From contig JACPYL010000027.1 in NCBI GenBank assembly GCA_016196065.1, positions 1-64,000 on the forward strand: a DNA stretch of 64,000 nucleotides, written 5' to 3'. A program made the translations under genes and the position numbers. The notes under the pieces were generated by a model. That model saw nothing but the letters and a program-made list of their open reading frames with translations, searched no databases and was not told the origin of the DNA. This DNA comes from Acidobacteriota bacterium. GTDB taxonomy: Bacteria; Acidobacteriota; Terriglobia; Terriglobales; Acidobacteriaceae. Shown piece by piece: positions 1 through 64,000 of the stretch (within the stretch, counting starts at the first letter, position 1; every line of letters starts with the position of its first letter).

Positions 1-133
<133 letters not shown>

Positions 134-291
134 AGAGACCGTGGGTGGAGCCGCCGACAAAGTACACGGCGGCAGCCGTTCCACTCCAAATCGTCGTTCC
201 GGATTCTCTGCTCGGAGTTTCGGTTTTCAGTAGGGGAAGCGGGCTGGTCCCGCGACCCTGCGTCCAACTGGCCTCGATTAGTTTCTTACCA

Positions 292-367
292 GGGGCTGTA
301 GCTCAGCTGGGAGAGCGCCTGATTTGCATTCAGGAGGTCGCCGGTTCGATCCCGACCAGCTCCACCA
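292..367 (+). tRNA. tRNA-Ala (TGC)
   Basis: A full 76-nt cloverleaf with encoded CCA. The 7-bp acceptor stem is GGGGCTG/CAGCTCC with one G-U pair. The anticodon loop is TTTGCAT on stem CCTGA/TCAGG, giving anticodon TGC. The T-loop is the standard TTCGATC type. It lies in the 16S-23S spacer and would be co-transcribed with the rRNAs. Confidence 0.98.
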
Positions 368-383
368 GTTCTGGGAGTAGCCC

Positions 384-460
384 GGGCCTGTAGCTCAGGT
401 GGCTAGAGCGCACCCCTGATAAGGGTGAGGTCGGTAGTTCGACTCTACCCAGGCCCACCA
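384..460 (+). tRNA. tRNA-Ile (GAT)
   Basis: A 77-nt cloverleaf with encoded CCA. The acceptor stem is GGGCCTG/CAGGCCC and the anticodon loop is CTGATAA on stem CACCC/GGGTG, giving anticodon GAT. It lies 16 nt after tRNA-Ala in the same spacer. The order Ala then Ile is the reverse of the E. coli arrangement. Confidence 0.98.
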
Positions 461-593
461 CAAGTTTCCGCCCGCCCCTCCTCGGAGGGGTTCGGGCGCC
501 GATCTTTGACAATTGAATATTGACGGGCATTTACAACTACAAGTAAGTGCATAGCGCTCAAGAAGTACACTCTGTGTTCAGAGTTGATTTTAT

Positions 594-3541
<2,948 letters not shown>

Positions 3542-3548
3542 ATAAAAT

Positions 3549-3874
3549 TTACTCGGTGCAGTAAAACAGTGATCAGTTCTCAGTTGCCAGTTCTCAGTTA
3601 GAACCTGAACTGGAACCAGCAATGTTGTTAGGAAGTCGTTCGAACCTGGATGACTGAGAAGCAATACTGATGACTGTGCGCCGACGAAATTTTGCCAAAG
3701 TAATATCGAAGCGGGTTACACCGCTTCAACCCAATCTATTCAGTTGTGAGGTTTCGTCCTCAGGATCTTTGAAAGCTCGTCGCGAAAGCGACACCGAGAT
3801 GGCGTAGAGATCCCTCGCCGCAAGGCGCTCGGGATTTCGGCGCGCGGCTCAAACGCCGCGCAAGCGCCTCAAGT
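3549..3874 (+). other. 23S-5S internal spacer with heptamer repeats
   Basis: A 326-bp spacer with no gene, unusually long for a 23S-5S gap. Its first part (about 3570-3620) holds an array with period 7 built on CAGTTCT/CAGTTGC, followed by its approximate inverse (AACCTGAACTGG). Later there are GC-rich stem-loops, such as the repeated CGCGGC/GCCGCG motif near 3841-3860, that may guide 5S processing. Confidence 0.7.
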
Positions 3875-3992
<118 letters not shown>

Positions 3993-3998
3993 TAAATA

Positions 3999-4034
3999 AA
4001 GGCCGATCATGAAAATGGTCGGCCTTTTCCTTTT
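3999..4034 (+). terminator. Intrinsic terminator of the rRNA operon
   Basis: AAGGCCGATCAT and its inverse ATGGTCGGCCTT form a 12-bp stem (one G-T pair) with a short A-rich loop, followed by TTTTCCTTTT. It sits immediately after 5S rRNA. Confidence 0.93.
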
Positions 4035-4054
4035 GGGATTTGATGTGTTTGTGA

Positions 4055-4170
4055 TGTGGAGCGGGCGCCCCGCCCGCTGCTGTTGGGGTTGGTGTGGTTT
4101 TTCCAGGCACTCGACCTGACGGTGCATCTGCGCTGCTAGCCTTCTCGCCGGCGGAGGCGCCCGCGCCACA
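4055..4170 (+). repeat. GC-palindrome repeat element with inverted ends (family A, copy 1)
   Basis: A 116-bp element. The left end is TGTGGAGCGGGCGCCC and the right end is the inverse of TGTGGCGCGGGCGCC. The interior has a GTTGGGGTTGG segment near the left end and a GATGCA...GCTAGC segment near the right end. A copy in opposite orientation is at 11355-11490 and a left-end-only copy starts at 34966. It encodes no protein and looks like a MITE- or REP-type non-autonomous element. Confidence 0.75.
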
Positions 4171-4199
4171 TGTGTGTGGGAGAGTAGGTCATTGCCCAT
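4171..4199 (+). pseudogene. Remnant of a second 5S rRNA gene (3' end only)
   Basis: TGTGTGGGAGAGTAGGTC followed by ATTGCC and ATAAATAAAGG repeats the last bases of the 5S gene and the start of its downstream flank, but nothing of the 5' part of 5S is present. It abuts the right end of repeat element A copy 1, which suggests that a tandem 5S copy was lost or overwritten when the element arrived. Confidence 0.7.
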
Positions 4200-4203
4200 A
4201 AAT

Positions 4204-4242
4204 AAAGGTCACGTTTGAGAAATCAGCGTGACCTATTGCTTT
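4204..4242 (+). terminator. Second intrinsic terminator after the 5S remnant
   Basis: GGTCACG and CGTGACC form a 7-bp stem (4207-4213 with 4227-4233), followed by TATTGCTTT. It lies where the first terminator lies relative to the intact 5S gene, supporting duplication of the 5S-terminator unit. Confidence 0.7.
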
Positions 4243-4320
4243 GTGGCGGAACGTAGGCGCTTAAAATAGTCTGGATTCAGTATCCTGCTAGACTGTCCCC
4301 GGCGGAAAGGAAATCTCGGG

Positions 4321-4776
4321 ATGAAAATCGCAGAAGCGTTGGCGCTCCGCGCCGACCTCCAAAGGCGCTTGGAGCAGTTGAAGCAGCGTCTGGTCAAGAA
4401 CGCGCGCATTCAGGAAGGCGACAAGCCGGAGGAAGATCCGGCGGAACTCCAGTCTGAGCTGGAAAGGTTGGCGAAAGAATTGACGGTACTGATTCAGCGC
4501 ATTAACCGGACGAATGCAGCGTCGCGATTCGGGGACGGAACGCTGGCGGACGCGCTGGCGGAACGCGATGTCCTGAAGATCCGATACAACACATATCGAG
4601 AGCTTGCGACCGCGGCCTCAACCAGTCAAAGCCGTACTACACGTTCCGAAGTGAAGTACGTCAGCACGGTGAGCGTCGCGGCCACACAGCGGAAGGCAGA
4701 TGATCTTGCCAAGCAGTATCGTGAACTCGACACGCGCATACAAGAAGCAGATTGGTTGACCGTTTTGTTGGACTAG
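4321..4776 (+). CDS. DIP1984 family protein (septicolysin-like)
   Basis: A 151-aa, highly charged, almost entirely alpha-helical protein of the DIP1984/septicolysin-like family. N-terminal helices (residues 1-65) carry heptad leucines (LALRADLQRRLEQLKQRL). The family signature follows, INRTNAASRF at about 61-70 and then AERDVLKIRYN. No signal peptide or membrane segment, so it is cytoplasmic. The start is ATG behind a GGAAAGGAA ribosome site. The biochemical function of the family is not settled, and members are described as coiled-coil proteins. The stop codon lies inside the D-stem of the tRNA-like RNA annotated at 4762, so gene and RNA overlap by 15 nt and are probably expressed together. 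Confidence 0.85.
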   Translation: MKIAEALALRADLQRRLEQLKQRLVKNARIQEGDKPEEDPAELQSELERLAKELTVLIQRINRTNAASRFGDGTLADALAERDVLKIRYNTYRELATAASTSQSRTTRSEVKYVSTVSVAATQRKADDLAKQYRELDTRIQEADWLTVLLD

Positions 4777-4886
4777 GGCGAGAAGGTAGTCGGCGACACG
4801 AGAAGTGAGCACAACCCTCCGGCGGGGCAATGCCGACTCGGGTAGTGCGAGGGCAAGCACTAGTCGGTTCGATTCCGACCAGAACA
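4762..4886 (+). ncRNA. Candidate tRNA-like structured RNA overlapping the DIP1984 gene
   Basis: The segment can be drawn as an enlarged cloverleaf. Acceptor-like stem GTTTTG (4762-4767) pairs with CAGAAC (4880-4885). D-like arm GACTA/TAGTC (4771-4775, 4787-4791) has a G-rich 11-nt loop. A central arm CGGC/GCCG (4791-4794, 4832-4835) encloses a CCC/GGG hairpin. A long variable-type arm TAGTGC/GCACTA is at 4843-4862. A perfect T-arm GTCGG-TTCGATT-CCGAC is at 4863-4879, whose loop fits the tRNA consensus TTCRANY. No normal 7-nt anticodon loop and no encoded CCA are visible, so it is not an ordinary tRNA. The D- and central stems compete for one base, and an alternative pairing AGTCGGC/GCCGACT (4788-4794, 4832-4838) is stronger. 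The T-arm is sure, the rest is inferred. Confidence 0.6.
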
Positions 4887-5027
4887 GCGTATGCCCAGCA
4901 AGGCGCACAAATGCACGGCGTATTGTAACCGTGTACGACCATGTGCTGGTCTCGTAGCGTCGGTGAGGGTGGGGAAGGGGCACTCGTTCTAGTCGACCTA
5001 CTTCCGTTTGTGATGAGGACTGGGCAT

Positions 5028-5098
5028 GCCCTCAGCGGCTAAAGCCTTACTCCACACTCGGCAGTTACCGCAGCGGTGAACCGCTGCGCCACCCAAAA
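5028..5098 (+). repeat. Modular stem-loop repeat (family B, partial copy)
   Basis: Contains CAGCGGCTAAAGCC and the palindrome CGCAGCGGTGAACCGCTGCG followed by CCACCCAAAA, the right-hand module of full copies at 55000 and 61177. The left half is missing here. It is intergenic, between the tRNA-like RNA and the next gene. Nothing else is recognisable in 4887-5129. Confidence 0.75.
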
Positions 5099-5129
5099 TC
5101 TATTCTGTCGTGGGCGTTTCATGGGGGTT

Positions 5130-6896
5130 TTATCCCAAATACATTTGCCGCAATAGAGTTCCGAATCTTGGGTCGGTGCGGATCGAATCCCACTTGGGAT
5201 CGACTTTGAGAAATGTCAGCCGCACATCGCGTTCGGAGTGAGCCTTCGCCAGCCAATCTAATGCTCCATCCGCGTCGCCGAGGCCGCAATGGATTACCGC
5301 AACGCTTTGCGGAGGCAAGTAGCGGTCCGCGAAGCGCGTTTTCAGGTCGTCAATCACGGCTCGCGCTCGAGGCTGATCCCCGGTTCGTGCGCAGCAGTAT
5401 CCAATCAGAGAAATTGTTTCCGAGTTGCCGCCCGAAAAATCTCGCGCTTTCGTCAACACTGCGATTGCATTTTCATATTCGGCCCGCTGAATTTGCACAC
5501 GAGCTAATGCGAGGTTTGCCACCCAGAAGTTGGGATCGAGTTCGAGCGTCTTGTGGGCTTGGACTCCGGCTTCGTCGTCGCGTCTTGCCCAATGCAGGAA
5601 TTGCGCCTGGTTGGCGTTCACGATGAGGGAGAGGGGATCGGCGTCGATGGCTCGCTGGCCTTCGATGATGGCTTCGTCGTGGCGGCCTACTGCGGTGAGC
5701 ATGACGGCGTATCCCATGTGGGCTTCGCCGTTGTTCGGATTCAACTCAATGGCGTGTTGAAATTCCTGTTCGGCGCCGGACCAATCCCAATCGAACCAGA
5801 GCTTGCAAAAGCCAAGTGCCAGGTGGGCATCGGAGATGTTGGGGTCGATCTCCAGGGCCTTGATCGCGGCGGCTTTGGCTTTCGGGAAGGCGTCTTTCGG
5901 GGCGACGTCGCTGGTGATGGGGAGCCTGCGATACGAGTCGGCAATCCCGGCGTAGGCGAGCGCGTAGGTGGGATCGGCGTCGATCGCCTGCTGAAAGAAT
6001 TCAATTCCCTTTGCGATCGCGGGACGAATGACTTTGCCGATGTGGTACCGGCCCTTCAGATAGCTGTGATAGGCCTCGATGTTCTGGGTATTCCGGTGGG
6101 TAAGCTTCCTTCTTTCTTCCTGGCTCAGGCGGAGAGCGAGAGCGGCCGCAACTTTTTCGGAAATCGTATCCTGGACCGTGAAGACGTCGGTGAATTCTTC
6201 GTCGAACTTTCGCGTCCACAAGGATGTGCCGTCAGAAACCTGAAGCAGCCGGGCCGTCACTCGTATATGGCTGCCATCGCGCTGGATGCTGCCGTCCAAA
6301 ACCGACTCGACCATCAGCTCGCGACCGGCGGCCAGTGCGTCTTGCTCGAGGCTTCCATATTTGCGCACGGAACTAAGGGGACGGACGCTGGTGCTTCGAG
6401 TGCTGCTGAGGCGGGCGATCAGAGTGTCGGCCATGCCCAGTTCGAGGGCTTCGTCTCGCAGATCCGCCGTCAGAGGTTTGAAGGGCAGCACCGCAAGCGA
6501 GCGAGTGGCAGAGTGCGCGACCGACGCAGTGGGTCCGGACACAGCATGCCTGCGCACATTCGCAACAAAACGGTAGCCCTGTCCAGGGATGGTCGCGATG
6601 TAGCGGTTCTCGCCGCGCGTTTCTCCCAGCACGCGGCGGAGCGTAGAAATATTCTGGTTGAGGTTGTTCTCTTCAACGATCGTGTCGGGCCACACGGAAC
6701 GGATCAGATCATCTTTTTGGACTAAATCCCCCGGGCGCCTTACCAGGTAGAGCAGCGTCTCAAACACTTTGGGAGTGAGAGGCACAGTCTCGCTTCCCCG
6801 CAGAAGAAGGCGCTTCGCGGCATCGATGCGGAAATCTCCAAATTCGTAGATCTGCGGTGGTTCGACCATGATCAGACCTGGATTGCCCGAGCGCAC
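5130..6896 (-). CDS. Winged-helix (CadC/OmpR-type) regulator with TPR domain
   Basis: A 588-aa cytoplasmic regulator. Residues ~16-115 are a Trans_reg_C winged helix (FRIDAAKRLLLRGSETVPLT, then LLYLVRRPGDLVQKDDLI and the wing GQGYRFV). Residues ~130-265 form a TolB/adenylate-cyclase-associated-type domain (RSLAVLPFKPL, GMADTLIARLS, LWTRKFD). The C-terminal half is TPR repeats (AIDADPTYALAYAGIADSY and similar). This architecture is common in acidobacteria and predicts a DNA-binding protein sensing through its TPR half. No transmembrane segment, unlike CadC. A start at Met10 (6869) is also possible because neither start has a clear ribosome site. Confidence 0.88.
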   Translation of the reverse strand: MRSGNPGLIMVEPPQIYEFGDFRIDAAKRLLLRGSETVPLTPKVFETLLYLVRRPGDLVQKDDLIRSVWPDTIVEENNLNQNISTLRRVLGETRGENRYIATIPGQGYRFVANVRRHAVSGPTASVAHSATRSLAVLPFKPLTADLRDEALELGMADTLIARLSSTRSTSVRPLSSVRKYGSLEQDALAAGRELMVESVLDGSIQRDGSHIRVTARLLQVSDGTSLWTRKFDEEFTDVFTVQDTISEKVAAALALRLSQEERRKLTHRNTQNIEAYHSYLKGRYHIGKVIRPAIAKGIEFFQQAIDADPTYALAYAGIADSYRRLPITSDVAPKDAFPKAKAAAIKALEIDPNISDAHLALGFCKLWFDWDWSGAEQEFQHAIELNPNNGEAHMGYAVMLTAVGRHDEAIIEGQRAIDADPLSLIVNANQAQFLHWARRDDEAGVQAHKTLELDPNFWVANLALARVQIQRAEYENAIAVLTKARDFSGGNSETISLIGYCCARTGDQPRARAVIDDLKTRFADRYLPPQSVAVIHCGLGDADGALDWLAKAHSERDVRLTFLKVDPKWDSIRTDPRFGTLLRQMYLG

Positions 6897-7013
6897 TTCA
6901 GAAGCGATTTCAGAAACTTTCAGAACCGCCTAAGGACTTTCTTTCGGGACCTGAACGAGTATTGCGGAAGATCAGCCGGAGAGCAACCCGGCAACGAATT
7001 CGAGAGAGGAAAA

Positions 7014-7517
7014 ATGAATATGACTGCTAAGTTTGTGAACCGAAGCTTCGCTCTATCTGTGGCCGCGACATTGTTTCTACTGCTGGGACAAAGCTTCGCC
7101 GCCGACGTGAAGAACCGCGCACCGGAAGTGCGGCTGTTGGAGGGGACATGGACCGTCCAGGTATCAATCGTGGATTGTACGAGCGGCCAGACGCTGGGCA
7201 ATCCGTTTCCGTCACTGCTGACCTTTGCGCGCGGCGGGGCGTTGACGGAAACTACCGCAAATCCCGCCTTCTTTCCTGCGGAACGGGGCCCGGGGCACGG
7301 TGTGTGGGCGTATGACCACCACGCTTTTACAGCAGTCTCCACTGCGTTCATTACGAGTAACGGGGTCTTGGTCAAGACGCAGAAGATCGCTCAGGCGATT
7401 CAGATGGGGAACGACGGCAATCAATTCACGAGTACCGCAACAGTCAGCTTTTTCGATCCCAACGGAAACCTGCTGGCGAGCGGTTGCGCCGTGGCTACCG
7501 CTCAGCGGTTCAAGTAG
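7014..7517 (+). CDS. Secreted protein of unknown function (lipocalin-like size)
   Basis: A 167-aa exported protein. The signal peptide (residues 1-29, hydrophobic core LSVAATLFLLLGQSFA, cleavage before AD) is followed by a small all-beta domain starting LLEGTWTVQV and a later GHGVWAYDHHAFTAVSTAF segment, resembling lipocalin-like proteins that begin with a GTW motif. Two cysteines (in DCTSG and GCAVATA) could form a disulfide. ATG follows GAGAGGAAAA. It is divergent from the regulator at 5130-6896 and ends in a strong terminator, so it is monocistronic. The function is not recognised. Confidence 0.8.
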   Translation: MNMTAKFVNRSFALSVAATLFLLLGQSFAADVKNRAPEVRLLEGTWTVQVSIVDCTSGQTLGNPFPSLLTFARGGALTETTANPAFFPAERGPGHGVWAYDHHAFTAVSTAFITSNGVLVKTQKIAQAIQMGNDGNQFTSTATVSFFDPNGNLLASGCAVATAQRFK

Positions 7518-7556
7518 ATAACCAAGTCGCGCGGTCGATTGTGTCAAAGCCAGATC

Positions 7557-7586
7557 AAGGGCCACGTCCAAGAGGCGTGGCCCTTT
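7557..7586 (+). terminator. Intrinsic terminator
   Basis: GGGCCACG (7559-7566) and CGTGGCCC (7576-7583) form a perfect 8-bp stem with a 9-nt loop, followed by TTT. It follows the secreted-protein gene by about 40 bp. Confidence 0.88.
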
Positions 7587-7739
7587 GCCTTGGGCTATGC
7601 TGCTTTGCCGCGCTACGGAGAAGTCCGGTACGGAGATTTGGTACGGCAAGGTTCTGCAGGTTAGCCCGAACATGGCGGCAGACGTTTGCCCTGCATCGGC
7701 TACAATGTCCGACGCAAGCCGGACGCCAGGAGTGTATCG

Positions 7740-9209
7740 ATGAAGCTTCGCAGACTAGTGACTGTGCTGACGTTGTGTTGGATCGGAACTCTTTCTTCGG
7801 CGCAGGCGCCGGAGCTTTCCAAGACGGTAACGGAATTTGTTCGGGTACAGTCGTCGAAAGTTGTCCTGACGCACGTGCGCGTGATCGACGGCACAGGCGC
7901 CGCCGCGGTGGAAGATCAAAACGTCGTGATTGAAGCGGGTAGGATCACGGCGATTGAGAGGGGAGCAGACGTCTCGGCCACGCAGGGTACAACGGCTCTC
8001 GATCTGCGCGGATACACGGTGATGCCGGGTATTGTTGGCATGCACAATCATCTTTTCTATATTGCCCGCCCGAATCTGAACAGCCAGTGGAAATACGCGG
8101 CACCCGTGGTGGTCCCGCAGATGACGTTCTCGGCTCCGCGAATGTATCTTGCGGCTGGCGTCACGACCATGCGCACAACCGGCAGCGTGGAAACGTACGC
8201 AGACTTGAATTTGAAACACGACATCGACACTGGAAGACTTCCCGGCCCACGCATCGACGTGACGGGCCCATATCTCGAAGGAGCCCAGAGTTATTTCGTC
8301 CAGATGCCTCACTTGAACAATCCGGACGAGGCTCGCCAACTCGTCGACTACTGGGCCGACCGGGGCGTGACTTCATTCAAGGCGTACATGAATATCACGC
8401 GCGCTGAACTCAAGGCTGCGATCGATGCGGCTCACAAGCGCGGCATCAAGGTCACCGGGCATCTGTGCTCGGTCACGTACAAAGAAGCTGCGGAGTTGGG
8501 CATCGACGATCTCGAGCACGGTTTCTTCGTGAACACGCAACTTGATCCGGGGAAGAAGCCCGACGAATGCAGCCAGAGTGCTGGAGAATACACGCTCGCG
8601 CATATGGAGCCCGGTGGCGCGGATGCGCGGGATCTTATCGACACTTTGGTTAAACATCACGTCGCGATCACATCGACTTTGCCGGTATTTGAGGGTGGCG
8701 GCAAATTTGGACGCCCGCCGGTGCGCCAGCAGGCACTGGATGCGATGACTCCCGAGGCGCGGCAGGACTTCTTCTATCTGCGGCAACGACCTGCGTCGCG
8801 GCCAGCGCCCGCGATCGATAGCGACATGCTTTTCAAGCGTGACATGGATCTGGAACGTGCATTCGTTGCGGCTGGCGGGTTGCTGATCGCAGGCCCCGAT
8901 CCAACCGGCGCGGGCGACGTCCTGCCCGGCTTCGGAGACCAGCGCGAAATTGAATTGCTGGTTGAAGCCGGATTTTCGCCGGTCGATGCGATCAAGATCG
9001 CCACACTCAACGGAGCGACATACCTGGGACGACAAGATCAGATCGGATCCATCGCCGCGGGGAAGCACGCCGACCTGGTTGTGATCAAAGGAGATCCTTC
9101 GAAACAGATCTCGGATGTTGAGAATGTTGAGATCGTGTTTAAAGATGGCGTTGGATATGATTCGCAGAAGCTGCTGGATTCGGTGAAGGGACGATACGGA
9201 CAGTACTGA
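7740..9209 (+). CDS. Secreted metal-dependent amidohydrolase
   Basis: A 489-aa amidohydrolase-superfamily enzyme (imidazolonepropionase/prolidase-like group). Signal peptide MKLRRLVTVLTLCWIGTLSS at the N-terminus. Metal-binding HxH at His102/His104 (GMHNH) after the conserved lead-in LRGYTVMPGIVG. Later come TGHLCSV (His), DDLEHG (His) and GPDPTGAG (the usual catalytic Asp region). The C-terminus returns to the composite beta domain (GSIAAGKHADLVVIKGDP). A start 18 codons upstream is possible, but ATG 7740 has an AGGAG ribosome site and begins the signal peptide. Substrate unknown; periplasmic hydrolysis of a cyclic or peptide amide is likely. Confidence 0.92.
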   Translation: MKLRRLVTVLTLCWIGTLSSAQAPELSKTVTEFVRVQSSKVVLTHVRVIDGTGAAAVEDQNVVIEAGRITAIERGADVSATQGTTALDLRGYTVMPGIVGMHNHLFYIARPNLNSQWKYAAPVVVPQMTFSAPRMYLAAGVTTMRTTGSVETYADLNLKHDIDTGRLPGPRIDVTGPYLEGAQSYFVQMPHLNNPDEARQLVDYWADRGVTSFKAYMNITRAELKAAIDAAHKRGIKVTGHLCSVTYKEAAELGIDDLEHGFFVNTQLDPGKKPDECSQSAGEYTLAHMEPGGADARDLIDTLVKHHVAITSTLPVFEGGGKFGRPPVRQQALDAMTPEARQDFFYLRQRPASRPAPAIDSDMLFKRDMDLERAFVAAGGLLIAGPDPTGAGDVLPGFGDQREIELLVEAGFSPVDAIKIATLNGATYLGRQDQIGSIAAGKHADLVVIKGDPSKQISDVENVEIVFKDGVGYDSQKLLDSVKGRYGQY

Positions 9210-9267
9210 TTTCGGTTACCTTTTCGCAGGTACGCCGTCCATCACCCGTGTTCGGAGGAATCTATCT

Positions 9268-11352
9268 GTGCGCCTGCCCAAGACCCTGATTGTGGTGTTG
9301 ACCCTTTGCTGCGGACTACTTACTCAGACGCGTTCGTTAGCTGAACCGATGCCCACGCTGGAACACTTCTCGCCGGCGATGGCGGATAAAGATCTCGATC
9401 CCTGCGCGGACTTCTTCCAGTACTCGTGCGGCAAGTGGTTGAAGGCGAATCCAATTCCATCCGACCAGCCCAGTTGGGGTACTTTCAATTCGCTGGCCTT
9501 ATGGAACATCGCGGCCGTGCGAGAGACGCTTGAGCAAGCGGCCACGTCTACTGGAAATCGCACAACCGTGCAGCAGCAAGTAGGCGACTACTATGCGTCC
9601 TGCGTGGACGAAGCCGGCATCAACCGGGCCGGGTTGGCACCATTGCAGCCCATGCTGGAGCGTATTGCCAAGTTCAACGATAAAGCGGCGCTCCCGGAAC
9701 TGATTGCGTATATTCAGCAACGCATTCGTCCGGCCAATTTGAATTTCATCGAAGCGCAATATCAGGGAGTACTGTTTGGAATCTACTCGCAGCCGGGCTT
9801 TGACGATGCGAGCGTGACACTGCCGGCGCTCGATCAGGCGGGCATGAATCTCCCGGCGCGGGAGTTTTACCTCAAGGACGACGCGAAATCGACGGAGATC
9901 CGCGGCCAATACGTCCAGCACGTGACGCGCATGCTCGAGTTGAGCGGTGAGTCCCACGCGAAAGCCGCGGCGGATGCGCAATCTGTTCTGGCGATTGAAA
10001 CTGCGCTCGCGAATGCGGCCATGGATATCGTCCTGCGACGCGATCCCAAGAATCAGAACAACAAGATGACGCCTGAACAAGTACAGGCGTTGACACCGGC
10101 GTTCAACTGGAAGCGTTACTTTGCCGCCATGCGGGCCCCGTCTTCTTCTCAGTATCTGGTCATCGCTCCGGACTTCTTCCGCGGCCTGGACAAACTGATC
10201 GCCTCGGAATCACTGGATCACTGGCGCGCCTATTTACGTTATTCGGCACTGCATGACGCCGCGCCTTTTCTCAGCCGGGCGTTTGTAGAGGAAAACTTTG
10301 CCTTTTACGGGCGCACGCTGAACGGGGCGCAAACCATGCAGCCTCGGGCGCGGCGATGTTCATTCAGTGCCGACATCGATCTGGGCGACGCGGTTGGACA
10401 AGCGTACGTCGCGCGCTATTTTCCGCCGGAAAACAAAGCGCGAATGTTAGAGATGGTGAAAGCCATCAAGTCAGCTCTGCAAGCGGATATCGAAAGCTCC
10501 AACTGGATGTCGCCGAAAACCAAGAAGCTGGCGCTCGAAAAACTCGCGGCACAGGTAGACAAGATCGGATATCCCAACCGGTGGCTCGATTATTCATCGG
10601 TTGCTATCAAGCGCGACGATTATCTCGGCAACGTCCAACACGCTTCCGCTTTCGAGATCAATCGCCGCCTGTCGAAGTTCGGGCGTCCCTCGGACCGGCA
10701 GGAGTGGAATATGACTCCGCCGACGGTGAATGCGTACGAGGATCCGACGTCGAACACGATCAACTTCCCTGCCGGAATTTTGCAGCCGCCTTTCTTCGAG
10801 GTCGCGCAAATTGACGCTGTGAATTTCGGCGCGATTGGCGCGGTGATTGGTCACGAGATCATCCACGGATATGACGATCAGGGCCGAAAGTTCGATGCGC
10901 AGGGAAACCTGCGCGACTGGTGGACGCCGGAAGATGGAGCGAACTACGACAAACGCGACGAATGCATCACCGACGAATACACGCAAGACGTACCCGAGGC
11001 GGGAGTCAAGCAGAACGGCAAACTCTCCGCCGGGGAAGACACAGCCGACAATGGCGGTGTTCACATCGCGTTGAACGGACTGGAAGGAAGACTCAAAGCC
11101 GAAGGCAGGGACCTCGACAGCATGACCAAAGACGGTCTCACCGAACTGCAGACGTTCTTCTTGTCCTACGCCCACGTGTGGTGCGGACAATTACGTCCGG
11201 AGGCAGCGCGCACCGCCGTGTTGTCGCAGGGGCATTCGCTCGGGCGATACCGTGTGAACAACGTACTCGAAAACATGCCCGAGTTTGCCCACGCATTCGG
11301 CTGCAAAGCAGGGCAGTCGATGGTCCACGCGAATGCGTGCCGCGTCTGGTAA
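9268..11352 (+). CDS. M13 family (neprilysin-like) metallopeptidase
   Basis: A 694-aa exported zinc endopeptidase of the M13 (PepO/neprilysin) family. Signal peptide residues 1-25. N-terminal PF05649 domain with the family opening DPCADFFQYSCGKW. The C-terminal catalytic domain has zinc motif HEIIH at 529-533, third ligand Glu590 within GEDTADNGG and the terminal CRVW typical of the family. GTG start with a GGAGGA site 9 nt upstream. Length matches full-size M13 enzymes. It degrades peptides in the periplasm or outside the cell. A second M13 gene lies at 39528. It follows the amidohydrolase by 58 bp in the same direction, possibly one operon. Confidence 0.96.
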   Translation: MRLPKTLIVVLTLCCGLLTQTRSLAEPMPTLEHFSPAMADKDLDPCADFFQYSCGKWLKANPIPSDQPSWGTFNSLALWNIAAVRETLEQAATSTGNRTTVQQQVGDYYASCVDEAGINRAGLAPLQPMLERIAKFNDKAALPELIAYIQQRIRPANLNFIEAQYQGVLFGIYSQPGFDDASVTLPALDQAGMNLPAREFYLKDDAKSTEIRGQYVQHVTRMLELSGESHAKAAADAQSVLAIETALANAAMDIVLRRDPKNQNNKMTPEQVQALTPAFNWKRYFAAMRAPSSSQYLVIAPDFFRGLDKLIASESLDHWRAYLRYSALHDAAPFLSRAFVEENFAFYGRTLNGAQTMQPRARRCSFSADIDLGDAVGQAYVARYFPPENKARMLEMVKAIKSALQADIESSNWMSPKTKKLALEKLAAQVDKIGYPNRWLDYSSVAIKRDDYLGNVQHASAFEINRRLSKFGRPSDRQEWNMTPPTVNAYEDPTSNTINFPAGILQPPFFEVAQIDAVNFGAIGAVIGHEIIHGYDDQGRKFDAQGNLRDWWTPEDGANYDKRDECITDEYTQDVPEAGVKQNGKLSAGEDTADNGGVHIALNGLEGRLKAEGRDLDSMTKDGLTELQTFFLSYAHVWCGQLRPEAARTAVLSQGHSLGRYRVNNVLENMPEFAHAFGCKAGQSMVHANACRVW

Positions 11353-11354
11353 CG

Positions 11355-11490
11355 TGTGGCGCGGGCGCCCCCGCCCGCGAAAAAGCTAGCGGCGGAGATG
11401 CATCGTCGGGTTAAAGGGTACTGGAGAGGGAACCCAAAACCAAAAACAACATCAACCGCAACTGCAGCGGGCGGGGGCGCCCGCTCCACA
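11355..11490 (-). repeat. GC-palindrome repeat element with inverted ends (family A, copy 2)
   Basis: A 136-bp copy in the opposite orientation to 4055-4170. It starts TGTGGCGCGGGCGCCCCCGC and ends GGGGGCGCCCGCTCCACA. Between the ends are the shared GCTAGC-GCGGAGATGCAT block and an A/C-rich block corresponding to the GTTGG-rich segment of other copies. It fills the gap between two convergent genes, ending 4 bp before the stop codon of the propeller gene. Confidence 0.78.
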
Positions 11491-11494
11491 TTGG

Positions 11495-13006
11495 CTATTT
11501 TCCGATTGCGTCTAGGATTGCGCCGTTGATGGCATACACCGTGCCATCCGCGCCGATGACGGTCGGCGTATAGGCTTCGCCGATCCCGGTGGTTAGCTGA
11601 ATCGACTGAGACAGTGTGTTGGTCGTCATATCCCAGCGGTAGAGAGCGCCGTCCTCGCTGTTTACCATGACCGACTTCGTGCCGGGATCAATCGCCGCAG
11701 TATTGATGCACCACTCGCGCACCGCTCCGGGAACGTTCGGGAATTCGGGATCAGGAGTGATACCGAGGGCGGTCAGAACTTCCTTCATCACGAGTGTCGC
11801 GGAGAGAATGGGGTCGTGCTCGGTTGCGTTCGGGTCAAGGATCGCAACCCGATTGCGCCCGTCGCCGCCCGCTCCGGCATAGTTGTTGTACTTGCTCATC
11901 AGAAGGTAAGTCGAAGTGCCGTGATAGCTGGGGACCATCGAAGCAGGAACAACCGACGCGGTATCGTCCCATCCAAAACTTCCGGGAATTTTCTTCACGG
12001 AAAGATCGCTGTTGAAGTGCAGGAGCCATCCCCGGTCATTATGAGCAGGGAAGGGATTTTCGAGCACGCCGAAGTACACGTCGCCGTCCGGCCCAACGGT
12101 TGGAGAAGAGCTGCTCGCGTCGAAAATCAGGGCGTCGAGATTCGACGACGGATCTTTCAGGCGAACACGATTTACGACGGCCAACGTGGTGCTGTTGAGC
12201 GCCACCAGGTATCCGTATCCGGCGTTGGCGTTGGTGGTCGCCAGATACAGGGTGTTTCCATCATTGGAGAGTGCGGGCGCGCAGCTCATGGCAACGTTGG
12301 TGACGCCGGCGTCGGCACTGATCGAAGCTGCGGATACCCACGTGCCCGTGCCATTGGGAGCGACGCGTGCAATGCCGCTTTGGAGCCCGATCGGCGTTGG
12401 ACCAACCACGAGAAACCCAAAATAGAGATTGCCGGCCGGGTCGGTGGTCAATCCAGTATTGATCAACACGTTTTGCTGATAGGTGGTCGGGTTCTTCGCG
12501 TAATTTTTCTTGCCATAGAAAACAAGGCGCGAGACTGTACCTTTCGTTTGGTCTGGAGTCTGCCGCACAATCACGCGTCCCGCATAGTCAGGAACGAACA
12601 ATTGATTATTCGAGATCGTGGGGCTCATCGCGGGCAAGAACGATGCGCTGGGCACCTGGTATTTGGTGGCCTGCGTCCACATCTTTTTGCCAGTCGCGCC
12701 GTTGTGAGCTTCGACGCGGAAGCCGGTCGTGGTCTTCACCGGCACAACGACCGTGTTGGCCGCCGTCACGAGCGGCGAGCCGTAGTGAATAAAAATCTCG
12801 CCTTGCGGAGGGGCGAGGTCGACCGGCAGATGCCAGTGAACTGTAGACAGTGGCTGCGCTGCAACGGAGGAGACCGACGTGTGTTGCTCGTCGTGAGAGT
12901 GCGTGAGCCACGCGCCGGTTTGCGCGTTGGCATTCGATGCCAAAGCAAAAAAGATGATTGCAGGCAAGAAAGTAAGGATCAAGGACCGCAGCGCAGACTG
13001 GCACAT
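11495..13006 (-). CDS. Secreted beta-propeller (PQQ-like repeat) protein
   Basis: A 503-aa exported protein. Signal peptide residues 1-28 (FLPAIIFFALASNANA). The remainder is a quinoprotein-dehydrogenase-like beta-propeller with recurring GNLYFGF, GNTLYLAT, GDVYFGV, GALYRWD and GTVYAI blades. No catalytic metal or PQQ-binding residues can be assigned with confidence, so an enzymatic role is uncertain; a structural or binding role is as likely. The 3' end abuts repeat A copy 2. The upstream neighbour NagX-like gene is in the same orientation 135 bp away. Confidence 0.85.
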   Translation of the reverse strand: MCQSALRSLILTFLPAIIFFALASNANAQTGAWLTHSHDEQHTSVSSVAAQPLSTVHWHLPVDLAPPQGEIFIHYGSPLVTAANTVVVPVKTTTGFRVEAHNGATGKKMWTQATKYQVPSASFLPAMSPTISNNQLFVPDYAGRVIVRQTPDQTKGTVSRLVFYGKKNYAKNPTTYQQNVLINTGLTTDPAGNLYFGFLVVGPTPIGLQSGIARVAPNGTGTWVSAASISADAGVTNVAMSCAPALSNDGNTLYLATTNANAGYGYLVALNSTTLAVVNRVRLKDPSSNLDALIFDASSSSPTVGPDGDVYFGVLENPFPAHNDRGWLLHFNSDLSVKKIPGSFGWDDTASVVPASMVPSYHGTSTYLLMSKYNNYAGAGGDGRNRVAILDPNATEHDPILSATLVMKEVLTALGITPDPEFPNVPGAVREWCINTAAIDPGTKSVMVNSEDGALYRWDMTTNTLSQSIQLTTGIGEAYTPTVIGADGTVYAINGAILDAIGK

Positions 13007-13141
13007 GGTGTGACTCCCCCGTCACTTCAGGCGCTGGGCACCGAAACCCGCGCTCTCAAGCGACTAGCAGCATAGCAGGGGAAAGGCCAGATGGGTGTCA
13101 ACAGAACGTAAAAAAGAGTGTGCAACTACCAGGCATCGTTC

Positions 13142-14299
13142 TCATATTTTGATAAAAATCCGGCGCCGATAGAGCAGCCCCATCAACAGCCAACAAAACA
13201 AAACAGTCCCAATCGCAAACAGAAGCGAAGCGACAGTCGGGCTGGCGACCTTCAGAAGTCCGTTCAGGTATTGTTGCCAGGTGACTGCGCTTCCATCCCG
13301 TGCGATTGCGTGACCGTAGGACAATGGCACCCATAGGAGTTCATCCAAACAAAACCCGACGATGGCGTTCATCCCGAATACGAGAAATGGCATGGTCCAG
13401 CGGCCACGCGACGAGCGAATTTCGACGATCCAGTAAAGCAGCGATAGAAAGATGAGCGCAAACCCTGCCGTGATGACCACGAATGAACTCGTCCAGACGT
13501 TTTTGTTGATTGGGAACCACTGATTCCAAACTACGCCGACGACCAATCCGACTACGCCGGTGGCGAGCATTCCCAGAACTTTCGAGCGTGCGCTTCGCGC
13601 ACCACGCAGCCACAGCCCAGTCAGAACGCCAATCAACGCGGTGGCGATGGCAGGGATGGTGCTGAGCACGCCCTCCGGATCGCGCGTGCCGTTGTAGAGG
13701 CGGCCGGGGAAAAGCGCGCGATCAATCCAGTCGACGAGATTCTGATCGGGTGCGAGCACGGGAATATCACGACCGGGCAACCCGAATCCTGGAACCGGAA
13801 CCAGTCGCATCAACGCCCAATATCCCAGCAGACAAATTAGCGCCGCGACAACTAATCCACGCAGGTCCGACCAGAGAAACAAGAGTCCCGCCGCCAGGTA
13901 ACAGATCGCGATTCTCTGCACCACTCCTTCGATGCGCCAGGTGGCCAAGTGAAACTGCGGGACCCCGTTCAGAAATACGCCCAGCGCAAAGAGGATCAGA
14001 CACCTCTTGGCGGCATGCCAGGCGATATCCTGGCGTTTCTCACCCCGCTCCAGTCGAGCCGAGAACGACAACACGATCGAAATTCCCATCAAAAACACGA
14101 ACGACGGAAAGACCAAGTCAGCGAGCGTTAATCCGTTCCATGGAGCATGGCGAATGAGGCGGTAGCCGGCAGTTTCGTCGCCGGGATAGTCCACCAGCAG
14201 CATGCCTGCCACTGCGATGCCGCGAAAGATGTCCACGGACAGCAGTCGCGTGGAAGTCGGGCGTGCGGACTCCGTAGGTATCGTTACTGCTGCTGTCAT
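13142..14299 (-). CDS. NagX/HGSNAT-like membrane acyltransferase (DUF5009/DUF1624)
   Basis: A 385-aa polytopic inner-membrane protein with about ten hydrophobic segments, related to heparan-alpha-glucosaminide N-acetyltransferase and bacterial NagX. The family signature is LLSVDIFRGIAVAGMLLVD near residue 20, then WNGLTLADLVFPSFVFLMGI. Members acetylate amino sugars or carry sugar-modification acyl groups across the membrane. Length is normal for the bacterial family. The N-terminus is short and charged with no signal peptide. It is not next to sugar-catabolic genes, so the substrate cannot be inferred from context. Confidence 0.9.
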   Translation of the reverse strand: MTAAVTIPTESARPTSTRLLSVDIFRGIAVAGMLLVDYPGDETAGYRLIRHAPWNGLTLADLVFPSFVFLMGISIVLSFSARLERGEKRQDIAWHAAKRCLILFALGVFLNGVPQFHLATWRIEGVVQRIAICYLAAGLLFLWSDLRGLVVAALICLLGYWALMRLVPVPGFGLPGRDIPVLAPDQNLVDWIDRALFPGRLYNGTRDPEGVLSTIPAIATALIGVLTGLWLRGARSARSKVLGMLATGVVGLVVGVVWNQWFPINKNVWTSSFVVITAGFALIFLSLLYWIVEIRSSRGRWTMPFLVFGMNAIVGFCLDELLWVPLSYGHAIARDGSAVTWQQYLNGLLKVASPTVASLLFAIGTVLFCWLLMGLLYRRRIFIKI

Positions 14300-14415
14300 G
14301 AGGTCACCAGTCCCCGCGTGGGAGTAGAGCAGGGATTGTACTATCTGTGACGCTACAGGTTAGGCCATGGGGCGAGTCCGCAGCATCCAGCGCAGCGACT
14401 TTCGACTTTGGCTGT

Positions 14416-15315
14416 CTACTTGTTATCCGCTGTTTCGCTTGCGATCAGATCGCAGTTCTCCACACACTTCAACGTCTGAAACTCAATTTCCGCTTTCTTT
14501 CGCGACCGGGTTGGTGACTCCGGCATCGCGATCAAGGACTGCGGACCGTCGCCGCGATTGAGTTTGCACTCAAATTCCATGGTCTGGACGCCCCGCTGCT
14601 TGCAACTGGTCTGCGCGAGGGCTGATGCAATCGTGTCCGGCTTGTCGAAGGCCTGATCTGCTGCAGCCGAAGGAAGAATCGCAAGCGTCATGGGAACTTT
14701 CGCCTTGATCTTTACCCAGACGCGCTGTCCGTCGTATTCGGGGATCACACTGTAGAGCTTGGCTGAGGTCGAGACATCATATTTTTCGCGCGCCAGCAGA
14801 ATCCATTTGTATTCCGGCTGTATGCAGTTCTGCACGCAGGACCAGCTGTGGTAAGTGATCTGGACATCATTCGGAGAAACCAGCTGCCGTCCGCCCGCCT
14901 TGCCGACGATGGCTCGAATGCCCTGGACAATGACGCGGTCCGCGGTTCGTTCATCGTGTAACACAAGGACCATCGGAGTAGACGGAGGCAGGTGGCACTC
15001 GTAGGTCGTGTCGGTGACATGTTCCCGAACGCAACGGTACTCCAGACTCCCCAACGACTCCGGATGCAATAGCGCCTGGTCCCAAGAGCGTGCCCAGGTC
15101 ATCGCGATGGTGACGGGCTGCTTGGAGTGAATGATGACGTGCATGTTCCCGCCATCCGGACCGGCGTGGTAGACGCGGCCGGCGTGGAAATCCATGGGAT
15201 CGAGCTGCACGATTTCGTCGCTCGCCCGTACCCAATCGAAAGTCTTCGGCGGCTGCGCCCATACACCGGAAGCGCACAGAATCATCAACAGCCCGAGCAG
15301 GCCCACGTTTTTCAT
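14416..15315 (-). CDS. Secreted protein of unknown function
   Basis: A 299-aa protein with a signal peptide (MKNVGLLGLLMILCASGVWA) and a predominantly beta interior. Cysteine pairs are spaced as CVQNC (central) and KCVENCD (C-terminal), plus CVRE...ECHL, suggesting disulfides in the periplasm. The central part contains KWILLAREKYDVSTSAKLYS. No family is recognised. It is divergent from the aldo/keto reductase gene at 15512; the 196-bp gap between them would hold both promoters. Confidence 0.78.
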   Translation of the reverse strand: MKNVGLLGLLMILCASGVWAQPPKTFDWVRASDEIVQLDPMDFHAGRVYHAGPDGGNMHVIIHSKQPVTIAMTWARSWDQALLHPESLGSLEYRCVREHVTDTTYECHLPPSTPMVLVLHDERTADRVIVQGIRAIVGKAGGRQLVSPNDVQITYHSWSCVQNCIQPEYKWILLAREKYDVSTSAKLYSVIPEYDGQRVWVKIKAKVPMTLAILPSAAADQAFDKPDTIASALAQTSCKQRGVQTMEFECKLNRGDGPQSLIAMPESPTRSRKKAEIEFQTLKCVENCDLIASETADNK

Positions 15316-15511
15316 ATCCTTAAAGAGTATTCAGTGGGCGAGGAGGTCCACAAAACAAAATGCCGGGATTCAGTTACATAAGTACCTGAAAACATGGCCA
15401 TTTCGCCTCTGGCATTTCGAATCGCAGGATTCGCGTGACCCGGTAACCAATCCCGCTCGACCAGCGTCTAACGCTGTAAAGTAAGGACATCCCATTCGGG
15501 GAGAGTGGCCC

Positions 15512-16396
15512 ATGAATCGGAGACGTTTTCTTCTCGGCAGCGCCGGGGCAGCAGCGGGCGCATGGGTCGGAGTGGAAGCACTGGGTTCGCGCGTCTTCTC
15601 GCGCACCTTCGCCTCTCCCGCGCCGCTTGCGACCAAAGTCTCCGCTTCGGATGTCGTCGTCCTCGGCAAGACTGGCATTCGCACCAGTCGTCTCGCGATG
15701 GGGACCGGCACCATCGGGACCGGTCATCACTCCAATCAAACAGCGCTCGGAATGAAAGGCTTGTCGGATCTTCTACTCAATGGCTACGACCATGGTCTGC
15801 GCTTTTTCGATTCCGCCGATGCTTATGGAAGTCATCCCCACGTCGCCGAGGCGCTGAAACATGTGCCTCGCGACAAAGTCACCGTCCTAACCAAGACTTT
15901 TGCACGCGATCCGAAGACCGCGCGTGAAGATCTCGACCGCTTTCGTCGGGAGCTTGGCACGGAGATGATTGACGTCTGTCTCATGCATTGTTTAACCGAA
16001 GGGGACTGGACCGAACGCTACCGAGGCGTGATGGATGTGCTTTCCGAAGCCAAGGAGAGAGGAATCATTCGTGCGCATGGATGCTCCTGTCACTCAATCG
16101 AAGCACTCCGCGCTGCTGCGAAATCTCCATGGGTGGAAGTGGACCTCGCACGCATCAACCCGATTGGCTCCCACATGGATGCGTCGCCCGCGGAAGTGGT
16201 CAGCGTGCTGAAGGAAATGAAGGCTGCGGGGAAGGGCGTAATCGGCATGAAGATACTTGGGCAGGGCGATCTTCGCGGCAGAGTCGATGATGCGCTTCGT
16301 TACGCGCTGTCCTTGGGCGTGCTGGACGCTATTACGATCGGCGCGGAGAGCCAAAAGGAACAGGAAGACTTGATGCGGCGCATCGCGGCCGCATAA
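15512..16396 (+). CDS. Tat-exported aldo/keto reductase family oxidoreductase
   Basis: A 294-aa protein. A twin-arginine signal (NRRRFLLGSAGAAAGAWVG) is followed by an aldo/keto reductase fold. VVVLGKTGIRTSRLAMGTG begins the barrel, FFDSADAYGS carries the catalytic Asp and Tyr, VLTKTF holds the Lys, and DVCLMHC corresponds to the usual DxxxxH segment. The C-terminal NADP-binding part ITIGAESQKEQ is present but short. Family members of this type are iron-sulfur-free periplasmic or cytoplasmic reductases; the Tat signal implies folding with cofactor before export. The start is ATG close to GGGGAG. Confidence 0.9.
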   Translation: MNRRRFLLGSAGAAAGAWVGVEALGSRVFSRTFASPAPLATKVSASDVVVLGKTGIRTSRLAMGTGTIGTGHHSNQTALGMKGLSDLLLNGYDHGLRFFDSADAYGSHPHVAEALKHVPRDKVTVLTKTFARDPKTAREDLDRFRRELGTEMIDVCLMHCLTEGDWTERYRGVMDVLSEAKERGIIRAHGCSCHSIEALRAAAKSPWVEVDLARINPIGSHMDASPAEVVSVLKEMKAAGKGVIGMKILGQGDLRGRVDDALRYALSLGVLDAITIGAESQKEQEDLMRRIAAA

Positions 16397-16423
16397 CTTG
16401 ACGATCGATTGGGAGACAGCGCT

Positions 16424-19400
16424 TCACGGCGTAACCACCAGAGTGATTGCCTGACGGGCAACTTGAAAACCGCCGTCCCGCGCCCCGACCCAGAAGCTGT
16501 AACTCCCTGAAGTCACGGGCGCGAAACTGACGACTGACGCGTCTTTCGGGCTATGGCTGGCAACATCCACTCCGTTCTGCACACACGCAAAACTGTTTGT
16601 GGTCACCGCTGAGATGACGCAAGAGCCATTGAACGAGCCGTCATTGGCAAGGCTGCCTGTGCCATTGAGAAATCCGCTCAGGGTGATCGTCTGATTGGGT
16701 TGCCAGGTGCCGGCAATGATCGTCTGCTGCGCAGCAAAGGTCGAAACGTTCGAAGTCCGCGAAACCGTTCCCACGATAAACGGACCGCTGACCACTCCGC
16801 CCCTTCCGATGATGATTCCCGCAGTCGGCGGGAACACTCCGCAATTCCCTCCACACTGTGTCGGATCAGTCTCGATCCACCAGGCCTTGTGGGGTGAGGC
16901 ACCCGGCGACGCTTGCAGAGCGGCCTGGTAAACCGTCCCGACAGTCGCAGCCGGCAGCGTGGAGGTCGTAATCGTCAACGTTGGATAAAACGTTGCACCG
17001 TGCACACCCTGAAGTAGCTGCGCGGCGATCGTAAGATCCGCTCCCGGACTCTGGCCGGTCGCAGCGCGTGATGCTGCATCGCTAGCCGAGTTCAGATACG
17101 TTGCACTGGTGACAGCGAAGTTGCCAGTTCGTCCCGTACCCCAGTTCGAAAATAGACTGGTAAATGCCGCCCCATCCAGGATGCAATTCGCTGTCCCGGT
17201 CACCCCGCAATTCGTATTGCTTGTCGAAGGATAAGGATCATAGCCACTGCCACTGCCCGCGAGATTGGTGCCCAGCAGGTTTTCGCGAAATGTCCACGGG
17301 CAATCTGTGAGATCGCGCACAGCAATCGTATCTCCCGGCGACGCGGCCGCCGTAAGCGTGAACCCCGTGCCAGTAAAGCCCGCGTTGATCGCTCGATACT
17401 GTCCATTCAGCGTCACCATGTAGGACGTCAACGAAGGCGAAAACGTGAATGCCGAAAGATTCCCTGCCTGCACAATCCCCGTTGGAGCCTGCGCCGGATA
17501 GTAAGCATGGCAGCTGTCTGTGGCATAAGTGTTCGCCAGACCACTCGCACCGCCGATGCCTTTCGTGACAATCGAACCTGATGTACGCGAAATGATCCAT
17601 GGGGCCGGCGCAATGTTGTCGTGGATATTGAGCGCACGAAGATAACGAATGTCGGTGTGATCGATTTGATTGCCCAGCCCGCCGAATCCTGAACCGTTCC
17701 CCGTTTCAATCGCACATGTGTTGTGCGCCACTTCGATCGAATTGATCGATCGTTGCGTGTTGGAAGATATCACCGCACATGAGCTCGCCTGGTAAGGATC
17801 GCTCCCATTCGACAACTCGCGGGACAGTCCATGCAGCAGCGTGTCGCGGATGGTCACACGATCCATCCCGGAAGCCTCGTCGTGGCAGTGCGATGACAAT
17901 CCTGAATTAACCTGAAAACCGTTCGTGGTGTTATAGATTTCGTTGTACCGCCAGATCACGTTCTCCGCCTTGCACGAAGGACAGTCCCCGGGCACGCAAG
18001 CGTTGACGCCGATCGCCGTTCCTGCCGGCGGAGCGGAAGTGAGCCGCGCGTGGTCGGTGAGGTTCATCCCACTCTGATCGCAGCCATTCGCGCCATTGCA
18101 GAAGATGTAATCCGCGTTCTGATCCACACCCACGCGCGTAGGATCGGAAATCTCCAGCACGCACCCACCGGGAGGACAATTGACCGCGTCTGCCGGACTT
18201 CCATTGTGATGCGAGAAGCTATTTGCGTCCGCCGACTGCACTACTGTGCTGCCGTCGAACGTGACTGACATCGACTGGTGATTGTTCTGGTTGCTCGGAT
18301 TCAACGCGAGCGCGTATCCAACCTGGTCCGACTGACACCCTTGCCATGAGTTTTCGAAGTAATTTCCCTCGACCAGCGCGTACGTCATGTTTTTGTACTC
18401 GCCCAGATTTTTCGTCGTCACCGCGTTATAGAGGGAGCACTTCTCAATCGGAACCATCCACACCAGAGGCTTCATCGCATGGTTGGCGCGCGCCTCAAAA
18501 TCCTTCGTGTTTGGAGTGTTGCCCCCTTGGCCGCCACCCCCGAAAAGCCACGTCTCACCCGAAGTCGCCAGCAAATTGTTATAGAGCTTGAATGGCCCAT
18601 CCTGATATAGACCCGTCCCGCCTCCAAACGTGTGCGAATCAACGCAAGCGGAATTGCAGTAGGTGTCGTAAATCCATGAATTGACCACTGCAATCCATTG
18701 TGAATTCTTCGCCGAAACGCCGTCCTGCGTCTCCGCATTGGTCGAGGTCGAAAGGTTCCAAGGTTGCCCATGAATGATGTTGCGATCAAAGATGATGTGG
18801 TTCGCTCCCAGCGTTACGCCATCGGCAGCCAGTGACACGATCCCAGCCCCCATCTTCGTTTCCGGCACTTTCGTGAACTCAATACCAATGAACCGGTAGT
18901 GATTCCCTCCCGCTGCGAAGATGACCGCGGGTTGATTGTTGCTGCCGGTTGTAATCCGGGCACTCAAAACAGCGGGATAAGAGGGGCACGCGTAATCCGG
19001 GTACCCCGGGTTGCCCCGTCCATTCGCCGAATCGTTCGAAATTCCCGCGATGCAGGGCGTGGCTCTGACGCCCTCGGCAGGGAAATTGGAATTGTTGACA
19101 CCGGAAGACTTCACCGTAATCCAGTGCCCGCCATCGCACGCCGGAGCGGGTATCAGGAAACTGCCGGTGTAGATGTTCCCGGCCGCGAGGACAATCGTGT
19201 CCCCGCACTGCAACGCCGACAGCGCAGTGTTCAAAGCCGTGGCATCCGCCGGAGTATAGGTCGAAGCCGCGCCACCTCCGATGTGGGTTCCGCCCGGCGT
19301 CGAACTCATCGCAGTATTCATGCAGCGAGTAGGCATGGAGGCCGCGCCATCTGTGATTCCCCAGTTCGGAGTCCCCTCGGTAAGTTCGCCTACCCCGGCA

Positions 19401-19552
19401 GGGCAGTAGAAGTTCTCTCCTGTTCCGATCATCTCCTGGCTCTGCGCGCGGTATGTAGCGTTCCCCGAATACTTCCCGCCACTGAACGTAGCCTGCCCGA
19501 CCGCCAGTCCGCCAAGCAGCCAGATTGCCAACAGCCTGTTAAACAATTTCAT
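16424..19552 (-). CDS. Large secreted right-handed beta-helix protein with Ig-like C-terminus
   Basis: A 1042-aa exported protein. The signal peptide is MKLFNRLLAIWLLGGLAVGQ; the start at 19552 was preferred over an upstream start (19576) because it begins the signal. Residues ~90-520 form parallel beta-helix coils of pectate-lyase type (HYRFIGIEF, NHIIFDRNIIHG, WIAVVNSWIYD, FKLYNNLLAT). Near 820-860 a He_PIG-type Ig-like segment begins (TTSTLPAATVGTVYQAALQA). Cysteine-rich, so probably disulfide-bonded. It may be a polysaccharide lyase or a surface protein; no catalytic triad can be assigned. It stands alone between convergent and divergent neighbours. Confidence 0.82.
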   Translation of the reverse strand: MKLFNRLLAIWLLGGLAVGQATFSGGKYSGNATYRAQSQEMIGTGENFYCPAGVGELTEGTPNWGITDGAASMPTRCMNTAMSSTPGGTHIGGGAASTYTPADATALNTALSALQCGDTIVLAAGNIYTGSFLIPAPACDGGHWITVKSSGVNNSNFPAEGVRATPCIAGISNDSANGRGNPGYPDYACPSYPAVLSARITTGSNNQPAVIFAAGGNHYRFIGIEFTKVPETKMGAGIVSLAADGVTLGANHIIFDRNIIHGQPWNLSTSTNAETQDGVSAKNSQWIAVVNSWIYDTYCNSACVDSHTFGGGTGLYQDGPFKLYNNLLATSGETWLFGGGGQGGNTPNTKDFEARANHAMKPLVWMVPIEKCSLYNAVTTKNLGEYKNMTYALVEGNYFENSWQGCQSDQVGYALALNPSNQNNHQSMSVTFDGSTVVQSADANSFSHHNGSPADAVNCPPGGCVLEISDPTRVGVDQNADYIFCNGANGCDQSGMNLTDHARLTSAPPAGTAIGVNACVPGDCPSCKAENVIWRYNEIYNTTNGFQVNSGLSSHCHDEASGMDRVTIRDTLLHGLSRELSNGSDPYQASSCAVISSNTQRSINSIEVAHNTCAIETGNGSGFGGLGNQIDHTDIRYLRALNIHDNIAPAPWIISRTSGSIVTKGIGGASGLANTYATDSCHAYYPAQAPTGIVQAGNLSAFTFSPSLTSYMVTLNGQYRAINAGFTGTGFTLTAAASPGDTIAVRDLTDCPWTFRENLLGTNLAGSGSGYDPYPSTSNTNCGVTGTANCILDGAAFTSLFSNWGTGRTGNFAVTSATYLNSASDAASRAATGQSPGADLTIAAQLLQGVHGATFYPTLTITTSTLPAATVGTVYQAALQASPGASPHKAWWIETDPTQCGGNCGVFPPTAGIIIGRGGVVSGPFIVGTVSRTSNVSTFAAQQTIIAGTWQPNQTITLSGFLNGTGSLANDGSFNGSCVISAVTTNSFACVQNGVDVASHSPKDASVVSFAPVTSGSYSFWVGARDGGFQVARQAITLVVTP

Positions 19553-19599
19553 TTGCTTTTGTGTCTCCCGCGCCAAACTCGCGCAATCCCTGCCTTCGC

Positions 19600-19645
19600 T
19601 ATAATGTTGTTTTACGCATGCTCCGCTCTTCGCGGGGCCTTTTTA
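19600..19645 (+). promoter_or_regulatory. -10 box and terminator-like hairpin in the E2 gene leader
   Basis: A perfect TATAAT lies at 19600-19605. About 15 nt downstream, GCTCCGC (19620-19626) and GCGGGGC (19632-19638) form a 7-bp hairpin followed by CTTTTT. The ribosome site GGGAAGGAAG and ATG 19659 come next. The upstream gene is divergent, so this hairpin cannot end an upstream transcript on this strand; it is a possible attenuator or leader structure. No good -35 is seen. Confidence 0.55.
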
Positions 19646-19658
19646 CGGGAAGGAAGCT

Positions 19659-20918
19659 ATGCCGACAGACGTTGTTATGCCCCAGATGGGCGAATCGATT
19701 TTCGAGGGCACGATCACCAAGTGGTTAAAGAAGGCCGGCGAAAAGGTTCAGCGCGATGAGCCACTTTTCGAAATTTCCACCGACAAGGTGGACGCCGAGA
19801 TCCCCGCCCCGGCCAGCGGTGTCCTCCAGGAAATCAAAGTCACGGAAGGTAACACCGTCCAGGTGAACACCGTAGTCGGCGTAATTGGCGACGGCGCCGG
19901 AGCTTCCTCTTCTGCGAAGCCAGCTGCTGCCGCCGCACCCGCGCCTCCGAAAAAGGAAGCGCAAGCTCCCGCTGCTGCGCCGCCTGCTTCCGCTGCCCTG
20001 TCCGATGGTGAATCTGACGTTCGCTCCTCACCGCTCGTTCGAAAACTGGCTCGTGAGCACAACGTCGATCTGAGTCAGTTGCAGGGCACCGGTACTGACG
20101 GCCGCGTCACCAAGCAGGACGTCCTCGATTACGTTGAGCACCGTAGCTCGGCACCCGCGGCTGCTCCCGCACAGGCTTCCCGGCCCCAGCCCACTCCGGC
20201 CCCGGTTTCGATTCCCGGTGACCTCGTTCCGATGTCGCAGATGCGGCGCATCATTGCCCAGCGCATGATCGAGTCCCGCAGGACGAGCGCTCACGTCCAT
20301 TGCATGTTTGAAGTGGACATGACTCGCATCGTCAACCTTCGCAACAAATTGAAAAACGGTTTCGAGCAACGCAACGGTGCCCGGCTCACGTTCATGCCCT
20401 TTTTCGTGCGCGCCGCCATCATTGCACTTCAGCAGTACCCTATCGCGAACGCCTCCCTCGAAGGCGACAACGTTCGCTACCACCGCCACGTCAATGCCGG
20501 CATTGCGGTCGCACTCGATAACGGATTGATCGTCCCCGTCCTCAAGAACGCCGATGAACTCAACTTCCTCGGACTGCAACGCGGCATCACCGATCTCGGC
20601 GAGCGCGCTCGCACCAAGAGGTTAATGCCAGCCGATGTAGAAGGCGCCACCTTCACGATTACGAATCCTGGACAATTCGGCGCTGTCTTCGGCTTGCCCA
20701 TCATCAACCAGCCCAACGTGGCGATCATGGGCGTAGGCGGAATCACCAAACAACCGCTCGTGATTACCGACAAGGATGGTGCCGACTCCATCGCCATTCG
20801 TTCCGTCGTCCACCTTACTCTTGGCTACGACCACCGCATCCTTGACGGCGCCGTCGCCGACCAATTCATGGTCGTAGTAAAGAAGACTCTGGAAAATTGG
20901 AGCGAAGACGTCGGCTAA
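19659..20918 (+). CDS. 2-oxoacid dehydrogenase complex E2 (dihydrolipoamide acyltransferase)
   Basis: A 419-aa E2 subunit. Lipoyl domain residues 1-78 with the lipoylated lysine in EISTDKVDAEI. Ala/Pro-rich linker ~80-120, peripheral-subunit-binding domain ~123-160 (SPLVRKLAREHNVDLSQLQG), second linker, then the catalytic acyltransferase domain ~190-419 ending with the active-site motif YDHRILDGA (His and Asp). It transfers acyl groups to CoA in the 2-oxoglutarate or branched-chain complex. One lipoyl domain and the catalytic domain length fit SucB or BkdB equally. No E1 or E3 gene is adjacent, so the specific complex is not resolved. Confidence 0.93.
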   Translation: MPTDVVMPQMGESIFEGTITKWLKKAGEKVQRDEPLFEISTDKVDAEIPAPASGVLQEIKVTEGNTVQVNTVVGVIGDGAGASSSAKPAAAAAPAPPKKEAQAPAAAPPASAALSDGESDVRSSPLVRKLAREHNVDLSQLQGTGTDGRVTKQDVLDYVEHRSSAPAAAPAQASRPQPTPAPVSIPGDLVPMSQMRRIIAQRMIESRRTSAHVHCMFEVDMTRIVNLRNKLKNGFEQRNGARLTFMPFFVRAAIIALQQYPIANASLEGDNVRYHRHVNAGIAVALDNGLIVPVLKNADELNFLGLQRGITDLGERARTKRLMPADVEGATFTITNPGQFGAVFGLPIINQPNVAIMGVGGITKQPLVITDKDGADSIAIRSVVHLTLGYDHRILDGAVADQFMVVVKKTLENWSEDVG

Positions 20919-20978
20919 GGTGCAACCAAGGGACGGCGCGTTCTCTACGAGGCCCACAATCGTGGGCTTCGGTAACTC

Positions 20979-21170
20979 TCACCACTTCGTCGTCACTCTC
21001 AGCCCTTCCAATTGCGCGAACGTGACCGGAGTTCCTTGCACGGCCAGCAAACTCGCCACCGCCGCTTCAATATTTGCGACTAATTCCGGAGCTGCTCCTC
21101 CAACTTTGGCGGAGGCTAGAACGGACTGAAGCAAAGTAAGAATCAGGCTGATCAAGGTCGTTGCCCCCAT
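20979..21170 (-). CDS. Small membrane-associated protein
   Basis: A 63-aa protein with an N-terminal hydrophobic helix (TTLISLILTLLQSVLASA) followed by an amphipathic Ala-rich helix and a short polar tail. Its ATG overlaps the stop of the upstream lipoprotein gene as TGATG, so translation is probably coupled. Size, topology and position at the end of a phage-like operon recall holins or lysis accessory proteins, but no family is recognised. It is the last gene of the leftward operon and converges on the E2 gene. Confidence 0.6.
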   Translation of the reverse strand: MGATTLISLILTLLQSVLASAKVGGAAPELVANIEAAVASLLAVQGTPVTFAQLEGLRVTTKW

Positions 21171-21535
21171 CAGAGTGCTCCTTTGATTTGCAACGTTAGA
21201 GTTGTGGCGTTAGCAATAGCTACCTGCAGCGCCATCTCGGCTGACTTGACGGGGATACAGGTCGCCGTCGGCTCGAGAGGTACAGGCGCGAGCGCCCACC
21301 CGCAGTACGTCTCGATGGCGGTAACAAGAGCGTTCTGTCCCGAGACTCCTCGGTTGATAACCTGGCAGATCTCCTGTTTGGGTTGTATCGCACAGCTTGC
21401 CTGATACTTCGTTTGCGCAGCGACAATCGACCCCGACAACGCTGCAGCCGTATCCCGCGCCCGCCTCTCCACTGGAGAGCAACCGAGCATCGACAGCAGG
21501 CAAGTCACAAGCAGGACTACAGTCAGTCCTCTCAT
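21170..21535 (-). CDS. Small lipoprotein of the leftward operon
   Basis: A 121-aa predicted lipoprotein. The signal sequence MRGLTVVLLVTCLLSMLGC ends in a lipobox (SMLGC) with the lipidated Cys at residue 19. The mature part is helical and carries four further cysteines (QASCA, QEICQ, ETYCG, ATCIP), so two disulfides are possible. Start 21535 was chosen because its ATG overlaps the stop of the preceding gene as TGATG and begins the signal peptide. A spanin-like or membrane-anchoring role is conceivable given its small membrane neighbours; function unknown. Confidence 0.68.
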   Translation of the reverse strand: MRGLTVVLLVTCLLSMLGCSPVERRARDTAAALSGSIVAAQTKYQASCAIQPKQEICQVINRGVSGQNALVTAIETYCGWALAPVPLEPTATCIPVKSAEMALQVAIANATTLTLQIKGAL

Positions 21536-21711
21536 CAAAACACCACCTTCAGTAAGTTCCACAACCCGCGTGTCATGTTCCGGGGATGACGAGTCGAATG
21601 AGCGACACTCTTTCCGGCGTGATAGAGCACGTGCGTTGGCTTGGCCAACGCCGCTGCGTGTAACGCAAGAATGACAGCCAAAATTGCCTTCCCTTTGTAC
21701 CCAACTGACAT
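21535..21711 (-). CDS. Small hydrophobic protein
   Basis: A 58-aa protein. Residues ~5-25 (GKAILAVILALHAAALA) form a hydrophobic helix or uncleaved signal, followed by a basic tail rich in His/Arg (HSTRHPRNMTRGLW). ATG 21711 has AAGGAG six bases upstream, better than the TTG six codons earlier. Its stop overlaps the lipoprotein start (TGATG), and it follows the chimeric beta-helix gene by 30 bp. No family recognised. Confidence 0.55.
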   Translation of the reverse strand: MSVGYKGKAILAVILALHAAALAKPTHVLYHAGKSVAHSTRHPRNMTRGLWNLLKVVF

Positions 21712-21741
21712 TGGATTCTCCTTGATCAAACTGTTCGCAAA

Positions 21742-22734
21742 TCAGGGTTTACTCGCTTGCGACCAAATGGAGGCATTGAGGCAATCTACAGTTCCGTCGA
21801 TCACCTTCGACAACCCCGCTTTGAATTTTTCCTCGTCAACAATGTCGCGGTTGCTCACGGCCTCGCCTAACTGAAGCGCCGCGGAGACAAACGAAATTGC
21901 AGACTCTTTCTTCTCTTGTCCCGCTCGTGTTCCAAACAGCCCTTCAACGTTGTAGAACTTCATGTCCGTCGCTGCCGGACTCACGCTCACATAAAACCCA
22001 TGTGGTGTAGTCCCCGCCGGAATCACGCCATCCGAATACACATTCGCAATCGTGATGTGATCGGAAGCCCCGCCAATCCTCACCCCATACGTATCGAAGT
22101 ACGTGACCTTGAAATGCTGGATCGTCAGCCAGTTTTTGCCATTGACGTAGATAATTTGTCCGTTCGTCATCAGCATCGCCGCCATGCTTCCGTAATAGGT
22201 AGCCGGATTCGAAGGCGCATACACATACAACACGTTGCTGGCAAAGAAGAATTGGTACGGAGCCACCAGCGCCGTCTTGCTGGTAGTAAACTTCGTTCCC
22301 CAAACACTTCCCACGCTGCCGTCGCTCCCGATATACCCAAACAGCACGTAGTTGAACGAACTGGAAGTGATCGAGGTCTTCCAGATATTCCCTGAATCCA
22401 GCGTCCAACTCGCCGCCGGCAAACCGACGTATCCAGTCAGCGTCGGAGCCTCTCCCGTCCCATAAGCGTCAAACACAATCGGATTCCCCGACGCCCCGCT
22501 CGACGGCGGCACCAGGCTCTCATTCCAAACCCCTCCCCGCTTGAACAGAATCTGGTCGCCCGCCGCAAAAGTGCTCCCATTCACCTTCGCGACCGTCTTC
22601 CAGGCAGTAGCCGGAGACAGCCCATCATTCGCATCGACTCCGCCCGCAGAATCCACATAGAACGTAGCCGCCCCCGCCGACCCCGCGACCGCCAACACGC
22701 TGGCGACCGCAAGCACAAGTCTTATGTGCATCAT
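21742..22734 (-). CDS. Secreted beta-helix protein, apparently truncated and fused to an unrelated helical tail
   Basis: A 330-aa protein. Signal peptide MMHIRLVLAVASVLAVAGSA, then a parallel-beta-helix beginning (TFYVDSAGGVDANDGLSPAT, a common opening of secreted pectate-lyase-like and phage appendage proteins) with coils through ~residue 265 (LTIQHFKVTYFDTYGVRI, HITIANVYSDGV). The coils stop abruptly, and residues ~268-330 (from GTRAGQEKKESAISF) are Ala/Glu/Lys-rich helix. This looks like an in-frame join of two genes by deletion. ATG follows GGGGAG. It sits between the fibre gene and the small membrane genes, with terminators around it. Confidence 0.7.
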   Translation of the reverse strand: MMHIRLVLAVASVLAVAGSAGAATFYVDSAGGVDANDGLSPATAWKTVAKVNGSTFAAGDQILFKRGGVWNESLVPPSSGASGNPIVFDAYGTGEAPTLTGYVGLPAASWTLDSGNIWKTSITSSSFNYVLFGYIGSDGSVGSVWGTKFTTSKTALVAPYQFFFASNVLYVYAPSNPATYYGSMAAMLMTNGQIIYVNGKNWLTIQHFKVTYFDTYGVRIGGASDHITIANVYSDGVIPAGTTPHGFYVSVSPAATDMKFYNVEGLFGTRAGQEKKESAISFVSAALQLGEAVSNRDIVDEEKFKAGLSKVIDGTVDCLNASIWSQASKP

Positions 22735-22790
22735 TCAATCTCCCCACGAATCTCATCTTTGCTACAAAGAAGAGCACTCTCAATCCCAAT

Positions 22791-22814
22791 AAAAAAAGCG
22801 CGCCGCAGCGCGCC
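22791..22814 (-). terminator. Intrinsic terminator after the fibre gene
   Basis: Read on the minus strand, GCGCGC-TGCG-GCGCGC is followed by seven T. It lies between the stop of the fibre gene (22873) and the start of the beta-helix gene (22734), so the downstream genes need readthrough, antitermination or their own promoter. Confidence 0.88.
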
Positions 22815-22821
22815 TCCAAAT

Positions 22822-22868
22822 ACTGAGAACCGAGAACTGAGAACCGAGAACCGAGAACCGAGAACTGG
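22822..22868. repeat. Heptamer repeat array (AGAACCG type)
   Basis: About six consecutive 7-bp units of AGAACCG/AGAACTG followed by the short inverse GTTCCTCAG. It begins just after the terminator and touches the stop codon of the fibre gene. One of six heptamer arrays in this window. Confidence 0.85.
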
Positions 22869-22872
22869 TTCC

Positions 22873-25800
22873 TCAGTCGACCATATACTTCACCACCACA
22901 TTCACCCGATGTACGCTTCCGGACGCCGATACGGTTGCATGTCCGATCTTCACGCCCGAACCCACCGCATCCTTCCCCGCGACAAACGAGGTGGAAGTTG
23001 CCCCTGCCGTCGAACATGCAAGATCCGAACTCAGCAAGTTCGCTCCAGCGTTTTGCAGATTGATGGTCATCGCTCCCGCATCAATCTCGCAATACACCTC
23101 CACGATGTGAAAAGCCGCCGCCCGGTTCACATAAATGGAGGGCACCTGCAACGTGGTCGTCAGCAAGTTATTCGCATCGAAAAACGTGTACGTGAATTCC
23201 TGCGGATAATTTTTCGCCACTTCCGTGACGGCTCCCGCGTTTTCCGAGACCGCCAGTTTTCCGCCCGGCATGAATCCAATTTTCGATTTCCCGGAGCCTG
23301 CCGCCGTCATCGTCCCGGCTGCCCCTTCTACACTCCATGGCCCCGACCCTGTCTGCACGATGTTTCCCGCGATATTCAGATTCCCTCCCAGCGTCATGTC
23401 GTTCGAAAATGTCTTCGCCCCGGCAATCGTCTCGGTCCCAGTGTTGTGCGCCACTGCGGAATCGGCCGCCGCGCCCGTCACCTGTGCCACCGTATAGTCA
23501 CCGGTCGCGGCCACGACCGCCCCAGTGCGGCCGAACACCGACGAAACGTTCCCGCCGCCACCACCACTGCCGCACGCGACCCCAGTCGATCCCACCACTC
23601 CGTTGCTCGCAATCGTCAGGCATCCCGCCGTCAGTCCTGCGATCGTCACCGAGCTGTCGAACTTCGTGGCTGTCTTGAATTCCTTCAAGGACGCGGTCAG
23701 GCGCTCCAGCCAATTCGTTCCGTCTCCATTATTCGCGATGTACTGGCTGATCGATCCGAACGAGCCGAAGCTAAGTCCCACCGCGACATTTGTATTGTTG
23801 GAATCAATCCCGATGAAGCTATCGTGAGTCGAATTTGGCGCCCGAGTATTTCCGTAAGCCGCCGACTTGTCCGGTTCAAAATCAAACAGCGTGATCAGAT
23901 GCGTTGGACCAGTCACTGCCGTATTGCCTCCGACGTTCAGCACACCCTTCAGGTTCTGAAGAGCGGAATTACCCCCAATCGGCATGCCCGCCATCAACCG
24001 CATCTGATTTTGCGGATAAAAAGATCCCAGACATACTGGCCACACATACGTAGCGGTCCCAAATCCGCTCTGGCACTGCAACGCAAATACCTGCGGAAAT
24101 ACTCCACCCGCCGACGAGATATACGGCACTGACGAACTCAGCAGGTCCGTATAAAGGACCGGATGGCCCGACGTATTGAAATCAGAATTCACTGGCGGCG
24201 ACAGGATTACGCCTCCCGGCCACAGGTTAAGTTTCGGCGCCCAGAACGATGCCGTCCCCTGCCAGTAAGCCGGTACTGTGTAACTGCTCCGCGCGGCCTG
24301 TGTGTCGGTGTAGGAACAAATTCCGTTCGAACACACGGAGGATTGTGGAACGTTTGCCACCACCGCAAAATTCCCCGTCCCCGTCGGCGGCGCCGGAATG
24401 ACACTGCTGCTCACTACCAGGATGTCGTACGAAGTGGCCGGAGCCAGGTCATACCATTGCAGAGGGATCGGAACCGCTCCACCGGTTGGCGAAGCGTTGC
24501 CAAAATACAGTGGCATCGTCACCGCTCCGTCAGCTCTCCGCGCGATCACATAGTACTGAGAAAAGGTGCTGCCTCCACTCGCAAACGCCGGCATGTTTCC
24601 CGCCGGACCCTCTCCTCCCCGTATGCTCATCGATGGATTCGTATAGCTGCTGCCGCCCTGCATGATGACGCCGGCCGCCGCATTCGTGATCGCCCCTGGT
24701 CCCAACCCGGCGCCACAGCCCGATCCATATTCCTCGTACACATTCTCTAGACTCAATCCGCCGTATCCACCTGTCGAAGTCGAATAGCGAACTCCGAATT
24801 GCGCGTACCCTTGGATCACCGAGTCCGAGATCCGGAGCGTATTGCCGGACAGCCAGTCCACACCGTTTCCATTGCACTGGATATTGAGGTTCAGATGCTG
24901 CAACCATCCCACCGGCGCAACCTGCGGATTCCCGCTGAACGTTCCGTTTGACTGGACATACGCCCCGCAAAAAGTTGTGTCGCACTTAATCGTCCCCAAC
25001 CCTCCCGAAGTATCCAATCCATCCAGCAGAAACGACTGATCGTCATCCACTTTCACCCAGCTGCCAAATGTTCCTCCGGTTGGCTCAAACAATCCCTGCA
25101 CATTTTGAATACGCGTGTGTTGCGCATTCACCTCGATCATCGGCTTTGTTCCGCCCACCACCATCGGTCGGCCTCGAAAGCCGAGCAACGTCACATCCAA
25201 CACCATGTTGGAATTACTCTTGTCTCCGACAAACACGCACGGAGTCGTTGCCGAGTAGCACGCTTGTGTTCCACCGTTGAACTCGACCGTCTGCCCCACG
25301 CTCTTGATCGTCAGCTGGCCATAGATTGCAATGTCTCCTGTCGGCGCGACGATCCACCCACCCGTCAACTGTCCCACTCCCCGCGGACGGTAACGTGCCG
25401 CGATCGATGCCTCCGCAATTCCCGCCGACGCCGAACCGATCGTGTATCCAGCCCCATGCGCGTTTACCGTCGTGAACTGCAGCGTTCCCGGATTTCCATC
25501 ACCCGCACACGTCCCGCCCGTGACCTTCACGGCTTCCGCTGTTCCGGTGCCCGCCACGTAGACCCAATAGTCAGCGTCGTCCCCTCGCACGCCTGGGGCG
25601 CAAGCGCTCAATGTCACTGTCTTTGCTCCTGCCGTGAGCAAGTCAGTCGTTGAAGTCGCGGAAAATTGAAAGTCCACCGCGTACTTGGTCACCTGGTACG
25701 CCGATCCTGCACTCGCACCGGCTTTCGGTTTGTAAGTATTGGACGCCGCCTCATAAGTGATGACCTGTCCCTCCGTCGGAACCAGCGAGCCCACCGTCGT

Positions 25801-26682
25801 TCCCCGGATCGAAACCGCATCTGCACTCGTGCCGCACGCGCCCCACGACGAACTCCCCTTCAGGCACAACGTCCCGTCCGCTGTCCCCGACCCCAATTGA
25901 CTCGTCGGCACTACTCCGTTCACCAGGTTCGCTTTGCTGGCAAACCCAGTGTCCACGTAGTGGCGGTTCGCCGCATGATTCAGCGCCGTCGGATCACCCG
26001 CCAGAGTCAGCGGTCCCGTCATCGAGTCACCCGCCTTCGCGACAAAATTCCCTGCGCCGACATTTGCTACTGCCGCGTCCACGTACGCCTTGTTGGCTGC
26101 GTTGCTTGCTCCCGTCGGTGGAGGGATCGCTGGCGCTGCCGCAAACTGCTTCGCCCCCTGGATCACCTCCGCTCCCGACAGATGTACCACCGCCGTATCC
26201 ACCGCCCGATTCGCCACCGCCGAATCAACATATTGTTTGGATACCAACCCGCTTGCCAGGCCGGACCCCGGCGTCGTCCGTACTCCCGCCAGCGTCACCG
26301 GCGACGTCGTCGGTACCGCCCAGTACTCCCCACGGACTGTGCCATCATCCAGTTGGAATACCACTGTGTAGTAAGTCCCGGCAGGCATCGCTCCCACGTT
26401 CGGAACCAGGTCAGTTGAAAATGCTCCAGCGTTTCCAATCGCGACGCTCTTCGTACCGGCTGCCACGGCGTTGCCTTCGGCAGTCAGAAACGCCGGCCAT
26501 GAAATCAGCGCAACACCCTGAGCCATCGTCCCGTCCGCGCGATACACCGTGTCGCTGATCGTCGTCACCCCAGGCCCCTGCGCCCACCCGGCCACAGCCG
26601 CGAGTGTCAGTAAACTCAGTCCCAACAGAATCCGCGACGGCCAATAAAAAAGCCGCTCCACCGAGCGGCCTCTGTTATGCAT
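22873..26682 (-). CDS. Secreted phage-tail-fibre-like protein
   Basis: A 1269-aa protein. Start ATG 26682 lies close behind GGGAGGGG. The N-terminus is a basic stretch plus a Sec signal (LLGLSLLTLAAVAGWAQ, ending near residue 35). Then come three tail-fibre-type YVD motifs (SKQYVDSAVA, NKAYVDAAVA, NRHYVDTGFA at ~150-250), a beta-helix-like centre with CGAYVQSNG and DSVIQGYAQFGVRYS, and the fibre motif VSSVFGRTGAVVAATGDYT at ~1090. The C-terminus is an all-beta domain. The motifs are those of phage fibres, but phage fibres have no signal peptide, so this one is predicted to be exported. A terminator lies inside its codons 5-13 (26646-26669). A start downstream of that hairpin (TTG 26625) is an alternative. 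Confidence 0.72.
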   Translation of the reverse strand: MHNRGRSVERLFYWPSRILLGLSLLTLAAVAGWAQGPGVTTISDTVYRADGTMAQGVALISWPAFLTAEGNAVAAGTKSVAIGNAGAFSTDLVPNVGAMPAGTYYTVVFQLDDGTVRGEYWAVPTTSPVTLAGVRTTPGSGLASGLVSKQYVDSAVANRAVDTAVVHLSGAEVIQGAKQFAAAPAIPPPTGASNAANKAYVDAAVANVGAGNFVAKAGDSMTGPLTLAGDPTALNHAANRHYVDTGFASKANLVNGVVPTSQLGSGTADGTLCLKGSSSWGACGTSADAVSIRGTTVGSLVPTEGQVITYEAASNTYKPKAGASAGSAYQVTKYAVDFQFSATSTTDLLTAGAKTVTLSACAPGVRGDDADYWVYVAGTGTAEAVKVTGGTCAGDGNPGTLQFTTVNAHGAGYTIGSASAGIAEASIAARYRPRGVGQLTGGWIVAPTGDIAIYGQLTIKSVGQTVEFNGGTQACYSATTPCVFVGDKSNSNMVLDVTLLGFRGRPMVVGGTKPMIEVNAQHTRIQNVQGLFEPTGGTFGSWVKVDDDQSFLLDGLDTSGGLGTIKCDTTFCGAYVQSNGTFSGNPQVAPVGWLQHLNLNIQCNGNGVDWLSGNTLRISDSVIQGYAQFGVRYSTSTGGYGGLSLENVYEEYGSGCGAGLGPGAITNAAAGVIMQGGSSYTNPSMSIRGGEGPAGNMPAFASGGSTFSQYYVIARRADGAVTMPLYFGNASPTGGAVPIPLQWYDLAPATSYDILVVSSSVIPAPPTGTGNFAVVANVPQSSVCSNGICSYTDTQAARSSYTVPAYWQGTASFWAPKLNLWPGGVILSPPVNSDFNTSGHPVLYTDLLSSSVPYISSAGGVFPQVFALQCQSGFGTATYVWPVCLGSFYPQNQMRLMAGMPIGGNSALQNLKGVLNVGGNTAVTGPTHLITLFDFEPDKSAAYGNTRAPNSTHDSFIGIDSNNTNVAVGLSFGSFGSISQYIANNGDGTNWLERLTASLKEFKTATKFDSSVTIAGLTAGCLTIASNGVVGSTGVACGSGGGGGNVSSVFGRTGAVVAATGDYTVAQVTGAAADSAVAHNTGTETIAGAKTFSNDMTLGGNLNIAGNIVQTGSGPWSVEGAAGTMTAAGSGKSKIGFMPGGKLAVSENAGAVTEVAKNYPQEFTYTFFDANNLLTTTLQVPSIYVNRAAAFHIVEVYCEIDAGAMTINLQNAGANLLSSDLACSTAGATSTSFVAGKDAVGSGVKIGHATVSASGSVHRVNVVVKYMVD
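26646..26669 (-). terminator. Intrinsic terminator within the 5' codons of the fibre gene
   Basis: On the minus strand GCCGCTC-GGTG-GAGCGGC (26669-26652) is followed by six T (to 26646). The hairpin is perfect. It lies 10 to 35 nt after the ATG at 26682, in the same direction as the gene, so it could end transcription from the phosphatase gene or act as an attenuator. Confidence 0.8.
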
Positions 26683-26723
26683 ATCCCCTCCCACTCCTGA
26701 TCCCTTGTCACTCCGCGTTCCGA

Positions 26724-26772
26724 TCAGAGGCTCTCACCTCTGCAATCTGACCTCTAACCTCTGACCTTAAAC
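26724..26772. repeat. Heptamer repeat array (TCTGACC type)
   Basis: Units of seven: TCTCACC, TCTGCAA, TCTGACC, TCTAACC, TCTGACC, TTAAACC, preceded by the inverse CAGAGGCT. It overlaps the stop codon of the phosphatase gene (26767). Confidence 0.75.
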
Positions 26773-27216
26773 CTTCGCCTTCGTCGATCCCAGGTACCGC
26801 CGCACGCTCTCCACATACACGTCCGCAAAATCTACTTCCGGACGCCGCGTCTCGATCAAAACCATCGCCTCTTCCAGGTCCCACCCCATCGCGCCCATCA
26901 CCGCCAGCGTCATCATCGGCGCCCGGTGAACTCCCGCCGCGCAATGGATGAACACCTTCGTTCCCGGATCTTGTAGCGCATCTTGCGCGAATTCCACTCC
27001 CCGCTCCAGCAACGCCGCCGGCTTCGGCAGAAAATCATCGTCCGTAGGATTCCACAACACTTGCACACCCGCCGCTTCTCCCAGCGGCGTGTCATCGAAC
27101 TCGATCTGCATGTCGATCACGTGGCTGATCCCGCTCTGCGCCACTTCGGTCATGTTCTTGGCATTCCATATCCCGCCTCCCAGCGCGATCCGGTCCGTCA
27201 CCCACGACATATCCAT
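26767..27216 (-). CDS. Dual-specificity/tyrosine protein phosphatase-like protein
   Basis: A 149-aa cytoplasmic cysteine phosphatase. The signature loop HCAAGVHRAP (Cys-x5-Arg) is present near residue 92, with an upstream general-acid region NPTDDDF and a typical N-terminal WVTDRIALGGG strand. The length equals a minimal DSP domain with no extra domain. It would remove phosphate from protein or nucleic-acid-end substrates. Such genes occur in some phage and viral genomes. ATG is 11 nt after AGGAG. It lies upstream of the fibre gene, 28 bp downstream of the 129-aa gene. Confidence 0.85.
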   Translation of the reverse strand: MDMSWVTDRIALGGGIWNAKNMTEVAQSGISHVIDMQIEFDDTPLGEAAGVQVLWNPTDDDFLPKPAALLERGVEFAQDALQDPGTKVFIHCAAGVHRAPMMTLAVMGAMGWDLEEAMVLIETRRPEVDFADVYVESVRRYLGSTKAKV

Positions 27217-27244
27217 GCGAACGTCTTCTCCTATCCTCGAATCG

Positions 27245-27634
27245 TCAATCAGGTTTCCGTAGTTCGTCTTCTGATTCTACGTCACCCTCATCATCCCCCG
27301 CGATCACCGGCACCTGCCCCTGTAATCCCATTCGCGACAATAGGATTTTTGCCAGCGACTCTCTCTCTCCGTTTTCCCCTTCTTCAAACGGAAACATCCC
27401 CGACATTTCCCACAGAAACTTCAGCGCCGTGACCTGCCCGCCCTCGGTCACCGATTTCATCACGCGTTTCGCCATGTCCTCGGAACCATCAAGGATCAGA
27501 TTCGTAACCACGTTCCGTATTTGCTGGACCTCGTCTGCCGTCTTTGCCTTGGATCCCGTGCCGTGGGTGCCCGGTGAATCTGATTTTGGCGTGTCCTTTT
27601 TCGATGTCGCTTTTCTTGCCTTTGCTTGACCCAT
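27245..27634 (-). CDS. Hypothetical protein of the leftward operon
   Basis: A 129-aa protein. The first 40 residues are basic and Ser/Thr/Gly-rich (GQAKARKATSKKDTPKS). The middle is helical (DEVQQIRNVVTNLILDGSED, ALKFLWEMSGMFPF) and the C-terminus is acidic (DDEGDVESEDEL). Charge asymmetry of this sort is seen in small nucleic-acid-binding phage proteins, but no family is recognised. ATG 27634 (MGQAK) was preferred over an upstream in-frame start at 27691. The gene is separated from its presumed upstream operon partner by the transposon at 27792. Confidence 0.6.
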   Translation of the reverse strand: MGQAKARKATSKKDTPKSDSPGTHGTGSKAKTADEVQQIRNVVTNLILDGSEDMAKRVMKSVTEGGQVTALKFLWEMSGMFPFEEGENGERESLAKILLSRMGLQGQVPVIAGDDEGDVESEDELRKPD

Positions 27635-27804
27635 CGTTCCACCAAAAGAAAAGAGCGCAATCGATTGGATCGAGCCTTCGCCCGATTCCATCTTGATCGC
27701 GCCCCAAGAACTTGTATTTATTTTCTCTGCCCTTATTTTTAGAATATCAAATTCAACCAGGCAATCCCGCCAACTTTCCCAAACTTATTTCGGTAAATAT
27801 ATAC

Positions 27805-27833
27805 TTGACACACACGAACAAAGAGCGTACATT
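27805..27833 (+). promoter_or_regulatory. Transposase promoter overlapping the left TIR of element 1
   Basis: TTGACA (27805-27810), a 17-bp spacer and TACATT (27828-27833). The -35 box is inside the terminal inverted repeat. The predicted transcript start (about 27840) coincides with the transposase ATG at 27840, so the mRNA may be leaderless. No ribosome site precedes the ATG. Confidence 0.65.
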
Positions 27834-27839
27834 TTAAGC

Positions 27840-28826
27840 ATGGAAGCACCCCGAACACTCCAGCAAGCCATCGTTTACTTCGCCGATCCTGACCGCGCTT
27901 TTGAGTATGCGAAGAAGTTCCGGTGGCCTAATGGAAAGGTGATTTGTCCCCGTTGCGGCAAGGACAAACACTCGTTTATCAAGACGCGAAAAATCTGGTT
28001 CTGCTACACATGCCAGAAACAATTCACGCTTAAGCTGGCCACGATCTTCGAAGATTCCCCGCTTGGACTCGATAAGTGGATGACTGCTTTCTGGATGCTG
28101 GTCAACTGTAAGAATGGTGTGAGCAGTTGCGAAGTAGCGCGGACTCTGGGCATTACTCAGAAGTCGGCATGGTTCATGCTCCAACGTCTGCGCTTGGCAT
28201 TGCGCGATGAATTCTACGGATCGAAACTGGGCGGCGGTGGTGGCGAAGTCGAAGTAGACGAAACGTTCATTGGTGGCAAAGCGCGGAACATGCACAAGGC
28301 GAAACGCATCAAGACCAAGGTGCGCGAAGGGAACTTCGGAAAGACCATCGTCATGGGCATGTTGGAGCGCGGCGGTCACGTCAAGGCCAAGGTGATCCCG
28401 AACCGCAAGAAGCCTGCACTCCATGGAGCCATCGCAGAAGTGATTGCACATGGAGCGAATATTTATACCGATGAGCACGTTGGCTACATGGACATTTCTC
28501 CGGAGTACGTTCACAGCATCGTGAACCATCTCGAACGGTACGTGAATGGAGGCGTGCACACAAACGGAATGGAGAACTTCTGGTCGCTGTTGAAGCGCGG
28601 CCTTGGTGGTACCTACGTTAGCGTTGAGCCATTCCATTTGTTTCGCTACCTTGACGAACAGATGTTTCGTTTCAACAACCGCAAAAACATAAGCGACTCT
28701 CAGCGCTTCGCTCTAGCTATGTCCAACATCGGCGCGAAGCGTCTCACGTACAGCGAACTGACAGGCAAAGACGAATCGCCGCGCCACGAAGCGACAGGGG
28801 CGGGGGAAACGCAAATCCCCTTCTAG
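27840..28826 (+). CDS. IS1595 family (ISXO2-like) transposase
   Basis: A 328-aa transposase. N-terminal zinc ribbon (CPRCGKDKH ... FCYTCQKQF, residues ~38-60), helix-turn-helix (SSCEVARTLGITQKSAWFML), then the ISXO2-like catalytic domain with VEVDETFIGGK, NIYTDEHVGY and HTNGMENFWSLLKRG carrying the acidic and Asn/Glu catalytic residues. Full length and intact. ATG 27840 is used because the TIR promoter points directly at it; an upstream in-frame start would lie outside the element. Its stop codon TAG shares the palindrome CTAG with the stop of the convergent small gene. Confidence 0.95.
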   Translation: MEAPRTLQQAIVYFADPDRAFEYAKKFRWPNGKVICPRCGKDKHSFIKTRKIWFCYTCQKQFTLKLATIFEDSPLGLDKWMTAFWMLVNCKNGVSSCEVARTLGITQKSAWFMLQRLRLALRDEFYGSKLGGGGGEVEVDETFIGGKARNMHKAKRIKTKVREGNFGKTIVMGMLERGGHVKAKVIPNRKKPALHGAIAEVIAHGANIYTDEHVGYMDISPEYVHSIVNHLERYVNGGVHTNGMENFWSLLKRGLGGTYVSVEPFHLFRYLDEQMFRFNNRKNISDSQRFALAMSNIGAKRLTYSELTGKDESPRHEATGAGETQIPF

Positions 28827-29008
28827 TCCTTGTCGGAATTCTTCGGTTTACGTATACTCTGGCCGCGAGAAGAAGCCTTCTTCTTCCCCCTGTGTTTCTT
28901 CTCGGCCCGTACAACTGCGTCTTTGGAAACGCTGAATAGGGCTGTCATTCCCTGTTCAAAGTTCTCAAGTGCTTTCGGCCCTTCTAGATATTCGTTTTTA
29001 ATTGTCAT
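28823..29008 (-). CDS. Small Lys-rich protein of element 1
   Basis: A 61-aa protein: an N-terminal helical half (GPKALENFEQGMTALFSVSK, then DAVVRAEKKH) and a very basic tail (RGKKKASSRGQSIRKPKN). Small proteins with this helix-plus-basic-tail design are often seen in bacterial genomes beside toxins or transposons, and a nucleic-acid-binding or regulatory role is inferred. It converges on the transposase gene with the two stops sharing CTAG, and starts 5 bp from the divergent cargo gene at 29014. Element 2 carries a small basic protein too (33952). Confidence 0.65.
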   Translation of the reverse strand: MTIKNEYLEGPKALENFEQGMTALFSVSKDAVVRAEKKHRGKKKASSRGQSIRKPKNSDKD

Positions 29009-29013
29009 TTGCT

Positions 29014-29850
29014 ATGGATACTCCACTTGATAATCTCGTTGATGCTGTACCCCCACAAGATACACCCGCAAATGAAGGCAAAGAATCCGAAGGCCTCCCT
29101 TCTCCGAGTTCTTATGTTCCTCCACCCCCAAAAGGCGATAGCGAAAGATGCGAGTGCCGTCCAGATCAAACGCCATGGTGGAAGCATGCGCTCGAAATTT
29201 CCGCTGTTCTCGTCGGCATTGCCGTAGCCATCATCTATTGGCGGCAACTGGACACCATGAAAGGCCAACTCGATCAAATGATCAAGCAATACCCCCAACT
29301 TGAGAAGTCTGCCACGGCTGCTAAGAGTGCAGCGGATACTGCCAGAGATGCTTTGGATATTCAAACTAGGCCATGGGTAAACTTGGTTATAAGTGGTATT
29401 AAGATCAGCGGGAAAGAGGGCGCTGAGGCGCAGCTTAGATATTCCGTGGATGCTGCCCTGATGAATTCCGGAATCCACCCAGCCCTCAAAGCAGGATTCG
29501 CCTTTGTCCAAGATCCGGTAGAGGGACAGGAGGGACTTCTCTACAACGAAACCAAATGTTCCGCTGCCCGGAACGAGGTTGAGGAGCACAATGCTAAATC
29601 CGTCACTCCAGTGGCGAACATAATTTTCCCTGGAGAATCTGGAAAGCAAGTTCTTTCTGCATACCCGGTAGGCTTCAAGTCCATCTTTTCCGCAGGTACT
29701 CGGGTTCACATAATCGGGTGTGTTTGGTACTACGGTAGAGACCCGAAAGACATGCATCGGACTGTAGTGAGATACGTAGGCACTCCCAAGTCCTTCGAAG
29801 TGGGGACCACCTTGAGCGACTTCACTCTGGAATATGCCAATGCCCAATAG
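29014..29850 (+). CDS. Membrane-anchored cargo protein 1 of element 1
   Basis: A 278-aa protein. N-terminal 50 residues are Pro/Ser-rich and disordered. One transmembrane helix lies at ~60-76 (EISAVLVGIAVAIIYW), then a coiled coil ~78-115 (QLDTMKGQLDQMIKQYPQLE, AAKSAADTARDAL), then the motif TRPWV at 118-122 introducing a C-terminal beta-rich domain. No enzymatic motif. ATG 29014 is preferred to an earlier TTG. Same overall plan as the next gene, with the RPW motif at identical residue numbers (119-121). Function unknown; a membrane-tethered sensor or effector is possible. Confidence 0.75.
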   Translation: MDTPLDNLVDAVPPQDTPANEGKESEGLPSPSSYVPPPPKGDSERCECRPDQTPWWKHALEISAVLVGIAVAIIYWRQLDTMKGQLDQMIKQYPQLEKSATAAKSAADTARDALDIQTRPWVNLVISGIKISGKEGAEAQLRYSVDAALMNSGIHPALKAGFAFVQDPVEGQEGLLYNETKCSAARNEVEEHNAKSVTPVANIIFPGESGKQVLSAYPVGFKSIFSAGTRVHIIGCVWYYGRDPKDMHRTVVRYVGTPKSFEVGTTLSDFTLEYANAQ

Positions 29851-29895
29851 CGCTGTCCCTGTCAAGGAACGATTCGATACTTGCGGTACGCCACC

Positions 29896-30708
29896 ATGAA
29901 TAGACTGTGGCTCGATTTTGCCGACAAGATGAAGGAGTTGGCCGGAATCCCCTCGCAACTCTCTGCGATCCAGCGAAGCATCGAGAATCAAACTGAAGCC
30001 ATAGACCAATGCAAAAAAGCAGCAAATGAGGGCAAGCAAAACCAGTTGCCAATACCTCTGCCAGTTAAGGCTGAATTGCAGATTCCAGAAGCAGAACAGG
30101 CTGAGAAGCGCAAACAGCACAACGATAGCCACACCGTACAAATATGGCTGACGGTAGGAACGTGGCTCACCTTCATAGCCGCCGCTGTTTATGCTGGAAT
30201 CGCTGCGAAGCAATGGAGCACCGCCAAAGACCAACTTGAGGCCACTAGCCGACCATGGATAGAAATGGTAGGGAATTTTCCTAACCCTAAGTCCATGGAA
30301 GGATTTGACGTGATCCTCACGAACCACGGGAACTCCCCGGCTATTGTCGCCGGGTGGCCACACTTCACCCTTGGGGATCTGCTCAAGAAAGAGCCTCGTA
30401 TGTGGACCGTCAACGGCGGTAAAGATGTTTGCGACTACGTTGAAAGAATGCCGGGGGTGGAAGGTCCAGAGGGATGGACTCGATTTCCCATTCCAATTTT
30501 CCCAAAGGCACCGAAAGAAATCATTGCCCAAGTCGGCCAAGGGTTCCCACACAGCAGCCCCGTTCTGTATGACTACCTTTCTGGGTGCGTCATCTACAAG
30601 GGGCCTACTGGGAAAGTCTACAAAACCCGAATTATTTACCACATCACTTACGCGCTCGATCACTCCATTTCCGAGATTGACCCGAACCCTTGGGTAGACG
30701 CTCAATAG
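29896..30708 (+). CDS. Membrane-anchored cargo protein 2 of element 1
   Basis: A 270-aa protein. N-terminal soluble helices ~1-75 (coiled-coil-like LSAIQRSIENQTEAIDQCKK), one transmembrane helix at ~81-103 (WLTVGTWLTFIAAAVYAGIA), a short linker AKQWSTAKDQLEA, then SRPWI at 118-122 and a beta-rich C-terminal domain with the segment DVILTNHGNSPAIV typical of Ig-like folds. ATG 29896 lies after GCCACC with no good ribosome site, 45 bp after cargo 1 in the same direction. It resembles cargo 1 in plan rather than in clear sequence identity, suggesting an ancient duplication or a pair of partners. Confidence 0.75.
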   Translation: MNRLWLDFADKMKELAGIPSQLSAIQRSIENQTEAIDQCKKAANEGKQNQLPIPLPVKAELQIPEAEQAEKRKQHNDSHTVQIWLTVGTWLTFIAAAVYAGIAAKQWSTAKDQLEATSRPWIEMVGNFPNPKSMEGFDVILTNHGNSPAIVAGWPHFTLGDLLKKEPRMWTVNGGKDVCDYVERMPGVEGPEGWTRFPIPIFPKAPKEIIAQVGQGFPHSSPVLYDYLSGCVIYKGPTGKVYKTRIIYHITYALDHSISEIDPNPWVDAQ

Positions 30709-30804
30709 CGCCACCCACCCTGTCACGGCAAGGGCAAGCATGACGCAGAACAGCATGTGCGTCAAGTATATATTTGCCCTTATTTCTGCCCTGCTTGCTA
30801 CCAC

Positions 30805-31005
30805 TTACATCCATTTTCCATCTTCTCGCCTCTTGACACGTTTTTGAACCGGCAGTTCATCCCCACATAAGCGCCCGTTTCTTGATGTCTGCGCGACTTC
30901 GAGCGAGTCTATGGTCGCGAAGTCGAAACGCACCAGCGGAACAACTTCATCTTGAAAAGACAAATCAGTTTTCGGTGGCCCCAACTTCCCCCGGAGTCGC
31001 TCCAA
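30805..31005 (-). CDS. Possible small protein in the gap right of element 1
   Basis: A 66-aa reading frame (TTG start, MERLRGKLGPPKTDLSFQDE) with a basic C-terminus (VQKRVKRREDGKWM). No ribosome site, family or membrane segment is evident, and coding character is unproven. It occupies the stretch between the transposon and the sigma-like gene. The rest of that stretch shows a hairpin (31036) and an inverted repeat GACTTCG/CGAAGTC near 30895-30925. Confidence 0.25.
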   Translation of the reverse strand: MERLRGKLGPPKTDLSFQDEVVPLVRFDFATIDSLEVAQTSRNGRLCGDELPVQKRVKRREDGKWM

Positions 31006-31035
31006 TCCCAGCCGCGAGGCGGCGAAACAGGAAAG

Positions 31036-31057
31036 CCCGGCACGGAAGTGCCGGGTA
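31036..31057 (-). terminator. Weak intrinsic terminator after the sigma-like gene
   Basis: CCCGGCAC-GGAA-GTGCCGGG is a perfect 8-bp stem. On the minus strand it is followed by CTTTCCTGTTT, a broken T-run. It lies about 50 bp after the stop of the sigma-like gene. Confidence 0.55.
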
Positions 31058-31105
31058 AGCAGGAGCTAAGACCGAGTCCCGCCAGGGACGGCACTCTCGC
31101 CGCGA

Positions 31106-31546
31106 TCACATCCGCCGAATCAACCCTCCTTCCAACAGCGCGAGCGACAACACATCCAACGCATCCGGCACCTCCCGCTCCACCGTCCGCAGCGGACACG
31201 CCACCAGCCGCGCCACCTCCGGCATGCTGTACTCCTCCAGCACATTCATCGCAATCAATTGCTGTTGAAATGGATTCAACCGGTGCAGCATCGTGTCCAT
31301 GTCATGCACGAAGATCACCACATCTTCAAAACTGGCCATCGGATAAGAACTGGCCCGTGCTCGAAAATATTCCCGTCCCAACAACGACGGCAGCCGTCCC
31401 ACTTCGACGGACGCCCGCGCATAGCGCCGCAACAGCGCCACCGTCCGGGCGCGATAAGGCCACATGTCCATTTCCGTTTCTCCCAGCCACGGGGGCATCT
31501 CCTGATTCCTGTTCTGTGCCATCAACCACGCACCCGCCCCCGTCAT
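31106..31546 (-). CDS. Sigma-70 region 4-like helix-turn-helix protein
   Basis: A 146-aa protein. The C-terminal half carries a sigma-region-4-type HTH (LNPFQQQLIAMNVLEEYSMP then EVARLVACPLRTVEREVPD at ~90-128). The N-terminal half is helical and Arg-rich (YRARTVALLRRYARASVEVG) without a recognisable region 2. It may be an activator or late-gene regulator, as small sigma-like proteins serve in several phages. Start ATG 31546 overlaps the stop of the zinc-ribbon gene as ATGA, indicating coupling. Confidence 0.65.
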   Translation of the reverse strand: MTGAGAWLMAQNRNQEMPPWLGETEMDMWPYRARTVALLRRYARASVEVGRLPSLLGREYFRARASSYPMASFEDVVIFVHDMDTMLHRLNPFQQQLIAMNVLEEYSMPEVARLVACPLRTVEREVPDALDVLSLALLEGGLIRRM

Positions 31547-31770
31547 GGACGCACCTCCATCTCCGCCACTCCACGCAAACATTCGACTTGCAGGGGGTTC
31601 TGTGCCGTTCGCCCTCGGCCTGTTTGCAGCAACGCCGCTCGTTGCGCTTGGCACCGTTCGCAATGCACCCCATCCTGCTCCGATCGCCGCAACCACAATC
31701 CGCCGCACCGCTCGCAATACTTCAACTCCACTGCTAACTCCTCTTGCCGCATCATGCTGATGAAATTCAT
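31543..31770 (-). CDS. Small zinc-ribbon protein
   Basis: A 75-aa protein with a two-Cys-pair zinc ribbon (YCERCGGLWLRRSEQDGVHC, then ERC, residues ~17-40) and a polar C-terminus. ATG 31770 lies behind CCGGAG. It is translationally coupled to the sigma-like gene and follows a strong terminator, so it must have its own promoter or depend on readthrough. A nucleic-acid-binding role is inferred from the ribbon. Confidence 0.62.
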   Translation of the reverse strand: MNFISMMRQEELAVELKYCERCGGLWLRRSEQDGVHCERCQAQRAALLQTGRGRTAQNPLQVECLRGVAEMEVRP

Positions 31771-31857
31771 AAAGGCATCTCCGGATATGAAAGAAACGTA
31801 TGAAACCAACAACTCACCGAAACCCGCTCTTGGAACGGAATCGAAATCCCGCTTCGT

Positions 31858-31924
31858 ATCAGGGCATCGCTTTAGCGATGCCGCATGCCCGCAACCAAGC
31901 GCCCCTTTAGGGGCTGACACCCCT
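31858..31924. repeat. Two adjacent stem-loops (dispersed-repeat type)
   Basis: GGCATCGCTTTAGCGATGCC is a perfect hairpin, followed by AGCGCCCCTTTAGGGGCTG. The second resembles the GGGGCTGAAGCCCC module inside the family B elements. It lies in the leader of the zinc-ribbon gene. Confidence 0.55.
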
Positions 31925-31942
31925 CACACAACGCCAAAAATG

Positions 31943-31977
31943 AAAAAGCCCCGGCGCCGATCTCTCGGCCCAGGGCT
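31943..31977 (-). terminator. Intrinsic terminator between the 76-aa gene and the zinc-ribbon gene
   Basis: On the minus strand AGCCCTGGGCCGA-GAGA-TCGGCGCCGGGGCT forms a long stem with one bulge, followed by TTTTTCATTTTT. Confidence 0.82.
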
Positions 31978-32026
31978 CGTTTCTCTTACGATGACCTGCT
32001 TCTTTATGTAATTGGGAACTACTAGC

Positions 32027-32257
32027 TTACTCCGGGCTGCACGCCACACTCGGCTCGGGCTGCCGGAAGTAACCTTCCTCGTATCCCGATTTCAGCACAC
32101 TGCCGTTCTGCACAACCACGCTCAACTTCCCGCTGAAGTGGAGGTTTCGAAGCAGCCGCTCCATCGCGGCCGACAATACTTCGGCGGAGCGCACCTTGCG
32201 GCGAAACTCCCCAAAGCTCTGTTCTTCATTATTTTCATGAGGCTGGACTGCAATCAT
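32027..32257 (-). CDS. First gene of the leftward operon, small hypothetical
   Basis: A 76-aa polar protein: N-terminal acidic segment (HENNEEQSFGEF), a helix (KVRSAEVLSAAMERLLRNL), then strand-rich GKLSVVVQNGSVLKSGYEEG. ATG 32257 follows AGGGAAAGG. It is the first gene after the leftward promoter facing the S24 repressor, the place where temperate phages encode Cro-like or early regulatory proteins, but no HTH is evident. Confidence 0.6.
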   Translation of the reverse strand: MIAVQPHENNEEQSFGEFRRKVRSAEVLSAAMERLLRNLHFSGKLSVVVQNGSVLKSGYEEGYFRQPEPSVACSPE

Positions 32258-32301
32258 GGCCAACAACCTTTCCCTGCAGATATGAGTTATATGATTGCGG
32301 C

Positions 32302-32330
32302 ATACTATAGCTCGACTGACTGTTAGTCAA
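32302..32330 (-). promoter_or_regulatory. Leftward promoter with palindrome at -35
   Basis: On the minus strand TTGACT (32330-32325), a 17-bp spacer and TAGTAT (32307-32302). The palindrome TGACTgttAGTCA (32317-32329) overlaps the -35 box and could be an operator. The target duplication of element 2 (GTCAAGAA) begins inside this -35 box, so insertion left the promoter intact. Confidence 0.6.
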
Positions 32331-32375
32331 GAACGAGATTATCACCTTCACGCAAGGGTGGTATACTCCAAAACC

Positions 32376-33047
32376 ATGTCAACTCTACGACAATTTTGGG
32401 ACTCATCGATGACGTTCGCGATTTCATCGCTGGTTTTTGCGGCGGGCGACGTTGCTTCTTATATTGGGCTGCCTCCATGGCCTAATAGCAGAACTGCTAT
32501 CGGTCTTTGTTTCATCCTGTTCGTGGGCACGGTTTATCGCGCTCTATACCTGGAGCACAAAGCGCGAATTGGAGCGGAACAAAAAGACGAAGGGGCAGAG
32601 CTGTGGTTGTTGTATGTGCCGCTGGGAGGAATGCATCGGCATCAACTTAAGGTTGAAAATCGTAGTCCCGACAAAGATGCATACAACGTGCAAATTGCGG
32701 ACGCTGCTTTAGGAGATGGGTTCGCGAGAGCATCGTTCAAATTACTCCCACTATTGGGACGCGGACAAACGGATACGCCTATTGTTCAAGTGGAAGGAGA
32801 TAATTTTTCCCCTGAATATGGCGATGACTTTGACATGATTATCTTTGGAGCTAAAAAGGCTTGGGATCAACTTCCTCAGGATATGTTCTTTCGTGATGTG
32901 CGCGGTCACGATCATGTCAAGTTTCCACTTTCGCTAACATTCGATGACTATAAGGGAAAGAAATATGAACTAGATTTTCTGTTTGATATGGCACTGACGT
33001 TTTATCAAGTAGAAATCCAGCTCTCCCAGAGACGGGTTATGCGGTGA
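32376..33047 (+). CDS. Membrane-anchored cargo protein of element 2
   Basis: A 223-aa protein. Two transmembrane helices, ~12-32 (MTFAISSLVFAAGDVASYIG) and ~40-59 (AIGLCFILFVGTVYRALYL), followed by a cytoplasmic linker and a beta-rich C-terminal domain (LLYVPLGGMHRHQLKVENRS ... YELDFLFDMALTFYQVEI). An upstream in-frame extension would start outside the element, so ATG 32376 is used. A promoter lies in the left end (TTATCA 32339-32344, 17 bp, TATACT 32362-32367), predicting a start about 32374 and an almost leaderless mRNA. It converges on the transposase with an 11-bp overlap. Function unknown. Confidence 0.75.
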   Translation: MSTLRQFWDSSMTFAISSLVFAAGDVASYIGLPPWPNSRTAIGLCFILFVGTVYRALYLEHKARIGAEQKDEGAELWLLYVPLGGMHRHQLKVENRSPDKDAYNVQIADAALGDGFARASFKLLPLLGRGQTDTPIVQVEGDNFSPEYGDDFDMIIFGAKKAWDQLPQDMFFRDVRGHDHVKFPLSLTFDDYKGKKYELDFLFDMALTFYQVEIQLSQRRVMR

Positions 33048-33939
33048 GGGTTTTATATTCCACATTTGATGACGCAATGAGTTTGAGCATGGTGTCCCGA
33101 AACAGGTAAGGATTCTTGCGATTGTTGAAACGCCACGTCATCTCTTGCAGGTAGGCTCCGAGATGCTTTGTAGAGACGCGATGCCAAGTTCCCACAATCC
33201 CGCGCTTGAGCAACGAGAATGCGGATTCAATCGCGTTCGTGGTGACGCAGAGATCGCCTTCGACACGGACATATTCGTCTGCGCTATGGTTCACGCTCTC
33301 GTGCCGAATGTTGCGGTACTTCGTCAGGTTGAAATTGTAGAGCTTGGATTCGTCGGTCATGATTACATCAACCGAGGTATCCACGTTACGGTTGATGATC
33401 TCGTAGATTGTGGCCTGATTCACGTTCTCGGCCTTAATGAAGTGCAGATGCCCATTGCGCTCACGGATACCGATTACAGCGGCCTTGTTCTTAAGCTGGC
33501 CTTTGTGACCGTGCTGCTTGCCGCCGATGTACGTTTCGTCGATCTCGACTACGCCAGTCATTTTGTGTTCGACTTCGGTCATGGCCGCACGGATGCGATG
33601 GCAGAGGTACCACGCGGTCTTGTAAGAGATACCAAGCATTCGCTTGATCTGATTCGCGGACATTCCCTTGCGCGACTCGCAGAGCAGATACGTAGCAGCA
33701 AACCACTTCGGAAGGGGCAAGTGGGAATCATGGAAGATCGTTCCACTCATTACGGAGAACTGATAGCGGCATGAATCGCAATCAAACTGGTCGCGCTTCG
33801 CAATTCTGGAGATCGTCTTACCGCTGCAACGCGGGCAAGAGAGTCCCTTCGGCCAGCGCAAGCCTTCAAGATACTCACGGCATTCTGACTCTGTATCGAA
33901 TGCTTCCATTAACTTCATCAAGTCCATTTGCGGTTTCAT
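33037..33939 (-). CDS. IS1595 family (ISXO2-like) transposase of element 2
   Basis: A 300-aa transposase: zinc ribbon (CPRCSGK ... DCDSCRYQF), HTH (MSANQIKRMLGISYKTAWYL), catalytic motifs VEIDETYIGGK, VIMTDESKLY and TTNAIESAFSLLKRG. Intact, slightly shorter than the element 1 enzyme and clearly a different branch of the same family. ATG 33939 is preferred over an in-frame start 11 codons upstream. A promoter in the right TIR (TTGACA 34133-34128, TATATT 34109-34104 on the minus strand) would give a leader antisense to the whole small gene at 33952. Confidence 0.94.
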   Translation of the reverse strand: MKPQMDLMKLMEAFDTESECREYLEGLRWPKGLSCPRCSGKTISRIAKRDQFDCDSCRYQFSVMSGTIFHDSHLPLPKWFAATYLLCESRKGMSANQIKRMLGISYKTAWYLCHRIRAAMTEVEHKMTGVVEIDETYIGGKQHGHKGQLKNKAAVIGIRERNGHLHFIKAENVNQATIYEIINRNVDTSVDVIMTDESKLYNFNLTKYRNIRHESVNHSADEYVRVEGDLCVTTNAIESAFSLLKRGIVGTWHRVSTKHLGAYLQEMTWRFNNRKNPYLFRDTMLKLIASSNVEYKTLTA

Positions 33940-33951
33940 TGGAGTTATCCC

Positions 33952-34110
33952 TTGGCTAAGAAAAAAGCGCACGAATTAACTACGGAGCAAGCGTTGAAAC
34001 GGGTTTTTAAGCGGCCTGTTCGGAAGGCCCTAGAGCGCATTTTGGCGGAGAACGAATCCCCCAAAAAGCCTGCTAAGTCTGTGAGCCGCAAGTCCATGAA
34101 AGGAATATAG
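33952..34110 (+). CDS. Small Lys-rich protein of element 2
   Basis: A 52-aa protein starting at TTG (GGAG seven bases upstream): AKKKAHELTTEQALKRVFKR, a helix, then the basic tail PKKPAKSVSRKSMKGI. It is divergent from the transposase with a 12-bp gap. The helix-plus-basic-tail design matches the small protein of element 1, though sequence identity is low. A role in controlling transposition or binding element DNA is inferred from position only. Confidence 0.6.
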   Translation: MAKKKAHELTTEQALKRVFKRPVRKALERILAENESPKKPAKSVSRKSMKGI

Positions 34111-34202
34111 CGGATGGATCAACCCTGTGTCAAGTATATAATCTCGGTCAAGAATTTTATTTCCTTGTGGATGTTGTAGTTATCTAAGTAATAGCTTGGT
34201 GC

Positions 34203-34220
34203 TATAACGCCTGTTATACT
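34203..34220 (+). promoter_or_regulatory. Operator palindrome over the repressor -10 box
   Basis: TATAAC-GCCT-GTTATA (34203-34218) is a perfect 6-bp inverted repeat. It overlaps the -10 box TATACT (34215-34220), whose predicted start falls at the ATG of the repressor (34227). No good -35 is seen. The arrangement suggests autorepression and a leaderless mRNA. Confidence 0.6.
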
Positions 34221-34226
34221 CTCGCC

Positions 34227-34949
34227 ATGAAATTCCGCACTCTACAGGAAAACCTGCGCAAGGCCTTGTGGCAGCGCATCGACGAAGGCCAGCTCACCGG
34301 CCTCCATCTCGCAGGTCAGACCGGATTCAAACAGGCCCATATCTCTAACTTCCTCAATCGCAAGCGCGGACTCAGCATCGAAGGCATGGACAAGGTCCTT
34401 TCTGTCCAGCGTATTTCGGTGCTCGACCTCCTCGACCCGTCAGAAGTGAACAAGCGCGCCTCCATCGTTGCTCCCAGTGCCGACGAATTCGACAGCGTCG
34501 TAGTCGCCGACCCCCAGGTCGCCGCGCAGGAACCACTCATCATGAGCATGCACGTGAAGGAAATCCTGAAATTCAAGAAAACCTTCCTTCGCCGCCTTCG
34601 TGACGACATGCAGGGCGACCGCGATTCCTGGGAGCGTTTCGTCGTGATCAAAGTCGACGCTCGTGAGGGCATGAGCATGTATCCCCGCATGCTCCCCGGT
34701 GCTACGCTGCTCATCGATCGCCATTACAACTCCCTCACTCCCTACCGCAAGGGCGAGCAGAACATGTACGCCGTCCGCAAGAACGAAGAGCAGGGTTGCA
34801 CCATCAAGTACGTGGAAGTGGCCAACGCCAACCTGGTCCTGCGCCCTCACAACCCCGCCTACCCAGTGGAAGTTCTGCCGATCGAAGAAGGAACCAAACC
34901 CGGCGACTACATAGTCGGCCGCGTCTGTCACGTAGGAATAGAAACCTAA
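34227..34949 (+). CDS. S24/CI-type transcriptional repressor (XRE HTH + peptidase-like domain)
   Basis: A 240-aa regulator. HTH of XRE type at ~22-60 (LHLAGQTGFKQAHISNFLNR). The C-terminal S24/LexA-like domain ~135-240 has the serine motif EGMSMYP (Ser150) and a possible catalytic Lys194 (CTIKYVEV). No Ala-Gly or Cys-Gly cleavage site is visible in the linker 65-130, so LexA-type self-cleavage is uncertain. It is divergent from the leftward phage-like operon and now separated from that promoter by element 2. Predicted role: repressor of the leftward operon and of itself. Confidence 0.83.
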   Translation: MKFRTLQENLRKALWQRIDEGQLTGLHLAGQTGFKQAHISNFLNRKRGLSIEGMDKVLSVQRISVLDLLDPSEVNKRASIVAPSADEFDSVVVADPQVAAQEPLIMSMHVKEILKFKKTFLRRLRDDMQGDRDSWERFVVIKVDAREGMSMYPRMLPGATLLIDRHYNSLTPYRKGEQNMYAVRKNEEQGCTIKYVEVANANLVLRPHNPAYPVEVLPIEEGTKPGDYIVGRVCHVGIET

Positions 34950-34965
34950 TCGATGGATGGATGGA

Positions 34966-35068
34966 TGTGGAGCGGGCGCCCCCGCCCGCTGCCGTTGGGG
35001 TTGGGGATGGGGTTGGGGATGGGGTTGGTGTTGGGGTTGAAGTTGTTGTTGGTTTTGTTGTTGCCTAG
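34966..35068 (+). repeat. GC-palindrome element (family A, left end only) with G-quadruplex tract
   Basis: Starts TGTGGAGCGGGCGCCCCCGC, then GCTGCCGTTGGGG and a tract of repeated GGGG separated by TT, AT or TTGGT (about 34993-35038), which fits the four-G-run quadruplex pattern. The right end found in copies at 4055 and 11355 is missing. It lies between the convergent repressor and anti-sigma genes. Confidence 0.75.
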
Positions 35069-35131
35069 TTTTGCAGTTGATCTACGGTTTCGATTTGCTG
35101 GGAAACAAAGTGTTAGCCAGGAACTCTAAGC

Positions 35132-35890
35132 CTACCCAGCCTTGCTAAGCAACTCCCTCAGAGCCCGCAAATCCTCCGCACCAACATCTCCGACCACGAA
35201 ATACCGCAGTCCACCCTGCGCCCAGCTTTCCAGATGAAACGATCTCGCATCCGTGCCTTCACCCAAGCGGGAGCCTGTATTCACCGCCCGTTCCTGGAAA
35301 ATGAATACCGAAATCTGATGCTTGCGTACGCGATAGATAAGCTCCGCGCCCGCCGACTGTTCCAGGTAGCTGACTCGCCCTCCGATTAACTCGAATGGCG
35401 ATCCCTGTAACTCCGGCAGATTGAAGCTGAATGGAATTTTCCCTTCAAACCATGGCTTGACCGTGTGCCGGTCCGTGGACACCACATCTACGGGCGATGC
35501 ACTAGCCAGCGTCGATACATGCAAGTCAACCAGTTCACTGATCACCTGGTTGTCCCGCACCCGCCGCGAACTCTCCTGCATGAAGAACCCACCCACCCCT
35601 ACTATCACCATCGCGGCTACTGCTGCAAATGATGCCCACCGCCACGAGAAGGAAAATCGGTTTGATCGTTCTCCTCCAACGCCCTTGCGCACGCGTTCGC
35701 GCAAGCTCGCATCCGCCGTGTAACGCCGTCCCGCGCTTTGTACCGACCGTTTCCATTGCAGCCTGCGCAAGCTCTCCGCCGCGCATTCCGGACACTCCCG
35801 CAGATGGCGATCCAATTCCTGCATCGCCCGCGACTCCAACTCTCCGTCGAGGTAAGCATCGAGTTGGGCCAGCCATGTCCCGTGTGTCAC
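35132..35890 (-). CDS. Zinc-finger (zf-HC2) anti-sigma factor
   Basis: A 252-aa anti-sigma factor. N-terminal zinc-binding domain (LDAYLDGELESRAMQELDRH then LRECPEC, residues ~8-35), a single transmembrane helix ~90-108 (WASFAAVAAMVIVGVGGFFM), and a periplasmic C-terminal sensor domain. The start is GTG 35890, which overlaps the sigma-factor stop as GTGA and has AAAAGGAG upstream; a longer in-frame extension is not supported. It should hold the ECF sigma factor at the membrane until a signal releases it. Confidence 0.88.
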   Translation of the reverse strand: MTHGTWLAQLDAYLDGELESRAMQELDRHLRECPECAAESLRRLQWKRSVQSAGRRYTADASLRERVRKGVGGERSNRFSFSWRWASFAAVAAMVIVGVGGFFMQESSRRVRDNQVISELVDLHVSTLASASPVDVVSTDRHTVKPWFEGKIPFSFNLPELQGSPFELIGGRVSYLEQSAGAELIYRVRKHQISVFIFQERAVNTGSRLGEGTDARSFHLESWAQGGLRYFVVGDVGAEDLRALRELLSKAG

Positions 35891-36510
35891 GCCAGACTCC
35901 TTTTCATTTTTCCTTCTACCGCCACGCGCAATGCCTTCCGCGCCCGCGACAGCCGCGACATCACAGTTCCGATCGGCACCGTCAGAGTCGCAGCGATCTC
36001 CTGATACGACATCTCCTCCACCTCGCACAACAGGAGCACTTCGCGATACACAACCGGCAGTTCCTCGATCGCGTGCTGCATCACTCGTTCATTCGATCGA
36101 TCAATCAGAATCGTTTCCGGCGTTTCGGTTTCCGTTGGCAGCGTTGGATCGTCGTCTTCCGTGCCCAGCGGGACCATTGCCGCTTTCAGCCCCGTCCGCG
36201 AATTTAGAAACGTATTCCGTAGGATGCGAAATATCCACGCCTTGAAGTTGGTGCCCAGCTCAAACGACGCAAACCCCTTGAGCGCCTTGACGTAGGTTTC
36301 CTGCACCAGGTCGTCGGCTTCGTCGCGATTCTGCGTCAGCCAGTGCGCGAAGTTGTACATCCGGTCAAACAGGGGCATTGCCAACTGCTCGAACACCGCC
36401 GATGACCGCTTCTCTGCCACGCATACAAGAGTAAACCAGTGAGCTGCTGATTTATTCCCAGCCAGAAAAGTTTTCTTTCTTCGGAATAAATCCAGAGCCC
36501 GCTGGTTCAT
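35887..36510 (-). CDS. ECF-type RNA polymerase sigma factor
   Basis: A 207-aa ECF sigma factor. Region 2 at ~45-110 (FDRMYNFAHWLTQNRDEADD, LVQETYVKALKGF, AWIFRILRNTFLN) and region 4 at ~145-195 (LPVVYREVLLLCEVEEMSYQ, EIAATLTVPIGTVMSRLSRA). The N-terminal 30 residues are poorly conserved; GTG at 36420 is an alternative start. It is coupled to its anti-sigma factor (4-nt overlap) and divergent from the metallophosphoesterase-cupredoxin cluster, a plausible regulon target. Confidence 0.92.
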   Translation of the reverse strand: MNQRALDLFRRKKTFLAGNKSAAHWFTLVCVAEKRSSAVFEQLAMPLFDRMYNFAHWLTQNRDEADDLVQETYVKALKGFASFELGTNFKAWIFRILRNTFLNSRTGLKAAMVPLGTEDDDPTLPTETETPETILIDRSNERVMQHAIEELPVVYREVLLLCEVEEMSYQEIAATLTVPIGTVMSRLSRARKALRVAVEGKMKRSLA

Positions 36511-36602
36511 ACCGTAGACGGATTGTCACCGCAGGCAATGAAACAGGGCCAACAAGACCCCTTCGGCAGCGATCCATCAAATTACGTATCCCCCGAGGAA
36601 AT

Positions 36603-37571
36603 ATGACACAAACAGGCAAAGACAAAATTCTCTTCGACCACCAGCATGACGGCATCGACCGGCGTGGATTCCTGCGCTGTATGGCTTGGGCCGGCACCGG
36701 CGCTCTCTGCATCCTCGAAGGCGGAGTCCTGAAAAGCTACGCTCTCGGCCATGGCAGCAACATGCCGGGCAAGATTCACAAAGGAGAACTTGCATTCGTA
36801 CAAATCAGCGACAGCCACATGGGATTCGACAAGCCGGCCAACACCGACGTGATCGGCACCTTCAAAGCTGCGATCGATAAGATCAATGCGCTTCCCATCG
36901 CGCCGGAATTCATTCTCCACACCGGCGACATCAGCCACCTGGCCAAACCCGCCGAATTCGATAACGTCGAGCAGATTTTGAAATCTGCGAACACTTCCGA
37001 CATCTTCTACGTTCCCGGGGAACACGATTTTGTGGGTGACGAAGGCAAGCAGTATCTCGATCGCTTCGGCAAATCCAGCAAGGGCTCCGGCTGGTACAGC
37101 TTCGACAAGAACGGCGTGCACTTCATTGGACTCGTCAACGTCGCCAACCTGAAAGCGGGCGGCCTCGGATCACTGGGTGCCGATCAACTCGAATGGCTCG
37201 AAGACGATATCAGGCACCTGAAGTCGAGCACGCCGATCGTTGTTTTCGCTCACATTCCGCTGTGGACGATCTATCCCGACTGGGGCTGGGGCACCGAAGA
37301 CAGCGCTCAAGCCCTCGGCTATCTCAAGCGCTTTGGATCCGTTACCGTTCTCAACGGACACATCCATCAGACCATGCAAAAAGTGGAAGGGAACATCACG
37401 TTTCATACCGCATGTTCCACAGCATTCCCGCAACCGAAGCCGGGCGCGGCACCATCTCCCGGTCCAATGAAAGTCCCCGCCGAGCAACTGCGCAGTCTGC
37501 TGGGAGTAACCGACGTGCACTTTAAGAAAGGCCAGCACTCTCTCGCCATCACCGACTCAACACTCGGCTGA
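36603..37571 (+). CDS. Tat-exported metallophosphoesterase
   Basis: A 322-aa calcineurin-like phosphoesterase. Twin-arginine signal (DRRGFLRCMAWAGTGALC). Metal-binding motifs in order: QISDSHMG (D-x-H), HTGDISH (GD), PGEHDF (GEHD, replacing the usual GNHD), FAHIPLW (H) and LNGHIHQ (GHxH). It should hydrolyse phosphate esters in the periplasm. ATG is preceded by CGAGGAAAT. It starts the cluster with the cupredoxin and DUF2231 genes, divergent from the ECF sigma gene. Confidence 0.92.
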   Translation: MTQTGKDKILFDHQHDGIDRRGFLRCMAWAGTGALCILEGGVLKSYALGHGSNMPGKIHKGELAFVQISDSHMGFDKPANTDVIGTFKAAIDKINALPIAPEFILHTGDISHLAKPAEFDNVEQILKSANTSDIFYVPGEHDFVGDEGKQYLDRFGKSSKGSGWYSFDKNGVHFIGLVNVANLKAGGLGSLGADQLEWLEDDIRHLKSSTPIVVFAHIPLWTIYPDWGWGTEDSAQALGYLKRFGSVTVLNGHIHQTMQKVEGNITFHTACSTAFPQPKPGAAPSPGPMKVPAEQLRSLLGVTDVHFKKGQHSLAITDSTLG

Positions 37572-37628
37572 AGGTCGCCACAAAACCAGAAGAGAGAAGA
37601 GTAAAGAGAAAGAAGAAAAAGAGAAGTT

Positions 37629-37655
37629 GTCATCCTGAGCGAAGCGAAGGACCTG
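37629..37655 (+). repeat. Dispersed GTCATCCTGAGCGAAG-type repeat
   Basis: GTCATCCTGAGCGAAGCGAA followed by GGACC, a short palindromic segment (CGAAGCG) of a type seen dispersed in many bacterial genomes. It lies in the 150-bp gap between the phosphoesterase and cupredoxin genes. Confidence 0.5.
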
Positions 37656-37721
37656 CTGTCCTTACGACGCTGCACGGCGGAGCCTCGCTCCAAAACGAAA
37701 AATATCTTACGGAGGAAGTAA

Positions 37722-38066
37722 ATGAAATCGCGCATGAAGTACTTGGGAATAGTCGCATTCACGCTGTTGACGCTGGTGATCGCGTCACCGCAACAATCAT
37801 TCGCCGCCGACAATCCACCTGTCGCCCTCAAGATCGACAACTTCAGCTTCAGCCCGCAAACAATCACGGTACCCGCAGGCACGCAAATCACCTGGACAAA
37901 TCAGGATGACATCCCGCACACCGTCGTCAGCGACGACAAGACCACCTTCAAGTCGCGCGCTCTCGACACCGACGAAAAATTCACCTTCACATTCACCAAG
38001 CCCGGCTCTTACAACTATTTCTGCTCGATCCACCCCAAGATGACCGCGAAAGTGATCGTCGAATAA
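37722..38066 (+). CDS. Plastocyanin/azurin-like cupredoxin
   Basis: A 114-aa periplasmic blue-copper-type protein. Signal peptide residues 1-28 (VAFTLLTLVIASPQQSFA). Cupredoxin fold starting VALKIDNFSFSPQTITVPAG, with copper ligands His in IPHTVV, Cys and His in YFCSIHPKM and Met at the end of that loop: a complete His-Cys-His-Met set. It carries single electrons in the periplasm. Strong ribosome site GGAGGAAG. Its neighbours suggest a redox or stress response controlled by the ECF pair. Confidence 0.93.
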   Translation: MKSRMKYLGIVAFTLLTLVIASPQQSFAADNPPVALKIDNFSFSPQTITVPAGTQITWTNQDDIPHTVVSDDKTTFKSRALDTDEKFTFTFTKPGSYNYFCSIHPKMTAKVIVE

Positions 38067-38135
38067 ATCTCGCGGGACGGGCACCTTGGCACGCTCAAGG
38101 ACCAGCCCGTCCCAAATTCTTACCGGAGAACCACA

Positions 38136-38582
38136 ATGAATCCCTGGGATATCCACGCCTTACTGACCGCGAAACACGCCCAACACGTCGTGCTCATTCA
38201 TTTTCCGATTGCACTCTTCCTCGCTGGTGTCGGGTTCGATCTCGTTGCCACCATCACTCGGCGCAGAGAATGGGCACTCGCCGCCTGCTACAACTTCATC
38301 TTCGCTGCCGCCTCGGCCGTCCCAGCAGCGCTAACCGGACTGCTGGCCTGGCAATGGGAACTCGAAGGCCGTCGTCTCAAAGGAATCCTTCTTCTCCATC
38401 TCCTATTCGGGGCATCCTCTGCGTTGTTGATCCTCGTCGTTGCGTGGATTCACAGCCGCAGCCATCGCCGCCACGATGGCCTCCTGCCAGCTTTTCGCTG
38501 GCCTCTGCAGGCCTTGGCTGTGGTTCTCGTCATCCTGACCGGACATCTTGGGGGCTTCCTCAGCGGCGTGAATCACCCTTAA
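38136..38582 (+). CDS. DUF2231 family membrane protein
   Basis: A 148-aa inner-membrane protein with four hydrophobic segments (VVLIHFPIALFLAGVGFDLV; YNFIFAAASAVPAALTGLLA; LLLHLLFGASSALLILVVAW; LQALAVVLVILTGHLGGFLS). Conserved histidines in HFP, LLLHLLF and LTGHLGG lie in or near the membrane and fit DUF2231 members proposed to bind heme. It follows the cupredoxin gene, so an electron-transfer pair is plausible. ATG lies behind CCGGAG. Confidence 0.85.
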   Translation: MNPWDIHALLTAKHAQHVVLIHFPIALFLAGVGFDLVATITRRREWALAACYNFIFAAASAVPAALTGLLAWQWELEGRRLKGILLLHLLFGASSALLILVVAWIHSRSHRRHDGLLPAFRWPLQALAVVLVILTGHLGGFLSGVNHP

Positions 38583-38603
38583 ATTGGCTCAACCCAACAA
38601 TTT

Positions 38604-38680
38604 CTCCGGAACCAACCTCACCAACGCTCCGTACCTAAGTCTGACTACCTGGGGTACTCGTATGTCTCCAGGTTCCGGAG
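38604..38680 (+). promoter_or_regulatory. Candidate leader RNA fold that sequesters the DUF4097 ribosome site
   Basis: CTCCGGAACC (38604-38613) is the exact inverse of GGTTCCGGAG (38671-38680). Inside, GTACC (38631-38635) pairs with GGTAC (38653-38657). The 3' arm contains the ribosome-binding GGAG, nine bases before ATG 38690, so the closed form would block translation. It could also be a DNA dyad for a regulator. Confidence 0.5.
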
Positions 38681-38689
38681 AATCCGACT

Positions 38690-39478
38690 ATGCGCACTTT
38701 CGCCATTACCCTATTCGCAGCCGCTCTGCTCGTAACCGTCGCTCGCGCCGACGAGTGGAATAAGACTTACGCCGTCGAGCATGCTCCGCAGCTGCGCGTC
38801 GACACCTCCGACGCGGACATTCGCCTCGATACCTGGGACCAGAACAAAATTGAAGCCCATGTCGTCACCGAGAACTGGAAGATCGGCGAAAACGGCATCA
38901 AGATTCTCGAACGCCAGACCGGCAATGCTGTCGAAATCGAAGTACGCTTTCCGCACCGCAATTTTGTGCTCGACGTTGGCAGGCGTCGCGTGCAGGTTGA
39001 GATCCACATGCCGCGTGAAGGCAAAGTCTCTCTGCGGACTGGCGATGGCCGCATCTCGGTCAACCATTTGAAAGGTGAAATGGATTTCTACAGCGGCGAC
39101 GGTCGTCTCGAAGTCGACGACGCGGACGGGATCTTGCGCGCGCGCACCGGCGACGGCTCCATCCGCGCTGCCGGACGCTTTGACTCGGTCGACGTGACTT
39201 CCGGCGATGGCCACGTCTCCCTTTCTGTCCGGCGTGGATCCCAGGTTGCGCATTCCTGGGATGTCCGAACTGCCGACGGCAGCGTCAACCTGGAAATCCC
39301 GACCGATCTCGCTGCCGATATGGATCTTCACACCGGTGACGGCCACATTACTTTGAATCTTCCACTCGCCGTTGAAGGAAAGTTCAACAACCAGGATGTT
39401 CACGGCAAGCTGAATGGTGGTGGCAACCGGGTCGTCGTCCACACCGGTGACGGATCGATTACGGTGGATAAATCCTAG
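38690..39478 (+). CDS. Secreted DUF4097-family beta-repeat protein
   Basis: A 262-aa exported protein. Signal peptide MRTFAITLFAAALLVTVARA. The body is a repetitive single-stranded beta-solenoid of the DUF4097 (adhesin-like) type with a recurrent GDG turn: RTGDGRISV, YSGDGRLEV, RTGDGSIRA, TSGDGHVSL, HTGDGHITL and HTGDGSITV, spaced about 20-40 residues apart. No catalytic residues. DUF4097 proteins are often linked to envelope stress regulators, which fits the nearby ECF/anti-sigma genes. Its leader may be structured (38604-38680). Confidence 0.88.
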   Translation: MRTFAITLFAAALLVTVARADEWNKTYAVEHAPQLRVDTSDADIRLDTWDQNKIEAHVVTENWKIGENGIKILERQTGNAVEIEVRFPHRNFVLDVGRRRVQVEIHMPREGKVSLRTGDGRISVNHLKGEMDFYSGDGRLEVDDADGILRARTGDGSIRAAGRFDSVDVTSGDGHVSLSVRRGSQVAHSWDVRTADGSVNLEIPTDLAADMDLHTGDGHITLNLPLAVEGKFNNQDVHGKLNGGGNRVVVHTGDGSITVDKS

Positions 39479-39527
39479 CCCGCGATGTTAGGGTCTGGAG
39501 TTCGCCGATTTCTTTAAGGAATAGAAA

Positions 39528-41567
39528 ATGTCTCTGAAGAATTTTGCGTTACTCCTGGCCCTCGTCTTGGTTTCTCTGTTTTCTCTCTCCGCGCAGAATA
39601 CGCCCGCACCAGACCAACCGGTGCTCGACCAGTCGTCAATGGATAAGAGTGTCGATCCCTGCGTCGATTTCTACGCTTACTCATGCGGCGGCTGGATGAA
39701 GCGCAACCCCATCCCGCCCGATCAGTCCAGCTGGAGCGGGTACGGCAAACTTCAGGACGAGAACCTTGCCCAGTTGCGCACGATCCTCGAAGAAGCCAGC
39801 ACAGCGCCCGCAGACCCCGTCGCGAAAAAAATCGGCGACTACTACGCATCCTGCATGGACGAAGCGGCGATCAACAAGAAAGGTGCCGAGCCCCTCGCGC
39901 CCGAACTCAAACGCATCGCCAACCTGAAAACGAAGAATGCATTCGCCGAATATCTCGCCACCGCGCAGTACCCGACCGCCCTCGGAGGCAGTGGGCCACT
40001 CCTCAATTTTCGATCGACCCAGGACGGCAAGAATTCCGCCGAAGTAATCGCCGAAGCCGACCAGGGCGGCCTCGGTCTCCCGGATCGTGATTACTACCTC
40101 AAGGACGATGACAAGTCGCAACAACTTCGCAAAGCCTACGTGGCCCATGTCCAGAAAATATTCGAATTGCTCGGCGACAAGCCGGAGCAAGCTGCAGCCG
40201 AAGCGGCCACGGTGCTGCGCATCGAGACCGCGCTCTCTAAGGGCCATCTCACCCGTGTCGACCGTCGCGACCCGCAAAAGCTCTACCACCGGATGAGCGT
40301 GCAGGACCTCACGAAACTCGCGCCGGCCTTCCGCTGGAAACTTTACCTGGCTAAGAATGGGCTGGGCTCGATCCAATCGTTGAATGTCGCTGTTCCCGAT
40401 TTCTTCCGAACCATGAATGCAGTGGTCGAGAAGGAGAGTCTCTCCGACTGGAAGACATACTTGCGCTGGCATGCCACGCACAACGCCGCCAGTAATCTCT
40501 CCTCCGCCTTCGATCAGGAAAATTTCAGCTTCTACGGAAAGACGCTGCGCGGACGCCAGGAACTCCCGCCGCGCTGGAAACGATGCACGAACGATATCGA
40601 CAACGACCTTGGCGAAGCTCTCGGCCAGGCCTATGTAAAAAAATATTTCGGTCCAGACGCGAAGCTCGCAGCCGTGAACATGGTCAAAGAAATCGAAGCC
40701 GCGATGCAGAGTGAGATTCAGGCTCTGCCATGGATGAGCGCTGCGACCCGCCAACAGGCACTGATCAAGTTGCAATCCATCACCAACAAAGTCGGTTACC
40801 CCGATCAATGGCGCGACTACAGCACCTTGGCGATCGTGCGTGGCGATGAAATGGGGAACACACAGCGCGCAGCGTGGTTTGAGATCCGCCGGACTTTAGC
40901 CAAGATCGGCAAGCCCGTTGACCACGGGGAGTGGACGATGACTCCGCCCACCGTCAACGCCTACTACGATCCGCAGAAAAACGACATCAACTTTCCCGCC
41001 GGAATCCTGCAGCCACCATTGTTCAGCGCGAAGTCCGATGCGGCTCCCAACTATGGCAACACCGGCGCCACGATGGGCCACGAACTGACGCACGCCTTCG
41101 ACGACGAAGGCAGCCAGTTCGACGAAAAAGGAAATCTGCGGAACTGGTGGACCGAGGCCGACCGCAAAGCTTTCGAAGAGCGAGCCCAGTGCGTCGTCGA
41201 CCAATACTCCGGATATACCATCGTCGACGACATCAAGATCAACGGCAAGCTGACCAACGGCGAAGATCTTGCCGACCTGGGCGGCACATTGCTGGCTTAT
41301 CTAGCGTGGAAGGGCGATACCAGGAATCAAAAGCTCGAACCCATCGACGACCTGACTCCCGAGCAACGCTTCTTTGTCGGATATGGCCAGAGCTGGTGCG
41401 CCAATACCCGCGAAGAAGAGAAGCGCCTGCGTGCCACTCTCGATCCGCACTCTCCCGACAACTATCGCGCCAACGGAGTCGTATCCAATCTCCCCGAATT
41501 TCGCGAGGCCTTTCAGTGCAAGCAGGGCCAGCCCATGGTGCGGGAAAAATCGTGTCGCGTCTGGTGA
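39528..41567 (+). CDS. M13 family (neprilysin-like) metallopeptidase, second copy
   Basis: A 679-aa exported zinc endopeptidase. Signal peptide LLLALVLVSLFSLSAQ, family opening DPCVDFYAYSCGGWMKRNP, zinc motif HELTH at 518-522, third ligand Glu579 in NGEDLADLGG and C-terminal CRVW. It shares the full domain plan with the M13 gene at 9268 but differs throughout, so the two are old paralogues rather than a recent duplication. ATG lies behind AAGGAAT, 49 bp after the DUF4097 gene, same direction. Confidence 0.96.
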   Translation: MSLKNFALLLALVLVSLFSLSAQNTPAPDQPVLDQSSMDKSVDPCVDFYAYSCGGWMKRNPIPPDQSSWSGYGKLQDENLAQLRTILEEASTAPADPVAKKIGDYYASCMDEAAINKKGAEPLAPELKRIANLKTKNAFAEYLATAQYPTALGGSGPLLNFRSTQDGKNSAEVIAEADQGGLGLPDRDYYLKDDDKSQQLRKAYVAHVQKIFELLGDKPEQAAAEAATVLRIETALSKGHLTRVDRRDPQKLYHRMSVQDLTKLAPAFRWKLYLAKNGLGSIQSLNVAVPDFFRTMNAVVEKESLSDWKTYLRWHATHNAASNLSSAFDQENFSFYGKTLRGRQELPPRWKRCTNDIDNDLGEALGQAYVKKYFGPDAKLAAVNMVKEIEAAMQSEIQALPWMSAATRQQALIKLQSITNKVGYPDQWRDYSTLAIVRGDEMGNTQRAAWFEIRRTLAKIGKPVDHGEWTMTPPTVNAYYDPQKNDINFPAGILQPPLFSAKSDAAPNYGNTGATMGHELTHAFDDEGSQFDEKGNLRNWWTEADRKAFEERAQCVVDQYSGYTIVDDIKINGKLTNGEDLADLGGTLLAYLAWKGDTRNQKLEPIDDLTPEQRFFVGYGQSWCANTREEEKRLRATLDPHSPDNYRANGVVSNLPEFREAFQCKQGQPMVREKSCRVW

Positions 41568-41616
41568 GGGTGTTTTGAAAGGGTGCGGCTCCGGCCGCAA
41601 CGTCGTCGTTGCTCTT

Positions 41617-41644
41617 GGGTTGCGCAGCGGTTCACCGCTGCGAT
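41617..41644 (+). repeat. Family B stem-loop, single module
   Basis: GGGTTGCGCAGCGGTTCACC followed by GCTGCGATC: the palindromic end module of family B, without the internal modules. It lies between convergent genes. Confidence 0.7.
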
Positions 41645-41669
41645 CATCCTTGCCCTTTTCTATCTTCGG

Positions 41670-42329
41670 TTATCCGCGTTCGAACGCGTGCTTCCTCTCC
41701 AACTCTCCCAACGCGCTTGCCATCTCGGATTCGAATCTTTCTTTCTGATCCATCAGCGCGGGCAACGCCGTCGCGTACTGCCGGGCCATTGTGAACAATC
41801 CTTTTTGCGCGATCCCCGCCGCGATCCCGGCAACATGATCGGTAGTCGTCTGCACATAGAGTGCTTCCGTTGGATCTCCCAGCCACACATCGCCACCCAC
41901 CAGGCGAGTCTGCCAGTAGACCTTGCGCTCGATCATTCGGACCATATCCTCGTCGGTCGCTTTTCCGAATACCCATTGGCTGCGCTTGAAGTCATAGTGC
42001 CGGCTGGAAAACGGCAACGGAACCAGCTTCCCCGATTTCACAAATTCAATCTGCTTGCGGTCAACATCTTTGCGGAGCGCGTTGATGATCGGCGCCTCTG
42101 CGTCTTTCGGCTCCATCGAAGGAAGCACTTCCCGCAGCGTAGCGGACAGGTTCACTGCGACCAGTGCCCGCAACCCGTCGGAGCCTTCGAGCGTTATCTC
42201 GCTATGCAGAACGTGAAAATCCGCGCCCGAGGTTGATGGGTGAAACGGCCATTCCAGCTTGAAACTGAGCGGAAGCCCTTTTTGCGTGACGTAAATCGTC
42301 TTTTGAGAAACAGCGGATTGTGTGCTCAT
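41670..42329 (-). CDS. Conserved-looking cytoplasmic protein of unknown function
   Basis: A 219-aa protein without signal or membrane segments. N-terminal beta-rich part (TIYVTQKGLPLSFKLEWPFH), middle helical segment (LRKDVDRKQIEFVKSGKLVP) and a long C-terminal helix (LMDQKERFESEMASALGELE). No motif or family is recognised. It starts just upstream of, and divergent from, the M3 peptidase gene and converges on the M13 gene. Confidence 0.7.
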   Translation of the reverse strand: MSTQSAVSQKTIYVTQKGLPLSFKLEWPFHPSTSGADFHVLHSEITLEGSDGLRALVAVNLSATLREVLPSMEPKDAEAPIINALRKDVDRKQIEFVKSGKLVPLPFSSRHYDFKRSQWVFGKATDEDMVRMIERKVYWQTRLVGGDVWLGDPTEALYVQTTTDHVAGIAAGIAQKGLFTMARQYATALPALMDQKERFESEMASALGELERKHAFERG

Positions 42330-42565
42330 GTTTGAAGCCCCTGTCAGAAAGAAACGTCTATTTTACATTCACGCCGGAAAACTGATGTGTGAGGACCGCG
42401 ATCCGCGCCCGCCTGGGTTTGCGAGCCTCCGGCCGAAAATCGTCCCGTTTTGGTGGGGAATGGGTGTCCCGAAGCAACGTTCCTGGCACAAAATCGCCGC
42501 CGCCGCTCACCTGTTGCCGATTCATCCGTCTGAGTTCAGGGGCTGCCATGTCCCAAGGGGTTCTC

Positions 42566-44581
42566 ATGTCCAAAATCACAATTGCTCTCTTCCTGACATT
42601 CCTTCTGGCCGTCGTTGCGCTTGCGCAAGGACCAGCCTCGCAACCGACCGTGTGGGCCACCAGGCCCAACGCAGATGCCTTCGACAAGATCGTGAACGAT
42701 CGGTTGGCGGACGGACAGAAGTCGATCGACAAGATTGTTGCCGTGAAAGGCTCGAGGACGATCGAGAACACGCTGGTCCCCTACGACGAGGCGATCCGCC
42801 AGATCAACACGGGAAATTATCTCGCCAACCTGATGTTTCAGGTGCATCCGGATGCCGCGTTTCGCGACCGCGCCAGCACCATGACGCAGAAAGCGAACGC
42901 TGTGCTCACCGCGTTATCGTTGAATCGAGATGTTTACAAGGCGCTATCGGATCTGGATCTCTCCAAGACCGATCCCGTCACCCGTTACTATGTGCAGCGT
43001 CAGTTGCTCGAGTTTCGTTTGGCGGGCGTGGACAAAGACGATGCTACCCGCGCACGCCTTAAACAACTCAATGACGATCTCGTCGGGGAAGTGACTCTGT
43101 TCGAGCGCAACATTGCCGACGATCAGCGCAGCGTGGACATATCCAGTGCCGCTGAACTTGACGGACTGCCGCAGGATTACATTGACCGGCATAAACCTGG
43201 CGCAGACGGCAAAATCAAAATAACAACCGACTATCCCGACGCATTCCCGGTCTTCAAATTCGCCAAGAGCACGGATCTGCGCAAGCGCCTGTATTCCGAA
43301 TTCGACAACCGCGCCTATCCCAAGAATCGTGATCTGCTGATGAAGATGATGCAGACGCGTTACGAAATTGCGACCCTGCTCGGCTACGCATCATGGGCTG
43401 ACTACAACGCAGCCGACAAAATGGCTGTCAACGGACAGCACATCGCCGATTTCATTCGCGACCTGGACGCCGCATCCCGTCCCGTGGCCGAACGCGAATT
43501 CGCCATGCTGTTGGCGGAAAAGCAGAAGGCCGATCCCGGCGCAACGAAAATCTCGGAGTACGAGACCAGCTTCATTCGCGAGCAGCTCCGCCGCTCGAAG
43601 TACAACTTCGATTCCCAATCCGTGCGCCCCTACCTGCCATATCCGAGCGTGAAAAAAGGCATCATGGATACGGCTGCGCAACTGTTCCACGTGACCTTCA
43701 AGCAGGAAATGAATGTGCCGGCGTGGGATCCAACGGTCGAGACCTGGGAGGTCATCGACAACGGAAAGATGGTCGGGCGTTTCTATCTCGACATGCATCC
43801 GCGCCCTGGCAAGTTCAGCCACGCCGAGATGGTCCAGGTGCTGGATGGTATCCGCGGCAAGCAAATGCCGGAAGCAACTCTCGTCTGCAATTTCCCGCAG
43901 CCGACCGCGAGTGATGCGGGATTGATGGAGTACGGTGACGTGGAAGTGTTCTTCCACGAGTTCGGCCACCTGATGCACCACATCCTCGGCGGGCAACAGC
44001 CCTGGGCCGGGATTAGCGGCATCTCGATGGAAGCGGATTTCGGCGAAGCGCCTTCGCAGATGCTGGAAGAATTTATTCGCAGCCCGCAAGTGCTGGCATC
44101 ATTCGCTCATCACTACAAGACCGGCGAGCCGATCCCGACCGAACTGGTCGAGCGCATGAATCGCGCCGGAGCATTCGGGCGCGCGAACTCGATTGCCGCG
44201 CAGGTCAGCTACACCGCCCTTTCCTACGATCTCTACAAAGGCAACCCCAAGGATGTTGACTTGGATGCCGTCACGCTCGCGGACACGGAACGCTACACTC
44301 TTTTCACGCCGCTTTCCGGCACCCACATGTACGCGTCGTTCGGGCATCTCAGCGGATACTCTTCGGCCTACTACACCTACATGTGGGACAAAGTGATTGC
44401 CTTGGACTTCTTCCATCAGTTCGACCAGAAGAAAATGCTGGAAGGAGAGACTCCCATGCGTTATCGAAAGGTTGTGCTGGAACCGGGTGGCTCGGTATCC
44501 GCGAACGATCTGGTAAAAAACTTTCTGGGACGTCCGCAGAACATGACCGCATTCCAGGGCTGGATGGGAGAAGAATTTTAA
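42566..44581 (+). CDS. M3 family oligopeptidase (thimet/Dcp-like), exported
   Basis: A 671-aa zinc oligopeptidase. Signal peptide MSKITIALFLTFLLAVVALA. The long alpha-helical N-terminal region is typical of M3. Active-site motif HEFGH (464-468) is followed by LMHHI and the third-ligand region GISMEADFGEAPSQMLEEFI. The C-terminal GHLSGYSSAYYTYMWDKVIA is typical of the Dcp/OpdA group. Starts at 42548 and further upstream are open in frame, but ATG 42566 has AAGGGG upstream and begins the signal. It trims peptides in the periplasm and would complement the M13 endopeptidases. Confidence 0.94.
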   Translation: MSKITIALFLTFLLAVVALAQGPASQPTVWATRPNADAFDKIVNDRLADGQKSIDKIVAVKGSRTIENTLVPYDEAIRQINTGNYLANLMFQVHPDAAFRDRASTMTQKANAVLTALSLNRDVYKALSDLDLSKTDPVTRYYVQRQLLEFRLAGVDKDDATRARLKQLNDDLVGEVTLFERNIADDQRSVDISSAAELDGLPQDYIDRHKPGADGKIKITTDYPDAFPVFKFAKSTDLRKRLYSEFDNRAYPKNRDLLMKMMQTRYEIATLLGYASWADYNAADKMAVNGQHIADFIRDLDAASRPVAEREFAMLLAEKQKADPGATKISEYETSFIREQLRRSKYNFDSQSVRPYLPYPSVKKGIMDTAAQLFHVTFKQEMNVPAWDPTVETWEVIDNGKMVGRFYLDMHPRPGKFSHAEMVQVLDGIRGKQMPEATLVCNFPQPTASDAGLMEYGDVEVFFHEFGHLMHHILGGQQPWAGISGISMEADFGEAPSQMLEEFIRSPQVLASFAHHYKTGEPIPTELVERMNRAGAFGRANSIAAQVSYTALSYDLYKGNPKDVDLDAVTLADTERYTLFTPLSGTHMYASFGHLSGYSSAYYTYMWDKVIALDFFHQFDQKKMLEGETPMRYRKVVLEPGGSVSANDLVKNFLGRPQNMTAFQGWMGEEF

Positions 44582-44583
44582 GA

Positions 44584-44640
44584 GCAGCAGTTAGCATTCA
44601 GCATTCAGTAGGCAGATGCCAGTTGGCGCTCAGCAGTCCG
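44584..44640. repeat. Heptamer repeat array (CAG-phased)
   Basis: CAGTTAG, CATTCAG, CATTCAG, TAGGCAG, ATGCCAG, TTGGCGC, TCAGCAG: units of seven with CAG recurring. It begins right after the stop of the M3 gene. Confidence 0.65.
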
Positions 44641-44689
44641 CGGGTGCACGCAAACATTTTGCGGCGTCCGACATGTTCCAGCCGCGAAG

Positions 44690-44765
44690 CGGCGCAAGAT
44701 TACAGCCCACGGCGTAAGCCGTGGGTAACGCGAGACAAGCGGCAGCCCCGAAGGGGCGAAAGAGA
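44690..44765. repeat. Triple stem-loop repeat
   Basis: Three small palindromes in a row: CCGCGAAGCGG, CCCACGGCGTAAGCCGTGGG and GCCCCGAAGGGGC. Dispersed-repeat type, lying between the convergent M3 and amidase genes. Confidence 0.65.
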
Positions 44766-44770
44766 TATTC

Positions 44771-46240
44771 TCAGACGGAAGGCGTTCGCGTGTGCCAATC
44801 CGTCGCCTTCTCATACGCACTCGCCACCTGCAAGATCAACTCTTCCCGCCACGGTGCCGCCGCGAGCTGCAATCCGATCGGAAGCTTGTCGGATGTAAAT
44901 CCGCACGGTATCGAAATCGTGGGAAGTCCCCACACATTGAAAGGCCTCGTGTTGCGGAGCATGAGAAGCTCCGCCGGGCGCAGGGTTTCAGGCTTGGCCT
45001 TCAGATCCGCAATCGCCGGTGGCGGTACGGGCACTGCAGGCGTCAGCAGAATGTCCACCTCGTCAAATATCTTGCGGATGGAATGCCGCTCAGCATCAAG
45101 TTCGCGGCGCGCCCGCAATGCCGCCGCCGCCGAAGTATTCGCGGCCGATTGGATTCTCCCCAGCGTCGCCGCTTGGTAGAGTTCCGGTGTCTTGGCAACA
45201 AACGGTTCGTGGAAAGCGTACGCTTCCGCGCTCGAGAGCGTGCGGTCCGTTGGGACGTCGAGTTTCACTTCACGAATCTCCACGCGAAGACCGCGGAACA
45301 CTTCGATTGCTTTGTCGATTGCGGCCGCGACCTCGGAATGGAGTGCCTCGAAAAAGAATGCCCGCGGAATGCCGATGCGCAATTTCGTTGGGACGCGATC
45401 GATCGCAACTGTATAGTCCGGCACAGCCATGTCCACGCTCGCCGGATCGGCAGGATCGTAACCGGCCAGAACTTGTAACATCGCCGCCGCATCATGAACC
45501 GACGCCGCAATCGGGCCGACGTGATCATACGACCACGAGAGTGGAATCACGCCGCGAGCACTGACGCGTCCATGCGTCGCCTTGAGCCCGACCAGCCCGC
45601 AGTACGCCGCCGGCAAGCGGATCGAGCCCGCAGTATCCGTGCCGATCGCGGCAATGCCCATACCCGCAGCGACACTCGCCGCCGAGCCTCCTGAGGAACC
45701 TCCCGTGATGCGTGCCGTATCCCAGGGATTGTGAACTTCGCCGAAGAAACTGACCATGCAACTTCCGCCGTAGGCGAATTCGTGTAGATTCTGTTTCCCT
45801 AGAATGATCGCTCCGGCCTCGCGAAGCCGGCGCACAACTTCGGCGTCTTCCGGCGGTATGCGGTCCTTGAACAGCGCGCTGGCTGCGGTGGTGCGCACAC
45901 CGGCCGTATCCACGATGTCCTTCAGCCCCAACGGAATCCCGTGCAGCGGCCCGCGGTTATGTCCACTTTGAATTTCCGCTTCCGCGCGTCGCGCATCGGC
46001 AAGCGCAGAATCCGCCAGCACGGTGATGAACGCATTCAACTTCGGATTTAGACTTTCGACGCGTTGCAGGCAATTGCGCGTGAGTTCCACAGGAGAGAGG
46101 GAACGGTCGCGAATTTGGCGGCTCAGTTCTTGGATCGTCGTGCGCACGAAGGCCTCACTTGACCGAACAGATTTTACAGGCTGTGTTGACGGATCCCTCT
46201 GGGAATCACCGCCGACGGCGGCGGCCAGCAGGGGGCTCAT
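44771..46240 (-). CDS. Amidase signature family enzyme
   Basis: A 489-aa amidase. The Ser-cisSer-Lys triad region is complete: Lys in LGLKDIVDTAG, serines in GGSSGGSAASVAAG and GTDTAGSIRLPAA, followed by GLVGLKATHGRVS. C-terminal FNVWGLPTISIPCG is usual for the family. Start ATG 46240 is the first in-frame codon that does not invade the upstream gene, but it lacks a ribosome site, and a Tat signal is readable in a different frame just upstream (46240-46296). The N-terminus may therefore be frameshifted. The substrate cannot be told. Confidence 0.88.
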   Translation of the reverse strand: MSPLLAAAVGGDSQRDPSTQPVKSVRSSEAFVRTTIQELSRQIRDRSLSPVELTRNCLQRVESLNPKLNAFITVLADSALADARRAEAEIQSGHNRGPLHGIPLGLKDIVDTAGVRTTAASALFKDRIPPEDAEVVRRLREAGAIILGKQNLHEFAYGGSCMVSFFGEVHNPWDTARITGGSSGGSAASVAAGMGIAAIGTDTAGSIRLPAAYCGLVGLKATHGRVSARGVIPLSWSYDHVGPIAASVHDAAAMLQVLAGYDPADPASVDMAVPDYTVAIDRVPTKLRIGIPRAFFFEALHSEVAAAIDKAIEVFRGLRVEIREVKLDVPTDRTLSSAEAYAFHEPFVAKTPELYQAATLGRIQSAANTSAAAALRARRELDAERHSIRKIFDEVDILLTPAVPVPPPAIADLKAKPETLRPAELLMLRNTRPFNVWGLPTISIPCGFTSDKLPIGLQLAAAPWREELILQVASAYEKATDWHTRTPSV

Positions 46241-46296
46241 CGCCAGTTGGCAAGAAACTCGCGACGGCTGCGGCGTGGCGCCTCTACTAATTTCAT
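46240..46296 (-). other. Out-of-frame Tat signal leader before the amidase
   Basis: A 19-codon frame reads MKLVEAPRRSRREFLANWR and stops at TGA, which overlaps the amidase ATG (ATGA). The RRSRREFLA pattern is a good twin-arginine signal, and the hydrophobic part continues in the amidase frame (MSPLLAAAVGG). A one-base frameshift (or sequencing error) in an ancestral signal peptide is the simplest reading; a coupled leader peptide is the alternative. Confidence 0.5.
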
Positions 46297-46320
46297 ATGA
46301 AATCGCGATGTTTTCGTCAG

Positions 46321-46992
46321 CTACTCCGACAACGTTAGCCCGCTGCTTTGCTTTTTGCCGTTTCTCCACTGACGAAAGCGTGCTGTGATGGTCAAAGCGG
46401 CCAGAACTCCCCAGAGCAATCCGCCATACAGGAGAGCCATAAAGTCGCTGTCGCGCCGATCGTCTGGAGTGGTCGTAAGAATCCCCACGAGGGTCATCGC
46501 ACCGACTAGTAGGAGAATGCTGGCCCACGTGACTTCCATCCAGTTGAGTCGCGGACGCACGGTGGACCGAAAAGACGCTAGCAGAGCATCGATTCCTCTG
46601 CCTGCGAGCCACCAAAAGATAAGGCCCGCCAAAGGCCAGGTCAACGCACGCCACGCCCCAAGAAGCATTCCTTGGGGAAGCCATTCCCGGCGTCGAATGA
46701 GGAGGTAGGGCAACTGAGCAACCACGACTGGAAAATTCAACACGACTGGCACCCTCATACGCCCCATTGCCTTTTTCTCTGCGGCATGAAGTTCTTGCAG
46801 GCCCTCGGTCCATTGTGGCGACACGATGATACGTGGCTGCTCTGAGAGTGGAATCTCTTCTTGGTGTGTTGACGCGTAGGTTCGTTTTGCCAGTAATACG
46901 CTACCCAGCAAGTCGCTTCTTGCAGGCCACAAGACCAGAAGGCATACAAACAATTGTGCGATTGGAAGAATCGATCGGAACTGATAGCGCAT
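46321..46992 (-). CDS. Membrane protein of unknown function
   Basis: A 223-aa protein: an N-terminal signal or membrane helix (ILPIAQLFVCLLVLWPA), an extracytoplasmic stretch to ~residue 85 and three further hydrophobic segments (ALTWPLAGLIFWWLAG; ASILLLVGAMTLVGILT; LLYGGLLWGVLAALTI), ending in a basic cytoplasmic tail. No family recognised. Its stop lies 25 bp before the out-of-frame Tat leader of the amidase, so the two genes are probably co-transcribed. Confidence 0.72.
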   Translation of the reverse strand: MRYQFRSILPIAQLFVCLLVLWPARSDLLGSVLLAKRTYASTHQEEIPLSEQPRIIVSPQWTEGLQELHAAEKKAMGRMRVPVVLNFPVVVAQLPYLLIRRREWLPQGMLLGAWRALTWPLAGLIFWWLAGRGIDALLASFRSTVRPRLNWMEVTWASILLLVGAMTLVGILTTTPDDRRDSDFMALLYGGLLWGVLAALTITARFRQWRNGKKQSSGLTLSE

Positions 46993-47085
46993 AGCCGGGC
47001 ATCATTGTACGTCCGATGCGCGGCTGTTGGAATCAGACGTTAGCACTCGTTGACCCGCAAGGAGTGAAATGGAGATTGTTCCCGA

Positions 47086-48186
47086 CTAAGTTTTTCGTCC
47101 GATGCAGATGTAGTTGACCGTGTTTCCAGTCACGCCTTCCAAATGGATATGAGTCTTGGTCGTGCTCTGCAGCACGTTCTGACCCGTCGTGATGTCTTGC
47201 GCCACACAAATTGGAGGAACTGTGTAGGGCTCAGCGAATCTGTGGGTTAAAGGCAAGATACCCTGACCTGCCAAATCCGTCGGTGCAGACGTGTTGGTGC
47301 GAATGTCCTGAGCGATCACGACCGGCCCGCCGAAGTACGATCGACCACTGTTTACATCTTTGCTGGATGAATAAAAATTCCATGTCCCAATCTTGGCGCC
47401 CTGGTCGGCAGAGTAGAAGCCCCATGTATTGGGAAAAACATTGCCGGAAATGGCTGGGGCAGCAAAAAAGCCGACTCCCGTTAAGGAACCATCCTTGGCT
47501 GGATCGTATCCCTGGAAGTCGACATACGTGGATACATAGGCCGCCAGAATCTGGCCGGTGCCAGGAACTGAGTTGTATGTGTTGATGACATTCGACGTGA
47601 CGCCCGCCCAGCATATCGCCATATAGCAGGAGCCCATGTTGCCGCCGTCGCGAATGGTATTGAAGCGAGCGGCGTGAAAACCAAGGTTGGGGGAAGGAAT
47701 GGTGCCAACGTGGTGATCGGAAGCTTGGACGCTCATTCCGGCTACTTCGCTATCAGGGACTTGCAACCACTGTGGCGTTCCCCACAGGTCGATTTCTGTC
47801 TGGATGGATTCAAGGCCCCAATACGGGCCAGAATCGTTGGCATTATTGAAGGCGTATACCGACAGAGCTCGATCTTGATTGGTGTGGAGTGTTCCGCTGC
47901 CAAAAAGGTGATTGATGGAGACTGCTGAGTTCTTGAAGCCCTGCTTGGTGTGGGTGTCGTTGAAAAAAGTTCGCGCGCAAAGGGTGACGGTGCCGGGTAT
48001 GGGAGACGGACCGTTGACGGGGTCTGCTGTTACGACATCGATACCCAGCCACGAGTGCTGTACACCGAGAGCATCCACGTAGTCGAGGAGATGATTTGGA
48101 GTTACCTGGCTCGGACAGTCGCTTGTCTGTGCGGCCGCAAAAAGGCTCAGCAGAACGAAACCTGCAGTCAACGGAAACTTAAGCAC
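47086..48186 (-). CDS. Secreted protein of unknown function, fibre-like C-terminus
   Basis: A 366-aa exported protein. Signal peptide MLKFPLTAGFVLLSLFAAAQ. The mature protein is beta- and Gly/Ser/Asn-rich with few charged helices (SVSINHLF is replaced here by AVSINHLFGSGTLHT; also YWGLESIQTEIDLWG, SDHHVGTIPSPN). The last ~30 residues (TKTHIHLEGVTGNTVNYICI) resemble the ends of secreted fibre or stalk proteins. No enzyme motif. It stands alone. Confidence 0.7.
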   Translation of the reverse strand: MLKFPLTAGFVLLSLFAAAQTSDCPSQVTPNHLLDYVDALGVQHSWLGIDVVTADPVNGPSPIPGTVTLCARTFFNDTHTKQGFKNSAVSINHLFGSGTLHTNQDRALSVYAFNNANDSGPYWGLESIQTEIDLWGTPQWLQVPDSEVAGMSVQASDHHVGTIPSPNLGFHAARFNTIRDGGNMGSCYMAICWAGVTSNVINTYNSVPGTGQILAAYVSTYVDFQGYDPAKDGSLTGVGFFAAPAISGNVFPNTWGFYSADQGAKIGTWNFYSSSKDVNSGRSYFGGPVVIAQDIRTNTSAPTDLAGQGILPLTHRFAEPYTVPPICVAQDITTGQNVLQSTTKTHIHLEGVTGNTVNYICIGRKT

Positions 48187-48374
48187 GACTTGCCTTTCAA
48201 ATTATGGTTGTGGTTCCCGCCTATTTATCGGCCCTTCAGGCCGTTTTCCCACCATAGCGGTATGCTCACGTCCGATCAAAAGTAACCGTGGGAAATAAAA
48301 ACACTGAGGCTGGGACGCGAAAGTCGAGCCATTGGAATAGTGCGGAGATGCGACGCGGGTCGGAGCGATCAACT

Positions 48375-49736
48375 CTAGCCGTGGAGGTGCGTTCGCGCTC
48401 TCTTCGCGAACCATTTCACGACCACATACACGATCGGACCAACCGCCAGTGCCCACGGACCCCAGCGCCATGCGACCGGATCGCTGAACAAAAGCGCGAC
48501 CACCGTCATCACGGTGGGCAGGGCGATCACATAAACCAAACCGAGATTCCCGGCGGGAATCCGGAAGGCGCGCGGCAAGTCAGGACGCTTGTGGCGCAGC
48601 CCCCACGCCGAGAGCACGGTCATCACGGTCGTCGCCGCCCGCAGCCAGACATAAATGCTGATCAGCTGTCCGAGCGTATGTTGCGCTAGCGAAGCGTAGA
48701 TCGCCGCCGAAATCAGAATCGCCACCCACGGAGTTCCGTAGCGCGCATGTTTGCGCGTAAGAAATGGCGGTAAGTAACCATCTTCGGCCAGTGCGAACGG
48801 CATGCGAGTGGTGGTCAGCACCGTACTGTTGAGTAGCGCCACCGTACTCACCATCGCGCCCAGCGTCATCAGGTTGCCGAGCCACGATCCGCCGATCAGC
48901 TGTGCCGCCGTCGAAAAGTACCCGTCTTTCCATTCCTGCCAATTTCCGAGCGCAGCCAATGCCGCCAGGGTCGGCAGGAAATAGGCAGCGATCGAAAGCG
49001 GCACCACCAGCGCGAGCGCTCGCGGATAGGTGCGTTGCGGATTCTCCACTTCCTCCGCCACCGTAGACAACTGTTCGTATCCTGAATAGAGCCACAGGCC
49101 CAGCGCCAGGCCCACTCCAAATACCTGCGAGAGCGGACGGTTTGGCGGAACAAACGGAACGAACGGATTGTGATGCCATTTCGTCAGGCCAATCACAATC
49201 ATCGCGATGACCGGAATAAAAATGAAAAGCTCAAACGCAGTCGCGGCTTTGCCAACCATCTGGATGCCGCGAATGTTCAGCCACGTGATGAGCGCGATCA
49301 GCGCAAACGAGACCAGCCAGTGCTTCCATCCAACAATCCCCGGAAAGTAGAACGTCAGGTAGTCCGCGAACAACACTGCGTAGGAACCGCCCAGAAGAAA
49401 TGACGCCGACCAGTTCCACCATCCCGCGAGGAATCCCCAGAAGTCGCCAAAGGCCGCGCGGGTCCAGCGATAGAAGCCGCCTTCAACCGGCATCGCACAG
49501 GTCAGTTCCGCGGAAACCAGCGAAACCGGGATGCACCAGAAAATTGGGATGATCAGGTGATACAGCAGCGTCATGCCCGGTCCGCTGGTGGTCACCATCG
49601 TCTCCAGGCCGAACGGGCCTCCGGTCGTATACGAAAACATTACGAAGACGAAGTAGAAGAGACTGGCTTTGCGGACGGTGGAAGTCGTCGATGGTTTGGG
49701 CGTGGTCAAAGTGTGCGATCTTTCGCGAGAACGCAA
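48375..49736 (-). CDS. APC superfamily amino acid/polyamine permease
   Basis: A 453-aa transporter with about twelve transmembrane helices. APC hallmarks: GGPFGLETMV in helix 1, MPVEGGFYRWTRAAFG before helix 3, a central FGVGLALGLWLYSGYEQLST, and AEEVENPQRTYPRALALVVP. It should import an amino acid or polyamine with a proton or exchange it. The loss of some glycine-rich helix-1 residues relative to AdiC is normal in this subgroup. No pathway genes adjacent. Confidence 0.92.
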   Translation of the reverse strand: MRSRERSHTLTTPKPSTTSTVRKASLFYFVFVMFSYTTGGPFGLETMVTTSGPGMTLLYHLIIPIFWCIPVSLVSAELTCAMPVEGGFYRWTRAAFGDFWGFLAGWWNWSASFLLGGSYAVLFADYLTFYFPGIVGWKHWLVSFALIALITWLNIRGIQMVGKAATAFELFIFIPVIAMIVIGLTKWHHNPFVPFVPPNRPLSQVFGVGLALGLWLYSGYEQLSTVAEEVENPQRTYPRALALVVPLSIAAYFLPTLAALAALGNWQEWKDGYFSTAAQLIGGSWLGNLMTLGAMVSTVALLNSTVLTTTRMPFALAEDGYLPPFLTRKHARYGTPWVAILISAAIYASLAQHTLGQLISIYVWLRAATTVMTVLSAWGLRHKRPDLPRAFRIPAGNLGLVYVIALPTVMTVVALLFSDPVAWRWGPWALAVGPIVYVVVKWFAKRARTHLHG

Positions 49737-49749
49737 CCCGCAGACAAGT

Positions 49750-50547
49750 CTAATGTTTCAGCGATTGCTCCAGCATCCACGGAATCAGGTCAGGCTCGGC
49801 GTACGCATTGTCCCAGGCGTTGTGCCCGACACCGGGATATTCGGTGTACTTGAACTTCGCTTTGACGGCAGTGAGGGCCTCCGCCATTTGACGCGCTTCG
49901 GTCACGGGCACAGTGTCGTCATCACCGCCGTGAAACATCCAGATGGGAGTGTTCGCAACCCGGCGCGCTACTTCAGCGAAAGGGTCTGCGATCTTCGGGT
50001 CGCCGGCCACGCTAACGAACAATTCCGGCATCTCTTTCAAAGGACGCAGTCCAGAACAGATCGGCACGAGCGCGGCGAAACGTCCTGGATGGCGAATCGC
50101 AATTTCCCACGTCCCGTATCCACCCATGGAGAGCCCGGTGAGGTAGACGTGATTGCGATCGCCGTGGAACTCCTTGATCGAAGCATCGAGTGCTGCCAGG
50201 GCCTGCGCTTCCATTTCCGGAGTACCCCAGAGTCTTTCGTTCCGGCATTGCGGCATCACGACCACGAACGGAAACCGCGAATTCTTCACTCGAATTGCGT
50301 GGCCGATGCCGACGTCCGTCTGAATCAGTCCATCATCGCCACGTTCGCCGGAGCCATGCAGGAAAAGTACGACCGGCCATGATTTCTTCGTCGAGAAATC
50401 CGACGGGACAAAAACCTGGTAGCGATAGCTTGTCCCCGAAACCGTAACGGCGCGATCCAGAAATCCCGTCTGCACACGGCCCCACTCCGGCAAAGCAGCA
50501 GCCAGAACGAGCAGGACGGACCACACCAACGCTCTTGATTTCGACAT
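49750..50547 (-). CDS. Secreted alpha/beta-hydrolase (PHB-depolymerase/phospholipase-like esterase)
   Basis: A 265-aa exported serine esterase. Signal peptide ALVWSVLLVLAAALPEW. Oxyanion motif FLHGSGERG, nucleophile elbow GLSMGGYG (Ser140), catalytic Asp region GGDDDTVPV and His in VGHNAWDNAY complete the triad. The fold resembles the prolyl-oligopeptidase-like/feruloyl-esterase group. The frame is open further upstream, but ATG 50547 begins the signal peptide. The gene lies 13 bp from the permease, same direction. Confidence 0.87.
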   Translation of the reverse strand: MSKSRALVWSVLLVLAAALPEWGRVQTGFLDRAVTVSGTSYRYQVFVPSDFSTKKSWPVVLFLHGSGERGDDGLIQTDVGIGHAIRVKNSRFPFVVVMPQCRNERLWGTPEMEAQALAALDASIKEFHGDRNHVYLTGLSMGGYGTWEIAIRHPGRFAALVPICSGLRPLKEMPELFVSVAGDPKIADPFAEVARRVANTPIWMFHGGDDDTVPVTEARQMAEALTAVKAKFKYTEYPGVGHNAWDNAYAEPDLIPWMLEQSLKH

Positions 50548-50615
50548 GGCAGGACAGTGTACAGGAATTTGAAGGGAAGTCCGCGGTAGTCGGCTGCAGG
50601 GAACGGTGCAAGGAA

Positions 50616-51134
50616 CTAGGCGCCGATCGCCAGCGGGAGCCGTGGCCGGACGCCCGCTTCTTCCAGATCGAGCAACTTGCGCTTGATATCGAGTCCGCCA
50701 CCGTACCCGCACAGTGTGCCGTCCGCGGCAATCACGCGATGGCAGGGAACAACGATCGCGATGGGATTGCGGTTGTTCGACATTCCCACCGCGCGAAAAG
50801 CCAGTGGATGCCCGATCGCGTGCGCGATATCCCGGTAGGAACACGTTTCGCCGTAAGGAATGTCGAGTAGCGCGTGCCAGCACTTGAGTTGAAATTCCGT
50901 CCCGCGCAAATCCAGCGGAAGGGAGAACTCGCGCCGCTGCCCATCGAAATATTCGTCGAGCTGGGTCAGCCACGGTTGCAGCGCGCTGCGGGATTCTTGC
51001 CAGTCCTGATCGACGCCGATGCCTTCGGTGCGCTGGCCGCGATCAAACTCCAGCTTCATCAAGCCGCTGGGCGAAAGTGCGAGAAGCAGCGGACCAGCAG
51101 GAGAATCGGTGCGGGCGTAGAAAATCCGTTCCAT
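50616..51134 (-). CDS. ogt: Methylated-DNA--[protein]-cysteine S-methyltransferase
   Basis: A 172-aa DNA repair protein. C-terminal domain with the acceptor-cysteine motif VVPCHRVIAADG (Cys131) followed by GYGGGLDIKRKLLDLE, preceded by the HTH (TCSYRDIAHAIGHPLAFRAV). A short N-terminal ribonuclease-H-like domain is present, so it is the Ogt/AdaB form without an Ada domain. It transfers the alkyl group of O6-alkylguanine onto its own cysteine. Start Met 51134 was chosen over 51161 because family members begin close to this MERIFYA segment. Confidence 0.94.
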   Translation of the reverse strand: MERIFYARTDSPAGPLLLALSPSGLMKLEFDRGQRTEGIGVDQDWQESRSALQPWLTQLDEYFDGQRREFSLPLDLRGTEFQLKCWHALLDIPYGETCSYRDIAHAIGHPLAFRAVGMSNNRNPIAIVVPCHRVIAADGTLCGYGGGLDIKRKLLDLEEAGVRPRLPLAIGA

Positions 51135-51190
51135 GGTTGCAGCAGAATACCATCTCCCCAAACTTGCTCAGCGCGAGAATTAGGGTGCAA

Positions 51191-51220
51191 AGAAAAAGCC
51201 TCCCGTTTTCGCGGGAGGCT
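51191..51220 (-). terminator. Intrinsic terminator of the OmpA-family gene
   Basis: On the minus strand AGCCTCCCGCG-AAAA-CGGGAGGCT (one unpaired base pair near the loop) is followed by TTTTTCTTTG. It lies 24 bp beyond the OmpA-gene stop. Confidence 0.9.
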
Positions 51221-51243
51221 CGTTCGCTTGTGGGAGGGTACCG

Positions 51244-52122
51244 TTACTTTGCTGGCTGCTGTTGGTCGGTGGTGGTTGCGGGGGCGGTTCCCGACGAAGC
51301 CAGTTGCTCCAGGTTGTTCTTCAGGAGGCTGATCTCGACACGCCCACCGGAGACTCGCTTCACCGGCTTCGCATCGCTGGCAGTGGCCTGCGCCGGAGCG
51401 TTGCCCATGCCTACGAGGTAAATCCGATAGACCGGAATCTCATGATTGAGAACCAGGTAGCGGACAACCGACTCGGCCATCTTCTGCGAGTTCGCGATTG
51501 CCGTCTGTCCGTGACCGGACGAGAAGCCCTGCACTTCGATGATGTAGCCGCGCTGGCTCTTCAGCGGGGTCGCCATCTCGTCGAGCGCCGTCTTTGCATT
51601 CTGGCTGAGGAGGGTCTGACCGGACTTGAAACGGATTTCGGTCTGGGTCGACGCCTGGTACTGATCGATATTCGTAACCACCTGCTCGACCGTGTTCAGG
51701 CGGGTGTGAGCAGACTGCGCGGTTTGCTGCGCGGCGGTAGCTTTGTTGCCCGCTTCGACGGCGTGCTGATCGGCTTCATTGGCCTTCGCGGAAGCCAGCT
51801 GGATGCCCTGCTGGGCGCGGCTGTCGACGTCCTTGATCATCTTGCTGTTGGAAGCCGTCAGTTCGTCCAGTTCGTTGATGCGATCGCGGATCGGCGCGGT
51901 CTGGCGCTGCACATATTTCTTGCGGGCAAACGGATTCATCTTGCCCCAGAAACCTTCATGTGTGTCCGGCTGCAAGGGAGTCTTGCCGGTGGCGTTGTCA
52001 GCCTTGGGAGCGGCCTGATCGGCGGGCGCGCTTTGGGTCGCAGGCTGCGTGGTGCTCTGCGCGAATGCGGGGAGAGTCATAACTCCTGCCAGCAGCAACG
52101 CGGGAACAATGTGATTCTTCAT
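51244..52122 (-). CDS. OmpA-family outer-membrane/peptidoglycan-associated protein
   Basis: A 292-aa exported protein. Signal peptide MKNHIVPALLLAGVMTLPAF. A Gln/Ala/Thr-rich linker, then a helical coiled-coil stretch (~90-150, AANEADQHAVEAGNKATAAQ type), then a C-terminal OmpA-like domain (TEIRFKSGQTLLSQNAKTAL ... IEVQGFSSGHGQTAIANSQK, MAESVVRYL) that binds peptidoglycan. No N-terminal beta-barrel, so it is anchored only by the peptidoglycan domain or partners. ATG 52122 lies behind GGAGGAAG. Own terminator. Confidence 0.9.
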   Translation of the reverse strand: MKNHIVPALLLAGVMTLPAFAQSTTQPATQSAPADQAAPKADNATGKTPLQPDTHEGFWGKMNPFARKKYVQRQTAPIRDRINELDELTASNSKMIKDVDSRAQQGIQLASAKANEADQHAVEAGNKATAAQQTAQSAHTRLNTVEQVVTNIDQYQASTQTEIRFKSGQTLLSQNAKTALDEMATPLKSQRGYIIEVQGFSSGHGQTAIANSQKMAESVVRYLVLNHEIPVYRIYLVGMGNAPAQATASDAKPVKRVSGGRVEISLLKNNLEQLASSGTAPATTTDQQQPAK

Positions 52123-52482
52123 TTTAACTTCCTCCAAGTGAAGAGTGGTTTTTCCACCCTGGCGCCTTACAGCGCATTAAATTGCGTCTCGCTTCCTACC
52201 GCTTACGTAACCTACCGGAACTCAGAAGGCATCGGCGACGCATTGGATGCCTCAAAAAGCGGGCCTGTCGGCCGTCTCTCTAAGTACAGGTTGCATGCCA
52301 AATGCCTAGGTTGGAGACGGGAATACAAATGCTTTGTTTTCAAACATATTCTACCTTGCTGCCGCGTTTGGCGCTCCTCGGGTATTGCTTTGGCGGTAAT
52401 TTTGGGGACCTCCGATATAAAAACTGCTATCGGCGCGGCAGGTTGGTACATCCTGCAACAAGCAGGTATCATCTGCAGAACC
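52123..52482. other. Divergent intergenic region without recognised gene
   Basis: 360 bp between the OmpA gene (leftward) and the sugar-dehydrogenase-like gene (rightward). It should hold both promoters. A short hairpin GCAGGTTGGTACATCCTGC is readable near 52437-52456. No convincing coding frame, RNA gene or known repeat. Confidence 0.5.
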
Positions 52483-53592
52483 ATGCGACTTTTTACCCCT
52501 TTTCTTCTATTCACGCTTCTGTTGTCGGCGTGCACACAGGCCCAGAAGTCTGATTCCAATCCAAGCCGGCTCACAGTAGCTGACGGATTTCATCTTTCTG
52601 TCTTCGCCCAAACCGGTTCACCTCGAATGATGGTTTTCAGTCCAGGCGGAGTTCTGCTGGTGAGCGAGCCCGATGAAGGCCGCATCGTCGCGCTGCCGGA
52701 TTCGAAACACACCGGCAGGGCGGAGCGTTCCGCAGTCGTCGTCGACAGTCTTACGGAACCGCACGGGCTCGCGTTTTATCAAGGCAAACTCTACATCGCC
52801 GAACGGGACAAAGTACGCAGCTATGATTGGGACGAAGCCAACCTGCGCGGGTCCAATCCTAAATTGCTGACTGATCTTCCCGGACGCGGCGGACACTCCA
52901 CCCGCACCGTTCTGTTTCACAAAGACAAGATGTACGTGTCCGCAGGCTCGAGTTGTAACGCCTGCGTCGAAAAAGATCCAAGGCGCGCGACCGTGATGGA
53001 ATTTAATCCCGACGGCACCAACATGAAGATATTTGCCAAAGGGCTGCGCAATGCGGTCGGCATGGCAGTCAACCCGAAAACCGATTCGATCTGGGTCACG
53101 GTCAATGGACGAGACAATCTCGGTGACGATCTGCCGCCCGAAGTGATCAACGACCTCGGCGCGAGCGGCGGTGACTTCGGATGGCCGTATTGCTATGGCG
53201 ATCGCGTGCCCGATCCGAATTTCACGAAGCCTGGTGACGGTCGCTGTGACAGCGTCATCCTGCCGAAAGTAAAAATGCAGGCCCATTCCGCTCCGCTGGG
53301 GCTCGCCTTCTACGAGGGAACAGCCTACCCGGCGGAATATCGCAACAACATCTTTGTCGCTTTCCACGGATCATGGAATCGCAGCGTCCCAACCGGCGAC
53401 AAAGTCGTGCGCGTGAAGCTCGATGACAAGGGCCAGCCCACGAGCAGCACCGAAGACTTCATCACAGGCTGGCAGGATGCTCGGGGCCGCCGCAGCGGGC
53501 GTCCGGCAGGAATTGTGTTTGGGGCGGACGGGACGATGTACGTGAGCGACGACCAGGCAGGCGTGATCTACAGAGTGACGTATCAGCGGTAG
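52483..53592 (+). CDS. PQQ-dependent sugar (sorbosone-type) dehydrogenase-like lipoprotein
   Basis: A 369-aa exported lipoprotein: signal with lipobox LLLSACT. The mature protein is a six-bladed beta-propeller of the glucose/sorbosone dehydrogenase family (FSPGGVLLVSEPDEGRIVAL, EPHGLAFYQGKLYIAERDKV, GLRNAVGMAVNP, GDDLPPEVINDL, FGWPYCYG, FHGSWNRS, RPAGIVFGADGTMYVSDDQA). It would oxidise a sugar or alcohol in the periplasm, with PQQ loaded from outside or from other genes. A cysteine pair NACVEK/CYGDR is present. The start is ATG 52483 at the signal peptide; the long open frame upstream is antisense to ompA and rejected. Confidence 0.9.
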   Translation: MRLFTPFLLFTLLLSACTQAQKSDSNPSRLTVADGFHLSVFAQTGSPRMMVFSPGGVLLVSEPDEGRIVALPDSKHTGRAERSAVVVDSLTEPHGLAFYQGKLYIAERDKVRSYDWDEANLRGSNPKLLTDLPGRGGHSTRTVLFHKDKMYVSAGSSCNACVEKDPRRATVMEFNPDGTNMKIFAKGLRNAVGMAVNPKTDSIWVTVNGRDNLGDDLPPEVINDLGASGGDFGWPYCYGDRVPDPNFTKPGDGRCDSVILPKVKMQAHSAPLGLAFYEGTAYPAEYRNNIFVAFHGSWNRSVPTGDKVVRVKLDDKGQPTSSTEDFITGWQDARGRRSGRPAGIVFGADGTMYVSDDQAGVIYRVTYQR

Positions 53593-53597
53593 AGCGT

Positions 53598-53737
53598 GGG
53601 GACAGGTCTTTGTGGGGACAGGTCTTCGACCTGTCCATGCCGAGCTCAGCTCGGCAGCTTTTGCCGCGCCACAAAAGTCGGCCCTGCGGGCCTGGGACAG
53701 GTCAGAGACCTGTCCCCACAAGAGACCTGTCCCCACA
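53598..53737. repeat. Nested inverted-repeat element (GTGGGGACAGGTCT type)
   Basis: A 140-bp element with GTGGGGACAGGTCT twice on the left and its inverse AGACCTGTCCCCAC twice on the right, plus the hairpins ACAGGTCTTCGACCTGT, GCCGAGCTCAGCTCGGC and GGCCCTGCGGGCC inside. It fills the gap between the convergent dehydrogenase-like and dGTPase genes. Confidence 0.8.
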
Positions 53738-53745
53738 TCTGCTGA

Positions 53746-54876
53746 CTACTCCCGGCAATACTTCTCGTACTGCTGATGAATAAACGGGTCTGTCATTCCC
53801 GCGAGGTAGTCGCAGATCACCCGCGGCAAGGGTTCGTGGCCGGCTTTCTCGCGATAGTTTCGCGGGAGATCGTCGGGTTCCTCCATCCAGTGCGCGAAGA
53901 GTTCTCCGATGATGCGCTCAGCGTCTTCTTTTTCTCCTTCCAGCGCGGGGCTGAAATAAAGATTTTCGTAGAGGAAATGCTTGAGCTGCTTCCGTTGCTG
54001 CGCCACCGGCGGGCTGAACGCGGCGAGCCTTTCGGGATGGCGGCGAATTGCGTCCACGGATCGCACACCCGCCTGCTCCAGTCGCAAGCGTGAATTTGTG
54101 ATCAGGTCGCTTACCAGGAAATTGAAGATGCCCTTCAGCGCCTCGTTAAAAAGCAATTTCTCCGGCGCATGGGGATAGCGCGACTGCGCCTCGCGGTAGT
54201 TCTCGTCAAATATGTTCACGCTGCTCGCGATCTGCTCAATCGTAAGCAGGTGGGCTTCGTACCCGTCGTCGAGATCGGCCGTGTTGTATCCAATTTCATC
54301 GGTCAGGTCGATCAGCTGCGCTTCCAGTGGCGGACGCAAGTCGAGGAGATATTCCGCGAGTTCCGGATGAGTCTCCGTGGAGTAATCGTGGGAATGCTTG
54401 ATGATTCCTTCGCGCACTTCAAATGTCAGATTCAATCCGCGAAATGCAGCGTAACGAAGTTCGAAATCTTCCACGATCCGCAGGGCGTGCAGGTTGTGGT
54501 CGAAAGAAAATCCTTGCTGGCGCATGGCCGTGTCGAGCGCCTTCTCTCCGGCGTGTCCAAACGGGGGATGTCCAATGTCGTGAACCAGGGCCAGGGCCTC
54601 CACCAGATCGCCGTTGAGGCCAAGCTGTGCCGCAATGGTGCGTGAAATCTGCGTGACTTCGATGGTGTGGGTCAGGCGATTGCGAAAGTGATCGGAGTAG
54701 CGCCGCGTAAAGACCTGCGTCTTCGCTTCCAGCCGTCGAAACGCGCGCGCATGGACCACGCGATCGCGGTCACGCTGAAAGTCATTGCGATAGGGGTGCG
54801 GCGCTTCCGGATAACGCCGTCCGCGGGAATCTTCCGCGCGAACCGCGTACTCAGCGAGCTTGGAGTCGGTGGACAC
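53746..54876 (-). CDS. dgt: Deoxyguanosinetriphosphate triphosphohydrolase
   Basis: A 376-aa HD-domain dNTPase. HD-superfamily metal ligands: His70 (RLTHTIEV), His99-Asp100 (ALVHDIGHPP) and the Asp in TDEIGYNTADLDD. It begins RGRRYPEAPHPYRNDFQRDR, then VVHARAFRRLEAKTQV, both typical of Dgt. It hydrolyses dGTP (or dNTPs) to nucleoside and tripolyphosphate and so controls dNTP pools. Shorter than E. coli Dgt but normal for the type-2 group of GC-rich bacteria. Confidence 0.95.
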   Translation of the reverse strand: MSTDSKLAEYAVRAEDSRGRRYPEAPHPYRNDFQRDRDRVVHARAFRRLEAKTQVFTRRYSDHFRNRLTHTIEVTQISRTIAAQLGLNGDLVEALALVHDIGHPPFGHAGEKALDTAMRQQGFSFDHNLHALRIVEDFELRYAAFRGLNLTFEVREGIIKHSHDYSTETHPELAEYLLDLRPPLEAQLIDLTDEIGYNTADLDDGYEAHLLTIEQIASSVNIFDENYREAQSRYPHAPEKLLFNEALKGIFNFLVSDLITNSRLRLEQAGVRSVDAIRRHPERLAAFSPPVAQQRKQLKHFLYENLYFSPALEGEKEDAERIIGELFAHWMEEPDDLPRNYREKAGHEPLPRVICDYLAGMTDPFIHQQYEKYCRE

Positions 54877-54999
54877 TAGCAGAGCCAGTTGCCAGTTTAC
54901 CGCTTGCCTTGGAAATTCCGAGTTCCTTCATCGCGGAACGGGGCGCCGGAGCATTTGGTGGGAGCGTGCTTCAGAGAGCGCTTCATGCTGTCGTGCTTT

Positions 55000-55148
55000 T
55001 GGGTGGCGCAGCGGTTTACCGCTGCGATTTGATTCAGAAACCAGACGGCTTCAGCCGCTTAGGGATTTCTCGCTGCCCGACCATGGGGCTAAAGCCCAAT
55101 TCAAAAAAGCGCACCAATCGCAGCGGTAAACCGCTGCGCCACCCAAAA
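55000..55148. repeat. Modular stem-loop repeat (family B, full copy)
   Basis: A 149-bp element: left end TTGGGTGGCGCAGCGGTTTA, then GACGGCTTCAGCCGC, GGGGCTAAAGCCC and the inverted right end ACCGCTGCGCCACCCAAAAG. Each module is a palindrome and the ends form an inverted repeat. A second full copy is at 61177-61340. Confidence 0.8.
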
Positions 55149-55164
55149 GCTGGCGCTGCTAACT

Positions 55165-55857
55165 TTACGGGGTCGGCTGATCGACATCCTCAAGCGTCTT
55201 CTTCTTCTTGTGCACGGTGCGGATCACGATCCCGACCGAGAACACACCGTTGTCCTGTTTCTGTCGGAACAAGCGTGTCTGCAGATAGTCAGCCTTGAAA
55301 CGCAGTGCGAAGCGCGGATTGATGTTGTAGTCCACACCGCCACCGGCCACCAGACCGAGGCCGCCAGCTGTCTCCGCGAACAGGCGTCCATCCTGTGAAT
55401 GGGCCTCGCCTCGAACACCGGCGTGTCCAAACATCAGTTCGCCGAAAGGCGTAAAGCGTTCGGACTTGCGATAAGGGAACTGCGTTCCCACCAGGAAGTT
55501 GTACAGCTTAGTGTCGACATTGAAAGTGTCCGTGCCATTCGGGCAAAACGGCGGACACGTCGGAAACGGGTTAGGAACGGCCAGAGGAATTTTCGACGGT
55601 CCGTACAGCCCATTCCCTTCAAAAACAAATCCCAGCCACTTCGCGACATTCAGTCCGAGCGAAACATTGAAACCATTTGGACGGGCAACGTGTCCGGAGT
55701 TGAACGATTGCGTCATTCCATACGAGTACCCGCCAAAAAGTTCCGCGCGAGGATAGGGGAGGACCGTCGGCTCGGGCCTCTCTCCGGGAAGCTGCTGCGC
55801 CCACGAACTCGCACACAGCGCAGCCACACCCACCAACACTCCCAACATTCTCCTCAC
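55165..55857 (-). CDS. Outer-membrane beta-barrel protein
   Basis: A 230-aa exported protein. Signal peptide (LGVLVGVAALCASSWA). Alternating-hydrophobicity strands with Gly/aromatic ends (AELFGGYSYGMTQSF, FNVSLGLNVAKWLGFVFEGN, GGLGLVAGGGVDYNINPRFA) indicate an eight-stranded OmpA-type barrel (porin family/outer-membrane protein beta-barrel domain). The last residues are a charged tail (KKKKTLEDVDQPTP) instead of the usual terminal aromatic, so insertion may differ. It lies 17 bp from the family B repeat. Confidence 0.83.
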   Translation of the reverse strand: MRRMLGVLVGVAALCASSWAQQLPGERPEPTVLPYPRAELFGGYSYGMTQSFNSGHVARPNGFNVSLGLNVAKWLGFVFEGNGLYGPSKIPLAVPNPFPTCPPFCPNGTDTFNVDTKLYNFLVGTQFPYRKSERFTPFGELMFGHAGVRGEAHSQDGRLFAETAGGLGLVAGGGVDYNINPRFALRFKADYLQTRLFRQKQDNGVFSVGIVIRTVHKKKKTLEDVDQPTP

Positions 55858-55874
55858 GATTCCTCCTTAAGAAT

Positions 55875-55958
55875 CAGTTGCTGGTTTCCAGTTTCCAGTT
55901 GCTGGGACCACCGGGTTTCACTGCCAACTGCCAACTGCCAACTGGCAACTGGCAACTA
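55875..55958. repeat. Inverted pair of heptamer arrays (AACTGCC type)
   Basis: Left array AGTTGCT, GGTTTCC, AGTTTCC, AGTTGCT, and right array CACTGCC, AACTGCC, AACTGCC, AACTGGC, AACTGGC, AACTAGG, inverse to the left one. It overlaps the stop codon of the dioxygenase gene. Confidence 0.85.
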
Positions 55959-56525
55959 GGCACTGGGTACTGCTTTCCCAAACATCGTATTGTAATGAAG
56001 TTGAATTTCGCCGCATGTTCCCTGGTCCGGCGAATAGACCACGCACGTATCAAAAGGACGCGAGTACACGTGCAGAGAAACCGCGCGCTGGTTTGCTTCC
56101 CGTGGATTCACGACCCGGTGCACTGGTTCCTGCGGATCTACGGCGCACGGGTTCGCAGCCGTCAACTCCACTCGGTTGGATGCTTCCAGACGGCATTCCC
56201 CGGCCTCAATATTCTGAAATCCGACGCGATAATTTTCGACGACCAGAATGCCGATCGGCGCCGCCATCCAGCAATTCTGATCTTTATGATTGTGCACCGA
56301 ACTCGCTTGCCCAACTTCCCAGCAGATCGCAATCAGCTCATAGAGTGCAGTCTTATCGATCAGGTTGCGCGTGTAATGCTGGCGGTTCCACGTGAGATAA
56401 GGCGACAGACTGTTTTCCTCGACCGGCGCGTCTTGCATAAACGCACGGACCGCCTCCGTCTGGTCGAAGGCCGTTGGCGGGAACTCCCTCAGCCGGCGTA
56501 CGAATTCGTCAATGGACACGCGCAT
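55956..56525 (-). CDS. Cysteine dioxygenase family protein
   Basis: A 189-aa cupin dioxygenase. Iron ligands: the HxH pair at 78-80 in SSVHNHKDQNC and the third His in AVSLHVYSRPFDTC. Cys85 sits at the crosslink position of mammalian CDO. It oxidises cysteine to cysteine sulfinate (or a related thiol). Length and motif spacing match bacterial CDO. ATG 56525 is used; an in-frame GTG at 56591 would extend it almost to the queA stop. It follows queA in the same direction, possibly an operon. Confidence 0.9.
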   Translation of the reverse strand: MRVSIDEFVRRLREFPPTAFDQTEAVRAFMQDAPVEENSLSPYLTWNRQHYTRNLIDKTALYELIAICWEVGQASSVHNHKDQNCWMAAPIGILVVENYRVGFQNIEAGECRLEASNRVELTAANPCAVDPQEPVHRVVNPREANQRAVSLHVYSRPFDTCVVYSPDQGTCGEIQLHYNTMFGKAVPSA

Positions 56526-56592
56526 AGGCACAAACCAATGAGTATATCGGTTCGCGAGCGCTGCTGCCTGCCAACGCCGCAGAGAAGGCACC

Positions 56593-57693
56593 TCATTCCA
56601 CCAGCATGCAATCCCCGTAAGAATAGAACCGGTATCCCGCGTCGACCGCGTGCCGATAGGCGTTCATGACAAAGTCCTTGCCACCCAACGCGCACACCAG
56701 CATCAGCAAGGTGGATTCCGGTAGATGAAAGTTCGTCAACAACGCATCCACTACCTGAAATTGAAATCCGGGATAGATAAACAAGTCAGCTTCTCCATTA
56801 CCCGCTTGCACGCGGCCCGCCTCCCCTTGGAGAGCAGCGTATTCCAGCGTGCGCACCGTCGTAGTCCCGATAGCTACCACCCGGCGTTTCTGCTCTTTCG
56901 CCTGGTTGATGGCTTGTGCGGCATCTTCCGAAATCTCGTAGCGCTCACGGTGGATCTTGTGGTCTTCCACCTTCTCGACGCGCAACGGCTGAAATGTTCC
57001 CAGTCCAACGTGTAACGTGACCTCGGCAATTGCCACGCCTCGACCTCGAATCCGTTGCATGATTTCCGGCGTGAAGTGCAGGCCTGCCGTGGGCGCAGCC
57101 ACCGACCCGCGTTCCCGCGCATACACCGTCTGATAGCGCTCCCGATCCGAAGCTTGGTCTTCACGATCAATATAGGGAGGCAACGGCACATGTCCCAGGC
57201 GTTCTACCCGTTCAAAGAAATCCGTCACCGGCTTGAACCGGACGCGGCGCTCACCGAATTCGCCCCTCGCGACGACCTCCGCTTCCAGTGCCACCGGATC
57301 GCCGAAATAGATCTTCTCGCCGATGCCGATTTTCTTTCCCGGCCGCACCAGGCACTCCCACTCGTGCTCGCCCGGATCAGCAGAAGTTTGCCGGGTCAGC
57401 AGCACCTCGACGCGGCCCTGGAGAAAATCCCGCGCCGCCGGATTCTGCGGACTCAAGGGATGCGATCGTTCTCCACTCCGGCGTCCATAGAGCCGGGCCG
57501 GAAATACCCGCGTGTTGTTCAGAACCAGCAGGTCGTCCGGCCGAAGCAGGTCGGGGAAATCGCGGAACACGCGGTCCTGCCACGACCTCGCGGACCGGCT
57601 GAGATGCAACATACGCGATCCGTCGCGATCCGCCGTCGGGTCCTGGGCGATCAGCGCCGCCGGGAGGTCGTAATGGAACTCGGAAACAAGCAC
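56593..57693 (-). CDS. queA: S-adenosylmethionine:tRNA ribosyltransferase-isomerase
   Basis: A 366-aa enzyme of queuosine synthesis. It adds the ribosyl part of SAM to 7-aminomethyl-7-deazaguanine in tRNA. Signatures: FHYDLPAALIAQDPTADRDG, RVFPARLYGRR, PYIDREDQASDRERYQTVYA, GSVAAPTAGLHFTPEI, LHVGLGTFQPLRVE, IGTTTVRTLEYA and the C-terminal TNFHLPESTLLMLVCALGG. Full length. No other queuosine gene is adjacent. Confidence 0.97.
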   Translation of the reverse strand: MLVSEFHYDLPAALIAQDPTADRDGSRMLHLSRSARSWQDRVFRDFPDLLRPDDLLVLNNTRVFPARLYGRRSGERSHPLSPQNPAARDFLQGRVEVLLTRQTSADPGEHEWECLVRPGKKIGIGEKIYFGDPVALEAEVVARGEFGERRVRFKPVTDFFERVERLGHVPLPPYIDREDQASDRERYQTVYARERGSVAAPTAGLHFTPEIMQRIRGRGVAIAEVTLHVGLGTFQPLRVEKVEDHKIHRERYEISEDAAQAINQAKEQKRRVVAIGTTTVRTLEYAALQGEAGRVQAGNGEADLFIYPGFQFQVVDALLTNFHLPESTLLMLVCALGGKDFVMNAYRHAVDAGYRFYSYGDCMLVE

Positions 57694-57825
57694 GGGGGAA
57701 ATTATAGGGTGCGGGTGGCATCGGCCCGTATTGTCCGGCGGCCTTAACTATTTGCAGGTCCGGGCGTTCAATTCGATTGTGCGGTTTCCAAAACCTGCGA
57801 TACCATGACGGCGGGGCTTGGGTGC

Positions 57826-58506
57826 ATGGCGAGCGAGCGACAACACCGTCTGGCGATAGTGGAGTTCGGGCGACTGCTGCACGGTAACGGCTTTGTGGCC
57901 GCGACCGATGGGAATTTGTCTGTCCGCCTGGACGAAAACCGCCTGCTAGTGACGCCTACCTACATGAGCAAGGGCCGGATGAAACCTTCCGACCTGGTAA
58001 TTGTGGACCTCGACGGCAACCGGCTTGAGGGCAAGAGAAATGTCTCCAGCGAGATTGGCATGCACCTGCTGATCTACCGCCTGCGACCGGATGTGCAAGG
58101 GATCGTGCATGCCCATCCTCCAACCGCGACCGGGTTCGCCGCTTCGGGACTCGACTTGAATCAGCCGCTGGTCTGTGAAGTGGTCGTCGGATTGGGCGAA
58201 ATTCCACTGGCCCGTTACGGCACTCCCGGAACGCCAGAACTGGCGCGTGCTCTCGAACCGCTCATTCCGACCCATGACGCTCTGCTGATGGCCAATCATG
58301 GCGTCGTGACCTACGGTTCCACGCTCGAAAACGCCTACATGAAAATGGAAACCGTCGAGCACTTCGCGCACATCGCCCTGGTCGCGCACTTGCTCGGCCG
58401 CGCGCAACCGCTCGGCGAAAAGGAAGTTGAAAAACTCTGGGCCGTCCGCCACAGCTATAACAGCGCCGGAAAATGCACGCCGGACACCCTTGTGCGACGC
58501 CGCTAA
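57826..58506 (+). CDS. Class II aldolase/adducin family protein
   Basis: A 226-aa zinc aldolase (L-fuculose-phosphate/ribulose-phosphate epimerase-aldolase family). Zinc ligands HAH in IVHAHPPTATGFA and a later His in MANHGVVTYG; the catalytic Glu is in VSSEIGMHLLIYRLR. The N-terminal GNGFVAATDGNLSVRLDENR is typical of the substrate-binding loop. Met 57826 (MASERQ) is a likely start; an in-frame ATG at 57805 would add seven residues. It cleaves a sugar phosphate to a ketose-derived C3 unit and an aldehyde; the natural substrate is not clear. Confidence 0.9.
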   Translation: MASERQHRLAIVEFGRLLHGNGFVAATDGNLSVRLDENRLLVTPTYMSKGRMKPSDLVIVDLDGNRLEGKRNVSSEIGMHLLIYRLRPDVQGIVHAHPPTATGFAASGLDLNQPLVCEVVVGLGEIPLARYGTPGTPELARALEPLIPTHDALLMANHGVVTYGSTLENAYMKMETVEHFAHIALVAHLLGRAQPLGEKEVEKLWAVRHSYNSAGKCTPDTLVRRR

Positions 58507-58544
58507 CGCAAATCAACAGTCACCAGGAAATTTAGCGGAGGGAT

Positions 58545-60764
58545 TTATTCTCCGCCGATCCGAAACCTCATCCCGGCTGTGAAGTTCGCCGATAGCGCCG
58601 GATATCCCACCACCTCGTTGTAGTGATTGTTCAGCGCGTTCTGCACGTTGGCATAGGCGGTCACGCGTGAGTTGATGGCGTACCAACCGCCAAAATCGGC
58701 GCGGCCGTAACCGGCTGCATGATTGATGTTAAAGCCGAAAAAGTCAGAATCCGGCCTTCGGCCCACGAACGTTCCACCCAGATCTGCTCCCCAACGTGCT
58801 CCCTGATAGGTGAAGAGCAAATTCGCAAGATGCTTAGGACGCCGCCGCAGCGGATTTCCAACTGCCAGTGCTGGATCACAAAAATTGTCCGGCGTGCAGA
58901 GCGGCGCTTCGACGATCTGTGTCGAAGTGTAGGTGTAACCGGTATTCAGCGACAGATGCGATGTGAGCCGTCCATTGATCTGTACTTCCGCTCCGTGTGT
59001 CATCGAACTATTGACGTTTACATACTGCCCGCGAAAGTCTTCGTCGCAGCAGCTGAAGTCGATCTGCCGGTGAAAGAGATTGTTGAAATAGATCGCGCTC
59101 AATGAGAATCGTCCCGCAACGAGGTTCTGCTCGAACCCTGCTTCAAATGATCGGGTCTCTTCCGCTTTGAGATTGGGATTGGGTTTCGTAAATGCATCGT
59201 TCGGGAAAGATTCTTCGAAACGCGGCTCTTTGATTCCGGTCGCGTAGGAGAATCGCAGGCGCGTTCCAGAAAAGACGTTTCCGCCGCGCAGTGCGAGAAG
59301 GCTCAATGCTACTCGCGGCACCGCCTTGTCGCCGAAGGTCGCGTTATGGGCGTAGCGTACGCCCGCAATCGCCAAAAGCCGTTTCCAGTTCACGCGCTGT
59401 TGCAGGTACGCCGCATGATTCAATCGCAATCCGGAAATTGTCTGGGTAAAGTCGAAGAGTGGCGAGTTCGTAAAGAAGCGTCCGTTTTCATCTTCGAACT
59501 CATACCCAACGGTTGTTTGCGCCCACCTCCGGGGAGTGTAGTCGCCCTGGTACAGAAAGCCCGCGCGGTTGATGTGAGCAGTAGTCGTAATCGGGCAATC
59601 TGTGAAGCTGGCACCGCAATCGCGGCCGGGATCGATGGTGTCGTCCTCATTCAGTCTGCGCGTGTTGTACTCGTATCCCGTTAAACGATGTTGCCAGTGC
59701 GACGGCCCTGAGATGGATAATTCTGCGCTCGCCAGGAAATTGTTGGAACGCGCCCGCTGATCGAGATCTGGCCCCAGCAGTGGCTGTCCGTTGAAGTTCC
59801 ACTCTCCCTGCACGCCGGTGCGTCGGTTGGAATGCCGCGCCCGCACGCGAAACAGAACGGTCGGGCTGATTTGGACGCCGATGTTCCCGCCCTGCAATGC
59901 ATTTCCGTAATCGGCGTTCGGGCCTTGGCCGTTGGTCTGGTACTGATCAGCGAATGCGTTGTAGTCGAACCGAGACCGCGCTCCCGCCAGCGAAACATAT
60001 CCATGGGCTGTGCCGAAGTTGCCGCCGTCGGCGCCGAAACGAAGTTCAGGTACTGCAGTCGATCCGTTGCGCGTAAAGACTTGCAACACGCTGGTCATCG
60101 CGTCGGAACCATAAATCGTGCTCTGCGTGCCGCGTTCAAATTCCACGCGATCGACCTGCCCCATCGGCACGCTCCCGAAATCAAACGTACCGCCCGGTTC
60201 ATTCACAGGCACGCCGTCAACCAGCACTTTGTTGTAGCGCGAATCTCCGCCGCGCACAAACAAAGAACCCAAACCGCCGCGCTCCCCCGCGACATTCACA
60301 ACTGCGCCCGGGAGGAAACGCAGTGCGTCGCCGAACGAACCGGGCTGCATGGTGTTCAGCTCATCCGATGTGAGCAGGGAAATACTGCTGGCGGTCTCCA
60401 GTTGCGGAACCGGGGTACGCGTCGCGGTGACAACCACGGTCTCCGACGCGTTGGCAACGGTGAGTGAAACGGTCACAAGCGGAGACGAAGGCTGTACGTC
60501 CGCGCGCCCGACGGCGAAGCCCGGCGTAAGCACTTCCACGCGCAGCGGTTTCGCACTCTCCACATTGAACACGGCAATTCCTTCACCCGAAGTGCTGCGC
60601 ACCTGGGCGGGCGCGGAGTCTTCCGCCCGATAGACAAATACCTGTGCGCCGGCCACGGCTGCCGAGTGCGGATCGACGACTTTGATTTGAAATTCGCCAG
60701 CGAAAGCCGCCGGCACAAAAAGCAGGAAGGAAATTGCGAGAAAGAAATTCGAAAAGCGGACCAT
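58545..60764 (-). CDS. btuB: TonB-dependent outer-membrane receptor, vitamin B12 type
   Basis: A 739-aa receptor. Signal peptide ISFLLFVPAAFAG, then a carboxypeptidase-regulatory-like domain (~25-100), then a plug domain beginning SETVVVTATRTPVPQLETAS with the LPGAVVNVAGERGGLGSLFV segment, then a 22-stranded barrel ending in MRFRIGG. ATG 60764 has AAAGGAG upstream; a longer frame through the leader is rejected. The cobalamin riboswitch in its leader identifies corrinoid as the ligand. Uptake requires TonB-ExbBD, encoded elsewhere. Confidence 0.93.
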   Translation of the reverse strand: MVRFSNFFLAISFLLFVPAAFAGEFQIKVVDPHSAAVAGAQVFVYRAEDSAPAQVRSTSGEGIAVFNVESAKPLRVEVLTPGFAVGRADVQPSSPLVTVSLTVANASETVVVTATRTPVPQLETASSISLLTSDELNTMQPGSFGDALRFLPGAVVNVAGERGGLGSLFVRGGDSRYNKVLVDGVPVNEPGGTFDFGSVPMGQVDRVEFERGTQSTIYGSDAMTSVLQVFTRNGSTAVPELRFGADGGNFGTAHGYVSLAGARSRFDYNAFADQYQTNGQGPNADYGNALQGGNIGVQISPTVLFRVRARHSNRRTGVQGEWNFNGQPLLGPDLDQRARSNNFLASAELSISGPSHWQHRLTGYEYNTRRLNEDDTIDPGRDCGASFTDCPITTTAHINRAGFLYQGDYTPRRWAQTTVGYEFEDENGRFFTNSPLFDFTQTISGLRLNHAAYLQQRVNWKRLLAIAGVRYAHNATFGDKAVPRVALSLLALRGGNVFSGTRLRFSYATGIKEPRFEESFPNDAFTKPNPNLKAEETRSFEAGFEQNLVAGRFSLSAIYFNNLFHRQIDFSCCDEDFRGQYVNVNSSMTHGAEVQINGRLTSHLSLNTGYTYTSTQIVEAPLCTPDNFCDPALAVGNPLRRRPKHLANLLFTYQGARWGADLGGTFVGRRPDSDFFGFNINHAAGYGRADFGGWYAINSRVTAYANVQNALNNHYNEVVGYPALSANFTAGMRFRIGGE

Positions 60765-60799
60765 ACCATTCTCCTTTACACGCGAAAGGGTTTCTTGGT

Positions 60800-60985
60800 G
60801 ATGGTTCACGCCGGTCTCCTGGCTTGCGAGTAAGGACCTTTCAGTCCGTCTTCTGCGTGCGTCCTTCCCAGGCCTTCGATATTCGAAGATGGTTCCCAGT
60901 GGACGTCCGCTGTGTCCTCGCTTACAGTTGCGCGGCAGCGCGGGATTTACACCCGCTTCCCTCGTAAATTCGGCATGACGCCTGC
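60800..60985 (-). promoter_or_regulatory. Cobalamin (adenosylcobalamin) riboswitch
   Basis: Minus-strand leader of the btuB gene. Read 5' to 3' it has GGGAAGCGGGTGTAAATCCC, GCAACTGTAAGC, then GTCCACTGGGAAC, CTGGGAAGG and the B12 box AAGCCAGGAGACCGGC (60811-60826). These are the conserved elements of the cobalamin riboswitch in the right order. It sits just upstream of the ribosome site, so ligand binding should shut off receptor synthesis. Confidence 0.95.
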
Positions 60986-61176
60986 TTACGATGTGGCGCG
61001 AACCCAATATTGGAAAGAGCAAACTACCTCCGCAAATCTACCGGGAGCACCTGCGCAAGTCAAACGCCCGCGTGGCGAGAAGCAAAATCAAGTCGGAGAT
61101 TGAGATTTGGAAAAAGGACTTGAAGGAGAAACAGGTGATGTGGACCCAATGCAAACTTCGAGGGCTGCAGACGTTC

Positions 61177-61340
61177 TTGGGTGGCGCAGCGGTTCACCGC
61201 TGCGATGGAAAGACTCACCTGACGGCTTCAGCCGCCGAGGCCTCATTTAGCTCCGATGTCCGGGTGTTCTCTTGAGGGGCTGAAGCCCCACTCAAGAGGC
61301 GATTGCAACCGCAGCGGTGAACCGCTGCGTCACCCAAAAG
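61177..61340. repeat. Modular stem-loop repeat (family B, full copy)
   Basis: A 164-bp element with ends TTGGGTGGCGCAGCGGTTCA and ACCGCTGCGTCACCCAAAAG, internal GACGGCTTCAGCCGCC and GGGGCTGAAGCCCC palindromes. It lies upstream of the riboswitch; the flanks 60986-61176 and 61341-61390 hold nothing recognisable apart from leader sequence. Confidence 0.8.
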
Positions 61341-61390
61341 CCAGAGCCGCGTGACCTCCGTGGCTGTCACAATGCAAACATCCGGCCCAT

Positions 61391-62143
61391 TCACTTCTTC
61401 CAGATCGGAAATTCATCCGATCCCACCCGCGCCACGTTTTCTTCGGCGAACCGGGTCACCCGCTCCAGCGACGATTGCAGTTGGGCATGGTAGTCGCGGA
61501 TCGCCGCTTCGTCTGCGTCGGAAGGAACGAGAGTCCTTTTGCTGAAGCGGACCAGCGCTTTGGAAAACGGTTTCGGGATCACGAGTTCGTCCCATGTATC
61601 GAGGACCCATGCACCGCTCACCGCGACGTAGAAACTCATCATGGGGCGTCCAGTCGCCTTCGCGAGCGCCACTGGTCCCAGTTTGGCAACATACTTCGGA
61701 CCGCGCGGCCCGTCGATCGTGAGCGCGACCGCAGCGCCGCGCTCGATCTCGCTTCTCATGCCAACCAGGGCTGCAACACCACCGCGGCTGCTCGAGCCCC
61801 GCACAGCGGTGAATCCCAGGCGCTCGATAATGCGCGCAATGTATTCGCCGTCAAAACTGCGGCTCGCCATGCCAACCAAGCCGCTATTGCGGTAGATCCA
61901 CGAAGCCGCCAGAACCGAGCGATGCCAGAAAGAATAGATGGCAGGTTTTTCGAAGGGCGCGTTGGGCGGCAGTGTTTCGTCTTCCCAGGAAATGGACCAG
62001 CGCAGAGTGCAACCGATCAGCGTGATCACGAGATACCCGGCCCAGCTGATGAGCCAGAGCAGGATTCGTTCACGAAAAGAAAAATCGCGAGTTTTCGAAT
62101 TTGATTGATGCGATGGCTCGGCCGCGACAGGAGAAGAACTCAC
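61391..62143 (-). CDS. Lysophospholipid/lipid A-type acyltransferase (DUF374)
   Basis: A 250-aa membrane-bound acyltransferase. One transmembrane helix near ~28-48 (ILLWLISWAGYLVITLIGCT), then the LPLAT fold with IYSFWHRSVLAASW (the H-x5-D-like block in DUF374 form), SFDGEYIARIIERLGFTAVR, GSSSRGGVAALVGM and TIDGPRGPKYVAK, the family motifs. It transfers an acyl chain, most likely to lipid A or another envelope lipid. Ends in a basic tail. No adjacent lipid A gene. Confidence 0.9.
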   Translation of the reverse strand: MSSSPVAAEPSHQSNSKTRDFSFRERILLWLISWAGYLVITLIGCTLRWSISWEDETLPPNAPFEKPAIYSFWHRSVLAASWIYRNSGLVGMASRSFDGEYIARIIERLGFTAVRGSSSRGGVAALVGMRSEIERGAAVALTIDGPRGPKYVAKLGPVALAKATGRPMMSFYVAVSGAWVLDTWDELVIPKPFSKALVRFSKRTLVPSDADEAAIRDYHAQLQSSLERVTRFAEENVARVGSDEFPIWKK

Positions 62144-62185
62144 GCGAGTATTTTAGTCGCGAATTGAGGAAAGGCGGGGAAGAAG

Positions 62186-62266
62186 GTGTCAGGTGTCAGG
62201 TCCCAGGAAGACAGCCGGGCACAATTGGCATTTCCTGAAACCTGACACCTGAGACCTAAGACCTGT
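62186..62266. repeat. Inverted pair of heptamer arrays (CCTGACA type)
   Basis: Left units TCAGGTG, TCAGGTC and right units CCTGAAA, CCTGACA, CCTGAGA, CCTAAGA, inverse to each other. The right array ends 5 bp before the stop codon of the PilZ gene. Confidence 0.8.
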
Positions 62267-62270
62267 CTTG

Positions 62271-62987
62271 TTACGACTCCAGATACGCCACGACCCAATC
62301 TTTCAGTCGACGGCGCCGCTCATCCGCGGGATCGAATCGAAGCCCGACAGTCTTGTTCGGCTTCTTCCAGCTGACATGCGCTCGCAAGTGGATGCGCGGC
62401 AGCGTCAGCAGCGAGAAGGACACTTCCACCAACTGACCTACATCCAGCGTGGCGGTACCTTTCACGGACATGCCGCCTGCACTGATTTCCTGGCTGGTTA
62501 CCATCACCTTCGAGTTGTCTCCCAAGATCACGGAGACCTCGGTCATTACGGGGATGCGAGCGTAGCGCCGGAATTCATGCAGGACCAGCGGACGAGTCGA
62601 GCGCATCAGCTTCAGAGTCGCCGACCGTTCCAGCGGTTCGTGGAAGAATGCGTTGATGCAGTGCTTGGAATATCGCAACGCATCCTGCGAAGTCCCACCC
62701 ACGCCGTAAATCACCAGGCGGCTGTTGGAGGCGGAACTGCGCGCCCGTTCAATGATGTGGCCGACCGACTCTCCCATGGGCAGCACGCAGGCATCGAACT
62801 TCTGCCGGTGGAGGCGGTCCTGGTCGGCATCGGAAATGGGCACGGTATCGATACCAAACTGGCGGAAACACTCCGCCAACAGGGTGGCCGTGGGCTGAGG
62901 CAAGTTGTACAAAGCGACCTGCGCGTTGACTTTGCGGAGAACATGCGCAGGAACGGGGGCAGGGGAGGCGCCAAATGTATTCTTCAT
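62271..62987 (-). CDS. PilZ-domain protein
   Basis: A 238-aa cytoplasmic protein. The N-terminal ~120 residues form a receiver-like or Rossmann-like domain without clear phosphorylation Asp (LVIYGVGGTSQDALRYSKHC). The C-terminal PilZ domain has the RxxxR block FRRYARIPV and the EISAGGMSV segment (the D/NxSxxG position), enough for c-di-GMP binding by family rules. It probably signals motility or surface changes; no neighbouring motility gene. Confidence 0.85.
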   Translation of the reverse strand: MKNTFGASPAPVPAHVLRKVNAQVALYNLPQPTATLLAECFRQFGIDTVPISDADQDRLHRQKFDACVLPMGESVGHIIERARSSASNSRLVIYGVGGTSQDALRYSKHCINAFFHEPLERSATLKLMRSTRPLVLHEFRRYARIPVMTEVSVILGDNSKVMVTSQEISAGGMSVKGTATLDVGQLVEVSFSLLTLPRIHLRAHVSWKKPNKTVGLRFDPADERRRRLKDWVVAYLES

Positions 62988-63214
62988 GAGTCCCAGGGGG
63001 CTGAGCTCCTAAAAGTCCATTCTGACGGGCGGTTTGAAGGATGGCTAGGTTTCGAAGGGCCTAGGGGAATGCCCGCCGGAGGGCAGGTTACCGTATCGCC
63101 CCATTGGCCCTCCCGACACCATCTTTCGTGCTGTTTGCCTGTGTAGAACACCAGGTCCTCCACCTCCATCAGGTAAGATGTTGAGATTCTCTTACGGCTT
63201 GGCTGTGGTATCCC

Positions 63215-64000
63215 ATGATCACACTGCAGGACATCCATTCGGCCCTCGGCCGGATACGCAATTCAATCTACCTCTCTCCCTGTGCGCGCTCGGAGACCTT
63301 TTCGCAATCAACCGGGAATCATGTCTATCTGAAGCTCGACAACCTGCAGCGGACGGGCGCTTTCAAGGAACGTGGAGCATTAAACAAACTCCTCTTGTTG
63401 AATGCGGAAGAACGCGCGCACGGCGTGATTGCGGCCTCGGCCGGCAACCATGCGCAAGGCGTGGCCTACCATGCCGGAAAGCTCGGCATCCGGGCGCAGA
63501 TATGCATGCCGCTGACGACGCCGCTGATTAAAGTGTCGGCCACGCGCGGCTACGGCGCCGATGTTGTCCTGCATGGCGCCAACTACGACGAGGCCTTCGA
63601 GGAAGCGCTCCGCCGCAGCAACGCGGAGAACATCACCTTCGTTCATGCGTTCAACGATGATGCAGTCATCGCGGGACAAGGCACGATCGGCCTGGAATTG
63701 ATGCAGCAACATCCCGATCTGGAAGCCGTCGTGGTCCCGATTGGCGGCGGAGGCTTGATTGGCGGTATCGCGTGCGCGTTGAAAGAAACCAATCCTAAGA
63801 TTCAGGTTTTCGGCGTGCAGCCTTCGCGGCTGCCGTCCATGAAAGTTGCGGTCGCCGAAGGCAAGCCGGTGACCTTGAACGCGGCCTCAACCATCGCCGA
63901 CGGCATCGCCGTGCGCCGTGCTGGAGAACGTACGCTGCCACTCGTCCAGAAATACGTGGACGACATCGTCACCGTAGAAGAAGAAGAAATCGCCAACGCG
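63215..64000 (+). CDS. ilvA: Threonine ammonia-lyase (partial, runs off the window)
   Basis: The first 262 residues of a PLP-dependent threonine/serine dehydratase. PLP-lysine motif RTGAFKERGA (Lys), ASAGNHAQGVAYHA, and phosphate-binding glycine loop VPIGGGGLIGGI are all present. It deaminates threonine to 2-oxobutanoate for isoleucine synthesis (or catabolic threonine breakdown). The frame is open to the last base of the window, so the C-terminal regulatory (ACT) part cannot be seen. ATG 63215; no strong ribosome site. Confidence 0.92.
   Translation, partial: MITLQDIHSALGRIRNSIYLSPCARSETFSQSTGNHVYLKLDNLQRTGAFKERGALNKLLLLNAEERAHGVIAASAGNHAQGVAYHAGKLGIRAQICMPLTTPLIKVSATRGYGADVVLHGANYDEAFEEALRRSNAENITFVHAFNDDAVIAGQGTIGLELMQQHPDLEAVVVPIGGGGLIGGIACALKETNPKIQVFGVQPSRLPSMKVAVAEGKPVTLNAASTIADGIAVRRAGERTLPLVQKYVDDIVTVEEEEIANA

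Follow-up and report, generated by a model that had tools for sequence, protein, structure and literature searches.

A conserved RNA with two pseudoknots behind DIP1984-family genes, and its possible role when tRNAs are damaged

Nearly all relatives of DIP1984, a widespread protein family to which, to our knowledge, no function has been assigned, carry the same structured RNA 3' of the stop codon of their gene. We describe it chiefly from the window, by which we mean the whole stretch of 64,000 nucleotides analysed here (contig JACPYL010000027.1 of an Acidobacteriota bacterium), where the RNA occupies about 4781-4980 of the forward strand. An earlier note on this DNA had reported a tRNA-like RNA at 4762-4886; a structured element does lie there, but its extent was wrong, and the true one is about 200 nt. 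The gene just upstream (4321-4776, forward strand) had been assigned to the DIP1984 family (DUF6847), and correctly so: its 151-aa product scores 181.4 bits against PF20935 (E 1.1e-53; curated cut-off 27 bits) and 185.1 bits against NF038048 (E 8.2e-55; curated cut-off 70 bits). AlphaFold predicts a four-helix bundle for it with pLDDT 92, and fold comparison returned a single structural neighbour, 3kdq, which is itself a member of the family.

How far is the element conserved? A covariance model of the RNA, R1, built from 29 sequences, finds one copy in its own genome (4769-4980; 167 bits, E 1.7e-46) and matches 60 of 62 DIP1984 loci, 32 of them held out of the model and scored at E-values from about 1e-46 to 1e-8. 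The positive phyla include Acidobacteriota, Chloroflexota, Cyanobacteriota, Actinomycetota, Planctomycetota and Bacillota, among others. Both findings that the earlier note had made decisive, conservation beside other DIP1984 genes and covariation of the stems, were thus obtained. One of the two loci that R1 misses, L057, has motifs resembling those of the RNA; the other, a divergent form 3' of an Acinetobacter plasmid "septicolysin" gene (L062, 4384-4640), still has a P2 helix recognisable by eye. Matches at E of about 1e-4 (L109-L112, L117 and L118) have no DIP1984 gene near and were left out of the counts.

Searching the window and 20 loci against Rfam 15 at curated thresholds gave no match to the RNA, and a lax search of the site gave nothing of weight; the low-scoring matches that it returned (Sphinx_1, sX8, TLS-PK6, beta_tmRNA) were put down to chance or to the T-arm only. 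The window does hold two Acido-Lenti-1 RNAs (31010-31055 and 44680-44725, reverse strand) and a cobalamin riboswitch (60792-61016, reverse strand). We also considered by eye whether the 3' domain, with its codon-like GTN repeats, might code for protein, and rejected this because several members contain stop codons in frame and indels whose length is not a multiple of three.

The fold

The structure was assessed on an alignment of 91 sequences, with an effective number of about 69 at 80% identity. In its six helices, 92.7% of cells are paired against 32-40% (about 35%) in slid controls, and 789 cells carry double changes against 216 in shuffles, figures biased somewhat in favour of the structure, the alignment having been fitted to it. 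When all column pairs are ranked by mutual information, places 1 to 27 are pairs of the model, and helices P1 and P2 were already visible in the first-round ranking, made from a plain MAFFT alignment before there was a model. Two pseudoknots that the model lacked also surface in the mutual-information ranking and pass controls of their own. Folding 4762-4900 as a single sequence gave no signal (z = -0.27); the evidence for the fold is comparative.

Read from 5' to 3', the RNA opens with AGNNGGTA, passes through a long helix and a pseudoknot to a hairpin with a G-loop and, usually, a T-arm, and closes with a conserved 3' domain followed by GAGGGNGGGNNNGGGG. The first of these, a single strand resembling a tRNA D-loop, reads AGAAGGTA in the window (4781-4788), just 3' of the stop codon; GGTA is kept in 88 of 91 members and the full consensus in 64. 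P1 pairs 4789-4792 with 4961-4964 (93.7% of cells paired, double changes in all four pairs). P2, whose 5' strand spans 4798-4812, shows the strongest covariation of the alignment: P2a joins 4798-4803 to 4950-4955 (94.4% paired) and P2b joins 4808-4812 to 4943-4947 (99.6%), with an extra pair between 4806 and 4948. The 3' strands of P2 and P1, supported by the same covariation, lie within 4943-4964, and beyond them stands the G-rich and near-universal 3' end (4965-4980; 86 of 91 members).

Within this enclosure, PK1 (4815-4835) is an H-type pseudoknot made of S1 (4815-4817 with 4825-4827; 85.2% paired, with double changes) and S2 (4820-4823 with 4832-4835; 82.5% paired). Hairpin H3 follows at 4843-4862, its loop GAGGGCAA at 4849-4856, and next to it are the T-arm (4863-4879) and the 3' domain (4880-4942), in which the alignments show the motifs ACA, GCCCAG, GTNACA and CTACC. 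The second pseudoknot, PK2 (4851-4896), pairs GGGC of the H3 loop (4851-4854) with GCCC at 4893-4896. It is 94.9% paired, and its four-nucleotide complementarity holds in 66 of 87 sequences, whereas 2000 partner swaps gave 45 +/- 3 and never more than 56. A rival helix, P4 (ATGCCC/GGGTA), was dropped in its favour, since the compensatory changes sit in PK2.

Gene and RNA, together and apart

Does the RNA belong to the gene, or the gene to the RNA? Searches with the RNA model only, in 292 Cyanobacteriota, 396 Acidobacteriota, 331 Chloroflexota and 326 Actinomycetota genomes, a few of them sources of model sequences, gave 42 loci that were checked, and an intact DIP1984 gene stands just upstream in 38. 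Elsewhere the two have come apart. Three orphan RNAs (L152, L157, L160) have no DIP1984 gene, and in one of these, L160, the RNA is preceded by a sigma70-like promoter (10/12 match, 0.1 expected); in L141 an intact RNA follows a C-terminal remnant of the gene; and in L071 and L072 the gene is kept while the RNA behind it (about 1920-2180) is truncated or decayed.

These cases bear on an alternative in which the RNA would be a 3' UTR element working in cis on how stable the DIP1984 mRNA is or how well it is translated, perhaps by binding DIP1984 itself (autoregulation) or a tRNA. Such an element would be expected where we find the RNA, which in most loci begins at or directly after the stop codon, and in the window we saw no separate promoter for it. 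The orphans, one with a promoter-like site of its own, and the intact RNA behind a gene fragment argue the other way, however, as does a structural complexity beyond that of usual 3' UTR elements, and we regard cis control as unlikely. With three RNAs found on their own and another behind the remains of a gene, action in trans is probable. That gene and RNA are inherited as a pair, that the fold is kept and that orphans exist all point to a trans-acting RNA with a protein partner.

Likeness to tRNA and genomic company

How much of a tRNA is it? The perfect T-arm first seen at 4863-4879 (GTCGG-TTCGATT-CCGAC, its loop fitting TTCRANY) is real: 0.0005 are expected by chance per 125 nt, and where present it is 92.5% paired. 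The proposed 6-bp variable-type arm, TAGTGC/GCACTA at 4843-4848 and 4857-4862, survives as H3, five pairs of which are in the model and covary, at 95.2% paired. The anticodon loop and CCA that had been reported missing are indeed absent, and neither ARAGORN nor Rfam calls a tRNA at the site. The remaining resemblances fare worse. A D-stem that would include the stop codon gains no support from comparison, the D-loop-like strand forming no local stem, and in place of the acceptor-like pairing the closing helices join 4789-4812 to 4943-4964, beyond the interval first reported. The label "tRNA-like" fits in part: the RNA has a T-arm but no D-stem, acceptor stem or anticodon arm; no cloverleaf of the RF00005 kind was found, and P1, P2, the two pseudoknots and the G-rich 3' end have no counterpart in tRNA. 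Even the T-arm, in its strict form, is present in 50 of 91 members and missing in 41, so that it is, as far as the alignment can tell, dispensable, and mimicry of tRNA probably accounts for only part of the function.

The same count weighs on the proposal that the RNA is a decoy, binding tRNA-cleaving nucleases or tRNA-modifying enzymes through the T-arm and the D-loop-like strand. Many members do have a perfect T-arm and AGNNGGTA, and some sit in tRNA-array neighbourhoods, but the members without a strict T-arm keep the remaining fold and there is no anticodon stem-loop to be cleaved; we think a decoy quite improbable.

The neighbours are suggestive in a minority of loci. L119, from an Acidobacteriota genome, reads RtcR, Ro60 with vWA, an uncharacterised protein, DIP1984, the RNA, a second uncharacterised protein, YrlA-like RNAs, RtcB, a third uncharacterised protein, Band_7 and RtcA. 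L121 has 20 tRNAs, an RNA ligase with tRNA_bind, DIP1984, the RNA and RtcB; L120 an array of at least 20 tRNAs plus RtcB; L005 a TROVE gene. An rsr-yrl-rtcBA cluster is thus present in L119, in part in L120, L121 and L005, and not in the window. Other units lie in or beside tRNA arrays (L009/L136, L025/L132, L034, L061, L113), and profile comparison matches the VWA proteins of L019, L025 and L123 to Ro60 at 95% probability, from small alignments. The link to RNA repair and SPFH/Band-7 modules that the earlier note mentioned is independently supported by one locus, L119, and by others adjoining RtcB, RNA ligase or tRNA arrays, but most loci, the window included, have no repair gene near: only 3 of 45 genomes have RtcB within 2 kb, and 4 of 59 loci have four or more tRNAs close by (a raw locus count). 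Co-occurrence of RtcB or Band_7 genome-wide is uninformative, because control genomes also carry them. The unit of the window lies directly downstream of a ribosomal RNA operon, and between the two (4172-4208) the 3' end of the 5S rRNA with its flank (3964-4002) recurs as a copy of 37-39 nt at 92% identity.

Burroughs and Aravind reportedly described, in 2016, a tRNA-like molecule associated with SPFH/Band-7 modules and linked to RNA-repair genes. Band_7 and RtcB lie near the RNA in L119, and ours may be that molecule in fuller anatomy; the covariance model, both pseudoknots and the counts of pairing come from the present analysis. YrlA (RF02553) is another relative in kind, a non-coding RNA beside a protein partner, Ro60/Rsr, in rsr-rtcBA operons, with a closing stem and tRNA-like T-arm and D-loop features (PMC8394870). 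Our RNA differs in its neighbouring protein, its length of about 200 nt and its two pseudoknots; RF02553 does not match it in the window or in L119, and the YrlA-like RNAs are separate genes in L119 and lie elsewhere in the window's own genome. That genome has a TROVE gene, a YrlA-like Y RNA and RtcB on another contig (C25, about 321400-326700; L122 5434-10716), the Y RNA scoring 47 bits, under the curated 69, and called tRNA-Ser by ARAGORN. With tmRNA our RNA shares a T-arm plus pseudoknots but not a CCA acceptor end; at the site beta_tmRNA reaches 12 bits, on the T-arm segment, of the 84 needed, and ARAGORN finds no tmRNA. In the Anabaena trn operon and TrcR regulon, tRNA arrays come together with rtcB and slipin when translation is under stress (PMC10272220), company similar to that of our loci, although DIP1984 and the RNA are not named there.

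A mobile pair and its likely work

A genome scan found 59 relatives of the DIP1984 protein across many phyla. The protein is present in 5 of 61 genomes covered by the search of relatives and in 1 of 24 from its own genus, a sporadic distribution that suggests horizontal transfer. Plasmids carry the unit as a small gene plus RNA. We looked for a phage origin and rejected it: an IMG/VR protein scan and a phage DNA search returned no relatives, and there were only three low-identity Acinetobacter matches. A toxin-antitoxin or plasmid-maintenance pair of protein and RNA, which would suit this distribution and the plasmid modules of Acinetobacter (where record titles name the gene septicolysin), is very improbable given that DIP1984 has no toxin or nuclease fold, that PADLOC and PHROGs gave no match, and that orphan RNAs survive, as do genes with decayed RNA.

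We lean, with some reserve, towards gene and trailing RNA as one mobile two-part unit whose particle acts in trans when tRNAs are damaged or in short supply. The RNA would be made as part of the gene's transcript or, in orphan copies, from a promoter belonging to the RNA, and would fold into a compact core, closed by P1 and P2 and with two pseudoknots, to which the helical-bundle protein would bind. It is the company of repair genes and tRNA arrays that suggests that protein and RNA cooperate when tRNAs are damaged, and the particle may work beside RtcB, Ro60 and its Y RNA, slipin and emergency tRNA arrays. Its likeliest part there would be that of a scaffold for recognising fragments of tRNA or the enzymes that handle tRNA. 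A more specific proposal, that a trans-acting RNA of a hitherto uncatalogued class, with its two pseudoknots, forms a dedicated ribonucleoprotein with DIP1984, and that this particle recognises broken tRNAs or guides their repair, we put forward tentatively. The structural model, tested here and absent from Rfam 15, opens the way to direct binding, mutational and expression tests and, if our reading is true, the DIP1984 family would acquire both a conserved partner RNA and a role in how cells cope with damaged tRNAs.
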